From assembly GCF_020042345.1 (NCBI RefSeq), contig NZ_CP083387.1:620001-684000 (forward strand): a stretch of 64,000 bases of DNA. The letters are read 5' to 3'. The notes below the pieces were generated by a model, which was given only the letters and a program-made list of their open reading frames with translations, ran no database searches and was not told where the DNA came from. A program made the translations under genes and the position numbers. This stretch comes from Arachidicoccus terrestris (lineage in GTDB: Bacteria; Bacteroidota; Bacteroidia; Chitinophagales; Chitinophagaceae). Of the stretch, positions 1-64,000 are shown piece by piece (within the stretch, counting starts at the first letter, position 1; every line of letters begins with the position of its first letter).

Positions 1-152
1 TTCGGGATCACAAACAAATATAATTCAATTGTCCCGAAAATGCGAATCAATAACATTTAGCCGAAGGATTTTATGTTCATTTCTATCCTCCCGGCTTCCT
101 TTGCGGGCACCTTAATAAGAACCCGAATAGACAATATATTTTTTTAATTTGT
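1..152. other. Left edge, no gene seen
   Basis: This stretch lies downstream of the minus-strand transketolase gene and is cut by the window edge. No convincing reading frame is visible. TTCGGGA at the extreme left is matched by TCCCGAA about 30 bases on, a short inverted repeat that could belong to a terminator or a gene outside the window. Confidence 0.4.
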
Positions 153-2162
153 TTATACCCGACCCAGTAACGATTTCGCCGACTGAATGATATTTTCCGG
201 TGTAAATCCAAATTCATGCATCAGTTCTTCTCCAGGCGCAGATTCGCCAAAATGGTCGAGTCCAATCACCAGGCCCTCGTCACCCACGTATTTACACCAG
301 CCCACCGGAGAAGCAGCCTCTACAGCGATCCTTTTGCGGATCGTTACAGGGAAAACCTTTTCTTTATATGCCTGATCCTGTTTATCAAAGAGTTCCCAAC
401 TGGGAAAACTAACGACCCTTGCCCAGATGCCCGACTTATACAACTCGGTTTGAGCTTCTATTAACAGATGAACCTCACTGCCAGACCCCATCAAAATAAT
501 TTCCGGCTCCTGTCCCTTGGGCGGTTCAGAGAGAATATAAGCACCTCGTTTTAAATTGCAAGCCGGGTAAAACCGCTCCTGGTCCAAAACCGGTATATTC
601 TGCCTGGTTAAAATGAGTGCTACAGGGCCGGTCGTATGGGAAATAGCTGCTTTCCAGCCATAGGATGTTTCATTCGCATCCGCCGGCCGGATGACCACAA
701 GATTAGGTACCGATCTTAATCCAACTAACTGTTCTACAGGCTGGTGCGTCGTCCCGTCTTCTCCGAGGCCGATGCTGTCGTGTGTAAATACATATATTGG
801 GCGTATGCCCATAATTGCCGCCAGCCGGATAGGCGGCCGCATATAGTCCGAGAATATCAGAAAAGTAGCGCCATAGGCAATAAAACCCTTTGTCAGCGTG
901 ATTCCATTTAAAATAGCCCCCATCGCATGTTCTCTGATACCAAAATGCAGGTTTCTGCCATCGGGATTGTCTACACTGAACGATCCCAAGTTTTCTATTA
1001 ATGTATCCGTAGAAGGGGCTAAATCTGCCGCGCCACCCACCAAAAGCGGTAAATAGTTGGCGATGGCTGTCAGTGCTTTTCCTGAAGCTTTCCGGGTGGC
1101 CATACCTTTATCCGAAGGTTCAAAAACCGGCAAATCTGCATCCCAGTCACCAGGAAGCTCACCACTGGCCGCTAAGCTATAAGCTTCCGCTAATTCAGGA
1201 AATTGCTTACTATAATTTTCCCAGAGCTTTTTCCAGGCTTCCTGCTTTTCCATTCCCTGATTACCGATCTGCTGATAATAAGTAAAGACCTCACTGGGAA
1301 TTTCGAAACTAACATCAGGATTAAATCCGAAATTTTCCTTCACCTTGCGGACCTCGTCCACACCCAGAGGAGCGCCATGCGCCGATGCAGTCCCGGCTTT
1401 ATTGGGACTGCCATAACCGATCTGCGTTCTGACAATAATCAAAGACGGTCTTTTTTTTTCTTCTTTGCCTTTTTGTATAGCTTCTTCAATCCGTCCGGTA
1501 TCATTTCCGTCAGCCACACGCTGAACATGCCATCCATAACTGCGGAACCTTTCCGCTACATCTTCGTTAAAGGCCAGTGAAGTACTTCCTTCAATGGTAA
1601 TCTGGTTATCATCATATAGATAAACGAGGCTCCCTAAACCCAAATGGCCAGCAATGGACGCTGCTTCCGAACTAATCCCCTCCATCATATCCCCGTCACT
1701 GCATATGGCATAAATGTTATAATCAAAAACCGGAAAGTCAGTTTTATTAAACCGGTTTGCCAACATTTTTTGCGCTATGCCCATGCCGACTCCATTGGCA
1801 AAACCCTGGCCCAGAGGCCCGGTCGTCACTTCTATTCCAGGCGTGAGTCCATACTCCGGATGTCCTGCTGTTATGCTATGCAACTGTCTGAAGTTTTTCA
1901 AATCTTCTAACTGAATATCATATCCTGTCAGGTACAGATAAGCGTATTGCAACAAACACGCATGGCCACAGGAAAGAACAAACCGGTCTCTTCCGGCCCA
2001 ATTTGGATCTTTGGGGTTATAATTCATTATTTTCGCCCACAACACATGACCAATCGGCGCTAATCCCATGGGTGTACCGGGGTGACCGGAATTGGCCCTT
2101 TGCACTGCGTCGGCGGCTAAAACACGGACGGCATTAATGGCCAGCTGTTCTAATTTATCCAT
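153..2162 (-). CDS. tkt: Transketolase
   Basis: Thiamine-diphosphate enzyme of the non-oxidative pentose phosphate pathway, which moves two-carbon ketol units between sugar phosphates in the cytoplasm. The 669-residue length is normal for the one-chain bacterial enzyme. The N-terminal part has the NSGHPGTPMGLAP substrate/cofactor segment and the GDG..EG ThDP-binding motif (near residues 155-162). The pyrimidine domain carries the GIREHAMGAILNG stretch with the conserved catalytic Glu (about residue 410) and HDSIGLGEDGTTHQP. The C-terminal domain is complete. The start MDKLEQLAINAVRVLAADAV fits family alignments. No operon partner is evident; the next gene upstream is unrelated and 130 bases away. 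The assignment is secure. Confidence 0.96.
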   Translation of the reverse strand: MDKLEQLAINAVRVLAADAVQRANSGHPGTPMGLAPIGHVLWAKIMNYNPKDPNWAGRDRFVLSCGHACLLQYAYLYLTGYDIQLEDLKNFRQLHSITAGHPEYGLTPGIEVTTGPLGQGFANGVGMGIAQKMLANRFNKTDFPVFDYNIYAICSDGDMMEGISSEAASIAGHLGLGSLVYLYDDNQITIEGSTSLAFNEDVAERFRSYGWHVQRVADGNDTGRIEEAIQKGKEEKKRPSLIIVRTQIGYGSPNKAGTASAHGAPLGVDEVRKVKENFGFNPDVSFEIPSEVFTYYQQIGNQGMEKQEAWKKLWENYSKQFPELAEAYSLAASGELPGDWDADLPVFEPSDKGMATRKASGKALTAIANYLPLLVGGAADLAPSTDTLIENLGSFSVDNPDGRNLHFGIREHAMGAILNGITLTKGFIAYGATFLIFSDYMRPPIRLAAIMGIRPIYVFTHDSIGLGEDGTTHQPVEQLVGLRSVPNLVVIRPADANETSYGWKAAISHTTGPVALILTRQNIPVLDQERFYPACNLKRGAYILSEPPKGQEPEIILMGSGSEVHLLIEAQTELYKSGIWARVVSFPSWELFDKQDQAYKEKVFPVTIRKRIAVEAASPVGWCKYVGDEGLVIGLDHFGESAPGEELMHEFGFTPENIIQSAKSLLGRV

Positions 2163-2292
2163 ACCGTAATATTTTGGGAATTGAAAAAAATCGCTACCTG
2201 CAAACCGCTCAAAGGCTTAATCCTCGGATAATTCAGCAAAGTATATGCCGCATTCAGGCACAAATGTTAAACTCTGTTGCCTGCCCCGTTAC

Positions 2293-2832
2293 TTAGCTCT
2301 CCCAGTTTTCAGATAACAAATTCAAAAGCAAATCCTGCTGTACATATTCGTCCAGCGAATCCTCCAGTAACTCCTGCACACCGTATAACCGAAGGAACTT
2401 TGACCAGCTGATCAGCGATTGATAACAGGACATTTTGCAATGTATCAGTTTACCAAGCGCTAATAGTAAGGTCCACCTTTTAATCAGATCTTCATCTGCG
2501 TACGATCTTATAGCCCTTCGAAAAGGTTCCATAGACTGCGCAACCTCAAGGTCAGGCCTCCATTTTAAATGCGTGTCGTGTATCTGTAATACTTCATTAA
2601 TCTTAACCAATCTTTTAACCTGCAGATCGCTTTCCAGGAAAAACTGTTCTATCACCGACGCCAGGTACCTGGATTCAATTTTATCGGCTAAGGCCTTTAA
2701 ACTGGATAAACATTCACTTTCCCACCGCCACATTTTTATTATTTCTGCCTCCAGAAGTTTGTTACACTTTTCTAAATTGCTGTCGCTAAACCGGTAGCTC
2801 AAATGGTTGCCATTATTTTGTATTTCGTTCAT
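2293..2832 (-). CDS. Hypothetical helical protein, possibly ferritin-like (DUF892-type)
   Basis: I chose the internal ATG at 2832 (protein MNEIQNNGN..., 179 aa) because the 33 residues of the longer frame (to 2931) look like translated intergenic DNA. The protein is almost entirely helical, with repeated Leu/Glu/Lys heptad-like spacing and no signal peptide. Its size and helix pattern recall the YciE/YciF (DUF892) ferritin-like family, but I see no clear metal-ligand ExxH motif, so the family call is inference. A comparable helical gene lies at 7467-8009 on the other side of the trehalose genes, and stress-type small genes follow further on. That suggests a role in the general stress or storage response rather than in pentose metabolism. 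It could equally be an unrelated four-helix protein. Confidence 0.55.
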   Translation of the reverse strand: MNEIQNNGNHLSYRFSDSNLEKCNKLLEAEIIKMWRWESECLSSLKALADKIESRYLASVIEQFFLESDLQVKRLVKINEVLQIHDTHLKWRPDLEVAQSMEPFRRAIRSYADEDLIKRWTLLLALGKLIHCKMSCYQSLISWSKFLRLYGVQELLEDSLDEYVQQDLLLNLLSENWES

Positions 2833-3237
2833 GCGGCTGGTTTTAATGCTACAAATTTGAATGCATTGTTTCCAGTACAAACTATTATCCGTCTGGTGCC
2901 GGCATTTCATAAAATATTCATTTTTAAACAACTAGCTGCCTCAAATAAATAGCCGCCCTATAAACCCGCCAACAGCTCCCTTCAGATGGGTAATTTTTAG
3001 GATGAAATGGGGAAACAGGTGCGATATAACAGTCTTTGTAAGCTATTCAATTTAATGGCCTGTAGTTAAAAATCATAAACCAGCCGGGCTTATCCGTAAT
3101 GGCAACACTATACGTATCCTGCATTCCATACGCATCATATACTAAATCAATAGATTCAAATGCGCTCGGCATAACAGTAGCCTACAAATGGTACAGGGAT
3201 TGCTTTTAAATATACGTGTTAACAATGGAAAAAATAT
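2833..3237. other. Intergenic region between divergent genes
   Basis: About 400 bases separate the minus-strand helical-protein gene from the plus-strand trehalose gene. No gene, RNA or strong hairpin was recognised. It should hold both divergent promoters. I could not place a TTTG/TAnnTTTG pair with confidence. Confidence 0.4.
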
Positions 3238-5475
3238 ATGAATAAAGCTAAACTAATTATCGTTTCAAATAGGCTTCCTGTAAAAATCGACATCAAAAAA
3301 AACCAATGGCATATTAAACCAAGTGAAGGAGGACTCGCGACGGGATTAGGCAGTTTCTATAAAGAACAAGGGGGCATCTGGATCGGATGGCCCGGCGCAC
3401 AAATTAAAGACGCATCCGTAGCTGCTGAAATCAGGGCCGCTTTGAACAAACAATCACTGGAACCTATATTTCTGACACAGACGGAAATCAAGGAGTTCTA
3501 TGAAGGATTCTCCAATCAAACCTTATGGCCGTTATGCCACTATTTCCCATCTTATGCCAGTTATAACGAAAAACACTGGCAGGTTTATCAAAGCGTCAAT
3601 CAAAAGTTCGCCGACGCCATATTAAACATTGCCCGCCCCGGAGATACGGTCTGGATTCACGATTACCAATTGATGCTTGTTCCCAAATTTGTCCGCGAAC
3701 GGCTTCCTGATATCAGTATCGGTTACTTTCAACATATCCCGTTTCCTTCCTATGAGGTGTTCAGGCTGATTCCCTGGAGAAATGAATTGCTGACAGGTTT
3801 ATTGGGCGCCGACCTTGTCGGTTTTCATACCTATGATGATGTCAGGCACTTTGTCAGCGCCATACTTCGGATTTTGGATGTTCAGTCCAATATGAACATC
3901 ATAGAATTCGCGAAGCGGCTAATCACAGCCGAGGCGTTTCCGATGGGTATTGACTATGACAAATATTTTAAACAAGTGTCCACACCTGTCACCAGAAAAT
4001 ACGCCGAAAAAATACTTGAACGGCTGGAAGAGAAAAAGTTAGTTATATCGATTGACCGGCTGGATTATAGTAAAGGGATCATCCAACGTCTGCATGGCTA
4101 TAATATTTTTCTAAGAGACTATCCGCATTTCAGGGGCAAGGTAGTCTATTACCAACTGATTGTACCGTCCAGGGATAAAGTCTTAGAATATGATAGATTA
4201 AAACAGGAAATTGATCAATTGGTGTCCCACATCAATGCCGAATACAGCACACTAAGCTGGCAGCCGATCCAATATTTCTACAGAGCCTGGGCCTTTGAGA
4301 TGTTGTCTGCTCTATACTATACTGCGGACATCGCACTGGTCACCCCCATGCGTGACGGCATGAACCTGGTATGCAAAGAATACATAGCCAGCAAGGCAGA
4401 TCGTCCGGGTGTTTTAATTCTCAGTGAAATGGCGGGAGCCGCAAGAGAACTTACCGAAGCTACCATCATTAACCCTAACGATGAACATGGAATGGCCGAA
4501 GCCATTGCCACGGCACTGCAAGTGCCGCAGTCAGATCAGGTTCAACGGCTAAAAGCCATGCAACAAACACTAAACAAATTCAATATACACGTTTGGGTAA
4601 ATAATTTTCTTATGCGTCTAATGAGCATCAAACAGCAACAAGTCAAATTAGCAACAAAAAGAATCAGCGCAGGCATTGAAACTGAATTTCAATCCAGATA
4701 CCAGCATGCAAAAAGTAGATTATGTTTCCTGGATTATGATGGCACCTTGGTTTCATTTGAAAAAGATCCACAAATGGCGATACCCACAGAACGGCTATTA
4801 AAGATATTACAGAGGCTTACCCAAGATAAAAAAAATCGTATCGTCATCATCAGCGGGCGCAAAAAACAACAATTAGAAAATTGGCTGAAAGGTCTGGACC
4901 TGGATATAATTGCGGAACATGGAGCCTGGTACCGAAGTGATAACGGGCAGTGGCAAAAAAATGAGGAATTAAGAAATTACTGGAAAAAAGATATTCGCCC
5001 CGTGTTGGAACAATATGAAATACGGACACCTGGCTCGTTTATTGAAGAGAAGGACTTTTCGCTGGTATGGCACTATCGTAAAGTAGAATCCTCTTTAGGC
5101 GATTTAAGAGCTAAAGAGATAGCCGGCCATTTGAAATATCTTGTGGCAGACAAAGGGCTGCAGATACTTGAAGGGCATAAGGTTATAGAAGTGAAAAGCG
5201 CATTAATCAACAAAGGTAAAGGGGTGCAGAAATGGCTGAAAAAATACCCGGCTGACTTCTACCTGGCCATTGGAGACGATACGACCGATGAAGACAGTTT
5301 TGCCGCCATGCCACCTACAGCTATCACCATAAAGGTCGGTGGAGGGATGAGCAGAGCCGCCTATTTCATCGATTCACCAACAGAGGTAATTGAACTGTTG
5401 GAAAAAATAACGCAGCCACTGAATCCGGAACCAACCTCCACTGCTGCAAACAGTGACAGGTCATCAATAAAATAA
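3238..5475 (+). CDS. otsAB: Bifunctional trehalose-6-phosphate synthase/phosphatase
   Basis: Fused two-step trehalose enzyme, 745 aa. Residues 1-470 form the GT20 synthase, which joins UDP-glucose to glucose 6-phosphate: a GGLATGL loop near residue 30, the IHDYQLMLVP segment, the IDRLDYSKGI motif, and the RDGMNLVCKEY nucleotide-binding stretch. Residues 490-730 form a HAD-type trehalose-6-phosphate phosphatase beginning FLDYDGTLVSF (nucleophile Asp near 499), with IISGR and the late GDDTTDEDSF metal-binding motif. Both halves look catalytically complete. The fused arrangement, common in eukaryotes, is also found in Bacteroidota. It is convergent with a GH15 glucoamylase/trehalase, so synthesis and breakdown genes face each other. 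Trehalose would act as an osmotic and desiccation protectant (family knowledge). Confidence 0.95.
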   Translation: MNKAKLIIVSNRLPVKIDIKKNQWHIKPSEGGLATGLGSFYKEQGGIWIGWPGAQIKDASVAAEIRAALNKQSLEPIFLTQTEIKEFYEGFSNQTLWPLCHYFPSYASYNEKHWQVYQSVNQKFADAILNIARPGDTVWIHDYQLMLVPKFVRERLPDISIGYFQHIPFPSYEVFRLIPWRNELLTGLLGADLVGFHTYDDVRHFVSAILRILDVQSNMNIIEFAKRLITAEAFPMGIDYDKYFKQVSTPVTRKYAEKILERLEEKKLVISIDRLDYSKGIIQRLHGYNIFLRDYPHFRGKVVYYQLIVPSRDKVLEYDRLKQEIDQLVSHINAEYSTLSWQPIQYFYRAWAFEMLSALYYTADIALVTPMRDGMNLVCKEYIASKADRPGVLILSEMAGAARELTEATIINPNDEHGMAEAIATALQVPQSDQVQRLKAMQQTLNKFNIHVWVNNFLMRLMSIKQQQVKLATKRISAGIETEFQSRYQHAKSRLCFLDYDGTLVSFEKDPQMAIPTERLLKILQRLTQDKKNRIVIISGRKKQQLENWLKGLDLDIIAEHGAWYRSDNGQWQKNEELRNYWKKDIRPVLEQYEIRTPGSFIEEKDFSLVWHYRKVESSLGDLRAKEIAGHLKYLVADKGLQILEGHKVIEVKSALINKGKGVQKWLKKYPADFYLAIGDDTTDEDSFAAMPPTAITIKVGGGMSRAAYFIDSPTEVIELLEKITQPLNPEPTSTAANSDRSSIK

Positions 5476-5539
5476 ACCACCGTCGGCATCAGAAGAGCAA
5501 CCTCTGTAAGGAAGCTGGTCAGATACACCAACAATACCT

Positions 5540-7417
5540 CTAAAAGAAATTAGGATTATTAATCTTTTGAGCAATACGGTAGGCTGCATTCATGAGCCCT
5601 ACATGGCTATAGGCTTGGGGAAAATTTCCCCACTGACTGCCATTTTCAGCATCTACATCTTCACTGAATAATCCCAGGTGATTCCCATAGGTCAATAGTT
5701 TTTCAAACTTGGAAATGGCCTCTTCGACTCTCCCTACAGATGTGAGTGCCTCTACATGCCAAAAAGCGGTGATCAAAAACGTCGTATCCGGATAACCAAA
5801 ATCATCCTTGTGCAGGTATCTGTAAAAAAGCCCGCCCGGCGCAGCCAGTTTACTTTCAATCACCTTTAAATGATCTTGTGCCTTTTTGGAAGAAGGGTCC
5901 AAATAATGCATCATGATCAGCTGTAAGGTACTGGCATCCAAATAAGTAGAATCCGAAGCCTGCTGATAGACTTTCTTTTTCTTATCATAACATGCTTCAA
6001 TTCTGGCGGCAGCCTTTCCTTTGAGTGTCTCAGCCCATTTTTCCAACTTCTTATCCTTAATGCGACGCGCAATTTTGATGGCCGCCTGGCACCCGGCCCA
6101 ATGGAACAAATACGTATAACAATGAAAATTGCGAAAATTCCTGAATTCCCATAAACCGGCATCCGGTTCGTCCATTACCATATCTATCTTCTTTAGAAGA
6201 GAAGCGATCCAGGAAGATGAGTCGGATTTTTCACGCAGCACAAAACGTTCATCCGTATACAAGGGTAATAAGGAGAGCATGACCTGCCCGTAAATGTCAT
6301 TCTGCACATGGGTAGACGCTTCATTGCCGACTCTCACCGGAACATTTCCCAAATAGCCTGATAATCCGAGAACGCGCTCCTTTAAATTTTTCTCCCCGGC
6401 AATGCCGTAAAGCGGCTGAAAACGGCCCTTTTCCTTGACAGAAATATTAGCGATATAATTAAAATACCGTTCCATTTCTTCAAAGTGACCAATGTTATTA
6501 AATGCAAGAAGAATATAATAAGCGTCCCTTAACCAACAGAACCGGTAGTCCCAGTTTCTGCCTGAACCGGGAGCCTCCGGCAGGGAAGTTGTGCTGGCGG
6601 CAATAATGGCCCCCGTATCTTCGTACTGGTGAATTTTCAGCACCAGTGCACTGCGGATAACCTGTTGTTGATACATATTCCCAATACTGGTTTTCTTCAC
6701 CCATCCCCCCCAGTAAAGCTGCGTTTTATGTAAAAAATCCTCCACCGTACTGGCCAGCGGCGCCTCCAGCGGGCTTCCGTAGGTCAGCACCAGATATTTA
6801 GTATCCGTCAGCACACTATAGGACTCCCCTAAAATATGGTTTATTGAAAAATCTGTCGTTAATCTAACGGGGTTTCCTGCCCCGAAATAATCGATATGAT
6901 TACTGGCCGGATAAGCCTCCAGAGCCCTTTTACCATATTCCGCTACCGGTTTACAGGTAATCTTTACCCGGGGTGTACCTTCAAGCGGTTCAATTTTGCG
7001 GATCAGCATCAGTGGCTTAAAATAACGGTCGTATAAATTAAATCTAGGTGCAAAATCCGTTACGCGGTATCTGCCCTCAGCACAGCTGATTTCTGTACAA
7101 AGAATATTTGTGTTCTCCTTATAATACTGATTACTTGTAAACTTTCCTTCGGGTAAAATAGAGAACGATCCACCCTTTTCCGTATCGATAAGCCCTCCGA
7201 AAATAAAGCTGCTGTCAAATCTCGGCATACATAACCAACAAATATTTGTATTCGTTTTTATATGGGCCAGATAGGAACAATTTCCGATTATACCAAAAGG
7301 ATACGCATGCCGCTTTGCTTTTTTTATAGAGGCAGTTGTCGTACCTTTCTTGTTAACCGGCTTGTCCGCCTTCTTCGCGGACGCTTTCACATCTTGACCA
7401 GAGGTTTTTCTTTGCAT
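5540..7417 (-). CDS. GH15 family glycoside hydrolase (glucoamylase/trehalase-like)
   Basis: A 625-residue cytoplasmic protein with no signal peptide. After a Lys/Ala-rich tail of about 40 residues comes the beta-sandwich domain (IGNCSYLAHI..., WLCMPRFDSSFIFGGLID). The (alpha/alpha)6 barrel then starts near residue 290 with the GRNWDYRFCWLRDAYY signature. The C-terminal FSEDVD..GNFPQAYSHVGLMNAA segment contains the region of the catalytic base in GH15. The family hydrolyses terminal glucose from alpha-glucans. Several bacterial members of this architecture are trehalases, and the convergent trehalose synthase favours that here, but substrate cannot be read from sequence alone. The Lys-rich N-terminus is an unusual addition. 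Confidence 0.88.
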   Translation of the reverse strand: MQRKTSGQDVKASAKKADKPVNKKGTTTASIKKAKRHAYPFGIIGNCSYLAHIKTNTNICWLCMPRFDSSFIFGGLIDTEKGGSFSILPEGKFTSNQYYKENTNILCTEISCAEGRYRVTDFAPRFNLYDRYFKPLMLIRKIEPLEGTPRVKITCKPVAEYGKRALEAYPASNHIDYFGAGNPVRLTTDFSINHILGESYSVLTDTKYLVLTYGSPLEAPLASTVEDFLHKTQLYWGGWVKKTSIGNMYQQQVIRSALVLKIHQYEDTGAIIAASTTSLPEAPGSGRNWDYRFCWLRDAYYILLAFNNIGHFEEMERYFNYIANISVKEKGRFQPLYGIAGEKNLKERVLGLSGYLGNVPVRVGNEASTHVQNDIYGQVMLSLLPLYTDERFVLREKSDSSSWIASLLKKIDMVMDEPDAGLWEFRNFRNFHCYTYLFHWAGCQAAIKIARRIKDKKLEKWAETLKGKAAARIEACYDKKKKVYQQASDSTYLDASTLQLIMMHYLDPSSKKAQDHLKVIESKLAAPGGLFYRYLHKDDFGYPDTTFLITAFWHVEALTSVGRVEEAISKFEKLLTYGNHLGLFSEDVDAENGSQWGNFPQAYSHVGLMNAAYRIAQKINNPNFF

Positions 7418-7466
7418 ATTTTTAATTTAGATCCACAAATACCGCCCACCTTAAGCGGCGCTACCC

Positions 7467-8009
7467 TCAACTCCCGACAGCTACCGGATATACCCCTGAC
7501 AAAGCAATTTCGGAAAAGATAGAATCATTCATTTTTTTATCGTTGATGATATCATCAAATGACTCCGCCCATCCAAATTTGTACAGTTTTCGGGCAGTTG
7601 TATATAAACTGCGATAAACGGCCATCTGATAAAAGATAATACGTTGAATGCCCGTGATCATCGAAATATCGCTTAATTTTTCTCCGCTCTTGTTCCTTCC
7701 CAATTCTTCTGTCAATGGCAAAACCAATAGCTCAGATGCCCGTTTATTATCTTTAGATACTTTTGAGGATCGTACGCCTAATTTCCGAAGGCAACTCAAA
7801 TGATCCTTTGATACGTTCTGATAATTAAGCATGGCCTTTTTTAAGGGCTGATAAACAGTTCTGCGTAATAACTGTTTGATCAACTGATTTGTCCTCAGTT
7901 CCAACATATAAATTTGCTGAAGCTCTCTTGCCAGAAAATGCATAAACGGTGAGCTGTCACTTTTGAAACTGATTTCTTTTGCGTATTGCGCCTGGGGTAA
8001 TGTAGTCAT
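7467..8009 (-). CDS. Helical protein, DUF892/ferritin-like candidate
   Basis: I place the start at 8009 (MTTLPQAQYAKEI..., 180 aa); the upstream 15 residues of the longer frame look like leader. Residues 25-60 (FLARELQQIYMLELRTNQLI) resemble the first helix of YciE/YciF-type DUF892 proteins, where a DIYxAE-like pattern carries ligands. Here the acidic positions are only partly kept, so metal binding is doubtful. Four long helices can be inferred. The gene lies 49 bases upstream of the GH15 gene in the same direction and could share a transcript with it, supporting a stress-related role. The family call is inference; a plain hypothetical protein is the alternative. Confidence 0.55.
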   Translation of the reverse strand: MTTLPQAQYAKEISFKSDSSPFMHFLARELQQIYMLELRTNQLIKQLLRRTVYQPLKKAMLNYQNVSKDHLSCLRKLGVRSSKVSKDNKRASELLVLPLTEELGRNKSGEKLSDISMITGIQRIIFYQMAVYRSLYTTARKLYKFGWAESFDDIINDKKMNDSIFSEIALSGVYPVAVGS

Positions 8010-8281
8010 GATGTAAAAATTTAAAATTGAATGGACAAAAAATACCGCAAGCATCCTGCCCGATTTACAAATTTAAATTTTTCAAATGATGAATAAACGC
8101 TAATAGTCAGTTATCAGGAGACCTTCAGCCCATTATCATTGAAAAAAAAGCGGATCAGTTCTCACGACGGATATGCATCACAGAATCATTAAGGCAATTG
8201 TTCCACAATAATGTTTATTGAATTGCCCATACCACTCGGGATACCCGTGAATCTATCTGAATACTTTCGATAAAGAGGTGA

Positions 8282-9772
8282 TCAGATATTGATTTTCTTC
8301 AGCTTATTATACAAGGTTTTTCTATCGATGTTCAGAATTTCAGCCGCTTTACTCTTATTGAACTTTACACTTCGGAGTGTAAGCATAATTTTATTCAGTT
8401 CTGCATTGGCAGCTATATCCTTCAGACTCCTATCGTCCTGACGAATTCCCACCATTTCACTGCCGCCAGAAGAGATAAATTCAGGCTGACCGGTCGCCTC
8501 ATGGTTTTCGGTCACCAGGTTCGCTCCCTGCAGTAATTCAGGAGAAATCTTGACCTCAAAGGGAAGATATTGCTCCGAAATAGCTTTTCCGTTAGGCGTA
8601 AATAAACAAGCCTTTTTTATCGTATTCAGCAATTCTCTGATATTACCAGGCCAGTGATAGGAGTCCAGAATCTGCATAGCCGCTTCTGTCGGCAGTTTCA
8701 AATCTTTTTCTAACCGCCTGCTGGCATGGTCAACAAAACCTTCAATGAACAACGGCAAATCCTCTTTTCGGTCCCGCAAGGCAGGAACAGTGATAGAAAA
8801 TTCATTGAGCCTGTGGTACAAATCCTCACGGAACTTACGTTTGGCCACACCCTCATACAGATCTTCATTGGAAGCCACAATCAGTCGGACATCAACAGAT
8901 TTTTCTATTGTGCCTCCCACTTTACGTACCACCCGTTCCTGAATAGCCCGTAATAACAATAATTGTACACCATAGGAAAGGTTACCGATCTCATCTAAAA
9001 ACAGTGTCCCACCCTGCGCCAACATAAAAGCACCCTCCCGGCTCTGCAAGGCGCCGGTGAATGCACCTTTCTCATGGCCAAATAATTCACTCGCAGCCAA
9101 CTCCTTCGAAAGGCTTCCGCAGTCCACCGCCAGAAAAGGCCCATTTTTTCTCTTACTCTTCTCATGAATCATGCGCGCTACCGATTCCTTCCCTGTACCG
9201 GTTTCTCCATGAATAATGACCGTGTAATCGGTCGGGGCCACCAGGTCAATGGCTTTATATAGTTTCTTACTTACATGGCTTGTTCCCATAATATAAGGAT
9301 ACCCCTGGGGTGTCACCTTATCTGTGTCCGTACCGTCTTTGGGTCCTTTTTCCCCTCTGGAAACGCTTTCTGTGGAAGACAAGCTGTCATTTGTCCTGGA
9401 TGAAACACTGCCTTCTTTCAGGGCAGAATTTACGATATCCAACAGACGCTCCGGATTAATAGGCTTCAACATAAAATAAAACGCCCCGCTTTTCATCAGC
9501 TCAACTGCAGTCTGAACATTATCGGTGTCACTAATGCTGATAATCGGAATAGCCGGCTTCAAGGATTTAATTTTCAACAGGAAATCAACCGGGTAAGTAT
9601 TCTTAAGCTCGCTGTCACAAAGGATCAAGTCAAAATCAGAGGCTTTGATCAACTGCAACGCTTCCTTATTACAACTTGTACTGGCAGTAACAAAACCGTT
9701 ATTCCTTAAAAAATTACTGAACTTCTGGCACATGGCCAGGTCTTTGTCTAAAATCAAGATTTTCCGCAACAT
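8282..9772 (-). CDS. Sigma-54-dependent response regulator (NtrC family)
   Basis: A 496-residue, three-domain transcription activator. Residues 1-120 are a receiver domain ([12 protein letters not shown], phospho-acceptor Asp in [10 protein letters not shown], Lys in [14 protein letters not shown]). The AAA+ sigma-54 interaction domain spans about 160-400: Walker A GETGTGKE, the GAFTGA loop that contacts sigma-54, Walker [11 protein letters not shown], and the [11 protein letters not shown] sensor region. A Fis-type helix-turn-helix ends the protein ([19 protein letters not shown]). All motifs needed for activation are present. There is no histidine kinase beside it, so it is an orphan regulator whose input is unknown. 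It may control the surrounding stress genes, but no target sites were identified. Confidence 0.93.
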
Positions 9773-10048
9773 AGGTTACCCGTTTAAGATTAATGATTTA
9801 ATTAATTGAATAATCCCGTAGCAATAGCACCTCCATTACAATGATAAAAGGCAAAGGTTTACAACTAACTTAAAAATGAGGAGAACATTCTATCCAAAGA
9901 GCATCATAACATTCTGGATCATTGAAAGAAAAGCAATAATTATTCCATATCAAAATAATATAGATAGAATTACATATATTAATTTGTTAAATTATAACAG
10001 GGGTGATTTTACCCCAATATGGGAAAATAAGCTCCCAATTTTCATTTA

Positions 10049-10471
10049 TCAAGTCTGGATCATCTTTTCCAACCTTAATTTACTATCCTGTATTTCAGTC
10101 CTTTGTGACCTAATTTTCTCGAAAAGATCATTGTCCAGAGCATTGCCTTTCTCCAGTAATTCGTCGTAAACCTGTAGCGCATCCTGTTCGCACCTAAATA
10201 ATAGTAACAAAACAGATGGGTCATTATCCTTTATCCCGTTAAAATCTATATCCTTTAAGGTTTGGCTGGCCGCCTGGCCGACCGAACCTTCATACAACCT
10301 GAGTACATACTCCAATTCCATTATAAATCCTTCGCTTTGCGCAGCCAGACCGACAAGCAGCTGGCTCGCTTCGCCAGTTTTCAGTAACTCTCTGGCATTT
10401 TGGAAACGGTACATCCGCTCCATATTTAACTCAATGAGTTTACGAACAATATTTTCTGACACTTTCTCCAT
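10049..10471 (-). CDS. Hypothetical four-helix protein (DUF2383-like)
   Basis: A 140-residue all-helical acidic protein without signal peptide. Its pattern of an N-terminal amphipathic helix (RKLIELNMERMYRFQNA), a middle FIMELEYVLR helix and a C-terminal RSQRTEIQDSKLRLEKM helix recalls the PA2169/DUF2383 ferritin-like family. This is inference from length and helix layout, as no unambiguous metal-binding motif is visible. The gene lies 12 bases downstream of the acidic-protein gene on the same strand, so the two are probably one operon. The company of small stress-type genes suggests a general stress role. Confidence 0.55.
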   Translation of the reverse strand: MEKVSENIVRKLIELNMERMYRFQNARELLKTGEASQLLVGLAAQSEGFIMELEYVLRLYEGSVGQAASQTLKDIDFNGIKDNDPSVLLLLFRCEQDALQVYDELLEKGNALDNDLFEKIRSQRTEIQDSKLRLEKMIQT

Positions 10472-10483
10472 TCAAAAGAATTA

Positions 10484-10897
10484 TTATTCATTGTCATCAT
10501 ACATATTTGCATCTGCATCCTCAGCGCCGAGATCAAGATCCTCACCAAGCGCTTCATCCGACTCATTCAAAGGTGTCCCGTCACTATCGTTTTCTTCCAG
10601 AAATTCCTGATCCAGTATATCATCGTGCTGAGGCATCCGGGTGGCCGCTTTGTCCAAATCACTGGCCTCTTGTCCGGTAACATTATCACTGTCTTCGTTC
10701 AAAACTTGTTCTTCATCCGCTGAACTCGCCCCGTCATCCGCATCTGTAAAATAAGGTTTTTCTTGTTCAGGTACCGGGTCCGTTTGCTCATTGATCTTAC
10801 CGGTCTTCCTCTGAACGGCGGCCGGATACTTTTGATCAGATATATTATCCAATTTTGCAGGATCAACGTTTTCGAGCCTTTTATCTTGATGGATCAT
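10484..10897 (-). CDS. Highly acidic hypothetical protein
   Basis: A 137-residue protein dominated by Asp, Glu, Gln and Ser, with very few hydrophobic residues, so probably intrinsically disordered (for example DADDGASSADEEQVLNEDSD). No signal peptide or known domain. It is the first gene of a likely two-gene unit with the helical protein 12 bases downstream. Similar acidic low-complexity proteins occur in stress gene clusters of soil Bacteroidota, but their function is unknown. The reading frame is plausible because it is tightly spaced to its neighbour and opens with MIHQDKRLENVDPAK after an AT-rich leader. Confidence 0.6.
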   Translation of the reverse strand: MIHQDKRLENVDPAKLDNISDQKYPAAVQRKTGKINEQTDPVPEQEKPYFTDADDGASSADEEQVLNEDSDNVTGQEASDLDKAATRMPQHDDILDQEFLEENDSDGTPLNESDEALGEDLDLGAEDADANMYDDNE

Positions 10898-11051
10898 AAT
10901 TATTTATGTTTTAATAATATAGACCCAATAGGCATGCCAGATACAGGCGGTCTTCCAATCTTAACGTTGTTGAAGTTGATTTAACCGAAGATTACCTGTG
11001 GAACAATTTTTGAACGGCCCTCATATATACCCGTTATTAAAAACATCAACT

Positions 11052-11288
11052 ATGAAAGCCGTAAAGCACACAGATCGAACCGACGAAAAAGACATGAAAC
11101 AGTCTTATGAATTGAACAACACTCCCGTAAATATGTTATTAGGCCTGGCCACCGCGACAACCTGCAGTGCACTGGCGGTAAAACTGTTGAAAAAAGGCGA
11201 ATTAGCACTACTGATGACAATCATGGCCATTCCTGTAACACTCATTTGTCTGAACCGCAGCAACAGGAAGGTCCAGTGCAAACATTAG
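11052..11288 (+). CDS. Small membrane protein, unknown
   Basis: The start at 11052 (MKAVKHTDRT..., 78 aa) is preferred over 10998 because the extra 18 residues look non-coding. The protein has a polar N-terminal 25 residues followed by two hydrophobic stretches (MLLGLATATTCSALAVKLL and LALLMTIMAIPVTLICL) split by KKGE, so two membrane helices are likely, with a basic tail (NRSNRKVQCKH). No family recognised. It is convergent with another tiny membrane protein gene at 11402-11557, with a long hairpin between them. A stress-linked membrane role is only a contextual guess. Confidence 0.5.
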   Translation: MKAVKHTDRTDEKDMKQSYELNNTPVNMLLGLATATTCSALAVKLLKKGELALLMTIMAIPVTLICLNRSNRKVQCKH

Positions 11289-11320
11289 CCTTCCGTATCC
11301 TTATTACTGTACGTATCATT

Positions 11321-11359
11321 AATATACAAATGGGGCTTTTGTAGCCCCATCTGTATATT
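11321..11359. terminator. Bidirectional hairpin between convergent genes
   Basis: A near-perfect stem-loop: ATGGGGCT pairs with AGCCCCAT, extended outward by about eight more pairs (ATATACA / TGTATAT) with one mismatch. It sits exactly between two convergent genes, so it can serve both strands. T-tracts are weak, so it may act as an mRNA 3' stabiliser rather than a classical terminator. Confidence 0.6.
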
Positions 11360-11401
11360 AAACTGAACAAGCCAACTGAGCCCAACTGAGCTCTACTCTA
11401 T

Positions 11402-11557
11402 TTACACAGCCCTGCCTCCTCTGATGATTCTTATCAAAATGGCAATAATAGCTATGACCAATAATATGTGGATCAAACCACCGGCGCTATAGACAAAAAA
11501 ACCAAGCACCCATCCGATAATCAATATAACGGCAATTATATAAAGTAAATTAGACAT
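11402..11557 (-). CDS. Small hydrophobic protein of the lmo0937/DUF5670 type
   Basis: A 51-residue reading frame beginning MSNLLYIIAVILIIGW and ending RIIRGGRAV. It has two short membrane helices joined by VYSAGGLIH, and ends in an Arg/Gly-rich tail. This layout (LLY.IAVILIIGWVLGF...AGGLIHILLVIAIIA) is that of the lmo0937/DUF5670 family of tiny membrane proteins, widespread in Bacteroidota and often stress induced; biochemical function is unknown. It lies 48 bases downstream of the gene at 11606 on the same strand and may be co-transcribed. It is too short for most gene callers, but the family resemblance makes it convincing. Confidence 0.8.
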   Translation of the reverse strand: MSNLLYIIAVILIIGWVLGFFVYSAGGLIHILLVIAIIAILIRIIRGGRAV

Positions 11558-11605
11558 AAAAAATAATTTAAAAGGTTAAAGAATAGCCGGACATTTAAGA
11601 CAAGG

Positions 11606-11944
11606 TTACAAATCAAACTCAATCTGGTCTTCTCTTCCTTCTACGGGAATATTACGAATAAAGTTATTGAATTCCGGCCCTTGATTGGTCATGGCACCAT
11701 ATGCATCCATACAATATCCGATTAAACCGTCATTTGCCTTAATGACATACAGGATAGAAGAGTCATCCGGATTTGAATCTCCTTCAAATCTGTAAGTGCG
11801 AATAATTTTCAGGTCTTCCGGCTGATAGCATTTCCCCCTGTCAGCCGTAAATCCTTCATCAGACCACTTAAACTCTGTATCCAGCTTTCTTTCGCGAAGT
11901 TTCTCCATTACGGAGGTCAGTGTTGTTAAGTCTCCTGTTTCCAT
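11606..11944 (-). CDS. Conserved hypothetical protein (small family often mislabelled PRPP synthetase)
   Basis: A 112-residue soluble protein. The order of motifs (METGDLTTLTSVMEKLRERK, then CYQPEDLKIIRTYRFEGDSNPDDSSILYVI, then GLIGYCMDAYGA) matches from memory a small Bacteroidota family commonly annotated as phosphoribosylpyrophosphate synthetase, although it is far too short and lacks PRPP-binding motifs. Real function is unknown. It sits between two tiny stress-type genes on the same strand. Confidence is good that it is a gene and low for any function. Confidence 0.75.
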   Translation of the reverse strand: METGDLTTLTSVMEKLRERKLDTEFKWSDEGFTADRGKCYQPEDLKIIRTYRFEGDSNPDDSSILYVIKANDGLIGYCMDAYGAMTNQGPEFNNFIRNIPVEGREDQIEFDL

Positions 11945-12024
11945 ACATGTAATATTTGGTTATTAATAGGGTTACTACATTTGTGTTTACTGAAAGCATG
12001 AAATGCCGGCCTTTAAAACGAAGT

Positions 12025-12210
12025 TCATTTTTTACTGCTCTTCTTTTTGGGCACCTTCGCGCCTTCCTTTCTGGCCTCAGACAAACCTATCGCTACGGCT
12101 TGCTTTGGATTGGTTACCTTTTTGCCGCTTCCGCTTTTTAATTTTCCTTCTTTCATTTCCTTCATCGTCTTCTCGACTTTTTCCTGAGCCTTATGTGAAT
12201 ATTTTGCCAT
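12025..12210 (-). CDS. Small Lys-rich protein (DUF6496-like)
   Basis: A 61-residue, very basic protein: MAKYSHKAQEKVEKTMKEMK at the start, NPKQAVAIGLSEARKEGAKV in the middle and a Lys/Ser tail. This KQAVAIGLSEAR core is the hallmark of the small DUF6496 family, found widely in bacteria and often next to stress genes. Its Lys-rich character suggests nucleic-acid binding, but this is inference. The complementary-strand frames over the same bases are shadows. Confidence 0.8.
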   Translation of the reverse strand: MAKYSHKAQEKVEKTMKEMKEGKLKSGSGKKVTNPKQAVAIGLSEARKEGAKVPKKKSSKK

Positions 12211-12555
12211 GATTATGACTTTTAGTACATCTATAGCAGGTCAAATAATTTGCCAGAAAAAAACAGCATATAAGGAGACAATTAACTTTAGAACTTGGGA
12301 AAGCAATTCTACACATGAGGAAAATCCATCGGCAAACAACAAACGCGCGTCCCAGAAATTATTCAAAAAAATATATCAAGTGTCAATAACAAACGCTTGA
12401 TGTCTTCATTATAAATTATACAATGCAACAATAAAGTCGCTTTAAAAGAAGTAAATTTTAACGATTTAAGCAGAAAAAAAGCCCTAAGCCTAAATAAATT
12501 GTTATTATCTATAAATACGTTTGGATTTTTCACCGGCAAGTCTGAACTTTATATT
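12211..12555. other. AT-rich intergenic region
   Basis: No convincing gene. A 63-residue plus-strand frame starting at 12209 is AT-rich and featureless. A TTG followed 14 bases later by TACGTTTG near 12500-12525 resembles a Bacteroidota promoter, but the spacing is shorter than usual. If real it would drive the structured repeat starting at 12556. Confidence 0.35.
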
Positions 12556-12612
12556 TCTCATAAGCAGTTAGTTTTGGTTGCGGCCCTGGTTTCTACCAGG
12601 GCTTATTTTTTT
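12556..12612 (+). ncRNA. Structured repeat, copy 1: hairpin with T-tract
   Basis: The first 28 bases (12556-12583) are identical to 29493-29520. Next comes a stem-loop GCCCTGG-loop-CCAGGGC and a run of eight Ts broken only near its start. The second copy, 17 kb away, differs at six positions of the hairpin part. All three differences that fall in the stem keep pairing (C-G to T-G, T-A to T-G, G-T to G-C). This indicates that the element is an RNA. It looks like the 3' end of a small RNA with intrinsic terminator, not upstream of any plus-strand gene. Function unknown. Confidence 0.6.
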
Positions 12613-12704
12613 TACGATGTGAAGGAAGAAAGAAATATCAGATAAATTGTATCAGGGATATTCAGACTAAAAACAACCTCTTCTCCAAAAAATGGCTCAC
12701 AAAC

Positions 12705-13217
12705 TTATGTCTCATTTTTTAATCCCTCCAGCAGCGCCTTTCTTGCAAAGAAAATACGACTTTTAACAGTTCCTAAAGGCACCTTTTGTATCCGGGCTAT
12801 TTCATGATACTTATATCCGGCAAAATACATTTCAAAAGCATTGCGAAAACAGGTCGGTAGTTCAAAAATCGCTTTTTTAATTTCTTGAAGTCTCATATTT
12901 CCCAATCCATGATTTTGGGCAAAAGTCCCCGACCGGCAACCTTCTATACCATCAATATACTCCGAAAATAACGCGGACCGAATCTTTCTGTGTCTAAAGT
13001 CATTGATAAAAATATGCCGCAAGATGGTATGTAACCAGGCTCCCATATTGGTTCCAGCTTCGAATTTGTTTCTGTTTTTTAACGCACGATATAAGGTATC
13101 CTGAACCAGGTCTTTGGCAGCAAATTCATCCCAGGTCAGACAACGGGATACATTCAACAAAGAGGTAATCTGCTGCATAAGTAAATCGTTGAAGGCTGCA
13201 GGTGACAAATTCATCAT
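12705..13217 (-). CDS. RNA polymerase sigma factor, ECF type
   Basis: A 170-residue sigma-70 family factor. Region 2 is seen at about residues 20-90 (DEFAAKDLVQDTLYRALKNR, TNMGAWLHTILRHIFINDFR). Region 4 lies at about 110-165 with the helix-turn-helix KYHEIARIQKVPLGTVKSRIFFARKAL. No anti-sigma factor follows, so it is not of the FecR-coupled type seen beside SusCD systems. Given its setting among DUF892-, DUF6496- and lmo0937-like genes, it is a good candidate for the factor controlling the local stress genes, but no target promoter could be recognised. Start MMNLSPAAF; either Met is possible. Confidence 0.92.
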   Translation of the reverse strand: MMNLSPAAFNDLLMQQITSLLNVSRCLTWDEFAAKDLVQDTLYRALKNRNKFEAGTNMGAWLHTILRHIFINDFRHRKIRSALFSEYIDGIEGCRSGTFAQNHGLGNMRLQEIKKAIFELPTCFRNAFEMYFAGYKYHEIARIQKVPLGTVKSRIFFARKALLEGLKNET

Positions 13218-13399
13218 ATTCCGTTTTTAAAAATAAAAAATAAAAGGCCTGTTGCTTTACCACAAGTCAAATTCAATAACAATACCACGTAATCGTCGTA
13301 CAGAATGACTTTTTGACGCCAAATTCTGCGGGAGAGTTTGGACATTTTGTGTAAAACTTTGCGGATCATTTCTACTTTACTTCATTAGATTTAAAAATT

Positions 13400-14146
13400 T
13401 CAGAGATCATTCAGTCGTTTTAGCAAGTCTAAGGCATTATGTGGCGCATAGGCGAACTGATCGTTATCAAAAAACACATACACGTCCTTACCTAATTCCG
13501 TCCAATTCTTTACCTGAATTGCCCAGTTTCTTATCCTGTAATCAGGGTATGACCCTTCATATTTTTGTCCCGGCCCATGCAATCTGATATATATGAATGA
13601 AGCAGTTGAAATGACGGGGCTCTGATATCCGCCTAGTTCATAAATGCAAAATGCTATATTTTTTTTCTCTAAAAGGTCAAATAGTTCTGGTCGATGCCAT
13701 GTTGGATCTCTAAACTCAACCGTAACCTTTAAGCCATCGGGTAGCTTATCGACAAAGGTTTCGAAGCGCTCGATATTAAGATGCCATCTGGGTGGTAGTT
13801 GAAACAGGATAGGACCGAGATGTGGGCCTAATGCGCCGGCTGATTCGATAAATGCTTTTAGTTGACTGCCGGGGTCAGAAAGCTTTTTTAAATGTGTAAA
13901 AAAGCTGGGGGCTTTGACAGCAAAAACAAATTGGGGCGGAACCGCCGCAGCCCAGCCGGCAAATACGTCCTTTGACGGCTGATGATAAAATGAACTATTT
14001 AACTCAACGATATCAAAATTCCGGCAATAAAAATTCAGCCAACTGCTGGTTTTTAATTCTTCAGGGTAAAATAATTTCTTCCAATGCTTATACTGCCATC
14101 CTGATGTTCCGATAAACCAATCACCTTTCTTATTCGGTTCGTTCAT
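13400..14146 (-). CDS. DUF72 (YecE-like) TIM-barrel protein
   Basis: The internal ATG at 14146 (MNEPNKKGDWFIGTSGWQYK..., 248 aa) fits the family start; the longer frame adds 30 non-homologous residues. DUF72 hallmarks: GTSGWQYKHWKKLFYP near the N-terminus, FAVKAPSFFTHLKKL, LGPILFQLPPRW, VEFRDPTWHRPE, and a C-terminal YVFFDNDQFAYAPHNAL. The family adopts a TIM-barrel-like fold and has no settled biochemical role. The gene is followed by the ECF sigma gene 182 bases downstream on the same strand. Confidence 0.9.
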   Translation of the reverse strand: MNEPNKKGDWFIGTSGWQYKHWKKLFYPEELKTSSWLNFYCRNFDIVELNSSFYHQPSKDVFAGWAAAVPPQFVFAVKAPSFFTHLKKLSDPGSQLKAFIESAGALGPHLGPILFQLPPRWHLNIERFETFVDKLPDGLKVTVEFRDPTWHRPELFDLLEKKNIAFCIYELGGYQSPVISTASFIYIRLHGPGQKYEGSYPDYRIRNWAIQVKNWTELGKDVYVFFDNDQFAYAPHNALDLLKRLNDL

Positions 14147-14467
14147 AATATATGTATTATCATTCTTAGACAGACGCGATACGATAGCCAATATCAAGAG
14201 CTCAGACCAATTTTCGGGCCTGAAAGCAAAACCCATTATTGGAGTAATCCATATTTTAAGGTTTTCATTACAAACAAATGTGATCAGAATATTGTTACTG
14301 ACATGTTAGCAATAAACTGCAGTATGCGGGTTAAAAAACTGAGATCGCTATTGAGTGCTTTTTATGATTCGGCGCTTTCATCTCCTTTTAAGGCCTGCTA
14401 TTTTTGGCCCATACGAGGAGCTAATTCGCCAGTCTTAAAAAAAATATTATTTATCAACCATTCAAAA
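14147..14467. other. Divergent intergenic region
   Basis: About 320 bases between the DUF72 gene (minus) and the SDR gene (plus). No RNA, repeat or strong hairpin was seen. The in-frame extension of the SDR gene back to 14303 is judged non-coding. Confidence 0.4.
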
Positions 14468-15460
14468 ATGTCAATTATGCGCAAAGAAAAAAGTCAGCCC
14501 ACTTCAAAAAAAGACAGGTTCCAGACCGAACAGCAACAGACCAAATCTCCTAAGATTTCTCAAAAGGTCGAACAGCAAAGCCAAAAGAAAGCCGACCAAA
14601 AGAAAAAAGATAAATCTCCCGGATTTCCAAGTCAACACCAGGCAGAGCAACCCGGCTCGGAAGCAGACATGCATCCTGAACCCATAAGTGCACCTAAAGC
14701 GCCGCCTGACAAATTATTGGATGGGAAAACGGCGATCATAACGGGTGGAGACAGTGGGATAGGAAAAGCTGTCGCCCTGCTCTTTGCCAGTCACGGCGCC
14801 AATATATGCGTTGTCTATTTGGATGAACATGAAGACGCAGAAAAAACCAATCAGCAAATCCAGGCACTCGGCGCCAGGACCTTATTTATTTCCGGAGATA
14901 TAACAGATCAGGGCTTTTGTAAGTCTGTTATTGAACAGACACTCAATAAATTCAGTGCCATTGATATTCTGATCAATAACGCGGCGGTTCAGTATGAGCA
15001 GGAAAATCCGGAAGATATATCTAGGGAACAGTTGATCAAAACCTTTAGCACCAATGTATTTGCAGCCTTCTATTTTGTCATAGCTGCCCTGCCGTTTATG
15101 AAAAAAGGCAGTTGCATTATTAATACAACATCCGTTACTGCGTACAGAGGCAGCAAATCACTGGTAGATTATGCAGCCACCAAAGGCGCATTGGTGGCTT
15201 TTACCAGATCTCTATCCTCTGCCTTAATCAAAAGACAGATCAGGGTCAATGGCGTGGCGCCGGGTCCGATCTGGACCCCGCTGATCCCGGCCTCCTTTTC
15301 AGCGAAAAAAGTAAGTAAATTCGGCACAGATGTCCCTATGGGCAGAGCGGGACAGCCTCAGGAAGTGGCTCCGTGCTATCTTTTTCTGGCAACGGATCAG
15401 GCCAGTTATATTACGGGTCAGGTGCTGCATCCCAATGGCGGTGAAATAGTCGGAGGATAA
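14468..15460 (+). CDS. SDR oxidoreductase with N-terminal Lys/Gln-rich tail
   Basis: NAD(P)-dependent short-chain dehydrogenase, 330 aa from the ATG at 14468 (MSIMRKEKSQ...). The first 80 residues are rich in Lys, Gln, Ser and Pro and look disordered. The Rossmann domain then has the ITGGDSGIGKAVALLFA cofactor motif, the NNAAVQYE (NNAG-type) segment, catalytic Ser in INTTSVTAY, the YAATKGAL YxxxK motif, and VAPGPIWTPL. The C-terminal YITGQVLHPNGGEIVGG is typical of the YhdF/GsiB-like subgroup induced by general stress in several bacteria (family knowledge). Substrate unknown. It ends one base before the convergent recB stop codon. Confidence 0.92.
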   Translation: MSIMRKEKSQPTSKKDRFQTEQQQTKSPKISQKVEQQSQKKADQKKKDKSPGFPSQHQAEQPGSEADMHPEPISAPKAPPDKLLDGKTAIITGGDSGIGKAVALLFASHGANICVVYLDEHEDAEKTNQQIQALGARTLFISGDITDQGFCKSVIEQTLNKFSAIDILINNAAVQYEQENPEDISREQLIKTFSTNVFAAFYFVIAALPFMKKGSCIINTTSVTAYRGSKSLVDYAATKGALVAFTRSLSSALIKRQIRVNGVAPGPIWTPLIPASFSAKKVSKFGTDVPMGRAGQPQEVAPCYLFLATDQASYITGQVLHPNGGEIVGG

Positions 15461-15461
15461 A

Positions 15462-18400
15462 TTATAAAGGGCTGCTTTTTGTCTCAGCTGACCAGAGTGT
15501 CAAAAGCCCCTCGATTACTGACCTGTCGGGTTTGACAAAATAAATTCCGGACCTTCGGCCTGATCTGACGCCCCGGACAAAATAATAAAGCACGCCGCCG
15601 AAATCCCGGTCATAATCAAAATCCCCTAAGCGGTCTTTCAGGTATTTCACCGTCGCTACCGTATAAATCAGGTATTGCAGGTGATAATTACGGCTGGACA
15701 TCTCCAGTGCCAGCCTTTCAGGCCTATAATCTTCCAGACTATCACCAAGATAGGTGGACTTCCAGTCCACTACGTAGTACTTTGCCCCATATTCAAATAA
15801 CATGTCCATCTTTCCGTTCATCATACCTTCCCATCCTTCAACTGCGATCGTCTGAAGATAGACGCTTTCACTTAATAGTTGTATTAAATCCTTTCTCGCA
15901 AACCGGGCAACCGGAAAGTCAAATTCAAATTCATGGAGCCGTTTCTCCAATAGGGTATCTTTCAGGGCGAAGGATGCCCCTCCCGCTTGTATAATGGCAC
16001 CGGAAACATGCTGAATCGATTCCAGAAGCATTGGCTCATATAGTTCCCGTTTATGTGGTGCGAACCTTCCAACAGCTTTGCTGACAGCCGGCGGACAATA
16101 CGCAGGCGCTTCAAAATATATGTGTTCGAAGATATCATGCAATAAGTTTCCCGTGATATTGCCCCGTGTCAGCTCCCTGAATACAAACAAATCATAGGCA
16201 TTTTCTACAGGATGAACTTCATAACGTCCATGTGATATGGGGGCTGCAGCCAGATAGGTATAGCTCAGCCTTCGCCAGTCCTTATGCTGTAATTCAAAAT
16301 GGACAGGCTCCCTGGCGGGCAGATCTCGGACGGCCTGCTCATTTTTTTCTTTTTTATATCGGAACCCCTGTGGTACGGCAGCCGGCCCGATAAACCGGAT
16401 GCCTTCAACAGCTCCTGTTTTAAAGGCCGCCAAAAAATCATAAATTGCAAATCTTGTTCTTTGAGGCCCTGTCGAAGTATAGATAAAACAGCCGTACACC
16501 GCTCTGGTCAGCGTAACATAGATCATCCTTCTGTTTTCCTGTATTCTCTGCTGCTCAAAGGCTTCTAATTCTTCTCCAAGAAGGAGTTCTTTTGGCAATA
16601 CTTCATCTTCGCCCTTTTCATTCTTAAATACAAGGAATTGTTCTTTACCGCTTAAGGCAACAAGGTCCATAGCAGATGTTAAAACGATATTGAACTGCAG
16701 TCCCTTGCTCTTATGCACCGTCATGATGGTTACACACTGGTCATCACTTTCAATACGCTGCTCATATTCATCCCCCTCAGCCCTGGAGTCCACAATGCCC
16801 CTGCCTAACCAGTCTGTAAGCTCTAAAGGAGAGAGATTCTTGTTGGATTGCTGTTTATAAAGGAGTTCGATAAGCTGATACAAGTTGGCGATCACCCGCT
16901 CGCCTCCCCTGGTCGCAGGATCTGTCAGATAAGACTCGATCTTATAATCGGCAATAAAAGAAAACAGCGCTTTATATACACCGTCTTTTTCCCATTGCAC
17001 CTTATAATTGCCAAATCGTTCAATGGTCACCACGTCATTTTGCGCTAACACCTGCTCCATCGTCATCCCGGTAATGGACGACAATAGGGCTTTATTGATC
17101 GCATTTCTGGTCTGGGCTATCATCGCTTCCAGTACATATAATATTTCTTTAGCTTCGACAGATTCCAGAATCTTGGCATCTCCAATCACGATAGATGGAA
17201 TGCCCAATTTAGACAAATGCTTTTTAAGCGGCCCCGCATCACTATTCCTGCGGACCAAAATACCGATATCCGTCGGCCTGACGCCGCGCGGCTCACTGCC
17301 AGTCTGTGCAATTGTATATCTTCCGCTTAAAAGATCTGCCACCTGCACCGTCAATGCTTCTACTATTTCATCCGCATTTCTGGCCTCCGTGATGCTTATC
17401 ACAGGAAAGGCTTCAGCGTTATTCAGCAGCTTCCCTTTTTTATTGTCCGGGGGCGGCTCTACATGATGATACCGTATCCCCAAGGCACTATTTTTATAAT
17501 AAAAAGTATCAAAGTCCGCAGTGGGCTTAAAAAAAGTATTCATAGCCCGGATAAAGTCATCAGATGACCTGTAATTAATATGCATCCCGTATTTATGATC
17601 CACCTGCTCTCCAGCTTGCAAATAAGTATCGATATCCGCCTTTCTCCACGCATAAATACTCTGTTTCGGGTCACCGATATAGAAAACAACGGTATTCGTT
17701 CCAAAAGCCGCGTTAAAAATCTCATACTGCTGACGGTCCGTGTCCTGGAACTCGTCTATAAATACCACTTTATATTTGCTTTGAATGGCGTTAATCAAGG
17801 CCGGATTGTCTTCCTTACATAACCGTGTATGCAACTGCTCAATCAAATCATCGAAACACAGCCGGCCGTTTTTCTCTTTATAAGCCGTAATAGCAGGCCC
17901 CACAAAAGAAATAGCTGCAGCATAAATATGGTGCAATACAGCAAAGAGCGACAGCTTTATCTCTGCTTCGTATGCTGCGATCTGAGCTGCCCGTTCAAAC
18001 AGGTCCCTAAAATGCTTTTCAAGATAGGCCGGCGTTTTAGCAGATTTGTATTTCAGCATAAAGGCGTCCAGAAACGCTTCTGGCTGGGCGACAAACGGCA
18101 AAAGACTCTTTTTGGCATGGTGGTCTTTATTACAGGCGGCTTCGAGTCCTTGTCTGTCCTGACATAATTCAAGCATTTGCACTTTTACATCTTTAATGGC
18201 CTCCCCTAGCCGGGCAACACCCGATCTGCAACTTTCAAAAAAAGCTTCATTCAATGGATAGTCTCTGTCGGGATCATAGTCATAAATCGGCTTACCCGCA
18301 AAAAACTCGCTGATCACCTTTTTAAGTTTTTCTCGGGTCAGCATACCTGCGAGCAGCTGCAGTATATCCACCGGCATGACCGCTATCTGAGACCGCCAGA

Positions 18401-18941
18401 ACTGGTTAAGCTCACTGCCCACTACCTGACTCATATCCGTCACGAGTTCCACAGAAAAGGATTGGCGGGTTTCAAATGCAAACTCCCGAAGCACCTGCTG
18501 GCAAAAACTGTGAATGGTCTGCACGGAAGATTCATCCAGAAAGGTAACCGCTTCATGCAGCCTGTTATATACTGCCAGGGGCCCTTTTTTTTCAATCGCC
18601 TCTGTTACCAATGATTTGATCGCCGGATCATCCGTGTGGCCGCCCTGGGCAACAGCGTAGGCTTTGCGGATGAATCTGCGCACCCGCTCCTCCAGCTCCG
18701 CTACTGCCGCTTTTGTAAAAGTCACCATCAGTATCTCCTTAATGGATATATTTCTGATAATATCCTCTCCATGAGCCGTGGTTTGCTGAATATCCATTTC
18801 CAGCAATATTCTAAGGACCAAAATGGCAATAGAATATGTTTTACCAGTGCCCGCACTGGCCTCTATCAGATTCGTGCCCCTCAAAGGAACCGTCTTTGCG
18901 TCAAAATTCAAAACATGATCCGCCATTGTCTTCTTTTTCAA
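15462..18941 (-). CDS. recB: Exodeoxyribonuclease V beta subunit (RecB)
   Basis: The helicase-nuclease subunit of RecBCD, 1159 aa. It unwinds 3'-5' and cuts DNA during double-strand-break repair and degradation of foreign DNA. A UvrD-type helicase begins at residue 20, with Walker A ASAGTGKT (28-35), VVFIDEFQDTDRQQ (Walker B/DEFQD) and GDPKQSIYAWR motif III. The VTIMTVHKSKGLQF motif V and RRMIYVTLTRA motif VI follow. The C-terminal nuclease domain is intact (GKMDMLFEYG...YVVDWKST). MADHVLNFDAK at residue 6 is an alternative start. It is the third gene of recD-recC-recB, 41 bases after recC. Confidence 0.95.
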   Translation of the reverse strand: MKKKTMADHVLNFDAKTVPLRGTNLIEASAGTGKTYSIAILVLRILLEMDIQQTTAHGEDIIRNISIKEILMVTFTKAAVAELEERVRRFIRKAYAVAQGGHTDDPAIKSLVTEAIEKKGPLAVYNRLHEAVTFLDESSVQTIHSFCQQVLREFAFETRQSFSVELVTDMSQVVGSELNQFWRSQIAVMPVDILQLLAGMLTREKLKKVISEFFAGKPIYDYDPDRDYPLNEAFFESCRSGVARLGEAIKDVKVQMLELCQDRQGLEAACNKDHHAKKSLLPFVAQPEAFLDAFMLKYKSAKTPAYLEKHFRDLFERAAQIAAYEAEIKLSLFAVLHHIYAAAISFVGPAITAYKEKNGRLCFDDLIEQLHTRLCKEDNPALINAIQSKYKVVFIDEFQDTDRQQYEIFNAAFGTNTVVFYIGDPKQSIYAWRKADIDTYLQAGEQVDHKYGMHINYRSSDDFIRAMNTFFKPTADFDTFYYKNSALGIRYHHVEPPPDNKKGKLLNNAEAFPVISITEARNADEIVEALTVQVADLLSGRYTIAQTGSEPRGVRPTDIGILVRRNSDAGPLKKHLSKLGIPSIVIGDAKILESVEAKEILYVLEAMIAQTRNAINKALLSSITGMTMEQVLAQNDVVTIERFGNYKVQWEKDGVYKALFSFIADYKIESYLTDPATRGGERVIANLYQLIELLYKQQSNKNLSPLELTDWLGRGIVDSRAEGDEYEQRIESDDQCVTIMTVHKSKGLQFNIVLTSAMDLVALSGKEQFLVFKNEKGEDEVLPKELLLGEELEAFEQQRIQENRRMIYVTLTRAVYGCFIYTSTGPQRTRFAIYDFLAAFKTGAVEGIRFIGPAAVPQGFRYKKEKNEQAVRDLPAREPVHFELQHKDWRRLSYTYLAAAPISHGRYEVHPVENAYDLFVFRELTRGNITGNLLHDIFEHIYFEAPAYCPPAVSKAVGRFAPHKRELYEPMLLESIQHVSGAIIQAGGASFALKDTLLEKRLHEFEFDFPVARFARKDLIQLLSESVYLQTIAVEGWEGMMNGKMDMLFEYGAKYYVVDWKSTYLGDSLEDYRPERLALEMSSRNYHLQYLIYTVATVKYLKDRLGDFDYDRDFGGVLYYFVRGVRSGRRSGIYFVKPDRSVIEGLLTLWSAETKSSPL

Positions 18942-18982
18942 ATAATCAACATAATCCCGTCCTGCCTTCCGAGAAGCCCTTT

Positions 18983-21900
18983 TTAAGACAGCATGGGAAA
19001 ATCGGGAAACATTTCCATTAAAGGCTTTTCCAGAACAGCTGCTAATTCCGAGTATTGTTCAAATGCCACGGGATTAAAAATCCCCATTTCATCAGCTTTA
19101 TCAATATAAGCATCTACAAACATACCGCCTGATGTTTTGTCACGAATTTTCAGATGCCATTTTCTATAGTCAGGCCCCTTGTTCCCCAGGTCCAGACCCA
19201 AAACAAAAGGGAGTATTTTTTGCTGCCCTTCCTTATAAACCTTTACGAGCCGGTCCAACGCGCTGGTTGCCTGATCCGCATCAAGCGGTACCCCATGAAA
19301 CACCTGGCCATTTTTAAAAGAAATGACCGCAAAATCTGTGGCTATGCCGGATGCCGCTAACATCAGGTACTCAATATAGCCTTCCAGCACGGCTTTAAAC
19401 TCATTCTTAGACCAGGAAACAGCAATAAGCTTCTTCCCATACAAGGTAACCTTACCGTTAACGGTAAGATCTTCTACCTTGTAGCAGACAGGTATATCTA
19501 CTTTCGTTAACCCTTCAATTTCTTTATCCAGCAGTTCCTTCACTGGTCCTACTTCCTCCTGCAGCTGAATCATTTCCAGGCGGGCGCTGTTTTTTAAAGG
19601 CAATAGTCCTGTTTTAACACCTTTATCCCTAAATCGCTCCCAGGCGTCCTCGCCAGTCAGTTCTATCAACGTATCCCTGTACTGATAACGCTGTAAGGCG
19701 CTCAGCTCAAAGACTTCTTCATCCTTTAAAACATCATCACTGTCTTCATAATAGATACCCGCAACCCGGTTCAGATACCCTTTAATAGGTTGCTGCAAAA
19801 AACGGATGAAATCCTTTAAAGGCAGCTCTGTCTCCCCAAGTTCTTCTTCAGCCGGCTTATCCTTTATCTCGGTGACCAAACCAGTGGAAGGTATTAAGTG
19901 CAGATACTGCGGAACTTTGCTTTCTTTTTCAGGGCTGAAATGATGTAACGCGTGTTTAATAACCATTTTCTCTCTGACACCCTCCGGATCACTGCTCTGG
20001 CCTGCTATATAATCGATTAATTCATCCACTAAACCAGAAGCCGGTATAGCACTATTGTCCTTGACACTTCGGCCGATATAGCTGATATACAAGTAATCCC
20101 TGGCAGAAAGGATCGTCTCTAAAAACAGATGTTTATCATTGGCCTTCACGTTACGGTCACCCGGCCTCTTTTGCAGTTCCATTAAATTAAAGCCCAGGGA
20201 CTGCTCTTTTCTCGGGAACTTATCATAATCCAGCCCCAATAACGCCACTACTTTAAAAGGAATACTCCGCATGGGGATCAGCGAACAAAACGTAATCCCT
20301 CCGGCAGCGAAATTTCCGTTTCTGGAAGACTGCACCAACCGTTCACCAAAACTCTCCATAAAGACGGAAAAGCTCAGTTTTTCATCCAAAAAGGCTTCTG
20401 CGCTATTATAATCAGCCAACAGCGTGGCCAGGTATTCAAACTCCTCATCTCCCTGCTGCTGCTCTGTCAGAACAAATCTTTCCAATACATCCTTAATAAA
20501 GCTTGACCAATCGGCCAGCGTCCTGGCATTTTTCCTGTCTTCCAGCATCTCAATGAGATCTTCGGCAAAAGCGACAAAACGAATGACTTCCTCGCTATCG
20601 TTTCCCTCCACCAGATCTAATGGATAAAACCCCTCCGGTCCCGTACCAACTTCGTCTTCTCCTGCCATACAAATTCCAAACATAATTCTGCGGAGCCCAT
20701 ATCGCCAGCTGACATATACAGAGTCATCCGTATAGCTGCCGTTAATACCAAACCGGATGCCGGCGCCGTCCAGCACCCGGCGAAGTAAATCTATGCGGCT
20801 TAATCGCCTGTGCGTCCGGATAAAAGAACTATCCAGCAATCTTAGAACTGTTTCCGCCGTAAAAGCAGCCGGCTCCAGCAACAGTATACTCTCAAGTGCA
20901 CTGGTAATACTATCCGCCTCCGTAAACCTTTCATCAGCGATCCTGTAAGGAAACTTATAGGGAGCATGATCAAAGATTGCCCGTATATATGCTGCATAAT
21001 AGTCAATATCGCTGATCATAACAACGATATCCCGTGGTGACAGCTGCTCTCTTTTCTGATCAATCAGATAGACCAGAAAATCATACAGACTTTCTACTTC
21101 TCTGAGCGGACTATAGCAGGAGTGGACCGTCAGAGAGCCGTCCTTTATATCCTGTTCATCAAAAACGGTTATACCATTCTCTGGCGTTCTGTTTTCGTAA
21201 ATGGACAGCTGTAATTTATGCAAGAGGCTGTCTTGCTCAGGAAAAATCTCCGGTAATGACTCATAGGCGTTCAGAATATCATCCTTTTTAAATAGCATAC
21301 TAAAAGTATCCTTAATGACTTTGCCCAGACTTTGCAGCAATGGGTGACCCTGTGGCTGCTCAGCAGGATCTACCTGACCTAGTTTGCGTAGAAAAACCAG
21401 CCTTTTTTCGCTTAGATCGTCAAACCAGTAATCAGATGGCGCTGGATTGAGCAGATAAAAATAGATTTGAATTTTATCAGATAACAGGTCAAATATATGC
21501 AGATGAAATTCAGTCAGAAGGCTAATCCCAAAGATAAACACCGCAGGCATTTTGCTTTGTAAATAACTTTCAGATACGGGGTCCCTTAAGGTATTTTCAA
21601 TATAATCCGCTATCTGATTTTTATCGACAAATGCGTTGGAACCAATCTCTCCCGCCCTTTGCCTTGCCTTTTCCCACAAATAAAACTGCCACTCTTCCAG
21701 GTCTTTGCCGTGCATACGGCCCTTATTCCACTCTTTAATCATATCAGAGCGGTATATCTGATACTGATCAAATAAATCAGCCACTTTCTTTGCCAGCCCA
21801 AGCCTTTTTACGCGGGCGATATCCAGCTCGGTCTCACTGGCCGTTTCTGGATTCTCTAACTGGTAGTACCTTGCGATAGAAGGGAACTGCTGTTCAAATT

Positions 21901-22201
21901 CAATTGCCCCCATCAGGTTAAATAACAGCCAGCAAAGGTTATCTGCACTCATCGTGGCTTCTGCTGCACCCCCTAAAAGAAAATAAATTCTAAAAATCAG
22001 GTCATTAGGTTTCAGATACTGTATACCGGCTGCGATTCCCTGCCTTTCAGCAAGCTGCAGACTCAGCCAGTTGTTCATTCCATCGGTTTGCGTGATGACA
22101 TATTGGGGCCGGAACACGTCTCCCTTATGTTCTGCCATGTCCCGGCATAACCCCCCGGATAGTTCCTCTAATGAATTGGATACTTTTAAATGAAAAGCCA
22201 T
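18983..22201 (-). CDS. recC: Exodeoxyribonuclease V gamma subunit (RecC)
   Basis: The structural, Chi-recognising subunit of RecBCD, 1072 aa. It opens MAFHLKVSNSLEELSGGLC, followed by the family's PQYVITQTDGMNNWLSLQLAE, FIFGISLLTEFHLHIF and the SCYSPLREVESLYDFL segment. The conserved TFCSLIPMRSIPFKVVALLGLDYDKFPR stretch falls mid-protein. RecC is a degenerate helicase-like protein, and no working Walker motifs are visible, as expected. It lies 30 bases downstream of recD and 41 upstream of recB, so the three genes are one operon. Confidence 0.93.
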   Translation of the reverse strand: MAFHLKVSNSLEELSGGLCRDMAEHKGDVFRPQYVITQTDGMNNWLSLQLAERQGIAAGIQYLKPNDLIFRIYFLLGGAAEATMSADNLCWLLFNLMGAIEFEQQFPSIARYYQLENPETASETELDIARVKRLGLAKKVADLFDQYQIYRSDMIKEWNKGRMHGKDLEEWQFYLWEKARQRAGEIGSNAFVDKNQIADYIENTLRDPVSESYLQSKMPAVFIFGISLLTEFHLHIFDLLSDKIQIYFYLLNPAPSDYWFDDLSEKRLVFLRKLGQVDPAEQPQGHPLLQSLGKVIKDTFSMLFKKDDILNAYESLPEIFPEQDSLLHKLQLSIYENRTPENGITVFDEQDIKDGSLTVHSCYSPLREVESLYDFLVYLIDQKREQLSPRDIVVMISDIDYYAAYIRAIFDHAPYKFPYRIADERFTEADSITSALESILLLEPAAFTAETVLRLLDSSFIRTHRRLSRIDLLRRVLDGAGIRFGINGSYTDDSVYVSWRYGLRRIMFGICMAGEDEVGTGPEGFYPLDLVEGNDSEEVIRFVAFAEDLIEMLEDRKNARTLADWSSFIKDVLERFVLTEQQQGDEEFEYLATLLADYNSAEAFLDEKLSFSVFMESFGERLVQSSRNGNFAAGGITFCSLIPMRSIPFKVVALLGLDYDKFPRKEQSLGFNLMELQKRPGDRNVKANDKHLFLETILSARDYLYISYIGRSVKDNSAIPASGLVDELIDYIAGQSSDPEGVREKMVIKHALHHFSPEKESKVPQYLHLIPSTGLVTEIKDKPAEEELGETELPLKDFIRFLQQPIKGYLNRVAGIYYEDSDDVLKDEEVFELSALQRYQYRDTLIELTGEDAWERFRDKGVKTGLLPLKNSARLEMIQLQEEVGPVKELLDKEIEGLTKVDIPVCYKVEDLTVNGKVTLYGKKLIAVSWSKNEFKAVLEGYIEYLMLAASGIATDFAVISFKNGQVFHGVPLDADQATSALDRLVKVYKEGQQKILPFVLGLDLGNKGPDYRKWHLKIRDKTSGGMFVDAYIDKADEMGIFNPVAFEQYSELAAVLEKPLMEMFPDFPMLS

Positions 22202-22231
22202 GTATATTAATTAAAATAAAATCAAATATTG

Positions 22232-24010
22232 CTAGGTGTGCTTTTGTAACCGCTGTATCACGCCAGAGCCCCTGTGGATGCCGATAGCGGCCGCTTCTAA
22301 CATAACTGAATGACTCCCTTGTATAACAACCTGTTCTCTGGCCCGGGTTACTGCGGTATAGAGTAGTTCCCGGGTGAGTATCTTTGCAGCCTGGGCTTTT
22401 TCCGGCAGCAAGACCAGCACCTTATTAAATTCCGATCCCTGGCTTTTATGAATGGTCATGGCAAAAGCCGTCTCCAGGCTCCCGATAAAGCCAGGCAAAA
22501 CAGATCTTACCGTGCCATCTGCCGCCTCAAACCAGGCCCGCATCACGCCGGCTTCATCCGCTCTGATAATACCTATATCTCCGTTAAACAGGTTTAACTG
22601 CCGGTTATTGCCCGTCACCATAACAGGCCTGTTTTGATAAAAGGCTTCATGGGGCTTTAGTCCGGCTCTTTTCTTAAGGATATTTTCAATACGCCGGTTG
22701 ACCGCCTCCACCCCTAGAGCAGTATCCCTGATCGCACAAAGAACCCGTAATCTGTTTATTTTTCTAAGCGCTATTTGTATATCCGGTTCTTCCAGAAATT
22801 CTCTATACCCCAGAACAAACTGCTCAAACACCCCACCATCATATGCCGGATCTATTATGACCTGCGGGTCATAATTGCCGAAAAACCCTTCTAGCTGTTC
22901 CGGCTGATTACGCAGTACCGCTTTGCTGAATTTACCGATTCCGTCACTATCCGAAAACCGGTGGCTGTGCTGCAACTCTACTATATGTTCAAAAAGCAAA
23001 TGTTCTTTATTGTCGCCCATATATTCGTTAGGTAAAATAGAACCAGGCGGCAAAAGCGCCTTCACCTCATCTAAGAAAGCCTCACTAAATTCATTGAGTG
23101 CCGGCAAGGCGTTACACAGATCACCAAAAAGGCTGCCCGCTTCCACGGAAGACAGCTGATCTTTATCTCCCAGTAAGATCAACTTGGTTCCCTCGCCTAT
23201 CGCATCCATGAGTTTAGCCATCAGTGCCACATCAATCATGGAAGCCTCATCGACAATAACCACATCTGCTTCCAAGGGCTGATCCCTGTTATGCTTAAAA
23301 TTCGGGCTGCCGGCCATTGTTCCTAAAAGCCGGTGTATGGTCGCCGGCGCTAATGCCTGAAAGGCCTCTTTTATAAATGGAGCGCTGTCTGTGGCCGCAC
23401 GCCTTAAGGATTCTGCCATGCGGGCTGCAGCTTTACCGGTCGGGGCACAAAGGGCAATGCGCAGATCTTTATTCATATGAAGCAATAGACGCAGTACCTT
23501 GGCCACCGTTGTGGTTTTACCGGTGCCGGGGCCTCCTGTAATAATTGAAAAATCATGTAACACAGTCGTAAGGGCCGCTAACCACTGCCAGTCTACTTTG
23601 CCCTCGATACTGGAAGAACCGGTAAATAATTGTTCGACTACATCTTTCAACCCGGCAAGCTCAGTCAGCCGTATTTTTCTTTTATCTCTTTCATAATCAG
23701 AAAACTCCTGAATTCGCTCTAAAATGCGTGTTTCGTAAAAATAATACCGTTGCATATAAAGCCGGTTATGGGCATAGACAAACGGCGTCCTTCCCTCTCC
23801 ATTTGAAATGAGCGCCGACCGGTCCATAACATCCGGTGCAGGCACCCCTTCATAACCTGCTTCTTTTAACGCTTCCTGGTCAATGGATAGAGGATCAATA
23901 CAGATATGGCCCTCCGTCAACATTCTGGAAAGTTCAAATAAATAAGGTTCCACCTTCGGATCTTTAAAAAAACGGGCGAACTGTCGATGTATGTTAATTG
24001 TTGCACTCAT
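22232..24010 (-). CDS. recD: Exodeoxyribonuclease V alpha subunit (RecD)
   Basis: The 5'-3' helicase of RecBCD, 592 aa. A short N-terminal domain is followed by a superfamily 1B helicase with Walker A GGPGTGKTTTVAKVL (about residue 160), LCAPTGKAAARMAESLRR, DVVIVDEASMIDVALMAKL (Walker B), LILLGDKDQLSSVEAG, and a C-terminal FAMTIHKSQGSEFNKVLVLLP plus TAVTRAREQV motif VI. All motifs are complete. First gene of the recDCB operon. RecBCD, rather than AddAB, is the double-strand-break machine here. Confidence 0.95.
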   Translation of the reverse strand: MSATINIHRQFARFFKDPKVEPYLFELSRMLTEGHICIDPLSIDQEALKEAGYEGVPAPDVMDRSALISNGEGRTPFVYAHNRLYMQRYYFYETRILERIQEFSDYERDKRKIRLTELAGLKDVVEQLFTGSSSIEGKVDWQWLAALTTVLHDFSIITGGPGTGKTTTVAKVLRLLLHMNKDLRIALCAPTGKAAARMAESLRRAATDSAPFIKEAFQALAPATIHRLLGTMAGSPNFKHNRDQPLEADVVIVDEASMIDVALMAKLMDAIGEGTKLILLGDKDQLSSVEAGSLFGDLCNALPALNEFSEAFLDEVKALLPPGSILPNEYMGDNKEHLLFEHIVELQHSHRFSDSDGIGKFSKAVLRNQPEQLEGFFGNYDPQVIIDPAYDGGVFEQFVLGYREFLEEPDIQIALRKINRLRVLCAIRDTALGVEAVNRRIENILKKRAGLKPHEAFYQNRPVMVTGNNRQLNLFNGDIGIIRADEAGVMRAWFEAADGTVRSVLPGFIGSLETAFAMTIHKSQGSEFNKVLVLLPEKAQAAKILTRELLYTAVTRAREQVVIQGSHSVMLEAAAIGIHRGSGVIQRLQKHT

Positions 24011-24212
24011 TAAGACGGAATCTGACGAGATGATTTTAAAGGCTAAATTTAGGCATTTGCGGGTACAATTCCGGCATATTGCGCAAGGATTTAGCCAGAA
24101 GCACCTGCCATAGTATTAATTCTATATATGTGCTTCAAAAGGAACTTATAAGTCAAGTTTTATTTTTATCTTAGCGCTCATCTCATTAAACATTCAATCA
24201 ATATTTTAAACG

Positions 24213-24536
24213 ATGGGGAAATTTGTACATGTCGTAAACTTTTGGCTAAAACAGGGAATCAATGACACAGACCGGGCAGCATTTGTAAAAGGGGTAAGCA
24301 GTTTAGGAACCATACAAGATCTGGCTACCTTTCATGTCGGCGTACCGGCACCTACGGACCGGCCGGTTATCGATAGAAGTTATGATTATTGTCTGGTTTG
24401 TACATTTGAGAATAAAGAGCAGCACGATGCTTACCAGATAGATCCTATACACGATGATTTTAGAGATCATTGCGCCAAGTACTGGGAAAAGGTTTTAATA
24501 TATGACTCAATTGAGATAACGCCACCTTTATCATAA
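24213..24536 (+). CDS. Dabb (stress-responsive alpha/beta barrel) family protein
   Basis: A 107-residue protein with the dimeric A/B-barrel pattern: an opening strand MGKFVHVVNFWLKQGIND, a helix (DRAAFVKGVSSLG), strands with LATFHVGVPAP and YDYCLVCTFENKEQHDAYQ, and a C-terminal H.DFRDHCAKYWEKVLIYD. Dabb proteins bind small hydrophobic ligands or act as stress proteins; the role here is unknown. TATCTTAG near 24168 resembles a promoter -7 element. A strong terminator follows the stop codon by 13 bases. Confidence 0.85.
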   Translation: MGKFVHVVNFWLKQGINDTDRAAFVKGVSSLGTIQDLATFHVGVPAPTDRPVIDRSYDYCLVCTFENKEQHDAYQIDPIHDDFRDHCAKYWEKVLIYDSIEITPPLS

Positions 24537-24549
24537 TTCCAAATTTAGT

Positions 24550-24583
24550 GCCTGACTGTTATCGAAAACGTCAGGCCTTTTTT
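24550..24583 (+). terminator. Intrinsic terminator after the Dabb gene
   Basis: GCCTGAC (24550-24556) pairs with GTCAGGC (24570-24576), followed by C and six Ts. It ends the Dabb-family transcript. Confidence 0.85.
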
Positions 24584-24637
24584 AATTGAGGGCTCAAATG
24601 TAACAGGTGCAGGCTGCCCTTTTACTTTTCGGCTTAA

Positions 24638-24826
24638 GCTGTCTCGTTCCCTGCCAACTCAAAAACCTTAACTTTACGGATATATACTGAAGCACCGTCT
24701 CAAGAATTGGCCCGGCAATACTGTAAAACACACGGCCTGGGTTATGTTCATGTCACTGAATATTGGCTGTGTGAAGAAGTAGAGGAAGATTCCGGCGAGA
24801 AAACCAGGTATGAATATTATAATTGA
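24638..24826 (+). pseudogene. Start-less reading frame, possible gene remnant
   Basis: An open frame of 62 codons between stops. It reads like real protein for its last 50 residues (SQELARQYCKTHGLGYVHVT, then EYWLCEEVEEDSGEKTRYEY) but contains no ATG, GTG or TTG in a plausible place. It may be the 3' end of a truncated gene at the island edge, or a gene with an unusual start. No family recognised. Confidence 0.35.
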
Positions 24827-24849
24827 CGAAAATCCAACCTATTTGTTTA

Positions 24850-25239
24850 TCAGTAATGTGGTTTAGTAAAGACCCAGGACTCTATAAGCTTACCATTCAC
24901 GTTATGCCCGATTCTTAACTCAGTTCCTTCATCTAAAAACTCTGTATTGCCAGTTATTCTCATCTCTGGATGTCTCTTTATATCAATGGTGACACTGTCT
25001 CCTGTAACATACATATTCCCTTCATATTGAGAATCATATTTTATTGCCGTCACTGAATAATGTTGAACAGATAGTTTATCAATTAGCCAGGCAGAAGAAT
25101 TAGTCGCTGCACCTGTTGAGTCATATCGAGAATACAGGCCCAGTGACCATACCCCTTGAAATGATTTAGGGATTTCAGTAGTTCTTTTGGATGATGAACA
25201 TGCGGCAAATAAAATGAGCACCGGAAGTAGTTTTTTCAT
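24850..25239 (-). CDS. Predicted lipoprotein, unknown
   Basis: A 129-residue protein with a classical lipoprotein signal: MKKLLPVLILFAACSSSKRT, Cys at position 14 as the lipidation site. The mature part is short and probably beta-rich, with a middle YEGNMYVTGDSVTIDIKRHP segment and ending GKLIESWVFTKPHY. This recalls small lipocalin-like Bacteroidota lipoproteins, but no family is certain. First gene of the AT-rich island region; no operon partner is secure. Confidence 0.7.
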   Translation of the reverse strand: MKKLLPVLILFAACSSSKRTTEIPKSFQGVWSLGLYSRYDSTGAATNSSAWLIDKLSVQHYSVTAIKYDSQYEGNMYVTGDSVTIDIKRHPEMRITGNTEFLDEGTELRIGHNVNGKLIESWVFTKPHY

Positions 25240-25600
25240 ATTTTATCAATTATTAGTTACTTTTCTAATTCAAAAAGGTTCACCCAGACAGAATTCCATG
25301 CCAGATTTTCATTCAACTCCTTCTCTCTCATCTTATCATAAAAGTACCGAAAATAATAGTAGAACAATTGTAGCAAACATGGCGCTAAAAAAAATTGCGG
25401 AACATATTGTTTGATCGAAATGATCAGAAAGGCATGCAAAATTATATTGACAACGTGCACCCGGTTAATAAAACTGGTGATATTGTCAAACTGGCCGGCA
25501 TACTACTATAGCTGCAAAAAATTGGTTGATCGCGGATTAAGAGAAACACAAACCGCATATTACAGAGAGAAATTGATAAATTTGCTGAAAACTAGCAATT
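25240..25600. other. AT-rich region, no secure gene
   Basis: Several short frames overlap on both strands here (minus 25257-25460; plus 25411-25695). None has a recognisable domain, and the plus one runs through the following gene in another frame. They may be chance frames or worn gene remnants. Confidence 0.35.
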
Positions 25601-25999
25601 ATGGACGCATTTGTATTAATATTATCATTCGGATTGGTTATTCTGTTGATTATACTTCCGCAAAAAGGAAAACAAACTCAAGAAATCGTAGATAACGGAA
25701 TAGAAATCCGGTATAAAGTTTTGATAAACCATATTGCACCTCCAGAAATATATACAAAACGAAAAAAAACGCTTGGCATCTTGACGCTATCTTTTAATAA
25801 TCTGTACATGGGTGGTGCTCATCACTTAATGGAAGTTCGTGGACAAATATGCATAGAGACTCATTTTATTATTGCGGATTCAGAAAAACATACTCTAAAA
25901 TGGAAATTTCCTAAAGAATATGATCAAATCAAAATGGGTGATAAAATCAATAATGAAATTGCAGAATATTTTGACAAAATATCCAAAAACTACTCCTGA
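25601..25999 (+). CDS. Hypothetical protein with one membrane helix
   Basis: A 132-residue protein. Residues 2-20 form a membrane helix (DAFVLILSFGLVILLIILP), followed by a basic loop and a soluble domain with EIRYKVLINHIAPPEIYTKR and repeated strand-like segments, ending EIAEYFDKISKNYS. The ATG follows an AT-rich leader. No family recognised. Base composition is as AT-rich as the rest of the island, unlike the GC-richer housekeeping genes on both sides. Confidence 0.6.
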   Translation: MDAFVLILSFGLVILLIILPQKGKQTQEIVDNGIEIRYKVLINHIAPPEIYTKRKKTLGILTLSFNNLYMGGAHHLMEVRGQICIETHFIIADSEKHTLKWKFPKEYDQIKMGDKINNEIAEYFDKISKNYS

Positions 26000-26481
26000 C
26001 CTATGGGTCACATTTCGCCTTTCACCTAAAAATCACTAATATCATTGGCCAGCGAAACAACCGCCTCTCTGATGGAGTAATCAATATGACCCTTGAACAA
26101 AGCCAAGTTCCTGAGCTCACGGCTTCGCATTATGCCGTCTGGATACTCCCAGGCTATTGGAAGGAAATAGAAATTGCAATAATGGAAAGAATATCCGAAG
26201 TCGCCATTCACGTGATAGTTTAGGTATAAGTACATGAGCTCTATCAGGCTGGCTTTACGATGTATAAAACTTCAACCCCCTGCCCTCGGTGAGGGGAATG
26301 AGAAACTGGAGGATTTTGAAAACGGATGGTTGAATACGATTTTAGAAAGCGGCAACCATTAACGAAGCAATTTGCACTGAACTCGTTACGAAATAAGTTC
26401 TTTTATAATTCGGCAGTTTTGTTTAATATTGTGTTGATAAACCGATTTGATCTTTTTCTCATACAACAAAACTAACCAAAT
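26000..26481. other. Intergenic region with possible gene remnants
   Basis: Two short frames cover part of this 480-base stretch. A 69-residue minus frame (26026-26235) ends SIREAVVSLANDISDF and looks protein-like in its second half. A 42-residue plus frame (26234-26362) contains EKLEDFENGWLNTILESGNH. Neither has a clear start signal or family. Both may be remnants of genes cut during island decay. The last 80 bases must hold the promoter of the ParB-like gene. Confidence 0.35.
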
Positions 26482-27840
26482 ATGAGTCACTCAAATAAGT
26501 CCATCGATATCAGTCAATTAAATATCAGCGTTGAGAATCCAAGATTTGAACGTGTAAGTAATCAGCGAGAAGCGATACGGATAATGATTGAAAAACAAGG
26601 GGATAAACTTCTTAAACTGGGTAACGATATACTGCAGTACGGATTAAATCCGGCGGAATCAATTCTCGTATTGAAAAACAAAAAGGTTTCAGGTTCCGGG
26701 TATGAAGTTCTGGAAGGTAACAGGAGGGTAACTGTTTTAAAACTACTAGAAAATCCCAATTTAATAACTGAAACACATAAATCTTTATTAAACGGATTTA
26801 AAAAGTTAAATACTAAATTTCAACAAAATCCAACTGAAAAAGTTAATTGCGTGGTCTTCGATAGCGAGGACGATGCAAATCATTGGATAGATTTGAAACA
26901 TACTGGACAAAATGACGGAGTAGGAATTGTTCCCTGGGACGCTCAGCAAAAAGCGAGATTTGATGCAAAAACGAAAGGCAAAACTAACTATGCGCTGCAA
27001 GTCCTAGATTATTTAGGTAAAAGCGAAAGTGTTGATTCTTCTACTAAAGCGAAGCTAAAAAAGGTTAACTCTTCTTCCTTGCAACGGTTAGTAGGTGACC
27101 CAGTTTTTAGAAAATTTTGCGGTTTAGATATTAAGGATGGTAAAGTAACCAGTATTTTACATCCAAAAGAATTCGTTAAGCCACTAACAAAAGTCGTTAA
27201 CGATTTACTGCGAGACGATTTCACGGTTAAGGATATTTATTACAAGGACGACAGGCAGAATTACATTGAGACTTTTAAAAAAGTTGACATGCCCAATTAT
27301 GATGATGAGTTGCCTGGCTCTTGGGAGCTAATTGGGACCGAGCCAGTTGGTAAAGCAGTAGGTACTCCAAAATCTACAGCAGCTAGGAGGAGTAAAGTCC
27401 TTTCTACAAAAAGAAATACCATAATTCCTAAATGGACCTCCATTCCCATAAACCAGTCTAGAGTTAATAAGATTTACAGAGAACTTAAAGACCTCGATTT
27501 AAGGGACTTTGAAAATGCTGCTGCGATTTCGTTTCGCGTTTTTATAGAATTGACATTAGATTCTTATATTGAAAAAAATCCAATAGAGAAAGTAACTTCT
27601 GATAGCAAACTTAGCAACAAGCTACAGGCGGTTGCAACAGATATTTTAAACAAAGGGCATTTAAATAAGCAAAAACTAAAAGGCGCATTTACAGCGGCAA
27701 GTACTCCAGATAGCATTTTTTCTATAAATACTTTTAATGCTTACGTTCACAATAAAGATTTTCATCCGGATCCGACAAGTTTAAAGAAAAATTGGGATAA
27801 CTTAGAGTCTTTTATAAGTAAAATATGGGAATTAATTTAA
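26482..27840 (+). CDS. ParB/sulfiredoxin-fold protein with helical C-terminal domain
   Basis: A 452-residue protein. Residues 5-95 are a ParB/Srx-like domain: SIDISQLNISVENPRFERV, then YEVLEGNRRVTVLKLL, where EGNRR (78-82) is the GxxR-type nucleotide-phosphate motif of the fold. No DNA-binding HTH of chromosomal ParB and no parA neighbour, so this is not a partition gene. The last 110 residues are helical: AAAISFRVFIELTLDSYIEK near 345, a closing FNAYVHNKDFHP, and NLESFISKIWEL. This recalls HEPN-like or DUF4145-like domains (inference). The gene overlaps the downstream methyltransferase by 16 bases in another frame, implying coupled translation. ParB/Srx-fold proteins paired with methyltransferases occur in restriction-like defence loci (family knowledge); an enzymatic role here is unproven. 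Confidence 0.75.
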   Translation: MSHSNKSIDISQLNISVENPRFERVSNQREAIRIMIEKQGDKLLKLGNDILQYGLNPAESILVLKNKKVSGSGYEVLEGNRRVTVLKLLENPNLITETHKSLLNGFKKLNTKFQQNPTEKVNCVVFDSEDDANHWIDLKHTGQNDGVGIVPWDAQQKARFDAKTKGKTNYALQVLDYLGKSESVDSSTKAKLKKVNSSSLQRLVGDPVFRKFCGLDIKDGKVTSILHPKEFVKPLTKVVNDLLRDDFTVKDIYYKDDRQNYIETFKKVDMPNYDDELPGSWELIGTEPVGKAVGTPKSTAARRSKVLSTKRNTIIPKWTSIPINQSRVNKIYRELKDLDLRDFENAAAISFRVFIELTLDSYIEKNPIEKVTSDSKLSNKLQAVATDILNKGHLNKQKLKGAFTAASTPDSIFSINTFNAYVHNKDFHPDPTSLKKNWDNLESFISKIWELI

Positions 27841-28769
27841 CTACAAGTTTTTATTCTCCGTTGAGGTATCCCGGAGGGAAAGGGAAACTGGCCTATTATG
27901 TCCAGCTATTAATAGAGCATAACCTCTTGGTAGGGGGGCATTATGTGGAGCCTTATGCGGGAGGTGCTTCTGTAGCCTTGTCCTTGCTTTTCAATGAGTT
28001 TGTTGATGAAATACACATCAATGACTATGATTTTAGAGTTTACTCTTTTTGGGATTCAATTTTAAACAGCACTGATGAGTTCTGTGAAAAATTGGTTAAC
28101 GATGAAATTACGCCAGCAAACTGGGAGCATCAGAAAGAAGTTCAACGAAACCCAAAGAAATTTTCAAAAATAGATATCGGGTATTCCACTTTTTTTCTTA
28201 ATAGAACTAATAGGTCAGGAATATTAAAAGCCGGTATGATCGGAGGTAAAGAGCAAGGAGGTGACTGGAAATTAGATGCGAGGTTTAATAAGGAAGAGCT
28301 CTTAACTAGAATAAGAAAAATTAGCAGGTACAAAGACAGAATAAACCTCTACAACGAAGATGCTGCTAAACTAACCAAAAAGTTAGGGAAAGCCCTTCCT
28401 AAAAAAACTTTTTTTTATTTTGATCCACCCTACTATAAAAAAGGGAAGGATTTATATATTAATTTTTATGAACATAATGATCACGTTTTAATTGCCAGTA
28501 TTATTCGGCAAATGACAAATAAAAATTGGATTGTCTCTTATGACAATAATCCAAATATAAAAGAAATCTATCGCGATTTTGCACAAAGGACATATGAATT
28601 GAACTATCATGCAAATGCAGCAGCGAAAGGTAGTGAAATTATAATTTATTCTAATGATTTGATAGTTCCAATATTGGACAATCCTACCGATAAAAAAGAA
28701 CTTAAAAATTTTGCAACATCTGGATTGTCAGAGAATTGGATCTTAGCCAGTCAGCTTACGTCTATATAA
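27825..28769 (+). CDS. D12-class N6-adenine DNA methyltransferase (Dam-like)
   Basis: A 314-residue enzyme that transfers methyl from S-adenosylmethionine to adenine N6. Motifs in order: SPLRYPGGKGKLA (11-23, D12 signature), VEPYAGGASVAL (SAM-binding FxGG-type motif I), FLNRTNRSG (124-132), and the catalytic FDPPYYKKG (DPPY at 200-203). The recognition sequence cannot be read; family members often modify GATC. It lacks a recognisable type II endonuclease partner. The upstream ParB-like gene overlaps it by 16 bases, and a tRNA-like RNA with strong terminator lies 35 bases downstream, so the three probably form one transcription unit. The C-terminal 50 residues after IIIYSNDLIVP have no motif. 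Confidence 0.9.
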   Translation: MGINLTTSFYSPLRYPGGKGKLAYYVQLLIEHNLLVGGHYVEPYAGGASVALSLLFNEFVDEIHINDYDFRVYSFWDSILNSTDEFCEKLVNDEITPANWEHQKEVQRNPKKFSKIDIGYSTFFLNRTNRSGILKAGMIGGKEQGGDWKLDARFNKEELLTRIRKISRYKDRINLYNEDAAKLTKKLGKALPKKTFFYFDPPYYKKGKDLYINFYEHNDHVLIASIIRQMTNKNWIVSYDNNPNIKEIYRDFAQRTYELNYHANAAAKGSEIIIYSNDLIVPILDNPTDKKELKNFATSGLSENWILASQLTSI

Positions 28770-28803
28770 TAGAAATTTTACGAAGTCAATTAGTACTTAT
28801 AAA

Positions 28804-28897
28804 GATATACTCCGCAGATACGGGTTCGAGTCCCGTTAGCTCCACAAGAATATCAAATGGGGCTATAGTTTAACTGGCTAGAATAGCGGACTGTATT
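28804..28897 (+). ncRNA. Circularly permuted tRNA-like RNA (3' half - linker - 5' half)
   Basis: Seen directly: 28811-28844 reads as the 3' half of a class I tRNA: anticodon-stem strand TCCGC, a 4-nt variable loop, T-stem ACGGG/CCCGT around TTCGAGT, acceptor strand TAGCTCC and discriminator A. After a 14-nt linker, 28859-28895 reads as a 5' half: acceptor GGGGCTA, TA, D-stem GTTT/GAAT with GG in the loop, anticodon-stem strand GCGGA and loop CTGTA. The two halves fit each other (acceptor 7 pairs with one G-T, anticodon stem 5 of 5). Upstream GATATA (28804-28809) also pairs with TGTATT (28892-28897), extending the anticodon stem past one C-C mismatch. CCA is not encoded. Anticodon cannot be assigned. 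Alternative: two tandem tRNA genes that each lost their outer half. Confidence 0.7.
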
Positions 28898-28898
28898 C

Positions 28899-28930
28899 CA
28901 CCCCGGCTCTGCTGGGGTGTTTTCGTTTTC
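28899..28930 (+). terminator. Strong intrinsic terminator after the tRNA-like RNA
   Basis: CACCCCGGC (28899-28907) pairs with GCTGGGGTG (28911-28919) over nine pairs including one G-T, with a TCT loop, followed by TTTTCGTTTTC. It begins two bases after the tRNA-like structure, so that structure would form the 3' end of a transcript. Confidence 0.85.
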
Positions 28931-28968
28931 ACGGTTGCAGAGCAAAAATAATGAGAGAGTTTGATATT

Positions 28969-29387
28969 TTATACGTTTTGACTTTTGCCATGTATGTTTT
29001 TAGGGTTTAGGGTTAATTTTTTAATCGAACTTCTCTTTCTCACCTCCATCTCAATAGAATAGCTGTCTTCATATTTTAATAGGCTGGCTAGTCCAATGGG
29101 AAATGTCATGGGTTTCTGCGATTTAGAATCAATCGTAAGGTCTTCTTCAGTTGCATCTGAAAACTCGATGACGCTCTTGTTCGTTGATTTGTTAATAATT
29201 CTAAAATCCTTAATCATTGCAGGCGTTCGTCCTGTATTGACGAATTTAATTACTATCGTACCATCAAATAAAAAATGATTTCAGCTGAAAGTTTTTCGCG
29301 ATTGAAATAAGCCTGTCTACAAATCATAAATAATGTAATAGCCCCAAACCCTAGGCCAGCTAAACTAATTATTAATCCGACTTTCAT
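28969..29387 (-). pseudogene. Frameshifted single-pass membrane protein
   Basis: Two frames join into one protein if a single T is added to a six-T run (about 29270): the first begins at 29387 with MKVGLIISLAGLGFGAITLF (membrane helix) and the second continues FDGTIVIKFVNTGRTPAMIK, then FRIINKSTNKSVIEFSDATE to the stop at 28969. The total length is one base short of 140 codons. The restored protein has a short cytoplasmic end, one helix and a beta-type outer domain. Homopolymer slippage, a real mutation or a sequence error are all possible. An in-frame restart at 29217 would give an 82-residue piece without the helix. No family recognised. Confidence 0.6.
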
Positions 29388-29492
29388 AACAGCTAATTTT
29401 TGATTATCATCACCCGAATGTAACCACTCCCAACAAAATAATAAAATTGCAAAATAGTTTAGCCGTAATGGATAATTATATTACCTCAGTGC

Positions 29493-29547
29493 TCTCATAA
29501 GCAGTTAGTTTTGGTTGCGGTCCTGGCATCTACCGGGGCCTATTTTA
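29493..29547 (+). ncRNA. Structured repeat, copy 2
   Basis: A 55-nt element matching 12556-12610 at 49 of 55 positions. The first 28 bases are identical. The following stem is GGTCCTGG/CCGGGGCC with two G-T pairs; relative to copy 1 the stem changes all keep pairing and the rest fall in the loop or tail. The T-tract (TATTTTA) is weaker than in copy 1. It lies between the frameshifted membrane gene and the gene ending at 29582, with no plus-strand gene behind it. Confidence 0.6.
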
Positions 29548-29581
29548 CGAAATAAGGTCATGTTGTTGACTGAAATCTTCA

Positions 29582-30205
29582 TTAAATAAATGGGAGACCA
29601 CATTCAAGTTTTTTCCTTGTGCGTTTTCTACAATAGTCAATAATGGATTTGTGTCCCTTTATAGTTGGTTCTCCGGAATTATCCATAAATCCTTTTTTAA
29701 TAGCTATTTCCTCTGATGTCCCCCATAACTCTTCAATTGGTATTCCATTTCTGGAAATCCAAAGTTGAATATCTGGAAATGCTTGAGTGAACCATTTAGG
29801 TTTATTATCGAATATCGCTCTATTATGTAAATCGAACATGATTTGTCGAAAACTTGGAGATCCAATTAGCCTTTCTTTTGCCTTCGGGAATAGGTCGAAT
29901 GATGCCCCCGCATATGAATTTGAATCGAAATGAACTTCAATTCTTTCTGGATTATCCAAAATCTCGATGTCTTCGAAATGATAGATGGCTTCACTTTCAT
30001 ACAATCTATTTAACTGGAATTTCAATTTTGATATATTGTAAGGAACAAATAATTCTTCAATAATGTTTTTAAATTCAGAACCCAAAGAATCACGACCTTC
30101 AAAGGGAAAACGATGCGTAGAATTCATTTTTAATTCTTTTGGGGTTATTAATTTAGACTTAACTAAGTAATCATCTTTGTCTAATTTATTAAAAATACTA
30201 AACAT
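29582..30205 (-). CDS. Hypothetical protein, unknown family
   Basis: A 207-residue soluble protein without signal peptide, AT-rich codon use like the rest of the island. It starts MFSIFNKLDKDDYLVKSKLI. The central part has ERIEVHFDSNSYAGASFDLF and PSFRQIMFDLHNRAIFDNKP, and it ends in a basic stretch (GHKSIIDYCRKRTRKKLECG). No catalytic motif or fold recognised. The island setting and isolation suggest a toxin, immunity or phage-related protein, but there is no direct sign. The frame is well supported by length against a high AT background. Confidence 0.65.
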   Translation of the reverse strand: MFSIFNKLDKDDYLVKSKLITPKELKMNSTHRFPFEGRDSLGSEFKNIIEELFVPYNISKLKFQLNRLYESEAIYHFEDIEILDNPERIEVHFDSNSYAGASFDLFPKAKERLIGSPSFRQIMFDLHNRAIFDNKPKWFTQAFPDIQLWISRNGIPIEELWGTSEEIAIKKGFMDNSGEPTIKGHKSIIDYCRKRTRKKLECGLPFI

Positions 30206-30562
30206 AGTTTCGGTTTAAATTTTTGATTAATAAACATCAATATTCGCAATTCCTCATGTTGTTTTACAACAAAATTTTGCCGGCAGGCAATAACAAGCTG
30301 ATTGTCAGAACCAATTAAATTTGAAATCTTCCTGTAATTTTACATTTTTGTCAGATTTTATAAATTAACACAGTGAAATTTGGCAGTATTAATAATATGT
30401 GTAAATTTATGGTGTAAATTATGTAACATTGAAACAGATTTCCATTACCTTTGCACCCGTAAAAAATATTAGAAGGTTTTTACATAAGCAAAATCATTAT
30501 TCCTCCTCAACAACTATTTATAACAGATTTTGCGCATCGGTCTTTATTTAATTCTTTAAAAT
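30206..30562. other. Intergenic region with a promoter-like site but no gene
   Basis: TACCTTTGCA at 30446-30455 is a textbook Bacteroidota -7 region on the plus strand, with TTG 14 bases upstream (tighter than the usual 17-23). The 100 bases after it contain no start codon with a usable frame, ending in the hairpin at 30567-30601. A short non-coding transcript is possible. Nothing else was seen. Confidence 0.4.
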
Positions 30563-30601
30563 AAAAAAGGAAGCCGCAGTCAGCGAAACTTGGGCTTCCT
30601 T
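30563..30601 (-). terminator. Terminator of the cysteine-rich protein gene
   Basis: On the minus strand AAGGAAGCC pairs with GGCTTCCTT (outer arms at 30593-30601 and 30567-30575) and is followed by a T-run. It lies 71 bases past the stop of the cysteine-rich gene. It may also stop plus-strand transcripts. Confidence 0.75.
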
Positions 30602-30671
30602 AAGATAGGATTGAAGTCAATTCATTCCTTCATCTACTTGCGGGGAACACCCGCATCCTCTGGTGGCTTAC

Positions 30672-30836
30672 CTAGCTGTGGCTGCAGCTAGGACAAGGAA
30701 TCTTGTAGCACTTGGTGGGGTGACATCTAGTTACCCCATTTCTGGTTACACACTTACGGAAAATGTATCCGCAGCCATTGCAAACAGAGCAAGTTGCTCC
30801 ATCATCCTTGTACACCGTATTTTGAGCTATACCCAT
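30672..30836 (-). CDS. Small cysteine-rich (zinc-ribbon-like) protein
   Basis: A 54-residue frame starting MGIAQNTVYKDDGATCSVCN. Eight cysteines and two histidines in the last 39 residues form CxxCxxC (16, 19, 22), a single C (29), C-H (38-39), C (43) and CxxC (48, 51). This spacing suggests a metal-binding knuckle or disulfide-rich fold. There is no signal peptide, so a cytoplasmic zinc protein is likelier than a secreted toxin. The start is the ATG at 30836; a second ATG 14 bases upstream runs into a stop at once. A proper terminator follows, and the upstream region holds small adjacent hairpins. No family recognised. Confidence 0.65.
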   Translation of the reverse strand: MGIAQNTVYKDDGATCSVCNGCGYIFRKCVTRNGVTRCHPTKCYKIPCPSCSHS

Positions 30837-31309
30837 AATACTGTATACATTTAATGGATTTTAAGTCCACGTAAAAAGTATACGTGCCTGGTTAACCCAG
30901 CTATTTCAACTCGGTCCTTCAAAGGACCGATACTATTTTCAATAAAACTCTTGGAATTTTAAAAAGGAGGGAGTACTTTTATACCGAAATTAACTCCTCA
31001 AAAAACTCCGCCCAATTCCCCAATTGGGCTTTTTCATTTTATTTAAGCAAAGATAATATATAATCAGCGATTTTATATCTAGATCATTAGCAAATAAGTT
31101 TTTATGTTGATAACTTATCTAGTAAAATGGCTCTAAATAACACCGCCTTTGCTTATAAGACAAAGATCGAGATAAACCGACCTTTTTTTAATGAAAGTAT
31201 TCAACACCTGTGCATAAAAAACTATGACTATTCGTTGTACAATGAATCAGACTACATTATATATTAATGAAAGTTTATTATAATTCTATTTTTGGCGATA
31301 TCACCGCAA
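30837..31309. other. Intergenic region with hairpins and a plus-strand terminator
   Basis: Next to the cysteine-rich gene three small hairpins lie side by side at 30855-30900 (TGGA/TCCA, CACGTA/TACGTG, CTGG/CCAG). Further on, CGGTCC/GGACCG forms another near 30915-30933. GCCCAATT (31010-31017) pairs with AATTGGGC (31022-31029) and is followed by five Ts, a clear plus-strand terminator although no plus-strand gene precedes it. The remaining AT-rich 270 bases hold nothing recognisable. Confidence 0.5.
31010..31034 (+). terminator. Plus-strand intrinsic terminator without an obvious gene
   Basis: A perfect 8-bp stem GCCCAATT-CCCC-AATTGGGC followed by TTTTT. Any transcript would have to start in 30850-31000, a stretch with several hairpins but no reading frame. 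Confidence 0.7.
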
Positions 31310-32355
31310 TTAAAACTCGTTTCCAACCTTCTTAATGATCTCCATCTCCCTGGCAGCTTCATTAATTGCATATATCCGGGTGGTTCTATCAAATGTATGA
31401 GAATTCAATTTTTGGGCTTTATCGATTCCTACTAGGTCAGATACCTCATCAGTGTTTAAATGCTTAAAGAATAAAAATCTGCACAGATATTAAGGTCTTT
31501 ATCTTTTTTCACCCAATTTTTCCATCTCCGGGTTATTTGTTCCGTTCTAATTTGATCTGGACTTGGTTTCAGTCTTCAGGATATTACATAATGATTTGGA
31601 TCGGCAAAATCTCTTAAATACTGTTCCCAAAAAGGCAAAGCGATGTTCTTAATTGGCTTGGCCACCCGCACCCATTGTTTTCTTTTTTTGATTAGAAATG
31701 TCGCTGTCTGCCGTTCCAGGTTGACATCTGATATTTTAAGGCGGCAAAATTCTGTTATTCTGGCGCCAGAGTGAAAAAACATATTAATAAAAAGCCAGTA
31801 CCTGTAGTTCTTGGAGATAATTTTCTCTTTGACCTTTTGCCGTTGTTCCGAAGTCAACAAGATTCTGGTAGCCTTAACGGTATTTTTCTTGGATAGTTCC
31901 CGGGGAATATTGGATTCGACAGCATCAAACTCTCCGAGTTTTTTTGTAAAACATCATTATGTGGGGGCGATAATAATTATAGGTGTTATTTGACCGGTTC
32001 CGTCTTTTGGAGAGATAATCAAAAAGTGCCCGAATATCTCGTTTCCGAATTTCGCCAATTGGAATCTGGGAAATCAATTTTCCATTTATCCGGATGACGT
32101 CAGCTGCCATTTTTATAAACCCTGACACAGAGGTAAGATCTTCTTTTGTATGCTTTTCAACATCGATCGATTTCAATGCCATATCCAACGCCTGGTTAAA
32201 TGGAGTCTGCTCCGTAGGTACATCCATATTAGAAGGGCATCTATTATCTGCTGGTCAGTTATCGGATTATACCCGGCCTCAAGCACCTTCATTTCATCAG
32301 ACATGAGATTAATTGTTGCCTGCTTTCTGTCCTCCCAGACATGAAGATCATTCAT
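31310..32355 (-). pseudogene. Decayed tyrosine recombinase/integrase
   Basis: Pieces of one site-specific recombinase lie in order in different frames. The N-terminal part is MNDLHVWEDRKQATINLMSD (from 32355). The SAM-like core-binding part is SVSGFIKMAADVIRI (ORF ending 31925). The catalytic part is FHSGARITEFCRLKISDV (31576-31860), whose Arg is the first active-site residue. After an in-frame TGA at 31576 come KHLNTDEVSDLVG and a final HTFDRTTRIYAI with the probable nucleophilic Tyr, ending at 31310. At least three frameshifts and one stop separate them. Intact length would be about 345 residues. It lies 253 bases past the 3' end of tRNA-Arg, the usual place for an integrase of an element inserted in that tRNA gene. 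Confidence 0.85.
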
Positions 32356-32608
32356 TCCTTTTTTTTAATCTGAACCTTTTGTTTGGTTTTATCATCGTAA
32401 AATAAATAGATAATTTTCCAAGTCACTTTCATGCTTGACTTAGACTTATACCAATTTTTGGGATAGACCGACATTTTGCCGACCCTACAATTGTGTGGAA
32501 GTTTTTTCATTTCATTTTGCTTTTAAAAAGTGACCCTTTTAGCAAAATGCGAGAAAAGTAGAAGATGAAAAAAGCCCTGAAAGTATTATCTATCAAGGCT
32601 TTTGAGAG

Positions 32609-32682
32609 TGACCGCGTCAGGATTCAAACCTGAAACCTTCTGATCCGTAGTCAGATGCTCTATTCAGTTGAGCTACGCAGCC
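32609..32682 (-). tRNA. tRNA-Arg (ACG)
   Basis: Read on the minus strand: acceptor GGCTGCG pairs with CGCGGTC (G-T pairs allowed); D-arm TAGCTC...GAGC; anticodon stem CTGA/TCAG around CTACGGA, giving anticodon ACG; T-arm TCAGG-TTTGAAT-CCTGA; discriminator A. CCA is not encoded. All arms are intact, 74 nt. It marks the right edge of the AT-rich island and was probably the integration site. Confidence 0.93.
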
Positions 32683-32794
32683 GTCCTATAAAGGAGTGCA
32701 AAAATAAGCAATAAAAAGAAATTACCAAATCATTTTTGAAAAAATCAGCAAAATTATATCAATATCTGACTGATTTGCAAGCACACAGCATCCT

Positions 32795-34390
32795 CTATTG
32801 ATTAATAGTCTCCAGCCCTTTTCTTACAATATTGTCATGGTGATTATTAATTTCAAAATAGCCCTGCGGGCCAAACATATCCTTTGCCAGAAATGCCCTG
32901 AATTTCTCCAGAACATTATCTTTGGCGACGCCCTGTATGGAATCAATATGAATAGAATCTGCCAATGCAAACGTCTCTAACTTACCCCAGATATCATCTT
33001 TAGGCATAGCGTAAGCAAATAACGCGTTAACCGTTTTCAAACTATCCAGACCTGTCCTGTTATGCATATAATATAAAAAAGTAAAACGCGTCAAAGTACC
33101 TTTCAAAAACAGGTCCAGAGCACTGGGCGGCAATTTCGTCGAATCATATGCGACCAGGACGTCAGGAGTAATACCTCCTCCCCCATAAACAGTATGACCC
33201 TTGGGTGTTTTATAAGCTTTGCCTGTCGGAGAAGAAGTATCGCCGAGTACCGTCTGACCACTATGGAATCTTTTTGTCAGTTCTCTCTGATATTCAGTGC
33301 TGCTCCTGTCATAGGATTTTTGAATATTTCTGCCAAGCGGTGTATAATACTTGGCCACGGTCAGCCGCAGTGCACCGCCATTGGTCAGATTAAACTGATC
33401 CTGTACCAGCCCCTTACCGAAAGTTCGCCGTCCGATAATCGTCGCTCTGTCCCAATCCTGTAATGCCCCTGCCAATACTTCACTGGCGGAAGCAGAAGTT
33501 TCATCTACAAGAATGGCCAGCTTCAGATCCTTATACAGACCATCTCTTTTACACCGGTATTCTTTACGGCCCACCTTGGCTCCGTCCGTATAGACAATCA
33601 ATTGTTTATCTGCCAGGAATTCATTGGCGATCTCGGTAGCTGCCGTCAGCACCCCGCCACTATTCCCCCTGAGATCAATCATTAACTGCTGCATACCTGC
33701 TTTTTTCAGCTTCTCCAGGGCCAGCATAAATTCCCGGTAAGTCGTTTCGCTGAACTGATTGACCTTGACATATCCCGTCTTTTTATCCAGCATATACGCA
33801 GCATCGATAGAGAAAATCGGAATCATCGCCTTATGGAGTGTGGTCGTCAATTCCTTCTGGTTTCTTTTGATCAACACCTTAAAAGTATTACCGACGACCT
33901 TCTGCAAAATATTGACAACACCTAAAGCAGAACGGTTCGGGCCTGACATCTTTATAGTGTCATTGAAACTGAGAAACTGGTCTCCTATTTTAACCCCTGC
34001 CTTATCAGCCGGGCTGCCCGTAACAACATTGGTGATGGCTACGGTATCCTGTATCACTTCAAATCCAATTCCAATCCCTACAAAAGAGCCACGAACCTTG
34101 TCATTGATCTCTTTTAGCTGCGCAGCGCTGATATAAACAGAATATGGATCCAGTTGACTTAGCAAGCCATTGATCGCTTTCATTTCCAGACTGTCCTTAT
34201 CGGTTCCCTGGACATACATTTTGTCAATAATCCGAACCACCTCGCCAATAGCTGTATTATGAGGATTTGCAATAAAAGTATCCGGACCTATCGTATCTTT
34301 TCTTAATTTGTATCCGATTACCATTCCCACGACCATCATCAGGGACAACAGGAAAGGCAGCCAAAGCTTAAGGTTCGTTTTTTTCATCAA
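32795..34390 (-). CDS. S41 family C-terminal processing peptidase
   Basis: A 531-residue periplasmic serine protease of the CtpA/Prc class. The N-terminal LWLPFLLSLMMVVGMVIGYK segment is a membrane anchor or signal. A PDZ domain (VRGSFVGIGIGFEVIQDTVA, GSPADKAGVKIGDQFLSFND) occupies about residues 90-180. The protease domain follows with MIDLRGNSGG, the catalytic Ser in DETSASASEVLAGALQD (near 310) and Lys in RRTFGKGLVQDQF. The last 130 residues are helical. It acts in trimming or quality control of envelope proteins. It stands alone, divergent from the kinase gene. Confidence 0.94.
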   Translation of the reverse strand: MMKKTNLKLWLPFLLSLMMVVGMVIGYKLRKDTIGPDTFIANPHNTAIGEVVRIIDKMYVQGTDKDSLEMKAINGLLSQLDPYSVYISAAQLKEINDKVRGSFVGIGIGFEVIQDTVAITNVVTGSPADKAGVKIGDQFLSFNDTIKMSGPNRSALGVVNILQKVVGNTFKVLIKRNQKELTTTLHKAMIPIFSIDAAYMLDKKTGYVKVNQFSETTYREFMLALEKLKKAGMQQLMIDLRGNSGGVLTAATEIANEFLADKQLIVYTDGAKVGRKEYRCKRDGLYKDLKLAILVDETSASASEVLAGALQDWDRATIIGRRTFGKGLVQDQFNLTNGGALRLTVAKYYTPLGRNIQKSYDRSSTEYQRELTKRFHSGQTVLGDTSSPTGKAYKTPKGHTVYGGGGITPDVLVAYDSTKLPPSALDLFLKGTLTRFTFLYYMHNRTGLDSLKTVNALFAYAMPKDDIWGKLETFALADSIHIDSIQGVAKDNVLEKFRAFLAKDMFGPQGYFEINNHHDNIVRKGLETINQ

Positions 34391-34544
34391 TTGACTATTT
34401 CAGTTTATTGCCGTGCGAAGTTCCTATTTTTTGCTGACAATAAATTCTAAAAATAGATAGTGAAAATTAACAATTAAAAAATCTTTAAAACCTCCAAATT
34501 ATCGCTAACTTAGAAGTACAAACGTATTTACAAAAACCTATTAT

Positions 34545-35387
34545 ATGTCTGTCAAACTTATTGCGGATAATGGCTCTACAAAATGCAGCTGGCTTGTCCT
34601 GGAAAATGGCCAATCCCGTAAGATCGAAACGGATGGCCTCAGCCCTTATTTTCTGAGTGGCGCAGAAATCAGCAATACATTATCCAAAAAACTAATTCCT
34701 AAGTTAAACAATACCAATATAGACGAAGTACATTTCTATGGCACGGGGTTGGCCGATAGCACCTTTCGTAAAATGATGTCCAAAATTCTGAAGGACTTAT
34801 TTCCGGCAGCGGCATGCAGCGTGAATACCGATTTAATGGGAGCTGCCCATGCGACCTGTGGCGACAATAAAGGCATTGTATCTATTTTGGGAACAGGCAG
34901 TGGCTGCGCCTATTACAGCGGCAAAACCATCAAAAAGGTGCAGAACGGCCTGGGGTTTATTCTGGGTGATGAAGGTAGCGGTGCCTATCTGGGCAGAAAA
35001 GTCATCCAATATTATCTGTATAACACATTTGACGATGATCTTATGCACCGCTATAAACTCAAATATGAGACCGACAGGGATGCGATTATCCAGGCGGTTT
35101 ACAGGGGAGAGCGCCCCAACAGGTACTTAGCAGGTTTTTCAAGGTTCCTGTCAGAGAACAGAGGTCATTATATGATCGAGAATATTCTGGAAGACTGTCT
35201 GAATGACTTCATCAATCAGCATATCTATAAATTTACGGAAGCCTGGACTTCTCCCCTGCATTTTGTGGGTAGCGTTGCCTATGCCTATCGGGATGTATTA
35301 AAGGAGCTTTGTAACAACTATGAACTGGAACTGGGTTCCATTATGAAGCATCCGATTGATGGCCTTGCCAAATATCACGGACAGTAG
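34545..35387 (+). CDS. BadF/BadG-type ATPase, N-acetylglucosamine-kinase-like
   Basis: A 280-residue ASKHA-fold kinase. ATP-binding motifs are clear: LIADNGSTKCSWLVLENG (phosphate 1), GIVSILGTGSGCAYY (phosphate 2), and GFILGDEGSGAYLGRKVI, typical of GlcNAc kinases of the NAGK/BadF family. Bacteroidota homologues are annotated N-acetylglucosamine kinase. It could phosphorylate the GlcNAc released by the epimerase of the sialic-acid locus 25 kb downstream (inference). TAACTTAG about 35 bases before the ATG resembles a -7 element. Confidence 0.85.
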   Translation: MSVKLIADNGSTKCSWLVLENGQSRKIETDGLSPYFLSGAEISNTLSKKLIPKLNNTNIDEVHFYGTGLADSTFRKMMSKILKDLFPAAACSVNTDLMGAAHATCGDNKGIVSILGTGSGCAYYSGKTIKKVQNGLGFILGDEGSGAYLGRKVIQYYLYNTFDDDLMHRYKLKYETDRDAIIQAVYRGERPNRYLAGFSRFLSENRGHYMIENILEDCLNDFINQHIYKFTEAWTSPLHFVGSVAYAYRDVLKELCNNYELELGSIMKHPIDGLAKYHGQ

Positions 35388-35424
35388 CCCCTCTGAAGAA
35401 AAACTAAATACCAGTAGCCGAATA

Positions 35425-36705
35425 TCAGTCTTTTTCTATCAGTTCAGGGGAACAAACCGCTGACACTGCAGCGGCCTGCGACGGGCCGTTTCTCCTGTTC
35501 TGGTATTTATTCCAGGTCTTGAGCTGCTTCCTGTATTTTTTCTTTTGCTTTCTTTTCTTACCCCACCAGATATAAAAACCGGTTATCGGTAAAGAAGCGC
35601 AGACGAGGCTCACCAGAAAGGCAATGATTTTGCCTGGCAGCCCGCCGATAGCCCCTACATGGATATCGTAATTCATGGCGATGATCTTCTCACCGGCATT
35701 CAGGTCACTAAATTCACTTTCTCCCAGTCTTTTGCCGGTCGCCTGGTCAAAGTACAGGGTATTGGCATCATAATACGTTCCTTCATGACCGTAAGCAGAA
35801 AAGCTGATGGCATCGGCTTTCCCGTGTACAGGACTTGTGGTATACCGGCCTGCCTCCGGATAGGCTTGCCGGGTCTGCGCATAAGCGTAATCTATTGGGC
35901 TGTGGAGGGTTGCAACAGCGGTCGTATCGGAATTATAGGCAGGGTATTCCATGGGTTTCGTGCTCATGGTGGCCGTCGCATAAACGGCTTTATTGAACCA
36001 CTGGAAGGCCCAGACCAGTCCTGTCAATCCCAGAATCAGGGCAATGATAAAGGTATAAAAACCCAGCACATTATGCAGGTCATAGTTCAAGCGCTTAAAC
36101 TTCGCTTTCCAGCGCACTTTAAAGCTGTCATTCACATGTTTCTTATTCCATTTTTTGGGCCACCACATAATAATACCTGTAATCAGCAAAATGACAAAGA
36201 TCAAAGTAGCCCACCCTACAATGGGCTGGCCAATGGCATCGCTGAGAAATAAACTCCAGTGAATCCCCTTAACAATCATAAAGAAGTCTTTCTTATAATT
36301 CACTTCTCCGGTCACAGCACCTGTATAAGGATTTAGAAAAACAGATTTATAAACTTTAATAGTACCGTTATAGGTAAGCGCCTTCGGGTCTCCTGGCACA
36401 TAGCTCATGAACTCCCAGCTTCTTTCAGGCCTTTTGTAAGCCGTCATATAGGTTAAGGGCGCTTCCTTACCTAACGCGACCTTTGCTCTGTGCTGCAGCT
36501 CGCTTAAAGGCAAAGCCGCCTGTCCACCGGCAGGAGGCTGAACAAACAGCACGTCATGGCGGACTATATTTGTGATCTCTTGCTGGAAGACAAATAAACA
36601 ACCTGTAACACTGACAATGACCACGATGATACCAGACACCAAACCCAGCCACAGATGTAGCCAGGTAATGATGTTATTGATCTTCGATTTCTTATTGATC
36701 GGCAT
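35425..36705 (-). CDS. PepSY-domain inner-membrane protein (reductase-like)
   Basis: A 426-residue membrane protein. The first helix follows a basic start (MPINKKSKINNIITWLHLWL, then LVSGIIVVIVSVTGCLFVFQ). A large periplasmic region then holds PepSY segments. Further helices lie near residues 160-180 (WATLIFVILLITGIIMWWPK), 215-240 and 370-390, the last followed by a Lys-rich tail. The WLHLWLG and NYDLHNVLGF histidine-containing helices are typical of the PiuB/FpvG-like group that reduces or releases siderophore iron. The TonB receptor lies 47 bases upstream on the same strand, so the two form an iron-uptake operon. Confidence 0.88.
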   Translation of the reverse strand: MPINKKSKINNIITWLHLWLGLVSGIIVVIVSVTGCLFVFQQEITNIVRHDVLFVQPPAGGQAALPLSELQHRAKVALGKEAPLTYMTAYKRPERSWEFMSYVPGDPKALTYNGTIKVYKSVFLNPYTGAVTGEVNYKKDFFMIVKGIHWSLFLSDAIGQPIVGWATLIFVILLITGIIMWWPKKWNKKHVNDSFKVRWKAKFKRLNYDLHNVLGFYTFIIALILGLTGLVWAFQWFNKAVYATATMSTKPMEYPAYNSDTTAVATLHSPIDYAYAQTRQAYPEAGRYTTSPVHGKADAISFSAYGHEGTYYDANTLYFDQATGKRLGESEFSDLNAGEKIIAMNYDIHVGAIGGLPGKIIAFLVSLVCASLPITGFYIWWGKKRKQKKKYRKQLKTWNKYQNRRNGPSQAAAVSAVCSPELIEKD

Positions 36706-36752
36706 TACAGGTTATTTAATCTTCTAATATATTACTTTTTTAGCATTTATCA

Positions 36753-39143
36753 TTAAAAACGATAGGATATACTGAGTTTATAATTCCTGGGCGCTTCTAC
36801 CTGATAGTAGTAGAAATTGCCGTAAGGCGCACCAGAATACAGGTACCGGTCCAGTAAATTGTTCACATTCAGATTCACGGTCATTTTCTCCCCCTTCCAG
36901 AAGATGCCGCCGTCCATTCTGAAATAATCCGGTAAATCTTTCTGGTTGGAGGTTGCCCAGCTCCAGGTGGAGCGGTCCCCCAGGAAGGTATAACCGGCAG
37001 AAACACCGAATCCCTTCAGAGCGCCATCGCCAATGGTATACGTCAACCAGCCGTTAGAGACATGCTTGGAAAAGCCTGTCACCTTGGTGCCGACTTTTGT
37101 GGGATCAAGATCTTTGGTCACTTTGGAATCGGTATAGGCATAGTTCAGTATGGCATTCAGCCCCTTGACGATCTCTCCCCTGATATCCAGTTCCACTCCC
37201 TGTGTTCTGGTCTGGCCCAATTGCAGAGAGTACTTCAGGTCCTGATTACCGCCACTGGTATCCGGGTCTGCAATCAAGGCACCGTTTTTAATAATTCTGT
37301 AGGCAGACAGCGTGGTATTCCAGCGACCGGCAAACCAGTCTCGTTTTACACCAATCTCCATGTTATTTCCTGTCAGTGGCTTGGGTGATTTATTACCTCT
37401 TAAGAGACCAGACTGAGGCATAAAAGACTGATCATAGAGTGCATATACAGAGGTGTTCGGATCAATCGTATAGCTCAGCCCAATTCTTGGGGTCACTTTC
37501 TTCGCATCATAACTGGTACCGTAGTCGTTTTGTTTCACGTAGGTATACCGGCCTGCGACAGTTAAACGAAGGCTGTTATCAAAGAATCCTAATTCATCCT
37601 GCAGATAGACCCCTGAATAAGACTGGCTGGTATACGTACCTGCAGCGGCGGCTCTCTGCAATAAATCAATAGAACGGTCAAATACAGGCAATCCGTTATA
37701 AGGCATACCACTACCGGGATTGTAGATATCAAAAAGATGGGCATCATCATCTAATATCTGATTCTGTCCCCAGTCATAATAATTATCTTTATCACCGAGA
37801 TCCAGTCCCACTAAAATGCGATGCTGAATGCCTCCTGTCTGCATCTTTCCGTTAAAAAACACCTGTGCAAATTTCGAGCGGTTAATAGCGTCGCCGATAG
37901 AAATGGCCCGTCTCATTTTCCCTCCGGGTCCCAAAGAATCCGGCCATAGATTTGACCCCTGCTTATTGGTGTTCAGATAGCCGCCCTGTACGGTCAATTT
38001 CCAGTTAGGGTTAAATTGGTGGTGCAAGTATAAAAACAGACTCTGGTCTTTCAGTACCAGGGGTTCAATTCCTTCAAAAGCGGTGGTAAAATCTCTTGGC
38101 AAGTCACCGTAACCAGTGGGCGAATAAACATAGGCAGCTCCGCCATCCTGCATTCTGGCATACTGATACAGATACTCTGCGGTGATATCCGTTTTATCAT
38201 CCACCTGATACTTGATCACCGGCGCAATGGTCAGGCGGTCGCTATAACCATATTTCTGAAAAGAGCCCGCTGACTGCCCCATGATATTAAAACGGTACTG
38301 GACCTTATTGTCTTTGTCAAATTTGCCATCCAGGTCAATAGCGCCCCGATAAAAGTCATAGCTGCCTACCATAACAGAAGCTTCTCCTTTGGTTACACCT
38401 GTGGGCTTCTTGGTAACGATGTTAAATATACCGCTGGGTTCTCCGTTGGACATCATAAATCCGGCAGGTCCTTTCACAAACTCGATACGGTCTACGACAG
38501 CCATATCTGCCGTCAGCGGCCCCCAGGTAGAAGTGACATTCATGCCGTTTCTGAACTCAGACGCTCTGGATCCCCGCATATTTATACGCGTATAATCTCC
38601 CCAGTGTTCCAGCTTAGTGGCACCGCTGACGTTGCGGATGGCGCCGTCTCCAAAAGAAGTTATTCCCTGATCGGCAAGTGCGACAGCACTGACTTCCTGG
38701 ATATTCTGGGGAACCTCCAATAGAGGCTCGTCCAGGCGAAGCGTAGAGGAGCTATGGTTGATCTTATAGGAATTACGTTTGGAATATACAATTACGTCCT
38801 TCAATTCACTTTTGGTCAGATTCAGTCTGAGGGTTACATGGACCGTCTTTTTCTCTTCGACAGTAACTTCTTGTCTGGTGGGCGCATAGCCGACATACGT
38901 AGCGACCAGTGTATACGTGCCGGGCAACATTTTAAAATTAAATTCACCGCCGTCATCGGCCACTGTATTATAATTGGTATTTTCAATCGTAATGGTGACA
39001 CCGGCTGCTTTGGCGCCATCGCTTGTTAATACGATTCCTTCAATTGTACCTCTTTTTGCATCGTCATCATCCTCATGCCCATGGGCCATCACATATCCTC
39101 CCACACAAGACATCACCAGTAATAATAAGAGCTTTTTCATCAA
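36753..39143 (-). CDS. TonB-dependent siderophore receptor
   Basis: An outer-membrane beta-barrel receptor, 796 aa. Signal peptide MMKKLLLLLVMSCVGGYVMA. A carboxypeptidase-like beta-sandwich (about 30-110) and then a plug domain from 135 (EPLLEVPQNIQEVSAVALAD, NGEPSGIFNIVTKKP, a FecA/FhuA-type plug pattern) precede the barrel. The chain ends APRNYKLSISYRF with terminal Phe, as barrel insertion requires. A His/Asp-rich patch (GHGHEDDDDAKR) follows the signal cleavage site. Siderophore identity cannot be told. It is the first gene of a pair with the PepSY protein. Confidence 0.92.
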   Translation of the reverse strand: MMKKLLLLLVMSCVGGYVMAHGHEDDDDAKRGTIEGIVLTSDGAKAAGVTITIENTNYNTVADDGGEFNFKMLPGTYTLVATYVGYAPTRQEVTVEEKKTVHVTLRLNLTKSELKDVIVYSKRNSYKINHSSSTLRLDEPLLEVPQNIQEVSAVALADQGITSFGDGAIRNVSGATKLEHWGDYTRINMRGSRASEFRNGMNVTSTWGPLTADMAVVDRIEFVKGPAGFMMSNGEPSGIFNIVTKKPTGVTKGEASVMVGSYDFYRGAIDLDGKFDKDNKVQYRFNIMGQSAGSFQKYGYSDRLTIAPVIKYQVDDKTDITAEYLYQYARMQDGGAAYVYSPTGYGDLPRDFTTAFEGIEPLVLKDQSLFLYLHHQFNPNWKLTVQGGYLNTNKQGSNLWPDSLGPGGKMRRAISIGDAINRSKFAQVFFNGKMQTGGIQHRILVGLDLGDKDNYYDWGQNQILDDDAHLFDIYNPGSGMPYNGLPVFDRSIDLLQRAAAAGTYTSQSYSGVYLQDELGFFDNSLRLTVAGRYTYVKQNDYGTSYDAKKVTPRIGLSYTIDPNTSVYALYDQSFMPQSGLLRGNKSPKPLTGNNMEIGVKRDWFAGRWNTTLSAYRIIKNGALIADPDTSGGNQDLKYSLQLGQTRTQGVELDIRGEIVKGLNAILNYAYTDSKVTKDLDPTKVGTKVTGFSKHVSNGWLTYTIGDGALKGFGVSAGYTFLGDRSTWSWATSNQKDLPDYFRMDGGIFWKGEKMTVNLNVNNLLDRYLYSGAPYGNFYYYQVEAPRNYKLSISYRF

Positions 39144-39282
39144 AATTGTTTAACCTAATAATTGAAATGATTGATTTGAGGGTGCAAAACTACACAAGGA
39201 CAAAGCAAACCATTTACGCAATCGGGAAAACATTTGTCTGAATCCGCAATTATTGTATAATATTTCGTTAAGGGCAGCGCAT

Positions 39283-39312
39283 AAAAAACCCGCTCTGCAT
39301 ACACAGAGCGGG
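39283..39312 (-). terminator. Terminator of the ribosomal operon
   Basis: CCCGCTCTG (39289-39297) pairs with CAGAGCGGG (39304-39312). On the minus strand the stem is followed by six Ts, ending the rpsF-rpsR-rplI transcript 24 bases past rplI. A-rich sequence on the other side makes it usable in both directions. Confidence 0.88.
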
Positions 39313-39335
39313 CAAAAAAAAATATGTTTTTGGAA

Positions 39336-39785
39336 TTATTCTCCAACCACTTCGAAGTTAACTTCTGTGGCATTACCATTACCAAAGTCAATATTGGCTT
39401 TGTAGGTACCCAGTTCTTTCACTTCGTCAACGATAGAGATGTGTTTACGATCAATATCATATCCTTTTTGCTCACGGATTGCGCGGGCAATCTGTAAAGT
39501 GGTGATACTACCAAAGATCTTACCGGAAGTACCCGTCTTAGCACCCAGTTTCAGTGCGGGTTCAGCCTGTAATACTTCGATTACTTTGTTGATTTCAGCG
39601 AGCATGGCGGCCGCTTTCTTACCTCTTACCTTTAAGCGCTCACTCAGCTGCTTCAGGTTAGAAGCGCTGGCTTCTACTGCTAATTTCTGAGGAATCAGAT
39701 AGTTACGTGCATAACCATTCTTTACTGTTACCAGTTCATCAGGTGCGCCCAGATTATCTACATCCTTGATTAAAATTACTTGCAT
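39336..39785 (-). CDS. rplI: 50S ribosomal protein L9
   Basis: A 149-residue L9 with its two-domain form: N-terminal globular part MQVILIKDVDNLGAPDELVT followed by the conserved GYARNYLIPQKLAVEA, a long connecting helix (about 42-75) and a C-terminal domain with GKIFGSITTLQIARAIREQ. Last gene of the rpsF-rpsR-rplI operon. Confidence 0.98.
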   Translation of the reverse strand: MQVILIKDVDNLGAPDELVTVKNGYARNYLIPQKLAVEASASNLKQLSERLKVRGKKAAAMLAEINKVIEVLQAEPALKLGAKTGTSGKIFGSITTLQIARAIREQKGYDIDRKHISIVDEVKELGTYKANIDFGNGNATEVNFEVVGE

Positions 39786-39879
39786 TTTCTCTCTTGGTTT
39801 AGTTCCGTAACCCAGTTTACCGGAAACTGTCTTCCTTACTATAAAAGGAGTTAGGGAAGGTGACTAAATTAAAATTATA

Positions 39880-40146
39880 TTATTTGAACAGGTCTGTTAC
39901 GAAAGGTAACAAAGCCATCTGACGCGCTTTCTTTACGGCATCAGAAACCTTACGCTGATATTTCAGGCTGTTACCAGTCAGGCGACGAGGTAATAATTTA
40001 CCCTGTTCGTTGATGAACTTTTTCAGAAATTCAACATCTTTATAATCGATGTAGCGAATACCGTATTTCTTAAAACGGCAGAATTTCTTTTTGGTCTTCT
40101 CCTGCTTGATCGCAGTAAGATACTTGATTTCGTTTGATTTTGCCAT
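39880..40146 (-). CDS. rpsR: 30S ribosomal protein S18
   Basis: An 88-residue S18. Contains [20 protein letters not shown] and the conserved [20 protein letters not shown]. It sits 3 bases after rpsF, so translation is likely coupled. S6 and S18 bind each other on the small subunit platform. Confidence 0.98.
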
Positions 40147-40149
40147 AAC

Positions 40150-40506
40150 TTATGCTTCTGCTGCTTTTTCGTTACCGGTTTGTACGCCACTTCTCTTTTT
40201 CGCATTGTACTCAACGGCGTATTTGTCGAGACTAGTGATCATGTGACGCAGAATCTGGTCGTCACGTAAAAATTGTACCTTAAGCTTCTCATTGAAGTCG
40301 GATGGCGCACTGTATTCCAGAACCCAGTAAAGAGCTGTTGTTTTCTTCTGGATAGGGTACGCCAGTGATTTAAGACCCCAGGGGTTGCTGTGCGTTACTG
40401 TACCACCGTTTTCTACCAGAAAATCAGTGTATTTCTTCTGAGCCGCTTTAAATTCGTCTTCAGAAAGCACAGGGGTTAAAATCACCATCAATTCGTAATT
40501 GTTCAT
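40150..40506 (-). CDS. rpsF: 30S ribosomal protein S6
   Basis: A 118-residue S6 starting MNNYELMVILTPVLSEDEFK at 40506; the longer frame to 40617 includes the promoter and is wrong. Family features: GGTVTHSNPWGLKSLAYPIQ and YWVLEYSAPSDFNEKL. It is the first gene of the operon, with a canonical promoter 40-70 bases upstream. Confidence 0.97.
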   Translation of the reverse strand: MNNYELMVILTPVLSEDEFKAAQKKYTDFLVENGGTVTHSNPWGLKSLAYPIQKKTTALYWVLEYSAPSDFNEKLKVQFLRDDQILRHMITSLDKYAVEYNAKKRSGVQTGNEKAAEA

Positions 40507-40547
40507 TACCCTGAATTTGTTTTTGTTAATAAATAAATTTAAGGGTG

Positions 40548-40578
40548 CAAAGGTAGCAATTTTGGCAACAATCCCAAA
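40548..40578 (-). promoter_or_regulatory. Bacteroidota-type promoter of rpsF-rpsR-rplI
   Basis: On the minus strand TTTG (40578-40575), a 19-base spacer and TACCTTTG (40555-40548) match the -33/-7 consensus TTTG / TAnnTTTG exactly. Transcription would start a few bases further on, about 40 bases before the rpsF ATG. Confidence 0.82.
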
Positions 40579-40622
40579 ATAAAGATTACGCGGGCTGTCC
40601 CTTGGTCCCCTATACATACGAA

Positions 40623-40643
40623 GCGCACCGGTAAACGGTGCGC
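40623..40643. terminator. Hairpin after sucD
   Basis: GCGCACCG-loop-CGGTGCGC, a perfect 8-bp stem 39 bases past the sucD stop. No T-run follows on the minus strand, so it may be a factor-assisted terminator or 3' stabiliser. Confidence 0.55.
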
Positions 40644-40681
40644 CTGCATCATATTTCTAGTTAAAAATAATTGAGATCCAA

Positions 40682-41560
40682 TTACTTAGCTTTAGCCAAC
40701 ACCTCAGCCAGTGTTTTGCCGATATCTGCCGGGCTGGCGACGACGGTAACGCCGTTTTCCGCCAGAATCTTCATTTTGGCAGCCGCGGTATCATCTGCTC
40801 CACCGATAATAGCGCCTGCATGCCCCATCCGGCGACCCGCAGGTGCCGTCTGACCGGCAATAAAGCCTACGACCGGTTTGCGGTTATTCTGACTGATCCA
40901 TTTAGCCGCATCTGCTTCCATGCTGCCGCCAATTTCCCCGATCATGATGATCGCATCTGTTTCATCATCATTCATCAGGAGCTCAACGGCTTCTTTAGTA
41001 GTGGTTCCGATAATCGGGTCACCGCCAATGCCGATGGCAGTGGAGATACCCAGTCCCGCTTTGACCACCTGATCGGCAGCCTCATAGGTCAGGGTGCCGG
41101 ATTTAGAAACAATCCCTACCCTACCGGCTTTGAAAATAAAGCCAGGCATAATACCGACTTTAGCCTGTTCTGCCGTAATGACGCCCGGGCAGTTCGGTCC
41201 GATCAGTCTGGCCGTTTTACCTTCCAGGAAGCTTTTTACTTTTACCATATCCTGAACGGGAATACCCTCTGTGATACAAACGATCAGTTCAATGCCGGCG
41301 TTAGCTGCCTCAAAAATAGCATCTGCTGCAAAAGCGGGCGGTACGAAAATAATACTGACATTCGCGCCGGTTGCTTTTACGGCATCAGCCACTGTATTAA
41401 ATACCGGACGATCCAGATGGGTGTTTCCGCCTTTCCCCGGTGTAACGCCACCGACAACCTGTGTGCCGTATTCCAGCATCTGGGAGGCATGGAATGTACC
41501 TTCTGTACCGGTAAATCCCTGTACAATTACTTTTGAGTCCTTATTTACTAATACTGACAT
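40682..41560 (-). CDS. sucD: Succinate-CoA ligase, alpha subunit
   Basis: TCA-cycle enzyme subunit that forms succinate and ATP or GTP from succinyl-CoA; 292 aa. The CoA-binding Rossmann part has [20 protein letters not shown] and [10 protein letters not shown]. The C-terminal part carries [19 protein letters not shown] with the phosphorylated His at 247. The beta subunit gene sucC is not adjacent, as is common in Bacteroidota. Confidence 0.97.
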
Positions 41561-41727
41561 TACAATATATTTATTGATTATGGATGTGCAAATTTAAAGC
41601 AAAGACCTTAGACCATCAAACCAATTCACGGGAATTTGGATAGCTCCGCCAATCTCTATTCTTTGTTTGGTCAGCGTTACACACGCCAAAGCCCGGTCAT
41701 CCCTGATTTTCGGGGATCCCTAATAAA

Positions 41728-41789
41728 TAAGCCAGCCGGCTTTTTCCAGAGTTGTTTGCTGCATATTGGAAAATAAACCGGCTGGCTTA
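41728..41789 (-). terminator. Long stem-loop after the desaturase gene
   Basis: TAAGCCAGCCGG (41728-41739) pairs perfectly with CCGGCTGGCTTA (41778-41789). The 38-base interior can pair further (TTTTTCCA with TGGAAAA). On the minus strand it is followed by TTTATTAG. Probably the terminator of the desaturase transcript. Confidence 0.6.
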
Positions 41790-41828
41790 ATAAAGATTTT
41801 ACTTGCTGCTCATTCAAACAGCCTGATA

Positions 41829-42788
41829 TTATTTGGTCTTACCTCTCTTATCACGGGCCATCCTCGAATAGACAGACAGTCCGGGGTCAAATAAAAACTT
41901 AAGCAATAATACCGTATAAGATTTATGAGAACCCAGCGTTTCGTAATACTCCGGCGCTTCCTGATGAAGCTTGGGCAGGTGATTCCAGGGAACGGAAGGA
42001 AAATCATGGTGCTCATTATGGAAACCCACATTCAGGTTCACAACATTGAGCGGGCCGTAATAACTTTTGGTTTCCTGCTCCCCATGGGTTAAAAAGTGTT
42101 CCTGCACCCATCTGGCTCCCAGCGGGTGAAGCCCCACAGAGAAAAAGAAACTCAGCAGTTGATAGAGGATGGCCATCCAGCCCCAGAAATAAATAACGGC
42201 GGCCACGTACACGATCTGTACCAGCCAGTTGACAATGGTCAGACCATCAATGGCCTTGATCTCCTTACTCATCCTGGCGAGCCTTGTCGCCTGCACAACC
42301 GGATAGAACAAGAGCCAAAGTCCCTTGCCAATGGTAGAATTCCCCACCAGCTTAGCTTCCCACTCTCCGGGCATATCTGCATCTAAATTGACAATCCCCT
42401 GGAAGGCATGATGTTTTAAATGATACTTCTTAAAAGAAATTGAACTGGCAAAAACCAGCGGAAGATTCGCGATCAAACTAGCCACTGTATTGAGCGCCCT
42501 GTTCTTAAAGATCAGGTTATGAGAACATTCATGGACGCACACAAAAAGCGTATGATCAATAAAAGCACCGACACAATAGGCGGCCAGCAGCATCCAGTAC
42601 CAGGCAACATCTTTTAACCAGAAAGCCAGCATGGTTTGCAGGCCCACACAAAACAGGATAATAATAAAAGTAAACCTGTTGCGGCCGATAAAGTTTCTGA
42701 TACCGGGATGTTTTTGAATAATTTCTTTTGTCCTGAGCTTATGCGGTTCACATTCGTCCGACCAGGAAAAACTTTTTTTAGTCATCAA
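41829..42788 (-). CDS. Fatty acid desaturase resembling dihydroceramide delta-4 desaturase (DEGS)
   Basis: A 319-residue integral membrane di-iron enzyme. Three histidine boxes: HECSH (86-90), HLKHH (123-127) and HNEHH (257-261). The order and wording of flanks (FSWSDECEPHKLRTKEIIQK, ANLPLVFASSISFKKYH, FFSVGLHPLGARWVQEH, SYYGPLNVVNLNVGFHNEHH) follow eukaryotic DEGS1-type sphingolipid desaturases closely from memory, including the LHP and SYYGPLN segments. About four membrane helices. Sphingobacteria and relatives make dihydroceramides, so a substrate is plausible; the reaction here is inference. It lies 71 bases after lutB on the same strand. Confidence 0.88.
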   Translation of the reverse strand: MMTKKSFSWSDECEPHKLRTKEIIQKHPGIRNFIGRNRFTFIIILFCVGLQTMLAFWLKDVAWYWMLLAAYCVGAFIDHTLFVCVHECSHNLIFKNRALNTVASLIANLPLVFASSISFKKYHLKHHAFQGIVNLDADMPGEWEAKLVGNSTIGKGLWLLFYPVVQATRLARMSKEIKAIDGLTIVNWLVQIVYVAAVIYFWGWMAILYQLLSFFFSVGLHPLGARWVQEHFLTHGEQETKSYYGPLNVVNLNVGFHNEHHDFPSVPWNHLPKLHQEAPEYYETLGSHKSYTVLLLKFLFDPGLSVYSRMARDKRGKTK

Positions 42789-42859
42789 TTTAAAATATGG
42801 AGTTTAGGAGAAAATGTTGGATTATTTACTGTAAATGTATGGTTGAATGATTCATAAAA

Positions 42860-44275
42860 TTATTTAACAGCGTCCGGCGAAGACTTTGGAGTTGTCTTGG
42901 GCTCCTTCTGTTGCTGTTTCCAGAGTTCATTAAAAGTCTTCTGACTAAAATTCAGATCGCCCCTGTAGGCTGTCCAGTCTTTAAAAAGCCGGTTCACCAT
43001 CTTGTTTTTAAGATGACCGTTACCCAGATTCATCAGGGACCTGTGCAGGCTTACCGTCTTCCAGGCTTTCCAGGCCATTTTCTCAGCCATGGAATTGTCG
43101 CCTTCCTTGACAGCCTCATGACGGTTGACCAGCAGGAGCTGATGTATATTAATTCTGACCGGGCATACTTCCGTACAATTGCCGCAAAGAGAAGAAGCAT
43201 AACTAAGATGGTTATATTCTTTCATTCCTTTTAAATGCGGTGTAATCACCGATCCAATGGGACCGCTATATGTCGTCTCATAGGCGTGTCCGCCAATATT
43301 TTTGTAGATCGGACAGGCATTCAGACAGGCACCACAGCGGATACAGTAAAGCGCTTCTCTGGCTTCCGGCTTTTTCAGCATATTGGTCCTGCCGTTATCC
43401 AGCAAAATCACATACATCTCATCCGGACCGTCCGTTTCACCATTTTGACGCGGACCGGTGATCAGCGTATTATAGGAAGTCACCTTCTGGCCGGTACCAA
43501 AAGTGGAGAGTAAAGGCCAGAATAAAGACAGATCCTGTAACGTAGGAATGACTTTCTCAATGCCCACGATAACAATATGCGTCTTAGGAAAAGCGGTGGT
43601 CAAACGGGCATTGCCCTCATTTTCTGTGATTGCCACCCCGCCTATATCTGAGACAATAAAATTAGCGCCCGTAATCCCTACTTCCGCCTCGGTGAACTTA
43701 CTTCTAAGCTGATGGCGGGCAAAAATAGTGAGCTGTTCCGGCGGCATATGCTCCGGAGCCCCCAGTTTTTCCGTAAAAAGCTGGGCGATCTGCTCCTTAT
43801 TTTTATGCATGGCCGGTGTAACGATATGATAAGGAGGCTCTTTATCTAACTGTTGGATGTATTCCCCCAGGTCAGTCTCCACACTTTCTATACCGTTTTG
43901 TTCCAGAAAAGCATTCAGGTGAATCTCTTCTGTCACCATGCTCTTGCTTTTAACGACTGTCTTACACTCCTTTAACTGACAGATCTCTCCAATAGCGGCG
44001 AGCGCCTGCTGGGCATCTTCCGCCCAGACAACTTTGGCCCCACGGGAAGTGATCTGCTTTTCAAAATTGAGTAAACATTCGTCCAGGTGTTCTACTGCCT
44101 GCCATTTGGCGTTTTTAGCCAGCTGTCTCGCACTGGTAATATCTGAAAACTGCGTCTTGCCTTTCGGAACGGCAGCATTATATTTAGATATATTAAAATT
44201 AATAGTTTGGCGATGGCTCATATCGCCTGCTTTCACGGCCGCTTTGGCCATAAAGGATGCTGCTTGTTCGTTCAT
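42860..44275 (-). CDS. lutB: LutB-like iron-sulfur protein (lactate utilisation)
   Basis: A 471-residue protein. The N-terminal LUD domain includes KTVVKSKSMVTEEIHLNAFL and the middle GITGANFIVSDIGGVAITEN segment. Two 4Fe-4S motifs follow: CIRCGACLNACPIYK (near 313) and CGNCTEVCPVRI (near 365). This order is that of LutB/YkgF, part of the LutABC L-lactate oxidation complex. No lutA or lutC lies beside it in this window, so either they are elsewhere or the protein has another electron-transfer role. The C-terminal 25 residues are Lys/Pro/Thr-rich. Confidence 0.9.
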   Translation of the reverse strand: MNEQAASFMAKAAVKAGDMSHRQTINFNISKYNAAVPKGKTQFSDITSARQLAKNAKWQAVEHLDECLLNFEKQITSRGAKVVWAEDAQQALAAIGEICQLKECKTVVKSKSMVTEEIHLNAFLEQNGIESVETDLGEYIQQLDKEPPYHIVTPAMHKNKEQIAQLFTEKLGAPEHMPPEQLTIFARHQLRSKFTEAEVGITGANFIVSDIGGVAITENEGNARLTTAFPKTHIVIVGIEKVIPTLQDLSLFWPLLSTFGTGQKVTSYNTLITGPRQNGETDGPDEMYVILLDNGRTNMLKKPEAREALYCIRCGACLNACPIYKNIGGHAYETTYSGPIGSVITPHLKGMKEYNHLSYASSLCGNCTEVCPVRINIHQLLLVNRHEAVKEGDNSMAEKMAWKAWKTVSLHRSLMNLGNGHLKNKMVNRLFKDWTAYRGDLNFSQKTFNELWKQQQKEPKTTPKSSPDAVK

Positions 44276-44809
44276 CGGGTTCTTCTAATTCTCAAAATTC
44301 TCGCTCAATATACAAAAATATGCAAAAAACAGCCCTATTAAATATTTTTAGCGGACAAATCTAAGGGCGCTTTCTTGTCCAGGTGGACTATTGCTCCTCA
44401 TGCAAATATTAAACCGAAGTCCGATACCTTATTGCCTTAACATCTATCCATCGACCGGGATTCAAGGAAATACTACTATTGCCAAAGGTTGTCGTATTTG
44501 AACTGTTCAGGAATTCCGAAGCGTTCAAATACGACCAAGCCCGCCTGATGTATCACTTATATCGACCTTATTAGCTTCGAATAAATCAATGACTTGCCGG
44601 GTTTGGCCAAAACAGCCTGTTTACATTCGTTATTTACCTCTTTCATTATACGATCTTGTCAGTATCCAAGGGAAATATGGGCAAAATTTAACGCTTATAT
44701 TCCCGTTTAGCCAAGGGAATCGTTTGCGCTTTAACACAAAAATTTGCCTAATTCGAGTAACTTTGCAGCGTCTTATTAAAATATATCACAATATTACAAT
44801 TGATTAACT
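44276..44809. promoter_or_regulatory. Divergent lutB/icd intergenic region with hairpin and promoter-like site
   Basis: Seen: GTCGTATTTGAAC (44491-44503) repeats inverted at 44523-44535 as GTTCAAATACGAC, with GGAATTCC in the loop; this may be an operator or RNA hairpin. TAACTTTGCA at 44758-44767 matches the Bacteroidota -7 element and lies 43 bases before icd; no good -33 TTTG stands 19 bases upstream. No gene was recognised in the 534 bases. Confidence 0.5.
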
Positions 44810-46264
44810 ATGATTGAGATAGCCGTAGCTAAAGGCGATGGGATCGGTCCAGAGATTATGGAAGCGGTTTTAGATATTTTCAAGGCCGCCGAAGCACCCC
44901 TGCAGTATGAGTTTGTTGAAATGGGCAAATGGGTTTTTGATAAGGGATTCGGCAATGGCATGACGCCGGAAGCCAAAACAACCATTGAAAAACTGGGCAT
45001 TCTTTTCAAAGGCCCGATGGAAACCCCAAAAGGTAAAGGTGTAAAAAGCATCAATGTGACCGCCAGAAAGACCTGGAACACCTACGCCAATAAAAGAACT
45101 TTCCAGACACTGCATGGTGTCAACACCGTCTTTAGTAAAGCAGGCATTCCCATTGATGTAACCGTTGTGCGTGAAAATATAGAAGACACCTATGGTGGTA
45201 TTGAGCATCAGCTGACAGAAGATGTGGCCATTAGCCGCCGTCTGATTACCCGTCCGGGCAGTGAACAGGTCATCCGTTACGCTTTTGAAATAGCCCGTCA
45301 GAAAAAAGCACGCCGTATCACCTGTGTACACAAGGCTAACATCATGAAGATCACAGACGGCATGTTTCTGAATGCTTTTCGCAGGATTGCCGGTGAATAT
45401 CCTGAGATTGCCGCAGACGATATCATTGTAGATGACCTTTGCATGAAAATGGTGACCCGCCCGGAGACTTTCGATGTCGTCGTGCTGACCAACCTTCAGG
45501 GAGATATCGTAAGTGATCTCTGCGCAGGGCTTGTAGGTGGACTGGGCTTCGCTCCTTCTGCCAATATCGGTGATAATATCTGCATCTTTGAAGCCGTGCA
45601 CGGTACTGCGCCCGACATCGCAGGTAAAAATATCGCCAACCCGACGGCACTGCTGCTCAGTGGCATCGCGATGTTACAGCATCTGGGACTGACCGCCACC
45701 GCGGCAAAAATTGAAAATGCGCTGCTCTATACCTTAGAGCAAGGTATCCATACCGGGGACTTTGGAGATAAAATAATTCCAGCCCTGAATACAACAGATT
45801 TTGCAGCCAGGATCATTGCCAACTTCGGCAAACAGCCCAACGCAGGTGCCAGAACCGCGGCAGCTGACCAGCCTGTCAAAATCGAGGTGCCTGTACTGAA
45901 AGAAAACCAGCTTATTCACTCCAGTGAGCCCGCCACTAAGACCCTGGCTGGCGTGGATTTCTTTATTGACAGTACGCTGCAACCGGCAGCCATCGCTGAT
46001 ATCGCTCAAAAATACAGTACGGACAGCCTCCCACTGATCAACCTGAGCAATCGCGGTACTCAGGTATGGCCGGGCGGATCCAAGTTCACCGTGCTGGTGG
46101 ATAGCTATACCATCCGTTTTGAGGCGCCTGAAGGCAAGACCATCACACAACAAACCATTATTGATCTTTATACGAAACTTGCCGGTGAGTTTCAGATTAC
46201 CTCAGTGGAAACACTGCTGGAGCTGAACGGTCAGAAAGTATATAGCCTGGCGCAAGGTCAGTAA
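44810..46264 (+). CDS. icd: NADP-dependent isocitrate dehydrogenase (long form)
   Basis: TCA-cycle enzyme giving 2-oxoglutarate and NADPH, 484 aa. The catalytic core of about 340 residues has [47 protein letters not shown] (active-site Lys) and [20 protein letters not shown]. An extra C-terminal domain of about 130 residues (from [14 protein letters not shown]) is typical of the Thermus-like long isocitrate dehydrogenases. Isopropylmalate dehydrogenase is ruled out by the length and C-terminal domain. A strong terminator follows. Confidence 0.93.
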
Positions 46265-46300
46265 GTGAAGACCGATCGTTTTTTGTTTTATACATAAAAG

Positions 46301-46345
46301 AACGCTGTCTGTATGACGATTGTCATACAGACAGCGTTCTTTTTT
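46301..46345. terminator. Strong bidirectional terminator between icd and the aldo/keto reductase
   Basis: A perfect 17-bp stem, AACGCTGTCTGTATGAC with GTCATACAGACAGCGTT around loop GATT, followed by CTTTTTT on the plus strand. The genes on either side are convergent. Confidence 0.92.
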
Positions 46346-46376
46346 ATTGACTCGAGTGTAACCGGTGTCTCCCTTC

Positions 46377-47357
46377 CTATTGATCGGTATTGTACACCAT
46401 TTTATCCGATAACGCCGTCAGTCTGTCAATATCTGACTTTTCTATTTTTTCTACCAGATCCGGTACAGCGGCAAGAATATCCAAATGTGTCGTTTTGGTA
46501 GCGCTGGACAAAGGCGCCCCCACCATCGGTGTAAAAAACAGCCATGCCAAGGCGAGTGCGGCGGCGGAGGTCTGATACTTGCCGGCCAATTCCTGTAAGA
46601 GATCAACGATCTGCAATCCTTCAGGCGTCAGGTATTTTTCTACATGTAACCCACGGATGCTCTGTCCCAGATCTTCTTTTGTCCTGTACTTACCGGTCAG
46701 AAAACCGCCGGCCAGTGACCAATAAGGAAATACAGTCAGGTTATTTTGCTGAGCAATATGCTGCAATTCCTGGTTATAGCCTGCTTTATCCACCAGATTA
46801 TAATGTGGCTGCAGCGCCTGGTAAGCGGGATAACTTCCTGTTTTCGCCAGTTCCAGTGAAGCTTTCAACCGGTCGGCCGGAACATTGGAGGCGGCTATAT
46901 ATCGTACCTTGCCCGCCGCTATCAGCTCCCCGAAGGCGCCCAGCGTTTCTTCCAGCGGCACTTCACCGGTATCAATGTGGTTATAGTACAGATCAATGGA
47001 ATCTATCTGTAAGCGTCTGAGTGAATCTTCAGCCGCGCTGCGTATATAATCCGCCTTTAATCCCTTTCTGCCGTCTTTAAAATCCCAGCCCACTTTCGTA
47101 GCGATGACAACTTTATCTCTGTTACCGCGGGCCTTCATCCATTTGCCAATAATTGTTTCTGATTCGCCGCCTTTGTTATCAGGCCCTCCCCATACCGAAT
47201 ACACATCGGCAGTATCTATAAAATTAAATCCCCGGTCTAAAAATCCGTCCAGAATCTTAAAGGAAGCGGCCTCATCAAGGGTCCAGCCAAATACATTACC
47301 GCCCAGATTGATGGGCATCACCTTTAAATCCGAATTACCTATCTGTATACTTTTCAT
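46377..47357 (-). CDS. Aldo/keto reductase
   Basis: A 326-residue NADPH-dependent TIM-barrel reductase. Contains NLGGNVFGWTLDE near the start, the catalytic tetrad segments NFIDTADVYSVWGG (Asp, Tyr) and KVVIATKVGWD (Lys), and DSIDLYYNHID (His). The C-terminal LAWLFFTPMVGAPLSSATKT cofactor loop is present. Substrate unknown. It is close to the YajO/Gfo-like general oxidoreductases. Confidence 0.92.
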   Translation of the reverse strand: MKSIQIGNSDLKVMPINLGGNVFGWTLDEAASFKILDGFLDRGFNFIDTADVYSVWGGPDNKGGESETIIGKWMKARGNRDKVVIATKVGWDFKDGRKGLKADYIRSAAEDSLRRLQIDSIDLYYNHIDTGEVPLEETLGAFGELIAAGKVRYIAASNVPADRLKASLELAKTGSYPAYQALQPHYNLVDKAGYNQELQHIAQQNNLTVFPYWSLAGGFLTGKYRTKEDLGQSIRGLHVEKYLTPEGLQIVDLLQELAGKYQTSAAALALAWLFFTPMVGAPLSSATKTTHLDILAAVPDLVEKIEKSDIDRLTALSDKMVYNTDQ

Positions 47358-47694
47358 ACTTACTGTTTTTACGTGTTTGACAAAATTTGCTGCGTAATAG
47401 AAAATCCACGCTAAAGGTAATTGAGTTGTCCGACTAAACTTCTGTTATTGAACGGTTGAACCGCTGTTTTAGGAGAACCTTGGCAGTGCGCAGTATATAT
47501 AGTGTAACACGAGATAGCAGGTTTCAGTGCCGGGCGTTCAAGAGACTTAAGCGCTTCGGTGAACTGTTCGGTAAGTAGTTAGGTGAGTGGTTTGGCTACT
47601 TATCAGAATCTAGTGACTTTTGTGATCGCAGTTACAGCTGAAAAGATATTCGACAATAAACAACAGCGGTATACAGGCTCCTTAAAAAACAGTT
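47358..47694. other. Divergent intergenic region, nothing recognised
   Basis: About 340 bases between the reductase (minus) and the DUF2269 gene (plus). No gene, hairpin or clear promoter was seen. Confidence 0.4.
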
Positions 47695-48153
47695 ATGATT
47701 ACGATATACGCCATTTTAAAATCCGTTCATATTCTCATGGCCATTATGGCCCTGGGCGCTAACCTGAGCTATCCGCTGTGGCTCTATATCGGCCACAAAA
47801 ATGACAAGTACCTGCCCTTTGCCTTAAAAGGCATTCAGACGCTCGACGATTATATGGCGAACCCGGCCTATATTCTCAGTCTTCTCACCGGCCTGGGGCT
47901 CTGCTGGTATATGCACCTGAATCCACTCACCGCATTCTGGCTGTGGGGTTCACTGATCCTGTATGCGATAGCGGCCGGAACCGGTATAGCCGTATATAGC
48001 CCCCTGCTTAAAAAGCAAATGGCTATTCTGGCCAGCTCAGGCAAGGACAGTGCCGCCTATCGGCAAATTAATAAAAAAGGATTTTATACGGGTATATTCA
48101 TATTCTTAATAGCCTTCAGTATCATCTTACTGATGGTGGCAAAACCTTCTTAG
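47695..48153 (+). CDS. DUF2269-type small membrane protein
   Basis: A 152-residue protein with four membrane helices (about 5-25, 50-72, 80-103 and 128-150) and short charged loops. It opens with ILKSVHILMAIMALGANLSY, the His/Ala pattern of the DUF2269 family of predicted integral membrane proteins. Function unknown. Single gene, ended by a perfect hairpin shared with the convergent bioB gene. Confidence 0.82.
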   Translation: MITIYAILKSVHILMAIMALGANLSYPLWLYIGHKNDKYLPFALKGIQTLDDYMANPAYILSLLTGLGLCWYMHLNPLTAFWLWGSLILYAIAAGTGIAVYSPLLKKQMAILASSGKDSAAYRQINKKGFYTGIFIFLIAFSIILLMVAKPS

Positions 48154-48213
48154 GCGGACTGTCAAGTGGCAGTTGCGCAAACGCTTTGATCACTGATCAA
48201 TGCCCTGAATCCA

Positions 48214-48248
48214 GAACGGACTATTCAACTCCATTGAATAGTCCGTTC
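48214..48248. terminator. Bidirectional hairpin between the DUF2269 gene and bioB
   Basis: GAACGGACTATTCAA (48214-48228) pairs perfectly with TTGAATAGTCCGTTC (48234-48248), loop CTCCA. It lies between convergent genes. T-tracts are weak on both sides. Confidence 0.7.
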
Positions 48249-48282
48249 CCTTTCCTGTACAGTCATCATTTTATCAATCTTA

Positions 48283-49419
48283 TCACTGACTGCCTTTTTC
48301 TTCTGTATTTGTTACACCGCCTTTATGTCTGGCAGCTTCATTACGCCCGATCGTGTGTCCCGGACGGCTCCACCTGGGATTTTCTCCCAGCGCCTGGACA
48401 CGTGCATCGCCAGCCTCCACCACATCCCTTTTGGGATGCTTCTCGAAGGGCGCCTGCGCCTTGATGCCCAGTTCATCAAATAATTTCTTATCCTCGCCTA
48501 TATCCGGATTAGGTGTTGTCAATAGTTTATCGCCTGCGAAAATGGAATTCGCCCCTGCCATAAAGCAAAGCGCCTGTCCTTCCTGAGACATACTGGTTCT
48601 GCCCGCAGAAAGCCGGACCTGGGTTCCGGGAATGACAATTCTCGCCGTAGCCACCATCCTTACCATTTCAAAAATAGAAACCGGCTGCTGATCTTCCATC
48701 GGTGTTCCTTCAACCGCTACCAGCGCGTTGATAGGCACGCTCTCCGGCTGGGGGTACATATTGGCGAGGATACGCAGCATGTCGCAACGGTCAGCCACGG
48801 TCTCCCCCATGCCGATAATACCGCCGGAGCATACCGTTATAGAAGTCTTACGGACATTGCCGATCGTTTGTAACCGGTCTTCAAATCCCCTGGTAGAAAT
48901 CACTTCTTTATAGTAATCTTCAGAGCTGTCGATATTATGATTGTATGCATAGAGACCGGCTTCTTCCAGCCGCCTGGCCTGATTCTCTGTCAGCATACCC
49001 AGCGTACAGCACACCTCCATATCGAGTTTAGTCACTGTACGTACCATGTCCAGCACCTGATCGAACTCATCGCCGTCCTTCACATTTCTCCATGCAGCAC
49101 CCAGGCAAACACGGGAGATACCATGTTGCTTGGCGCGCAGCGCCTGGGCCTTTACCTGATGAACGGGCAGCAGTTCATGCATTTTCACTTCTGTATGATA
49201 ACGGGCTGCCTGCGGACAATAGCCGCAGTCTTCCGGGCAACCTCCCGTTTTAATAGAGATCAGTGAACTGATCTGTACTTTATTTGGATCATGGTGGTGA
49301 CGGTGGACCCGGGCAGCCTCATAGACCAGTTCCAAAAAGGGCGTATTATAGATAGCGAGAATTTCTTCCTTTGTCCAGTTTTTTCTTTCGTGATCTGTCT
49401 GATCTCTAGTGATTTTCAT
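48283..49419 (-). CDS. bioB: Biotin synthase
   Basis: A radical-SAM enzyme that inserts sulfur into dethiobiotin, 378 aa. SAM-cluster motif CPEDCGYCPQ (CxxxCxxC, near 60-67), VCLGAAWRNVKDGDEF, AYNHNIDSSEDYY, CSGGIIGMGE and the RLSAGRTSMSQE segment with the [2Fe-2S]-binding Arg. The C-terminal 50 residues are a charged tail beyond the usual end. TACATTTG directly upstream of the ATG resembles a promoter -7 site, which would give a very short leader. No other biotin genes are adjacent. Confidence 0.95.
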   Translation of the reverse strand: MKITRDQTDHERKNWTKEEILAIYNTPFLELVYEAARVHRHHHDPNKVQISSLISIKTGGCPEDCGYCPQAARYHTEVKMHELLPVHQVKAQALRAKQHGISRVCLGAAWRNVKDGDEFDQVLDMVRTVTKLDMEVCCTLGMLTENQARRLEEAGLYAYNHNIDSSEDYYKEVISTRGFEDRLQTIGNVRKTSITVCSGGIIGMGETVADRCDMLRILANMYPQPESVPINALVAVEGTPMEDQQPVSIFEMVRMVATARIVIPGTQVRLSAGRTSMSQEGQALCFMAGANSIFAGDKLLTTPNPDIGEDKKLFDELGIKAQAPFEKHPKRDVVEAGDARVQALGENPRWSRPGHTIGRNEAARHKGGVTNTEEKGSQ

Positions 49420-49900
49420 GTGACAAATGTAGGGTGTTTTATCGTGCGGTGTCTCACTTCCGCTGCCTTTTCTTGTGCATTAAATCAATCAGTGATAGTG
49501 CTGCCGGAGATGGCGATTATCAGATCATTTTCCCTTTCAAACCTTTTTTTTACCTGAGCGATAAACCTGTCGTCCCCATGGCAGCAGGCGGATTGCCTGC
49601 GAACGGTCCTCTCTCCCTCCTCCTGATCCGGGAAGACAGTTGGGGGGAGCATATTTTTAATCATATTTAAAAATAAAATCAACAAAAAATTAGAAGTTGT
49701 GCCTTAAAAACTAACAGTATTTACGTTAAAGAACAGACAAAAGCCGTTAAGAGATTCCTTAGATTGGCAGCTTTTTTAAATTTAAAATAGCTACATAAAA
49801 AATTTATAATCAATAAAATATATTATTTAAATATTTTTTTCAGAAAAAAGTTTAAAAAATTTCGCCGATTTATTTGGTTAATAATAACAAAATATGTCAT
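49420..49900. other. AT-rich intergenic region before the sialic-acid locus
   Basis: The first 250 bases contain short frames on both strands (for example minus 49485-49685) without family likeness. The remaining 230 bases are very AT-rich and lead into the inverted repeat at 49901. TTTG at 49873 could be a -33 element, but no good TAnnTTTG was found at the right distance. Confidence 0.4.
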
Positions 49901-49947
49901 CTTTATTATGTCTAACATATCTAAATATTATGTTAGACATAATAAAG
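49901..49947. promoter_or_regulatory. Perfect 19-bp inverted repeat upstream of susC
   Basis: CTTTATTATGTCTAACATA (49901-49919), a 9-base spacer, then its exact reverse complement at 49929-49947. It ends 43 bases before the susC ATG. The core TGTCTAACAT...ATGTTAGACA has the look of a regulator operator, but the length of the dyad would also make a stable hairpin in the mRNA leader. No T-run follows, so it is not a terminator. No regulator gene is present in the window. Confidence 0.75.
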
Positions 49948-49990
49948 ACTTAAAACTAAAAGAACTTCTGATATTTTTAAACTATTCAAA

Positions 49991-52900
49991 ATGAATGCAA
50001 TGAAAAAGAATCCTTCCTGCCTTAAGTGGAAATTGACTTTTTTTCTCATGCTGTGCGCTACTATTACCTGGGCACAGACCCGGCAGATTACCGGTACCGT
50101 ACAGGATTCCACCAACCATCAGGGACTCAGCGGCGCCAGTCTGCACATTGTGGGCAGTACCCTTGGGGTGACCACGGCACCCGATGGCAGTTTTACCCTG
50201 AGCGTATCTCCGGGCGCCACGATTGAAGTAAATTATACCGGTTTTGATACCAAAACACTGAAGGTGGGTGATCAAAACATGCTAAACATCCTTCTGAGCC
50301 CCAAAGCGGGCAGCCTTGATGAAATTGTGGTAATCGGATACGGTACGCAAAAGCGAAAAGACATCACCAGTTCTATTGCCACACTCGATAACAAGACGCT
50401 GGCCAGTACGCCCAGAGCCAATATCGGCGCTGCATTGCAGGGCGCTGTACCCGGGGTACAGGTCACAAACAGCAGCGGGACACCGGGCGCTACACCCAAC
50501 ATCGTATTAAGAGGGGGCGCTTCCATCAATGCACCCGGTAACCCGCTGGTGGTAGTCGACGGCATTATCCGGGAGTTCAACGATATCCCGGCAGAGGATA
50601 TCGCATCCGTAGAAATCTTAAAAGACGCCTCGGCGACTGCCATCTATGGTGCCCGCGCCAACAACGGCGTGATACTCATTACGACTAAACAAGGTAAGTC
50701 CGGCGCCGCTTCCTTAACCTATAAGTTCACGGGCGGCTATAACCAGAACAGGCGTGACTACAGCTACCTGAATGCCCATGATTATATTTATTACAACCGC
50801 ATGGGCAACCTGAATTCCGGCAGGTCTTTATCCGCCGTCAATCAATCGCGCGGCTACGGCCTGTTGACGGACCCGGCCAACCTGGCGTCTTTTGATATCC
50901 GTAAGCTGGACAACAGCACACGGCACCTGCTTTCTGAAGGCTGGCAGATAATGGCCGATCCCTACAACGCCGACGGGAATGGACGAACCGACAGTATCCT
51001 CTATAAGGATCACTCCGGGGAGATCAAAGATCTGGTCTTTAGAAATACCTATACCAAGGATCATTATCTAAGCGCAATGGGCGGTAATGACAAAGGAAAA
51101 TACTTTGCCAGTTTTGATTACTATGATGAAGACGGCATCATTGTAGGCTCCTCCTATAAGCGCTACTCGGGAACGGTCAATGGCTCCTATAAAATCAAGC
51201 CGACCCTGGAAGTAATTTCCGGTGTGAGCCTCTCTACGGCTTCTCAATATGGTATTGCCACTTCCGATGCCAATGTGATCTACCGGACGATGGCGCTTTG
51301 GCCCACTTTTAACCCATGGCTGGATACTGCCAGGACAGATCCCAATCCCGGTGTCGGCGTCAGCGATGGCAACCCCCTGTATTGGCTCCGCAAAAAAGAC
51401 CGGACCAATACCGATACCAAGATAACTGCCAATGCATCGGTAAAATGGGATATTGTCAAGGGTTTATTTGTCAAAGCCACGGGTAGCATCTATTACAATG
51501 ATATCACCAATCAGTCGTATGCATTTCCGACGTCTAATTATACGGATCTTTTTGCCGGGAAGTTATCATCCTATACCCGGGACGCCTACAACAGTACCAA
51601 TAAGGAGTTTCAACAGCAATACAATGCGGTACTAAACTACAGCACCTCCATTAGCGACCTGCATCATTTCACCGCCATGGTCGGCGCAGAATACTACGGT
51701 GTGAAATATTCCAGCCTGTACGTGCATGGGCAGAATGCGCCGACTGACGATATCCCTACAGCCAATGCATCTACCCTGTTCCCGGCAGACGGTTCCAACG
51801 GCAGTACCCGGAGCCAGTTTGCCATCGTCTCCACCTTTGGCCGGTTAAATTATGACTTTAACCAGAAATATTTACTTACAGCGGTATTTCGTTCAGATGC
51901 GGTTTCCAGCCTGGCTAAGGAGAACCGGGTCGGTTTCTTCCCGGGACTGTCAGCCGGCTGGAATATCCACAAAGAGGCTTTCTTTCAAAACAGCGGCCTG
52001 TCGCGCTTCATCTCCAACTTAAAACCCAGGGTCAGCTACGGCGTCAATGGTAATATTGCAGGGCTGGGTAATTATGAAGTGCAGGGAACCTACGGTTCAC
52101 AAGGCAATTACAACGGCTACGCCGGTTTCCTCAATACCGGTCTGGTCAACCCTGGCCTGAAATGGGAAAGAAGTACCACTACTGACATAGGCCTGGACGC
52201 CGGCTTTGTAAATAACAGGATCAATTTCACTTTCGATTACTACAACCGCAAAACCAGTGACCTTTTAACCAGCCTTACTTTGCCGAGTTATGTGGGATAC
52301 GGCTCCATCAGAACCAATCTGGGTACCCTGCAAAACAGAGGTTATGAATTCAGTGTGCAGGCCCGTATTGTCGACCATCCGGATGCCTTTAGTTTCTCTA
52401 TGGGTGCCAACGCCTCTTTTGTAAAAAACAAAATCCTCCGGCTTCCCTTTAACGGTAACGACAACAACCGCCAGGGCGGCCTGCAGGTCTGGGATCCCGC
52501 TTCCCGTCAGCTCATCTGGGTAGGCGGTTATCAGGAAGGTCAGTCCATCGGAGATGTATATGCCTTTAAACAACTGGGCATATTCAAAGACGATGCAGAA
52601 GTACAGGCGATTGCGGGCAACCGCTACGATGCGGTGGCCAATATCACCGGCCCCGGTATTACAGGCGGCGCCGGTAAAATCACGCCCGGGGATGTTAACT
52701 GGATGGATGTCGACCGTAACGACACCATCGACACCAGAGATCAGGTGAAGATGGGCAATATATTTCCAAAATGGACCGGTGGATTTAATACCAACTTTTC
52801 TTACAAGAACCTGTCATTATACGCAAGATTTGACTTTGCGCTGAACTATGTTATTTATAATGATCTGATGGCCCGCACCCTGGGTAACTATCAAGGTACC

Positions 52901-53317
52901 TTTAACTACCTGGATCGTCAAAAAGATGCCTGGACACCGGATAATACCGTGACAGACATTCCCAAAGTCTATTATGCAGACCAGGTAGCGGCCCCGCTGG
53001 GTAAGAAAAACTATACCCGGATCAATAATGCCAGCACCAGCCTGAACAGCAATAATTCTAACTTATACGAACAAGGTGGGTACCTCGCCTGCAGAGAGGT
53101 CACATTAGCCTATCAGTTCCCCGGTCAGTTACTGAAAAAGTCACGCGTGTTTAAAACAGCCAAAATATATGTCAGTGGCAGTAATTTATTCTACCTGACT
53201 CATTTCTCCGGGCCCTCTCCCGAGCCACCCACCAGCGGCAGTCAGGTAACCGGCGTCTATGTGGGCTCCTATCCTATTCCCAGAACGTATGTAGTCGGTG
53301 TTCAGGTCAGTTTATAA
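49991..53317 (+). CDS. SusC/RagA-type TonB-linked outer-membrane transporter
   Basis: A 1108-residue barrel that imports glycan pieces across the outer membrane with its SusD partner. Signal peptide near WKLTFFLMLCATITWAQ; carboxypeptidase-like domain (QITGTVQDSTNHQGLSGASL); a TonB-box-like DEIVVIGYGTQKRKDITSSI; plug with GGASINAPGNPLVVVDGI and SVEILKDASATAIYGARANN. The barrel runs to the C-terminus (YVVGVQVSL). The following genes identify sialylated glycans or free sialic acid as the likely cargo. The SusD gene starts 31 bases downstream. Confidence 0.95.
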   Translation: MNAMKKNPSCLKWKLTFFLMLCATITWAQTRQITGTVQDSTNHQGLSGASLHIVGSTLGVTTAPDGSFTLSVSPGATIEVNYTGFDTKTLKVGDQNMLNILLSPKAGSLDEIVVIGYGTQKRKDITSSIATLDNKTLASTPRANIGAALQGAVPGVQVTNSSGTPGATPNIVLRGGASINAPGNPLVVVDGIIREFNDIPAEDIASVEILKDASATAIYGARANNGVILITTKQGKSGAASLTYKFTGGYNQNRRDYSYLNAHDYIYYNRMGNLNSGRSLSAVNQSRGYGLLTDPANLASFDIRKLDNSTRHLLSEGWQIMADPYNADGNGRTDSILYKDHSGEIKDLVFRNTYTKDHYLSAMGGNDKGKYFASFDYYDEDGIIVGSSYKRYSGTVNGSYKIKPTLEVISGVSLSTASQYGIATSDANVIYRTMALWPTFNPWLDTARTDPNPGVGVSDGNPLYWLRKKDRTNTDTKITANASVKWDIVKGLFVKATGSIYYNDITNQSYAFPTSNYTDLFAGKLSSYTRDAYNSTNKEFQQQYNAVLNYSTSISDLHHFTAMVGAEYYGVKYSSLYVHGQNAPTDDIPTANASTLFPADGSNGSTRSQFAIVSTFGRLNYDFNQKYLLTAVFRSDAVSSLAKENRVGFFPGLSAGWNIHKEAFFQNSGLSRFISNLKPRVSYGVNGNIAGLGNYEVQGTYGSQGNYNGYAGFLNTGLVNPGLKWERSTTTDIGLDAGFVNNRINFTFDYYNRKTSDLLTSLTLPSYVGYGSIRTNLGTLQNRGYEFSVQARIVDHPDAFSFSMGANASFVKNKILRLPFNGNDNNRQGGLQVWDPASRQLIWVGGYQEGQSIGDVYAFKQLGIFKDDAEVQAIAGNRYDAVANITGPGITGGAGKITPGDVNWMDVDRNDTIDTRDQVKMGNIFPKWTGGFNTNFSYKNLSLYARFDFALNYVIYNDLMARTLGNYQGTFNYLDRQKDAWTPDNTVTDIPKVYYADQVAAPLGKKNYTRINNASTSLNSNNSNLYEQGGYLACREVTLAYQFPGQLLKKSRVFKTAKIYVSGSNLFYLTHFSGPSPEPPTSGSQVTGVYVGSYPIPRTYVVGVQVSL

Positions 53318-53348
53318 CGATCCTTCAACTTAATAAAAATACAAAGCA

Positions 53349-54872
53349 ATGAAAAAATATATGTCAATTCTGATGGTCCCGGTCGCAGCCATGCTGCTAG
53401 GGTCCTGCTCCAAACAACTGAACCTGGCACCGGTCAGCAGTGTCAGTGATGCCAATTACTGGAAAAATGCAGACCAGGTAAATGCCTTTGTGACCGGCAT
53501 TCACATTCAATTCAGGCGTGACAATACGGCCTTTTTATACATGGGTGAATTGAGGGCCGGATCTTTCGGAACCGACCCCGGATCTTCTTCTGCCTTCACG
53601 GGCGAAGCCACACAGGGCTTTGAAAACATGTGGAATCAGACGCTCGATGCCAATAACCCCGGCGTGCGCAACTTTGGCGGATTCTATTATAATATCAACC
53701 AATTAAATCTGCTTATCCAAAAAATCCAGGCAACCAGCTTCGTTGCCGCAGCCGACAAGGCTTATTACCTGGGTATCGGTTACGGCATGCGGGCCTTCTA
53801 TTATTTTCAATTATACAGAACCTGGGGGGATGTCATTATCCAGACGGCACCCGTAGATCATATCGACATTTCTAATCTCGCTAAAGCAGCGGATCCGGCC
53901 ACGGAGGTCATGAAGCAGATTAAAAAGGATATCGATAGTTCTGCCGCGAATTTTGCAGATGATTACAGCTTTAGGCAACAAAAGGGATTCTGGTCCAAGC
54001 CGGCCACTGAAATGCTGAAAGCAGAAGTTTATCTGTGGACCGCCGGCAGAAAAGGAGGATCCGCGGATGCAACAACGGCGCTGGCGGCCTTAAATGATAT
54101 CCAGGCCAAAGTACCCGGCCTCAAACTGCTGCCTTCCTACGCAGATATATTCACCGAAAAAGGCAATGATGAGATCATTTTTGCCAGCTCCAATAATCTA
54201 AATGAATCCACATTGAGTTTTATCGGTAATTTTGTTCCCCAGGCAGGGCTGATCCAGAACTTTTATGATTCTGTGCAAAACATGAAATTTGACGCGTCGA
54301 ATAACTGGGGAGGCTTATTAAGGGCCCCTACTAAAATCAGTACCTTCAGACAGTTCAGGGATGATGACGCCAGAAAATGGGCATCCATTCAACCGGCATA
54401 TAATAAAAACAGCGACGGCTCGTACAGCATTGCGGGATGTTTCATCCGCAAATACCTGGGGGAACAAAACGCGGGATCCAGGGAATATACCAATGATTTT
54501 CCCATTTACCGGTATGCGGATCTGTTATTACTAAAAGCAGAAGCGGAGATTTTGCTCGGCCAGTCACCGGCCACAGAAATCAATCAGGTCAGACAACGCG
54601 CATACGGTAATAATTATAAAGCGGCCGTGCAGGGGTATCCCAACCAGGCTATCGACGCCAATCCCAAAGAAGCTGTATTGCAGGAAAGACTGCTGGAGTT
54701 TCTTCTGGAAGGAAAAAGATGGTATGACCTAAGGAGTATGGGAGACCAATATGTCTTTGAACATACCTCACTTCGTTCCAGCGAGGCATATAAACTCCTC
54801 TGGCCAATCGATCTGGGCGCCCTGACCAATAACCGGTCACTGGTCCAGAACCCCGGCTATCCCAAGTTTTAA
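53349..54872 (+). CDS. SusD/RagB-type glycan-binding lipoprotein
   Basis: A 507-residue surface lipoprotein that caps the SusC channel. Signal peptide with lipobox MKKYMSILMVPVAAMLLGSC (Cys at 20). The helical TPR-like scaffold of the family is recognisable: DANYWKNADQVNAFVTG, FYYNINQLNLLIQKI, and the conserved end ERLLEFLLEGKRWYDLRSMG. Paired with SusC; ligand inferred as sialylated oligosaccharide or sialic acid from the locus. Confidence 0.94.
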   Translation: MKKYMSILMVPVAAMLLGSCSKQLNLAPVSSVSDANYWKNADQVNAFVTGIHIQFRRDNTAFLYMGELRAGSFGTDPGSSSAFTGEATQGFENMWNQTLDANNPGVRNFGGFYYNINQLNLLIQKIQATSFVAAADKAYYLGIGYGMRAFYYFQLYRTWGDVIIQTAPVDHIDISNLAKAADPATEVMKQIKKDIDSSAANFADDYSFRQQKGFWSKPATEMLKAEVYLWTAGRKGGSADATTALAALNDIQAKVPGLKLLPSYADIFTEKGNDEIIFASSNNLNESTLSFIGNFVPQAGLIQNFYDSVQNMKFDASNNWGGLLRAPTKISTFRQFRDDDARKWASIQPAYNKNSDGSYSIAGCFIRKYLGEQNAGSREYTNDFPIYRYADLLLLKAEAEILLGQSPATEINQVRQRAYGNNYKAAVQGYPNQAIDANPKEAVLQERLLEFLLEGKRWYDLRSMGDQYVFEHTSLRSSEAYKLLWPIDLGALTNNRSLVQNPGYPKF

Positions 54873-54904
54873 TCAGCAGCACAATAGCTGACAGTTATAT
54901 TCAG

Positions 54905-54940
54905 TCAGGGCGAGTGCGGGCCGGGCCGCACTCGCCCTGA
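54905..54940 (+). promoter_or_regulatory. GC-rich stem-loop between susD and the lyase gene
   Basis: TCAGGGCGAGTGCGG (54905-54919) pairs perfectly with CCGCACTCGCCCTGA (54926-54940) around a 6-base loop, 15 pairs. It is followed by AAAAAGC, not Ts, so it probably protects the susCD mRNA 3' end or attenuates read-through rather than stopping transcription. Confidence 0.7.
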
Positions 54941-55005
54941 AAAAGCAAAACAACCAACAATATAATTATTATACCTTCAATACTTACTTACCCAATTTAC
55001 GTAAA

Positions 55006-55923
55006 ATGAAATCACAATTAAAAGGCTTGATCGCTGCTCCATTTACCCCTATGGATGAACACGGAGAATTGGATCTGACGAAAATAAAAGACTATTATAC
55101 GCTGCTAAAAAGAAATAAGGTGACCGGTGCCTTTATCGCCGGCTCAACAGGCGAAGGCGTTTCCCTCACCATGGATGAAAAAATGGCCCTCGCCGGCGCA
55201 TGGGCAGCGGCAGCGGCTGACGATCCCGGGTTCCATGTCATTATACTGGTGGGCGGCACTTGCCTCAAAGACTGTATACAGCTCGCCAGGTATGCAGCAG
55301 AAGCCGGCATATACGGCGTTGCCTTTACCGCCCCTTCCTATTTTAAGCCTGCCAATGCATCCATATTGGCTGAACTGTGCCGCAAAATTGCCGGCGCCGT
55401 CCCTGATACACCCTTTTATTATTATCATATCCCGGTACTGACGGGCTGCCAGGTAACCATGTTTGAGCTGCTGAAAGCCATTGACGGCAGTATCCCTAAC
55501 CTATGTGGCATTAAGTATACCCATGAAGACTTTATGGATTTCCAGTCCTGCATGAATATTGAAGGCGGCCGCTACAATATGCTCTGGGGCCGCGATGAAA
55601 ACATGCTGCCGGCACTCGCCCTCCAGACAAAAGCCGCGGTCGGCAGCACATACAACTATGCAGCACCACTTTATCACAGGTTAATAGAAGCCTATAACCG
55701 GGGAGATCATTCACTGGCCGAAAGACTCCAGCAACAGGCCATTGATATGATTCGTTTACTGGGTAAGTACGGCGGCATGGCGACCGGCAAAGCCTACATG
55801 AAACTGATTGGTCTGGATTGTGGTCAGTTCAGGCTGCCTATCGGCAACATGGATGAAAAATCATTTGAGCTGTTTAAAAAGGACACGGAACAAATAGGAT
55901 TCCCGAACTTTAGATCCGTTTAA
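55006..55923 (+). CDS. nanA: N-acetylneuraminate lyase
   Basis: A class I aldolase of the DapA/NanA family, 305 aa, cytoplasmic. It splits N-acetylneuraminate into pyruvate and N-acetylmannosamine. GSTGEGVSLTMDEK is the carboxylate-binding GSTGE motif; the catalytic Tyr lies in FYYYHIPVLTG; the Schiff-base Lys lies in LCGIKYTHEDFMDF. Dihydrodipicolinate synthase is the alternative family member, but the flanking sialidase, epimerase and mutarotase genes decide for the lyase. 31 bases before the mutarotase gene. Confidence 0.92.
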   Translation: MKSQLKGLIAAPFTPMDEHGELDLTKIKDYYTLLKRNKVTGAFIAGSTGEGVSLTMDEKMALAGAWAAAAADDPGFHVIILVGGTCLKDCIQLARYAAEAGIYGVAFTAPSYFKPANASILAELCRKIAGAVPDTPFYYYHIPVLTGCQVTMFELLKAIDGSIPNLCGIKYTHEDFMDFQSCMNIEGGRYNMLWGRDENMLPALALQTKAAVGSTYNYAAPLYHRLIEAYNRGDHSLAERLQQQAIDMIRLLGKYGGMATGKAYMKLIGLDCGQFRLPIGNMDEKSFELFKKDTEQIGFPNFRSV

Positions 55924-55954
55924 AGGAGCACACAACAACAAATTCAGATCTATT

Positions 55955-57136
55955 ATGATGCGGTCTTCACTTTTGTATATTCTATCTTTTATCATTATGG
56001 CGCATGCATCCTGTACGGATCATCATCCGAAAACAATATCTCTCAGCCGGCGTCCCTTTTCATGGAAGGTCAGCGGGCTACTCCCTCCACTTGCGGACGG
56101 AACACCCAACAAGGGTATTGCCGGACCGGTTGTGGGCGTTAGCCGTGATTTTTTACTTATCGGCGGGGGATCGAATTTTCCCCTGAGTCCCCCATGGGAA
56201 GGCGGACAGAAAAAATATCATCGACAAGTTTATGTCTACCAGCGGGCAGCTGACTCCCTGCAACCGGTCCGGTTACCAGTCCCGGCTGAACTTCCTTATC
56301 AGGTAGCTTATCCCGCATGCTGTTCCACGGATATGGGACTGGTGGTCGCCGGCGGCGAAAATGAGCAGGGACCGCTCAGTAAAGTCTTATTATTGAACTG
56401 GGATGCGCAAAAAAAGAAACTGCAGGTCGAAAATCTGCCGGATTTGCCTTTTGCCCTGACCTCGGGCATGCTGACGGCCGTGGGCAACACCCTTTATTAT
56501 GCCGGCGGAAACGGTGCGAGCGGCACGTCAGACGCCTTTTTTAAATTAAATTTAGACAGTCTTGGCACCCCCAATGCTAACTGGCAGGCGCTGCCGCCAT
56601 TACCGGAGAAGACGGCCTACGGTGTCCTTTACGGACTTGACAGTCTGCAACAAGTCTTTCTGGTAGGCGGCAGAAAATCGGTGGCAGGTGGCCCCAGTGA
56701 ATTATATGCCAACGTTTATCAATTTGATATCAACAGGCATACCTGGAATAAAAAAGCGCCGCTTCCCTTTCCGTTATCGGCCCACAGCGGCGTCACATTT
56801 GATGCAGAGACGCTACTGGTCTTCAGCGGAGACAGGGGTGAAACGTTTCTGCGGACAGAAGCGCTGCTTTTACAAATCGCCGCCGCCACGGAACCGCAGA
56901 AAAAAGCGGCGCTGATACGGGAAAAAAATAAACTCCAGGCCAGTCACCCGGGCTTTGTACCCGCGGTGCTGGCTTATCAGGTGAACCGGGACTCATGGAG
57001 CGAAATAGACACCATCCCGTTCCCGGGTCAGGTCACCACTACAGCGGTGATCTGGGATGATCAGGTGATCATTCCCTGCGGAGAGATCCGGGCAGCTGTC
57101 CGGACGGCAAATATCATTACCGGAACATTGAAGTAA
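55955..57136 (+). CDS. nanM: Cyclically permuted mutarotase (N-acetylneuraminate epimerase type)
   Basis: A 393-residue exported Kelch-repeat beta-propeller. Signal region LLYILSFIIMAHASC with a Cys at residue 19 that suggests a lipoprotein. Kelch-type repeats include VVGVSRDFLLIGGGSNFPL, DMGLVVAGGENEQGPLSKV, NTLYYAGGNGAS and QVFLVGGRKSVAGGPSELY. The family turns alpha- into beta-N-acetylneuraminate outside the inner membrane. Lies between the lyase and transporter genes. Confidence 0.88.
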   Translation: MMRSSLLYILSFIIMAHASCTDHHPKTISLSRRPFSWKVSGLLPPLADGTPNKGIAGPVVGVSRDFLLIGGGSNFPLSPPWEGGQKKYHRQVYVYQRAADSLQPVRLPVPAELPYQVAYPACCSTDMGLVVAGGENEQGPLSKVLLLNWDAQKKKLQVENLPDLPFALTSGMLTAVGNTLYYAGGNGASGTSDAFFKLNLDSLGTPNANWQALPPLPEKTAYGVLYGLDSLQQVFLVGGRKSVAGGPSELYANVYQFDINRHTWNKKAPLPFPLSAHSGVTFDAETLLVFSGDRGETFLRTEALLLQIAAATEPQKKAALIREKNKLQASHPGFVPAVLAYQVNRDSWSEIDTIPFPGQVTTTAVIWDDQVIIPCGEIRAAVRTANIITGTLK

Positions 57137-57209
57137 ACAGCTTCAAAAAAAACTGAACTATGTATCCGTAGATAACCGGCACTTAATCAAATCAGAAAAC
57201 AAGGAAAAT

Positions 57210-58505
57210 ATGCAAAATAAGAAAAACTACGCATGGGTGATTGTCGGACTGTTATGGGGCGTGGGATTGCTGAACTATCTGGACAGGCAGATGCTCTCCA
57301 CGATGCGACCCGCCATGCAGGCTGATATAACAGAACTGCGCTCAGCGACCCAATTCGGATATCTGATGGGTATTTTCCTCTGGATTTACGGACTGATGAG
57401 CCCGGTAGCCGGTTTGGTAGCAGATAAAGTCAACCGGAAGTGGCTGATCACCGGCAGCCTGCTGGTATGGTCGGGCGTCACATTCGGGATGGGCTTTGCA
57501 GACACCTACCGGGAGCTCTATTGGTTAAGGGCGGTTATGGGCGTCAGTGAAGCCTTGTACCTGCCCGCAGGACTCGCCCTCATTGCAGATTTTCACGAGA
57601 AAAAGACCAGATCACTGGCCATTGGCATTCATATGACCGGTCTTTATCTGGGCTCCGCACTCGGTGGCTTCGGCGCTTCCATTGCGGCCAGTGCCACCTG
57701 GCACCTCACTTTCCATACATTTGGTCTTATCGGCATTGCCTATGCCTTGGTCTTAGCCATTTTCCTCCGAGAAAAAAAAGGGCATGCCAAAGAAGTGCCG
57801 CATAGCCCGGGAAACGAAAAAAAGCCCCCTTTGCTGAAAGGGCTGGCGGTTTTATTTTCCAATATTTCATTTTGGGTTATTCTCATGTACTTTGCCGTCC
57901 CCAGCCTGCCGGGCTGGGCGACCAAGAACTGGCTTCCTACTTTATTTTCCGCACACCTGGGCATGCCCATGGCATCGGCCGGTCCCATCACCACCATCAC
58001 CATTGCGGCCTCCTCCTTTATCGGGGTGATACTAGGCGGCATACTTTCTGACCGGTGGGTTCAACACAATATCCGTGGCCGGATTTATACCAGTGCCATT
58101 GGTATTGCACTCACGATTCCGGCATTACTTTTTATGGGCTTTGGTCACAGTCTGCCCACGCTCCTGGCGGCGGGTCTTTGCTTTGGTTTGGGTTTTGGTA
58201 TTTTTGACGCCAATAACATGCCGATTCTCTGTCAGTTTGTTGCCCCCAGATACAGGGCAACGGCCTATGGGCTGATGAATATGGTCGGCGTCTTCTGCGG
58301 GGCGTTTATCACCGATTTGCTGGGGCGCTCTTCTGACGGCGGGCGCCTGGGCCGTGACTTTGCTTTTCTTTCCGTAATCGTACTGGCGGCTCTACTGGTC
58401 CAGTTGCGGTTCTTAAGACCGGCGGTCAATGACTTCCGGGACGATGCAAACACGGAGCCCGCGCTCGAGCGGCATCATAAACCGAATCCAGATCATCCAC
58501 TTTAA
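57210..58505 (+). CDS. nanT: MFS transporter, probable sialic acid carrier
   Basis: A 431-residue inner-membrane carrier with about 12 helices. The first helix is WVIVGLLWGVGLLNYLDRQM, the NYLDRQ motif being typical of the sugar-acid (ACS) branch of MFS. Cytoplasmic loop motif GLVADKVNRKWL follows helix 2. The long middle loop (REKKGHAKEVPHSPGNEKK) divides two six-helix halves. Located in the middle of the sialic-acid locus, so N-acetylneuraminate is the likely substrate (inference). It starts 73 bases after nanM and is 33 bases before the esterase start. Confidence 0.88.
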   Translation: MQNKKNYAWVIVGLLWGVGLLNYLDRQMLSTMRPAMQADITELRSATQFGYLMGIFLWIYGLMSPVAGLVADKVNRKWLITGSLLVWSGVTFGMGFADTYRELYWLRAVMGVSEALYLPAGLALIADFHEKKTRSLAIGIHMTGLYLGSALGGFGASIAASATWHLTFHTFGLIGIAYALVLAIFLREKKGHAKEVPHSPGNEKKPPLLKGLAVLFSNISFWVILMYFAVPSLPGWATKNWLPTLFSAHLGMPMASAGPITTITIAASSFIGVILGGILSDRWVQHNIRGRIYTSAIGIALTIPALLFMGFGHSLPTLLAAGLCFGLGFGIFDANNMPILCQFVAPRYRATAYGLMNMVGVFCGAFITDLLGRSSDGGRLGRDFAFLSVIVLAALLVQLRFLRPAVNDFRDDANTEPALERHHKPNPDHPL

Positions 58506-58538
58506 AAACGAAGTTCATTGCTAAACAGTCTTTCAAAA

Positions 58539-60632
58539 ATGTTTACTAAAAACAGTTTCATACTCCTTTTATTGATGGTACCCTTGACCGGCAGCTTTGC
58601 ACAAAAAGTGAAAATAGCCTGCGTGGGCAACTCCGTCACGTATGGCTATAGCCTGGCAGACCCGGCCACCGAGTCCTACCCGGCTGTCTTACAAAAAATG
58701 CTGGGTGACGGCTACCAGGTAGGCAATTTCGGCCATAGCGGCGCGACCCTGCTCAAGCGGGGGCACAATCCTTACTTTAAAACGCCGGAGTTTAAAAAAG
58801 CCATCAGCATGCAGGCAGATATTGTTGTTATCCACCTCGGGTTAAACGATACGGATCCGCGGGATTTTCCTAACTACCGGGATGCGTTTATCGCGGATTA
58901 TAACTGGCTCATCGATACCTTTCGCCGGGCCAGTCCGGGCGCCCGTATTTATATCTGTAAGATGACACCTATTTTTACCGGACACCCCCGGTTTTTATCC
59001 AGTACCCAGGCCTGGTATAAAGCCGTACAAAATAAAATCGGGCAAGTAGCCAGGATCAACCACTGCGGCCTGATCGACCTCTACACGGCTTTTCACAACC
59101 GGCCTGACCTGATTACAGATGCCCCTACGCTGCACCCCAATAAAGCGGGGGCCTATCACCTGGCAACCATAGTCCGTCAATACCTGACGGGGGAATATGG
59201 AGGCCTTCAGGTAGCCGGTATTTTCACGGACAACATGATCCTTCAAAGAGATAAAACGGTTCCTGTCTGGGGGATGGCTAACAGCGGTCAGCAGATTACG
59301 GTCACCTTCCATCACCGGCAGTGGACAACAACGGCCGGGGCCAACGGAAAATGGCGTGTGGACTTACCTGCTTTTAAGGCCTCCGCTACACCGGCGGTTT
59401 TAAAAGTCGCCACCACAGATACGTCCTGTGTATTCCATAATGTTTTAATCGGCGATGTCTGGCTCTGTTCTGGCCAGTCCAATATGTACTTTTCTGTCCA
59501 ACAGAGCCTGGGCGGTGGCGCCCTGGCCAAAAATGCAAAGCCGGCGCAAAACCTGCGGTTGTTAAAATATACACCGTATGCAGAAACCGACAATGCGGTC
59601 TGGGACAGCGTTGCTTTAAAGAAAGCCAATGAACTGGATTTTTTCAGTGGCCGGTGGACCTTAAACAGGCCGGCAGACGTGGCGGCCTTCTCCGCCGTCG
59701 CTTACGTGTTCGGTCTTCAGGTCCAGCGACGGGAGCAGGTGCCCGTTGGCCTGATTGAACTCGCCGTTGGCGGTTCTCCGCTTATCTCCTGGCTGGATAG
59801 AACAACGCTGGAAGAAAATCCTGCTTTTGAGCCTGCCCTGCATAACTGGCGCCACTCCGACTACCTGATGGAATGGAACCGGCAAAGAGCCGGTAAAAAC
59901 CTGGAAAAAGCGGCCTCTCCCTTTCAGAGGCATCCTTATGAGCCCTGCTTTAACTATGAGGCCGGTATTGCCAAAATAAACCGGTTTCCCATAAAAGGCA
60001 TCATTTGGTATCAGGGAGAAAGCGACGCCGGAAACGCGGAACTCTACAGCCGGTTATTCCCGGTCTTTGTCAAAGACTGGCGCGCATCCTTTGGAAAGGA
60101 CATCCCCTTTTATTACGTGCAGCTCTCCAGTATGGACCGGCCTTCCTGGAATTACTTCCGGGACGCGCAGCGCCGGCTCCTCCAGGTGGTGCCCCTGAGT
60201 GGCATGGCGGTAACCAGTGACCTGGGTGACTCGCTGAACGTCCATTATCCAAACAAAATACCGGTTGGCCGCCGCCTGGCTAAAATAGCGCTCAAAGACA
60301 CCTATCACCATGCAGAGGTGATCTCTTCTGGCCCCACCTTGGACAGTATTTTCGTAAAAGGCCGCCAGCTGATACTGAGATTCAACCACGGCCAGGGACT
60401 GACCACTTCGGACGGGCGGCCGCTGCGTGGCTTTCAGATTTTCAACCAGCTCGGTACGTTACAGACGGTTCCTGCTGAGATCCGCAGCAACCGGGTATAT
60501 ATACAGATCCCGGCAGGAACAACGGCGCAGCAGGTCGTGTACGGGTGGAAGCCCTTCAGCCGGGCCAATCTGGTGAACGCCGCCGGCCTGCCGGCCAGCA
60601 CTTTTTTGAAGACCTTACAAATAAATAATTGA
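58539..60632 (+). CDS. nanS: SGNH hydrolase fused to sialate O-acetylesterase
   Basis: A 697-residue exported protein starting at the ATG at 58539; the TTG at 58518 is less likely. Signal peptide SFILLLLMVPLTGSFAQ. Domain 1 (about 25-220) is an SGNH/GDSL esterase: GNSVTYG (Ser block), HSGATLL, HLGLNDTD and LHPNKAGAY (His block). Domain 2 is a DUF303-type sialate O-acetylesterase: VWLCSGQSNMYFS and IIWYQGESDAGNAELY. Both catalytic sets appear present, so one chain may remove two acetyl groups or act on two substrates. It probably removes O-acetyl groups that block the sialidase or lyase. Confidence 0.9.
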   Translation: MFTKNSFILLLLMVPLTGSFAQKVKIACVGNSVTYGYSLADPATESYPAVLQKMLGDGYQVGNFGHSGATLLKRGHNPYFKTPEFKKAISMQADIVVIHLGLNDTDPRDFPNYRDAFIADYNWLIDTFRRASPGARIYICKMTPIFTGHPRFLSSTQAWYKAVQNKIGQVARINHCGLIDLYTAFHNRPDLITDAPTLHPNKAGAYHLATIVRQYLTGEYGGLQVAGIFTDNMILQRDKTVPVWGMANSGQQITVTFHHRQWTTTAGANGKWRVDLPAFKASATPAVLKVATTDTSCVFHNVLIGDVWLCSGQSNMYFSVQQSLGGGALAKNAKPAQNLRLLKYTPYAETDNAVWDSVALKKANELDFFSGRWTLNRPADVAAFSAVAYVFGLQVQRREQVPVGLIELAVGGSPLISWLDRTTLEENPAFEPALHNWRHSDYLMEWNRQRAGKNLEKAASPFQRHPYEPCFNYEAGIAKINRFPIKGIIWYQGESDAGNAELYSRLFPVFVKDWRASFGKDIPFYYVQLSSMDRPSWNYFRDAQRRLLQVVPLSGMAVTSDLGDSLNVHYPNKIPVGRRLAKIALKDTYHHAEVISSGPTLDSIFVKGRQLILRFNHGQGLTTSDGRPLRGFQIFNQLGTLQTVPAEIRSNRVYIQIPAGTTAQQVVYGWKPFSRANLVNAAGLPASTFLKTLQINN

Positions 60633-60634
60633 AT

Positions 60635-61819
60635 ATGCATCTGGACACCACTTATCTGAAAAAACATTTTGAGTTCTACCGGCACCAGCTTTTAGAAGAT
60701 ACCCTCCCCTTCTGGTTTCCCAGAAGCGTGGATCAGGAGCATGGCGGCTACCTATTTATGCGGGACGCAGACGGAACGCTTTTAGATGATGACAAAGCCG
60801 TATGGATACAGGGACGCGCAGCCTGGCTGTTGGCAACCTTATATAATACCGTAGAAAAAAAACAGGCATGGCTGGACGCAGCCGCTACCGGCATTGAATT
60901 TTTAACCCGGCACTGTTTTGATACCGACGGACGCATGTTCTTTCATGTGACCAGAGACGGCCGTCCCATCCGGAAGCGCAGGTATTTCTTTTCGGAAACT
61001 TTTGCCGTCATCGCCATGGCTGCATACGGGAAAGCCAGCGGAGATGAACAGATAGCCCGGCGGGCCCGGGACTTATTTAGCCGTTGCATGCAATATGCAG
61101 ACGGCAGGTTGCCTTTACCGGAGAAATTCACGGCGACCAGACTCGTTAAAGGCATCGGCGTTCCCATGATTATGCTCAATACAGCCCAGCAACTCAGAGA
61201 CACTGTCGGAGATCCCGGCTGCGATGCCGTGATCGATCACTGTATAGGGGAAATTGACACCTATTTTGTCAAAGATGATATCCGGTGTGTAATGGAACAG
61301 GTGAGTCCGGCCGGTGACATCATTGATCATATTGATGAGCGGACCCTGACGCCCGGTCATGCCATAGAGGGTGCCTGGTTTATCCTGGCAGAAGCGCGTC
61401 ACAGAAATAACGACCCGAGGTTAATCGATCTGGGATGCCGGATGCTGGATTATATGTGGGAAAGAGGCTGGGATCAGCAGTACGGGGGCATTTTCTATTT
61501 CAGGGATGTTTATCATAAGCCGGTGCAACAGTACTGGCAGGACATGAAATTCTGGTGGCCGCATAATGAAACGATCATCGCTACCTTACTGGCCTATACC
61601 CTCACCGGTAATGAAAAATATAAGCAGTGGCACGGGCTGGTACATAATTATTCTTACCGGCATTTTCATGACCCGCAGGCAGGAGAATGGTTTGGCTATC
61701 TTCACCGCGATGGACGCGTTGCCCAAACAGCCAAAGGCAACCTGTTTAAAGGGCCCTTTCATTTACCCAGACAGGAATGGTTTTGCATGCAGCTGATCAA
61801 GGACTGCCTGAAGGCCTGA
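60635..61819 (+). CDS. N-acylglucosamine 2-epimerase
   Basis: A 394-residue cytoplasmic (alpha/alpha)6-barrel enzyme interconverting N-acetylmannosamine and N-acetylglucosamine. Key segments: AVWIQGRAAWLLATLYN, RPIRKRRYFFSETFAV (Arg), TLTPGHAIEGAWFILAEA (His), FWWPHNETIIATLL (His-Asn-Glu) and NLFKGPFHLPRQEW (His). The ATG at 60635 follows the esterase stop by two bases, so coupling is tight. It feeds the lyase product to the GlcNAc route and replaces the NanK/NanE path of enterics. Confidence 0.94.
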   Translation: MHLDTTYLKKHFEFYRHQLLEDTLPFWFPRSVDQEHGGYLFMRDADGTLLDDDKAVWIQGRAAWLLATLYNTVEKKQAWLDAAATGIEFLTRHCFDTDGRMFFHVTRDGRPIRKRRYFFSETFAVIAMAAYGKASGDEQIARRARDLFSRCMQYADGRLPLPEKFTATRLVKGIGVPMIMLNTAQQLRDTVGDPGCDAVIDHCIGEIDTYFVKDDIRCVMEQVSPAGDIIDHIDERTLTPGHAIEGAWFILAEARHRNNDPRLIDLGCRMLDYMWERGWDQQYGGIFYFRDVYHKPVQQYWQDMKFWWPHNETIIATLLAYTLTGNEKYKQWHGLVHNYSYRHFHDPQAGEWFGYLHRDGRVAQTAKGNLFKGPFHLPRQEWFCMQLIKDCLKA

Positions 61820-61877
61820 TCTCTGTCAACATTTACGTCAACGTTAGTTGAGATTTTGAAATTTAAAAAGTAGGATG

Positions 61878-63053
61878 ATGCATAAAATATTAAATACTGT
61901 CGCTGCCATACTCGTGCTGACCCTGGCGAGCCAGCTGCAGGCGCAGCGATTAGACAAAACCACTGTTTTTGAATCGGGCAAAGAAGGATACAAATCGTTT
62001 AGGATACCGGCGATTATCAGCCTTCGTAATGGTGACCTGATTGCTTTTGCGGAAGGCCGCGTGACAGGTGCGGCTGATTTTGGGCATATACAGATCGTAA
62101 TGAAAAAGAGTACCGATCAGGGTAAGACCTGGGGGCCGTTAAAAGTTGTGGCCGCCAATGGCCGGTTACAGGCCGGTAATCCTGCCCCCGTTTTAGACCT
62201 GACAGCCCCGAAGTACCCCAAAGGACGGCTCTTTTTGTTCTACAATACGGGAGACGTCGATGAGGGGCCGATGCGCCAGGCAAAGGGCGTTCGTCATGTC
62301 TTGTATACCACCTCCATTGACGGCGGTAAAAGCTGGAGTAAGGCCGTAGATATCACGGACCAGACCAGTAAAATCAACCGGCCGGATATCAACGCCTCCT
62401 GGAACCATCCCGAGGATTGGCGCTCTTATGCCAATACGCCGGGCCATGGCCTGCAGCTTAGAAAAGGACCGTTTAAAGGACGCCTGTATATCGCGGCCAA
62501 TCATTCTGAGGGGACGCCCAAAAAAGACTTTATGGATTATGTCGCCCATGGTTACTACAGTGATGATCATGGAAAGACCTTTCATATCAGTGAAAACAAC
62601 CCCTTGCCGGGCTCCAATGAATCCAGTGCGGCAGAGATTTCGGGGGGCAGGGTCATGACCAATACGCGCAATCAAAAAGGGGACATTCACGCCCGGATTG
62701 TTGCCATCAGTCAGGACGGCGGCAGGCACTGGGATACGGCTTATTTTGATCAAAGCCTGCCAGACCCTGTCTGTGAAGGGTCAATTCTTACTGTAAAGTA
62801 TGGCAAAGACCATAATGTCATGGCATTCTGTAATGATGCGAGCCGGGCAGGAAGAGACAGCCTGACACTTAGAATCAGTACGGATGACGCCAAAAACTGG
62901 CAGGCGTCCATTTTGATTGCCGCTAAGAACACGGCCTATTCAGATATTGTAGGGATCGGTAAGCATAAAGTCGGGGTATTGTATGAAGGCGAGGGCTATA
63001 AGAAGATTATTTTTACGACGGTGAACTGGAAACGCCTTTTAAAAGATAAATAG
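61878..63053 (+). CDS. nanH: Exo-alpha-sialidase
   Basis: A GH33 neuraminidase of 391 aa (start at the second of two ATGs; 61875 is possible). Signal peptide ending TLASQLQAQ. The FRIP motif (YKSFRIPAI) holds an Arg of the carboxylate triad. Asp-box repeats: STDQGKTW, SIDGGKSW, SDDHGKTF, SQDGGRHW and STDDAKNW. NESSAAEISGGRVM has the Glu pairing the nucleophile, and VLYEGEGYKKIIF near the end likely holds the Tyr. No carbohydrate-binding module. It would cut terminal sialic acid in the periplasm or at the surface. Confidence 0.94.
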   Translation: MHKILNTVAAILVLTLASQLQAQRLDKTTVFESGKEGYKSFRIPAIISLRNGDLIAFAEGRVTGAADFGHIQIVMKKSTDQGKTWGPLKVVAANGRLQAGNPAPVLDLTAPKYPKGRLFLFYNTGDVDEGPMRQAKGVRHVLYTTSIDGGKSWSKAVDITDQTSKINRPDINASWNHPEDWRSYANTPGHGLQLRKGPFKGRLYIAANHSEGTPKKDFMDYVAHGYYSDDHGKTFHISENNPLPGSNESSAAEISGGRVMTNTRNQKGDIHARIVAISQDGGRHWDTAYFDQSLPDPVCEGSILTVKYGKDHNVMAFCNDASRAGRDSLTLRISTDDAKNWQASILIAAKNTAYSDIVGIGKHKVGVLYEGEGYKKIIFTTVNWKRLLKDK

Positions 63054-63124
63054 TGGGCGGTGATATCTGCCTTGTATTTCCTCCGGACATTTTCTTCATT
63101 TAAAATCCCAGGACTCTTTAAGCC

Positions 63125-64000
63125 ATGAAATCATTTCTTTTTACCATTACTGCTCTTTTAGTGTGTCAGCTGCCTTCCTTCGGTCAAACCCGGCATCCGC
63201 TAAAAGCACCCGCACAGCTCGATGACAGCTTGTTTTCCACCTATTACCGGCAAAGGGTATCGTTATTCAGGTCACTACCGACCCATCGTAACAGTATTAT
63301 CTTTTTAGGAAACAGTATCACGGATGGCGGTGAGTGGGCTGAACTTTTTAATAACGATGCCAGAATAATCAATCGCGGAATCAGTGGCGATATCACCGCG
63401 GGTGTTTTAAACAGATTAGACGAGGTTACCAGGCGCCGGCCGGCAAAGGTCTTTTTACTCATCGGCACCAACGACCTGGCCAGAGGCATTTCCACGGACA
63501 GTATTTTGAAAAATATATACTTAATTGCCGGGATCATCCATCAGCAGTCTCCTTACACAAAACTATATATCCAGAGCCTGACACCGGTAAACGATTATTA
63601 TGGCAAATTTCCCTCCCATACAGGTAATAGCGACAAGATCAAAACGATTAACCGGTCACTGGCGGACCATGCGGGGCATAAGGATTATCCCTATACTTAC
63701 TTAAACATCCATGACTTATTCACGGATCAGGCAGGACTTTTTGATACGGGGTTGACCAATGACGGTCTCCACTTAAAAGGAGAGGCTTACCAGCGTTGGA
63801 AGCATTTTCTGTATCCTTATTTGCAGGATGTACAACCCAGGCCCGCTTTGGTTCCTTTGCCCAGGGAACTGACCTGGACCGGACAGTCCTTTGATCTTTA
63901 CCTCCCGACAACGATCGAGATACGTCAAGACAGCTTACGGGATCTGGCCGTAGATTTACAAAAAATCATCCGCGACGCCGGTTATCAGGTGTCGATCAAC
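63125..64000 (+). CDS. SGNH hydrolase / GH20 beta-N-acetylhexosaminidase fusion, 3' end outside window
   Basis: Open to the window edge (292 codons visible). Signal peptide MKSFLFTITALLVCQLPSFG. Residues 55-235 are an SGNH esterase: FLGNSITDGGEW (Ser), INRGISGDIT, LIGTNDLARG and LTNDGLHLKGEAYQRW (His). From about residue 240 begins ALVPLPRELTWTGQSFDLYL, the start of a GH20b-type domain that precedes GH20 beta-N-acetylhexosaminidase catalytic domains. The GH20 catalytic part must lie beyond 64000, so it is inferred. It would remove N-acetylhexosamine from glycans once sialic acid is off. Confidence 0.82.
   Translation, partial: MKSFLFTITALLVCQLPSFGQTRHPLKAPAQLDDSLFSTYYRQRVSLFRSLPTHRNSIIFLGNSITDGGEWAELFNNDARIINRGISGDITAGVLNRLDEVTRRRPAKVFLLIGTNDLARGISTDSILKNIYLIAGIIHQQSPYTKLYIQSLTPVNDYYGKFPSHTGNSDKIKTINRSLADHAGHKDYPYTYLNIHDLFTDQAGLFDTGLTNDGLHLKGEAYQRWKHFLYPYLQDVQPRPALVPLPRELTWTGQSFDLYLPTTIEIRQDSLRDLAVDLQKIIRDAGYQVSIN

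Follow-up and report, generated by a model that had tools for sequence, protein, structure and literature searches.

Circularly permuted tRNA genes have been described in some algae and archaea, and we know of none in bacteria. In red algae and archaea, functional tRNAs are made from such permuted genes by processing. Another kind of displaced tRNA sequence is the attachment-site relic that results from integration in the anticodon loop. A tRNA-like domain is also found at one end of certain Y RNAs, while the Ro ring protein normally grips the other end of the molecule. According to a review, YrlA is modular and combines a large stem, which tethers the Ro-like protein Rsr, with a tRNA-like domain, which is a target of modification by DusA and TruB and also binds PNPase (PMC8394870). 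In a study of the Salmonella RNA-repair operon, cleavage of tRNAs was not accompanied by detectable YrlA fragments, and the tRNA-like domain of YrlA was suggested as a possible competitive inhibitor of the nuclease (PMC7790460). Queries that were not aimed exactly at YrlA without Ro retrieved no report on that subject from the open-licence literature.

The RNA module described here was found in a stretch of 64,000 nucleotides, bases 620001-684000 of a one-contig genome of 4.9 Mb, which is called the window in the following and to which all positions refer. One reading in the original prediction was a tRNA gene in circularly permuted form, which would be new among bacteria. This is not supported, because both YrlA-type mimics and the permuted tmRNA (RF04321) have already been described. 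Judged from its sequence, the module is probably an orphan Y-RNA-like (YrlA-type) tRNA mimic. It looks like an unusual variant of this known type of RNA, and not like the first permuted tRNA gene of a bacterium. The alternative wording of the original prediction, a tRNA mimic with its acceptor end closed into a loop, is supported in its form, which is the architecture of the YrlA tRNA-like domain.

Architecture of the module

Direct reading of positions 28804-28897 yields the order GATATA, C, TCCGC, AGAT, the T-arm, TAGCTCCA, a 13-nt loop, TGGGGCTA, TA, the D-arm, A, GCGGA, C, and TGTATT (Table 1). As predicted, the 3' half of a tRNA (28808-28844) is followed by a 14-nt linker (28845-28858) and a matching 5' half (28859-28895), which was borne out by direct reading and by folding. 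The predicted stems were also recovered. The acceptor stem has seven of seven pairs including one G-T, the anticodon-type stem TCCGC/GCGGA five of five, the T-stem five of five, and the D-stem four of four with two G-T pairs. Beyond a C-C mismatch, the bases GATATA and TGTATT outside the break form six of six pairs, two of them G-T. An eighth acceptor pair, A-U between 28844 and 28858, extends the stem to 8 bp and reduces the linker to a loop of 13 nt. The T-arm, the acceptor and the closing helix are the same in the MFE and centroid folds, and in both the D hairpin is shifted from the position of a tRNA D-arm. The 9-bp terminator that had been predicted two bases past the module is present as a terminator-like hairpin, which could alternatively be the terminator of the upstream operon or a further hairpin of a longer RNA. 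A sigma-70 scan, which does not cover Bacteroidota promoters, identified two weak promoter-like sites near the shuffled mean. The module could be transcribed as the 3' end of the message of the PD-Lambda-5-type operon, or from a promoter of its own.

The permuted arrangement is not due to chance. A matcher for permuted cloverleaves, which was written after the site had been seen, found the site as the single match in the window, of which both strands were searched, and no match in 60 random 64-kb Markov sequences, of which one strand was searched. The fold of 28780-28925 has a z-score of -3.26, and none of 200 shuffles was equally stable. For the module alone (28804-28898) the z-score is -2.64, and two of 200 shuffles were equally stable. 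Random pairs of 6-mers drawn from the window were fully paired in 0.27% of the draws.

The encoded RNA would consist of the T-arm, the looped-over acceptor and the D-arm, i.e., the elbow and the acceptor half of a tRNA, and the long closing helix would replace the anticodon arm. Because its acceptor end is looped shut and it exposes no anticodon, such an RNA would not serve as a translating tRNA unless it were cut and re-joined. By analogy with YrlA, its partners would instead be proteins that recognise the elbow of tRNAs (TruB, DusA, PNPase).

Table 1. Features of the module and its surroundings, in positions of the window.
Feature	Position	Strand	Basis or remark
ParB-like protein, PADLOC PD-Lambda-5_A	26482..27840	+	E 6.6e-162; "ParB-like" also via a weak phrog_4715 match, E 0.0084
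D12-class adenine methyltransferase, PADLOC PD-Lambda-5_B	27825..28769	+	E 1.1e-121; PF02086 E 7.1e-18
Candidate degenerate 5' Ro-binding arm, TTTACGAAGTCAATTAGTACTTAT	28777..28800	+	Agrees with GTGYCGTA-N9-TACTTCG at 9 of 15 conserved positions
YrlA-type tRNA-like module with extended closing helix	28804..28898	+	Span of model R1; MFE and centroid folds concordant
Closing helix, 5' strand: GATATA, C mismatch, TCCGC	28804..28815	+	Pairs with 28886-28897
T-arm ACGGG-TTCGAGT-CCCGT	28820..28836	+	Sequence and fold; BLAST matches of relatives fall in T-arm regions of tRNA-Asp, tRNA-Ala and tmRNA
Acceptor-like stem TAGCTCCA/TGGGGCTA closed by 13-nt loop CAAGAATATCAAA	28837..28865	+	Fold; loop like that of Ro-linked L123
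D-arm GTTT-AACTGGCTA-GAAT	28868..28884	+	Aligned to the D-arm of R2
Closing helix, 3' strand: GCGGA, C mismatch, TGTATT	28886..28897	+	Pairs with 28804-28815
Terminator-like hairpin, 9 bp, tail TTTTCGTTTT	28899..28919	+	Terminator scan: 1 found; shuffles mean 0.4, sd 0.6
Candidate 3' Ro-binding arm TTGACTTT	28978..28989	+	Pairs with 28782-28789; overlaps TTGCC; suggestive only
Tyrosine-integrase remnants, two short reading frames	31576..32227	-	PF00589 E 2.3e-07; PF13495 E 0.00046, under its cut-off; phrog_1 E 4.1e-06
tRNA-Arg(acg), right edge of variable stretch	32608..32682	-	ARAGORN; Rfam scan

Covariance models, relatives and the Ro partner

An Rfam scan at the models' own thresholds listed tRNA-Arg alone and nothing at the module. 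In a permissive Rfam scan, YrlA (RF02553) matched the whole module (28807-28896) with 24.8 bits and an E-value of 0.0033, which misses the gathering score of 69 bits. Three Ro-linked RNAs, L123, L124, and L125, likewise stayed under 69 bits with the same model (31.7, 36.3, and 62.8 bits), and this score was exceeded in none of 395 genomes of the class. Matches to RF02553 with E ≤ 0.01 occurred in 158 of these genomes, among which the genome of the module is absent under the stricter filters of that search. The 30 loci that were read turned out to be a mixture of stand-alone modules and tandem tRNAs.

Two covariance models were built, R1 from the window alone and R2 from 14 YrlA-like RNAs of Ro-bearing Bacteroidota (alignment A3), from which the window was excluded. 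A3 omits L098, which was hard to align, and includes L087, which stems from a Ro-bearing genome and is not the copy near the Ro gene. The stems of A3 covary strongly: both partners vary in 17 of the 21 pairs, and 94.0% of the cells are paired versus 66.0% in shuffles. R2 matched the window at 28807-28891 with 44.9 bits and 21 of 21 standard pairs, while the next-best match in the 242,477 bases searched had 18.2 bits. Together with the fold, this identifies a tRNA-like domain of the YrlA type, an assignment that tandem tRNA pairs can also receive. The best R2 matches in the Ro neighbourhoods L169, L170, and L171, i.e., the sources of L123, L124, and L125, which are themselves part of the model, had 63.5, 77.4, and 70.5 bits; second matches had 69.8 bits (L170) and 68 bits (L171), and weaker ones 25.4-42.2 bits. 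Tandem tRNA genes reached 70.8 bits (L324, a tRNA-Lys pair), 52.9 bits (L154), and 36.8 bits (the Asp-Asn array of the same genome). Within the family, R2 had a match in 194 of 195 genomes and is, therefore, non-specific at this level; a tRNA gene was present at or beside the match in nine of 30 family loci that were read (seven of them tandem pairs), and a Ro-like protein was encoded within the 3-kb piece in six. R2 shows the fold of a tRNA turned inside out, and a mimic and a pair of tRNA halves that face each other are not distinguished by it. After the R2 scores of tandem tRNAs had been recounted, the mimic reading was therefore rated slightly lower. R1 matched in 159 of 395 genomes of the phylum at E ≤ 0.1, including the genome of the module, and the 29 other loci that were read comprised 24 tandem tRNA genes, three stand-alone RNAs (L123-L125), and two that could not be judged near a contig end (L122, L126). 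Ordinary junctions of tandem tRNAs match all YrlA-type models, i.e., RF02553, R1, and R2 (e.g., L097, L099, L117-L121, L154, L324), and YrlA will be overcounted in surveys in which tRNAs are left unmasked.

No close relative of the exact RNA was found in the genomes searched, and the pattern of loop plus T-arm was present in the genome of the module only among 395 genomes of the class. Searches of phage and plasmid DNA yielded one record each, with a T-arm-sized match of 30 bases only. In viral contigs the strict pattern of the 3' half was not found, and the loop pattern was found in 119 stretches, eight of which have TTCRA within 35 bases upstream and none of which was judged to be a tRNA-like module. 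The permuted-acceptor pattern was found in 23 viral stretches, and 18 of these (some of them duplicates) were judged not to be tandem tRNAs; tRNAs that ARAGORN reported overlapping L150, L152, and L165 were judged to be false. R2 matches the site in 16 of the 18 stand-alone stretches, the exceptions being L157 and L164, and a Ro-like protein (E below 1e-10) is encoded in the fetched piece in six of them. Stand-alone RNAs with the order of the module are common; they occur close to Ro genes of other Bacteroidota and also on contigs of phages.

Some of these loci contain more than one such RNA. Several R2 matches each, part of which were compared with tRNAs, are present in the phage-contig pieces L148, L150, L152, L160, L161, and L167, and five of these six pieces encode a Ro-like protein. 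A Ro neighbourhood of the Bacteroidota (L169:5002-8868) contains the Ro gene, several YrlA-like RNAs, and an open reading frame that reads, by eye, like a polynucleotide kinase/phosphatase. Rows of tRNA-like modules, each with T-arm, looped acceptor and D-arm, were found in the family of the window (L322, L328, L330-L333, L335, L336, L345-L347, L351) and in a second group (L089, L094, L095, L102, L103, L105, L107, L111, L115). A simple matcher detected two modules in ten of 26 loci tested for such rows. In many cases GTGCAG..GTAGTAAC..CTGTATGCTGTT or a sequence like it lies in front of the row, and some rows lie near tRNA clusters. No Ro-like protein was found in the 3-kb pieces of the family group, and among the genomes of the second group TROVE was found only in that of L105, at a distance of 2 kb. 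Rfam, which was applied to the second group only, reported YrlA below its cut-off and tRNA. These loci may represent a larger type of RNA, so far undescribed, that contains tRNA mimics as integral parts.

The Ro-linked RNAs L123, L124, and L125, which have no tRNA genes at the site, lie 0.9-2.1 kb from a TROVE match on the same contig. TROVE was found in 15 of 26 genomes that had been picked for a seemingly stand-alone match to YrlA or R1; a YrlA-like match lies within about 2.2 kb of it in 14 of the 15 (in G336 this is a second match), and the distance is 26 kb in G222. In the genome of the module and five congeners (G000-G005) no TROVE (Ro) match was found at E ≤ 0.001, and the best match of a Ro protein query from L169 in the genome of the module had an E-value of 0.33. 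As no Ro was found in this genome, the RNA would be either a mimic that is independent of Ro or a Y RNA that the mobile stretch carried in and that was stranded recently. As to its origin, we lean slightly towards the stranded Y RNA, to which the poor match of the candidate Ro-binding arms and the broken-up integrase point. The unbroken module leans towards recent function, and a decay of the fold is not yet visible.

The acceptor loop CAAGAATATCAAA resembles the loop of the Ro-linked L123, CAAAAAATAACAAA, to a degree that was equalled by 153 of 20,000 shuffled pairs, and both loops are preceded by TCCA and followed by TGGG. A loose pattern of loop plus T-arm found, among a part of the loci collected, only the window, L123, duplicate copies of both, and a tRNA-Ile/tRNA-Ala pair (L137). 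The pattern GTGYCGTA...TACTTC...module...TTRCC was drawn from Ro-linked Y RNAs and was found in 23 sequences among the loci collected. In the window, the sequence 80 nt past the module is TTGACTTTTGCC, the first eight bases of which can pair with GAAGTCAA, and a free fold of 28770-29000 picks that pairing. A combined flank score, devised after the site had been seen, was equalled by seven of 3,000 random flanks. Ro-type flank arms are suggestive, and they would require an insert of about 80 nt.

Genomic setting and alternative explanations

The two genes of the PD-Lambda-5-type operon upstream of the module overlap, and open reading frames without family matches lie downstream of the module. 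In the congeners G002 and G004 mostly other genes lie between the Dabb gene (24213-24536) and tRNA-Arg, and G002 shares this stretch only from 32111 onward. The variable stretch corresponds to 24537-32607 of the window. Its cargo in G002, judged from translations alone, includes an integrase-like open reading frame and a small toxin-antitoxin-like pair. The earlier term mobile island is fair, given the integrase remnants and the tRNA-Arg to the right, and given that two congeners differ in the region from the Dabb gene to tRNA-Arg. The setting is consistent with a variable spot beside a tRNA and with a mobile stretch; an attachment repeat of the tRNA-Arg 3' end gave no informative copy within the window.

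The proximity to the operon could suggest that the module is an RNA component that belongs specifically to the PD-Lambda-5-type defence system, as it starts 34 nt after the stop codon of PD-Lambda-5_B and the terminator may be common to both. This is very unlikely, because a convincing R1 or R2 match beside relatives of gene B was found in none of 26 loci from 22 bacterial genomes and four viral contigs, some of which are cut by contig ends soon after gene B and which were selected irrespective of gene A; the best R2 match among them, in L079, had 18.2 bits and lies upstream of the gene. A conserved RNA of PD-Lambda-5 was rejected on this result, and the RNA would thus be a neighbour of the operon, perhaps co-transcribed, and not a conserved part of it. 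It is conceivable, albeit quite improbable, that a Ro-independent tRNA mimic arises from the processed 3' end of the PD-Lambda-5-type message and acts in phage defence, e.g., as a decoy or sensor for tRNA-binding or tRNA-cutting enzymes. A fragment of a permuted or two-piece tmRNA, to which the T-arm and the acceptor could belong, is highly improbable. By E-value, beta_tmRNA (22.7 bits, E 2.2e-05) and tmRNA_permuted (28.4 bits, E 0.00037) outrank YrlA at the site, but only over 28820-28867 (T-arm and acceptor), and both stay below their cut-offs of 84 and 47, respectively. The RF04321 match covers positions 36-95 of the 213 positions of the model and not the whole, the D-arm and the closing helix lie outside of both matches, and the Ro-linked L123 has the same weak match to beta_tmRNA. 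It is likewise highly improbable that the locus is a functional tRNA gene in circularly permuted form, whose product would mature through circularisation and cutting like those of red algae and archaea. The 3' half does precede a complementary 5' half, the flanking bases pair, and ARAGORN, which reports no tRNA at the module as it stands, reports one in all eight trial joinings when the halves are swapped. However, the anticodon loops are mostly irregular, and a regular 5-bp stem with a 7-nt loop was obtained in only one of the eight joinings. Its anticodon would be GTA and its variable loop short, whereas the ordinary tRNA-Tyr(gta) of the genome has a long variable arm. Moreover, a known kind of RNA accounts for the order without splicing; as a known RNA class has the same order, the permuted tRNA gene was dropped as first choice.

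The main rival of the mimic reading is a relic of tandem tRNAs or of integration in the anticodon loop. One tRNA would have been present in two tandem copies, both of which were broken by two elements or by a recombination event, so that the 3' half remained of the first copy and the 5' half of the second. Several features are those of real tRNAs, i.e., the 7-bp acceptor, an A73-like base, the 5-bp anticodon stem, and the short variable loop. The length of the linker fits tRNA arrays (the Asp and Asn genes of the same genome are 18 nt apart), and tandem tRNAs fit the same models, partly with higher scores. A comparable remnant also exists in a relative: about 0.4 kb past an intact tRNA-Asp there is a diverged, isolated 3' end that resembles tRNA-Asp (L042:1475-1535, genome G008), which is probably an attachment-site relic and a useful contrast to the module. 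For the module, however, a donor tRNA was not found. The 94-nt query has a single match in the 4.9-Mb genome at E ≤ 0.001, i.e., there is no second copy. The genome yielded 47 tRNA matches above the Rfam cut-off and a weak 17.2-bit match to the module's own 3' half, and no intact copy of the same tRNA is present among the tRNAs of the 30 own-genome loci that were read and of the window. In 147 relatives, 13 loci were found besides that of the window, all with T-arm-sized matches: three tmRNAs, nine tRNA-Asp or tRNA-Ala genes, and the isolated 3' end in L042. The intact version that might have been expected elsewhere was, therefore, found neither in the genome itself nor in the 147 relatives, all of other species. 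In addition, the 6-bp extended helix, the resemblance of the linker to the loop of a Y RNA, and the Ro-type signal in the flanks, which was scored after inspection, are not predicted for a relic, although each of them is modest alone. Although tandem pairs score equally well or better with the models, the missing donor tRNA, the extended pairing, the L123-like loop, and the Ro-type flank motifs favour the mimic over the relic of anticodon-loop recombination that had originally been considered, and such a relic is unlikely.

Comparison with known systems

What had been claimed as the first bacterial permuted tRNA becomes a starting point for the study of orphan Y RNAs, tRNA mimics that are maintained or move around in the absence of Ro. 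A complete genome without a detectable Ro gene, in which such an RNA lies beside a defence operon, would offer a direct test bed for a Ro-free function of Y RNAs.

With the permuted tRNA genes of red algae and archaea the module shares the position of the 3' half in front of the 5' half. These genes yield working tRNAs, while nothing found at the module points to such processing. Like attachment-site relics of the anticodon loop, the module consists of tRNA halves that are broken in the anticodon loop and lie within a mobile region. In contrast to such relics, it has no intact donor tRNA that could be found, and it is made of two complementary, outward-facing halves with an extended pairing. 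The permuted tmRNA (RF04321) is similar in that the swapped strands of T-arm and acceptor are joined by a loop, but the Rfam match stops after the acceptor, where the module instead has a D-arm and the closing helix. In comparison to YrlA (RF02553), the module differs in that no Ro (Rsr) gene was found in the genome, that the basal Ro-binding stem is missing or degenerate, and that it lies behind a PD-Lambda-5-type operon. Its score is under the Rfam cut-off, which is also true for the tested Ro-linked relatives of the phylum, and its acceptor loop of 13 nt is long, as are the loops of L123 and L124. The order of T-arm, loop-closed acceptor stem, D-arm, and closing helix, which together form a tRNA-like elbow without an anticodon, is the same in the module and in YrlA.
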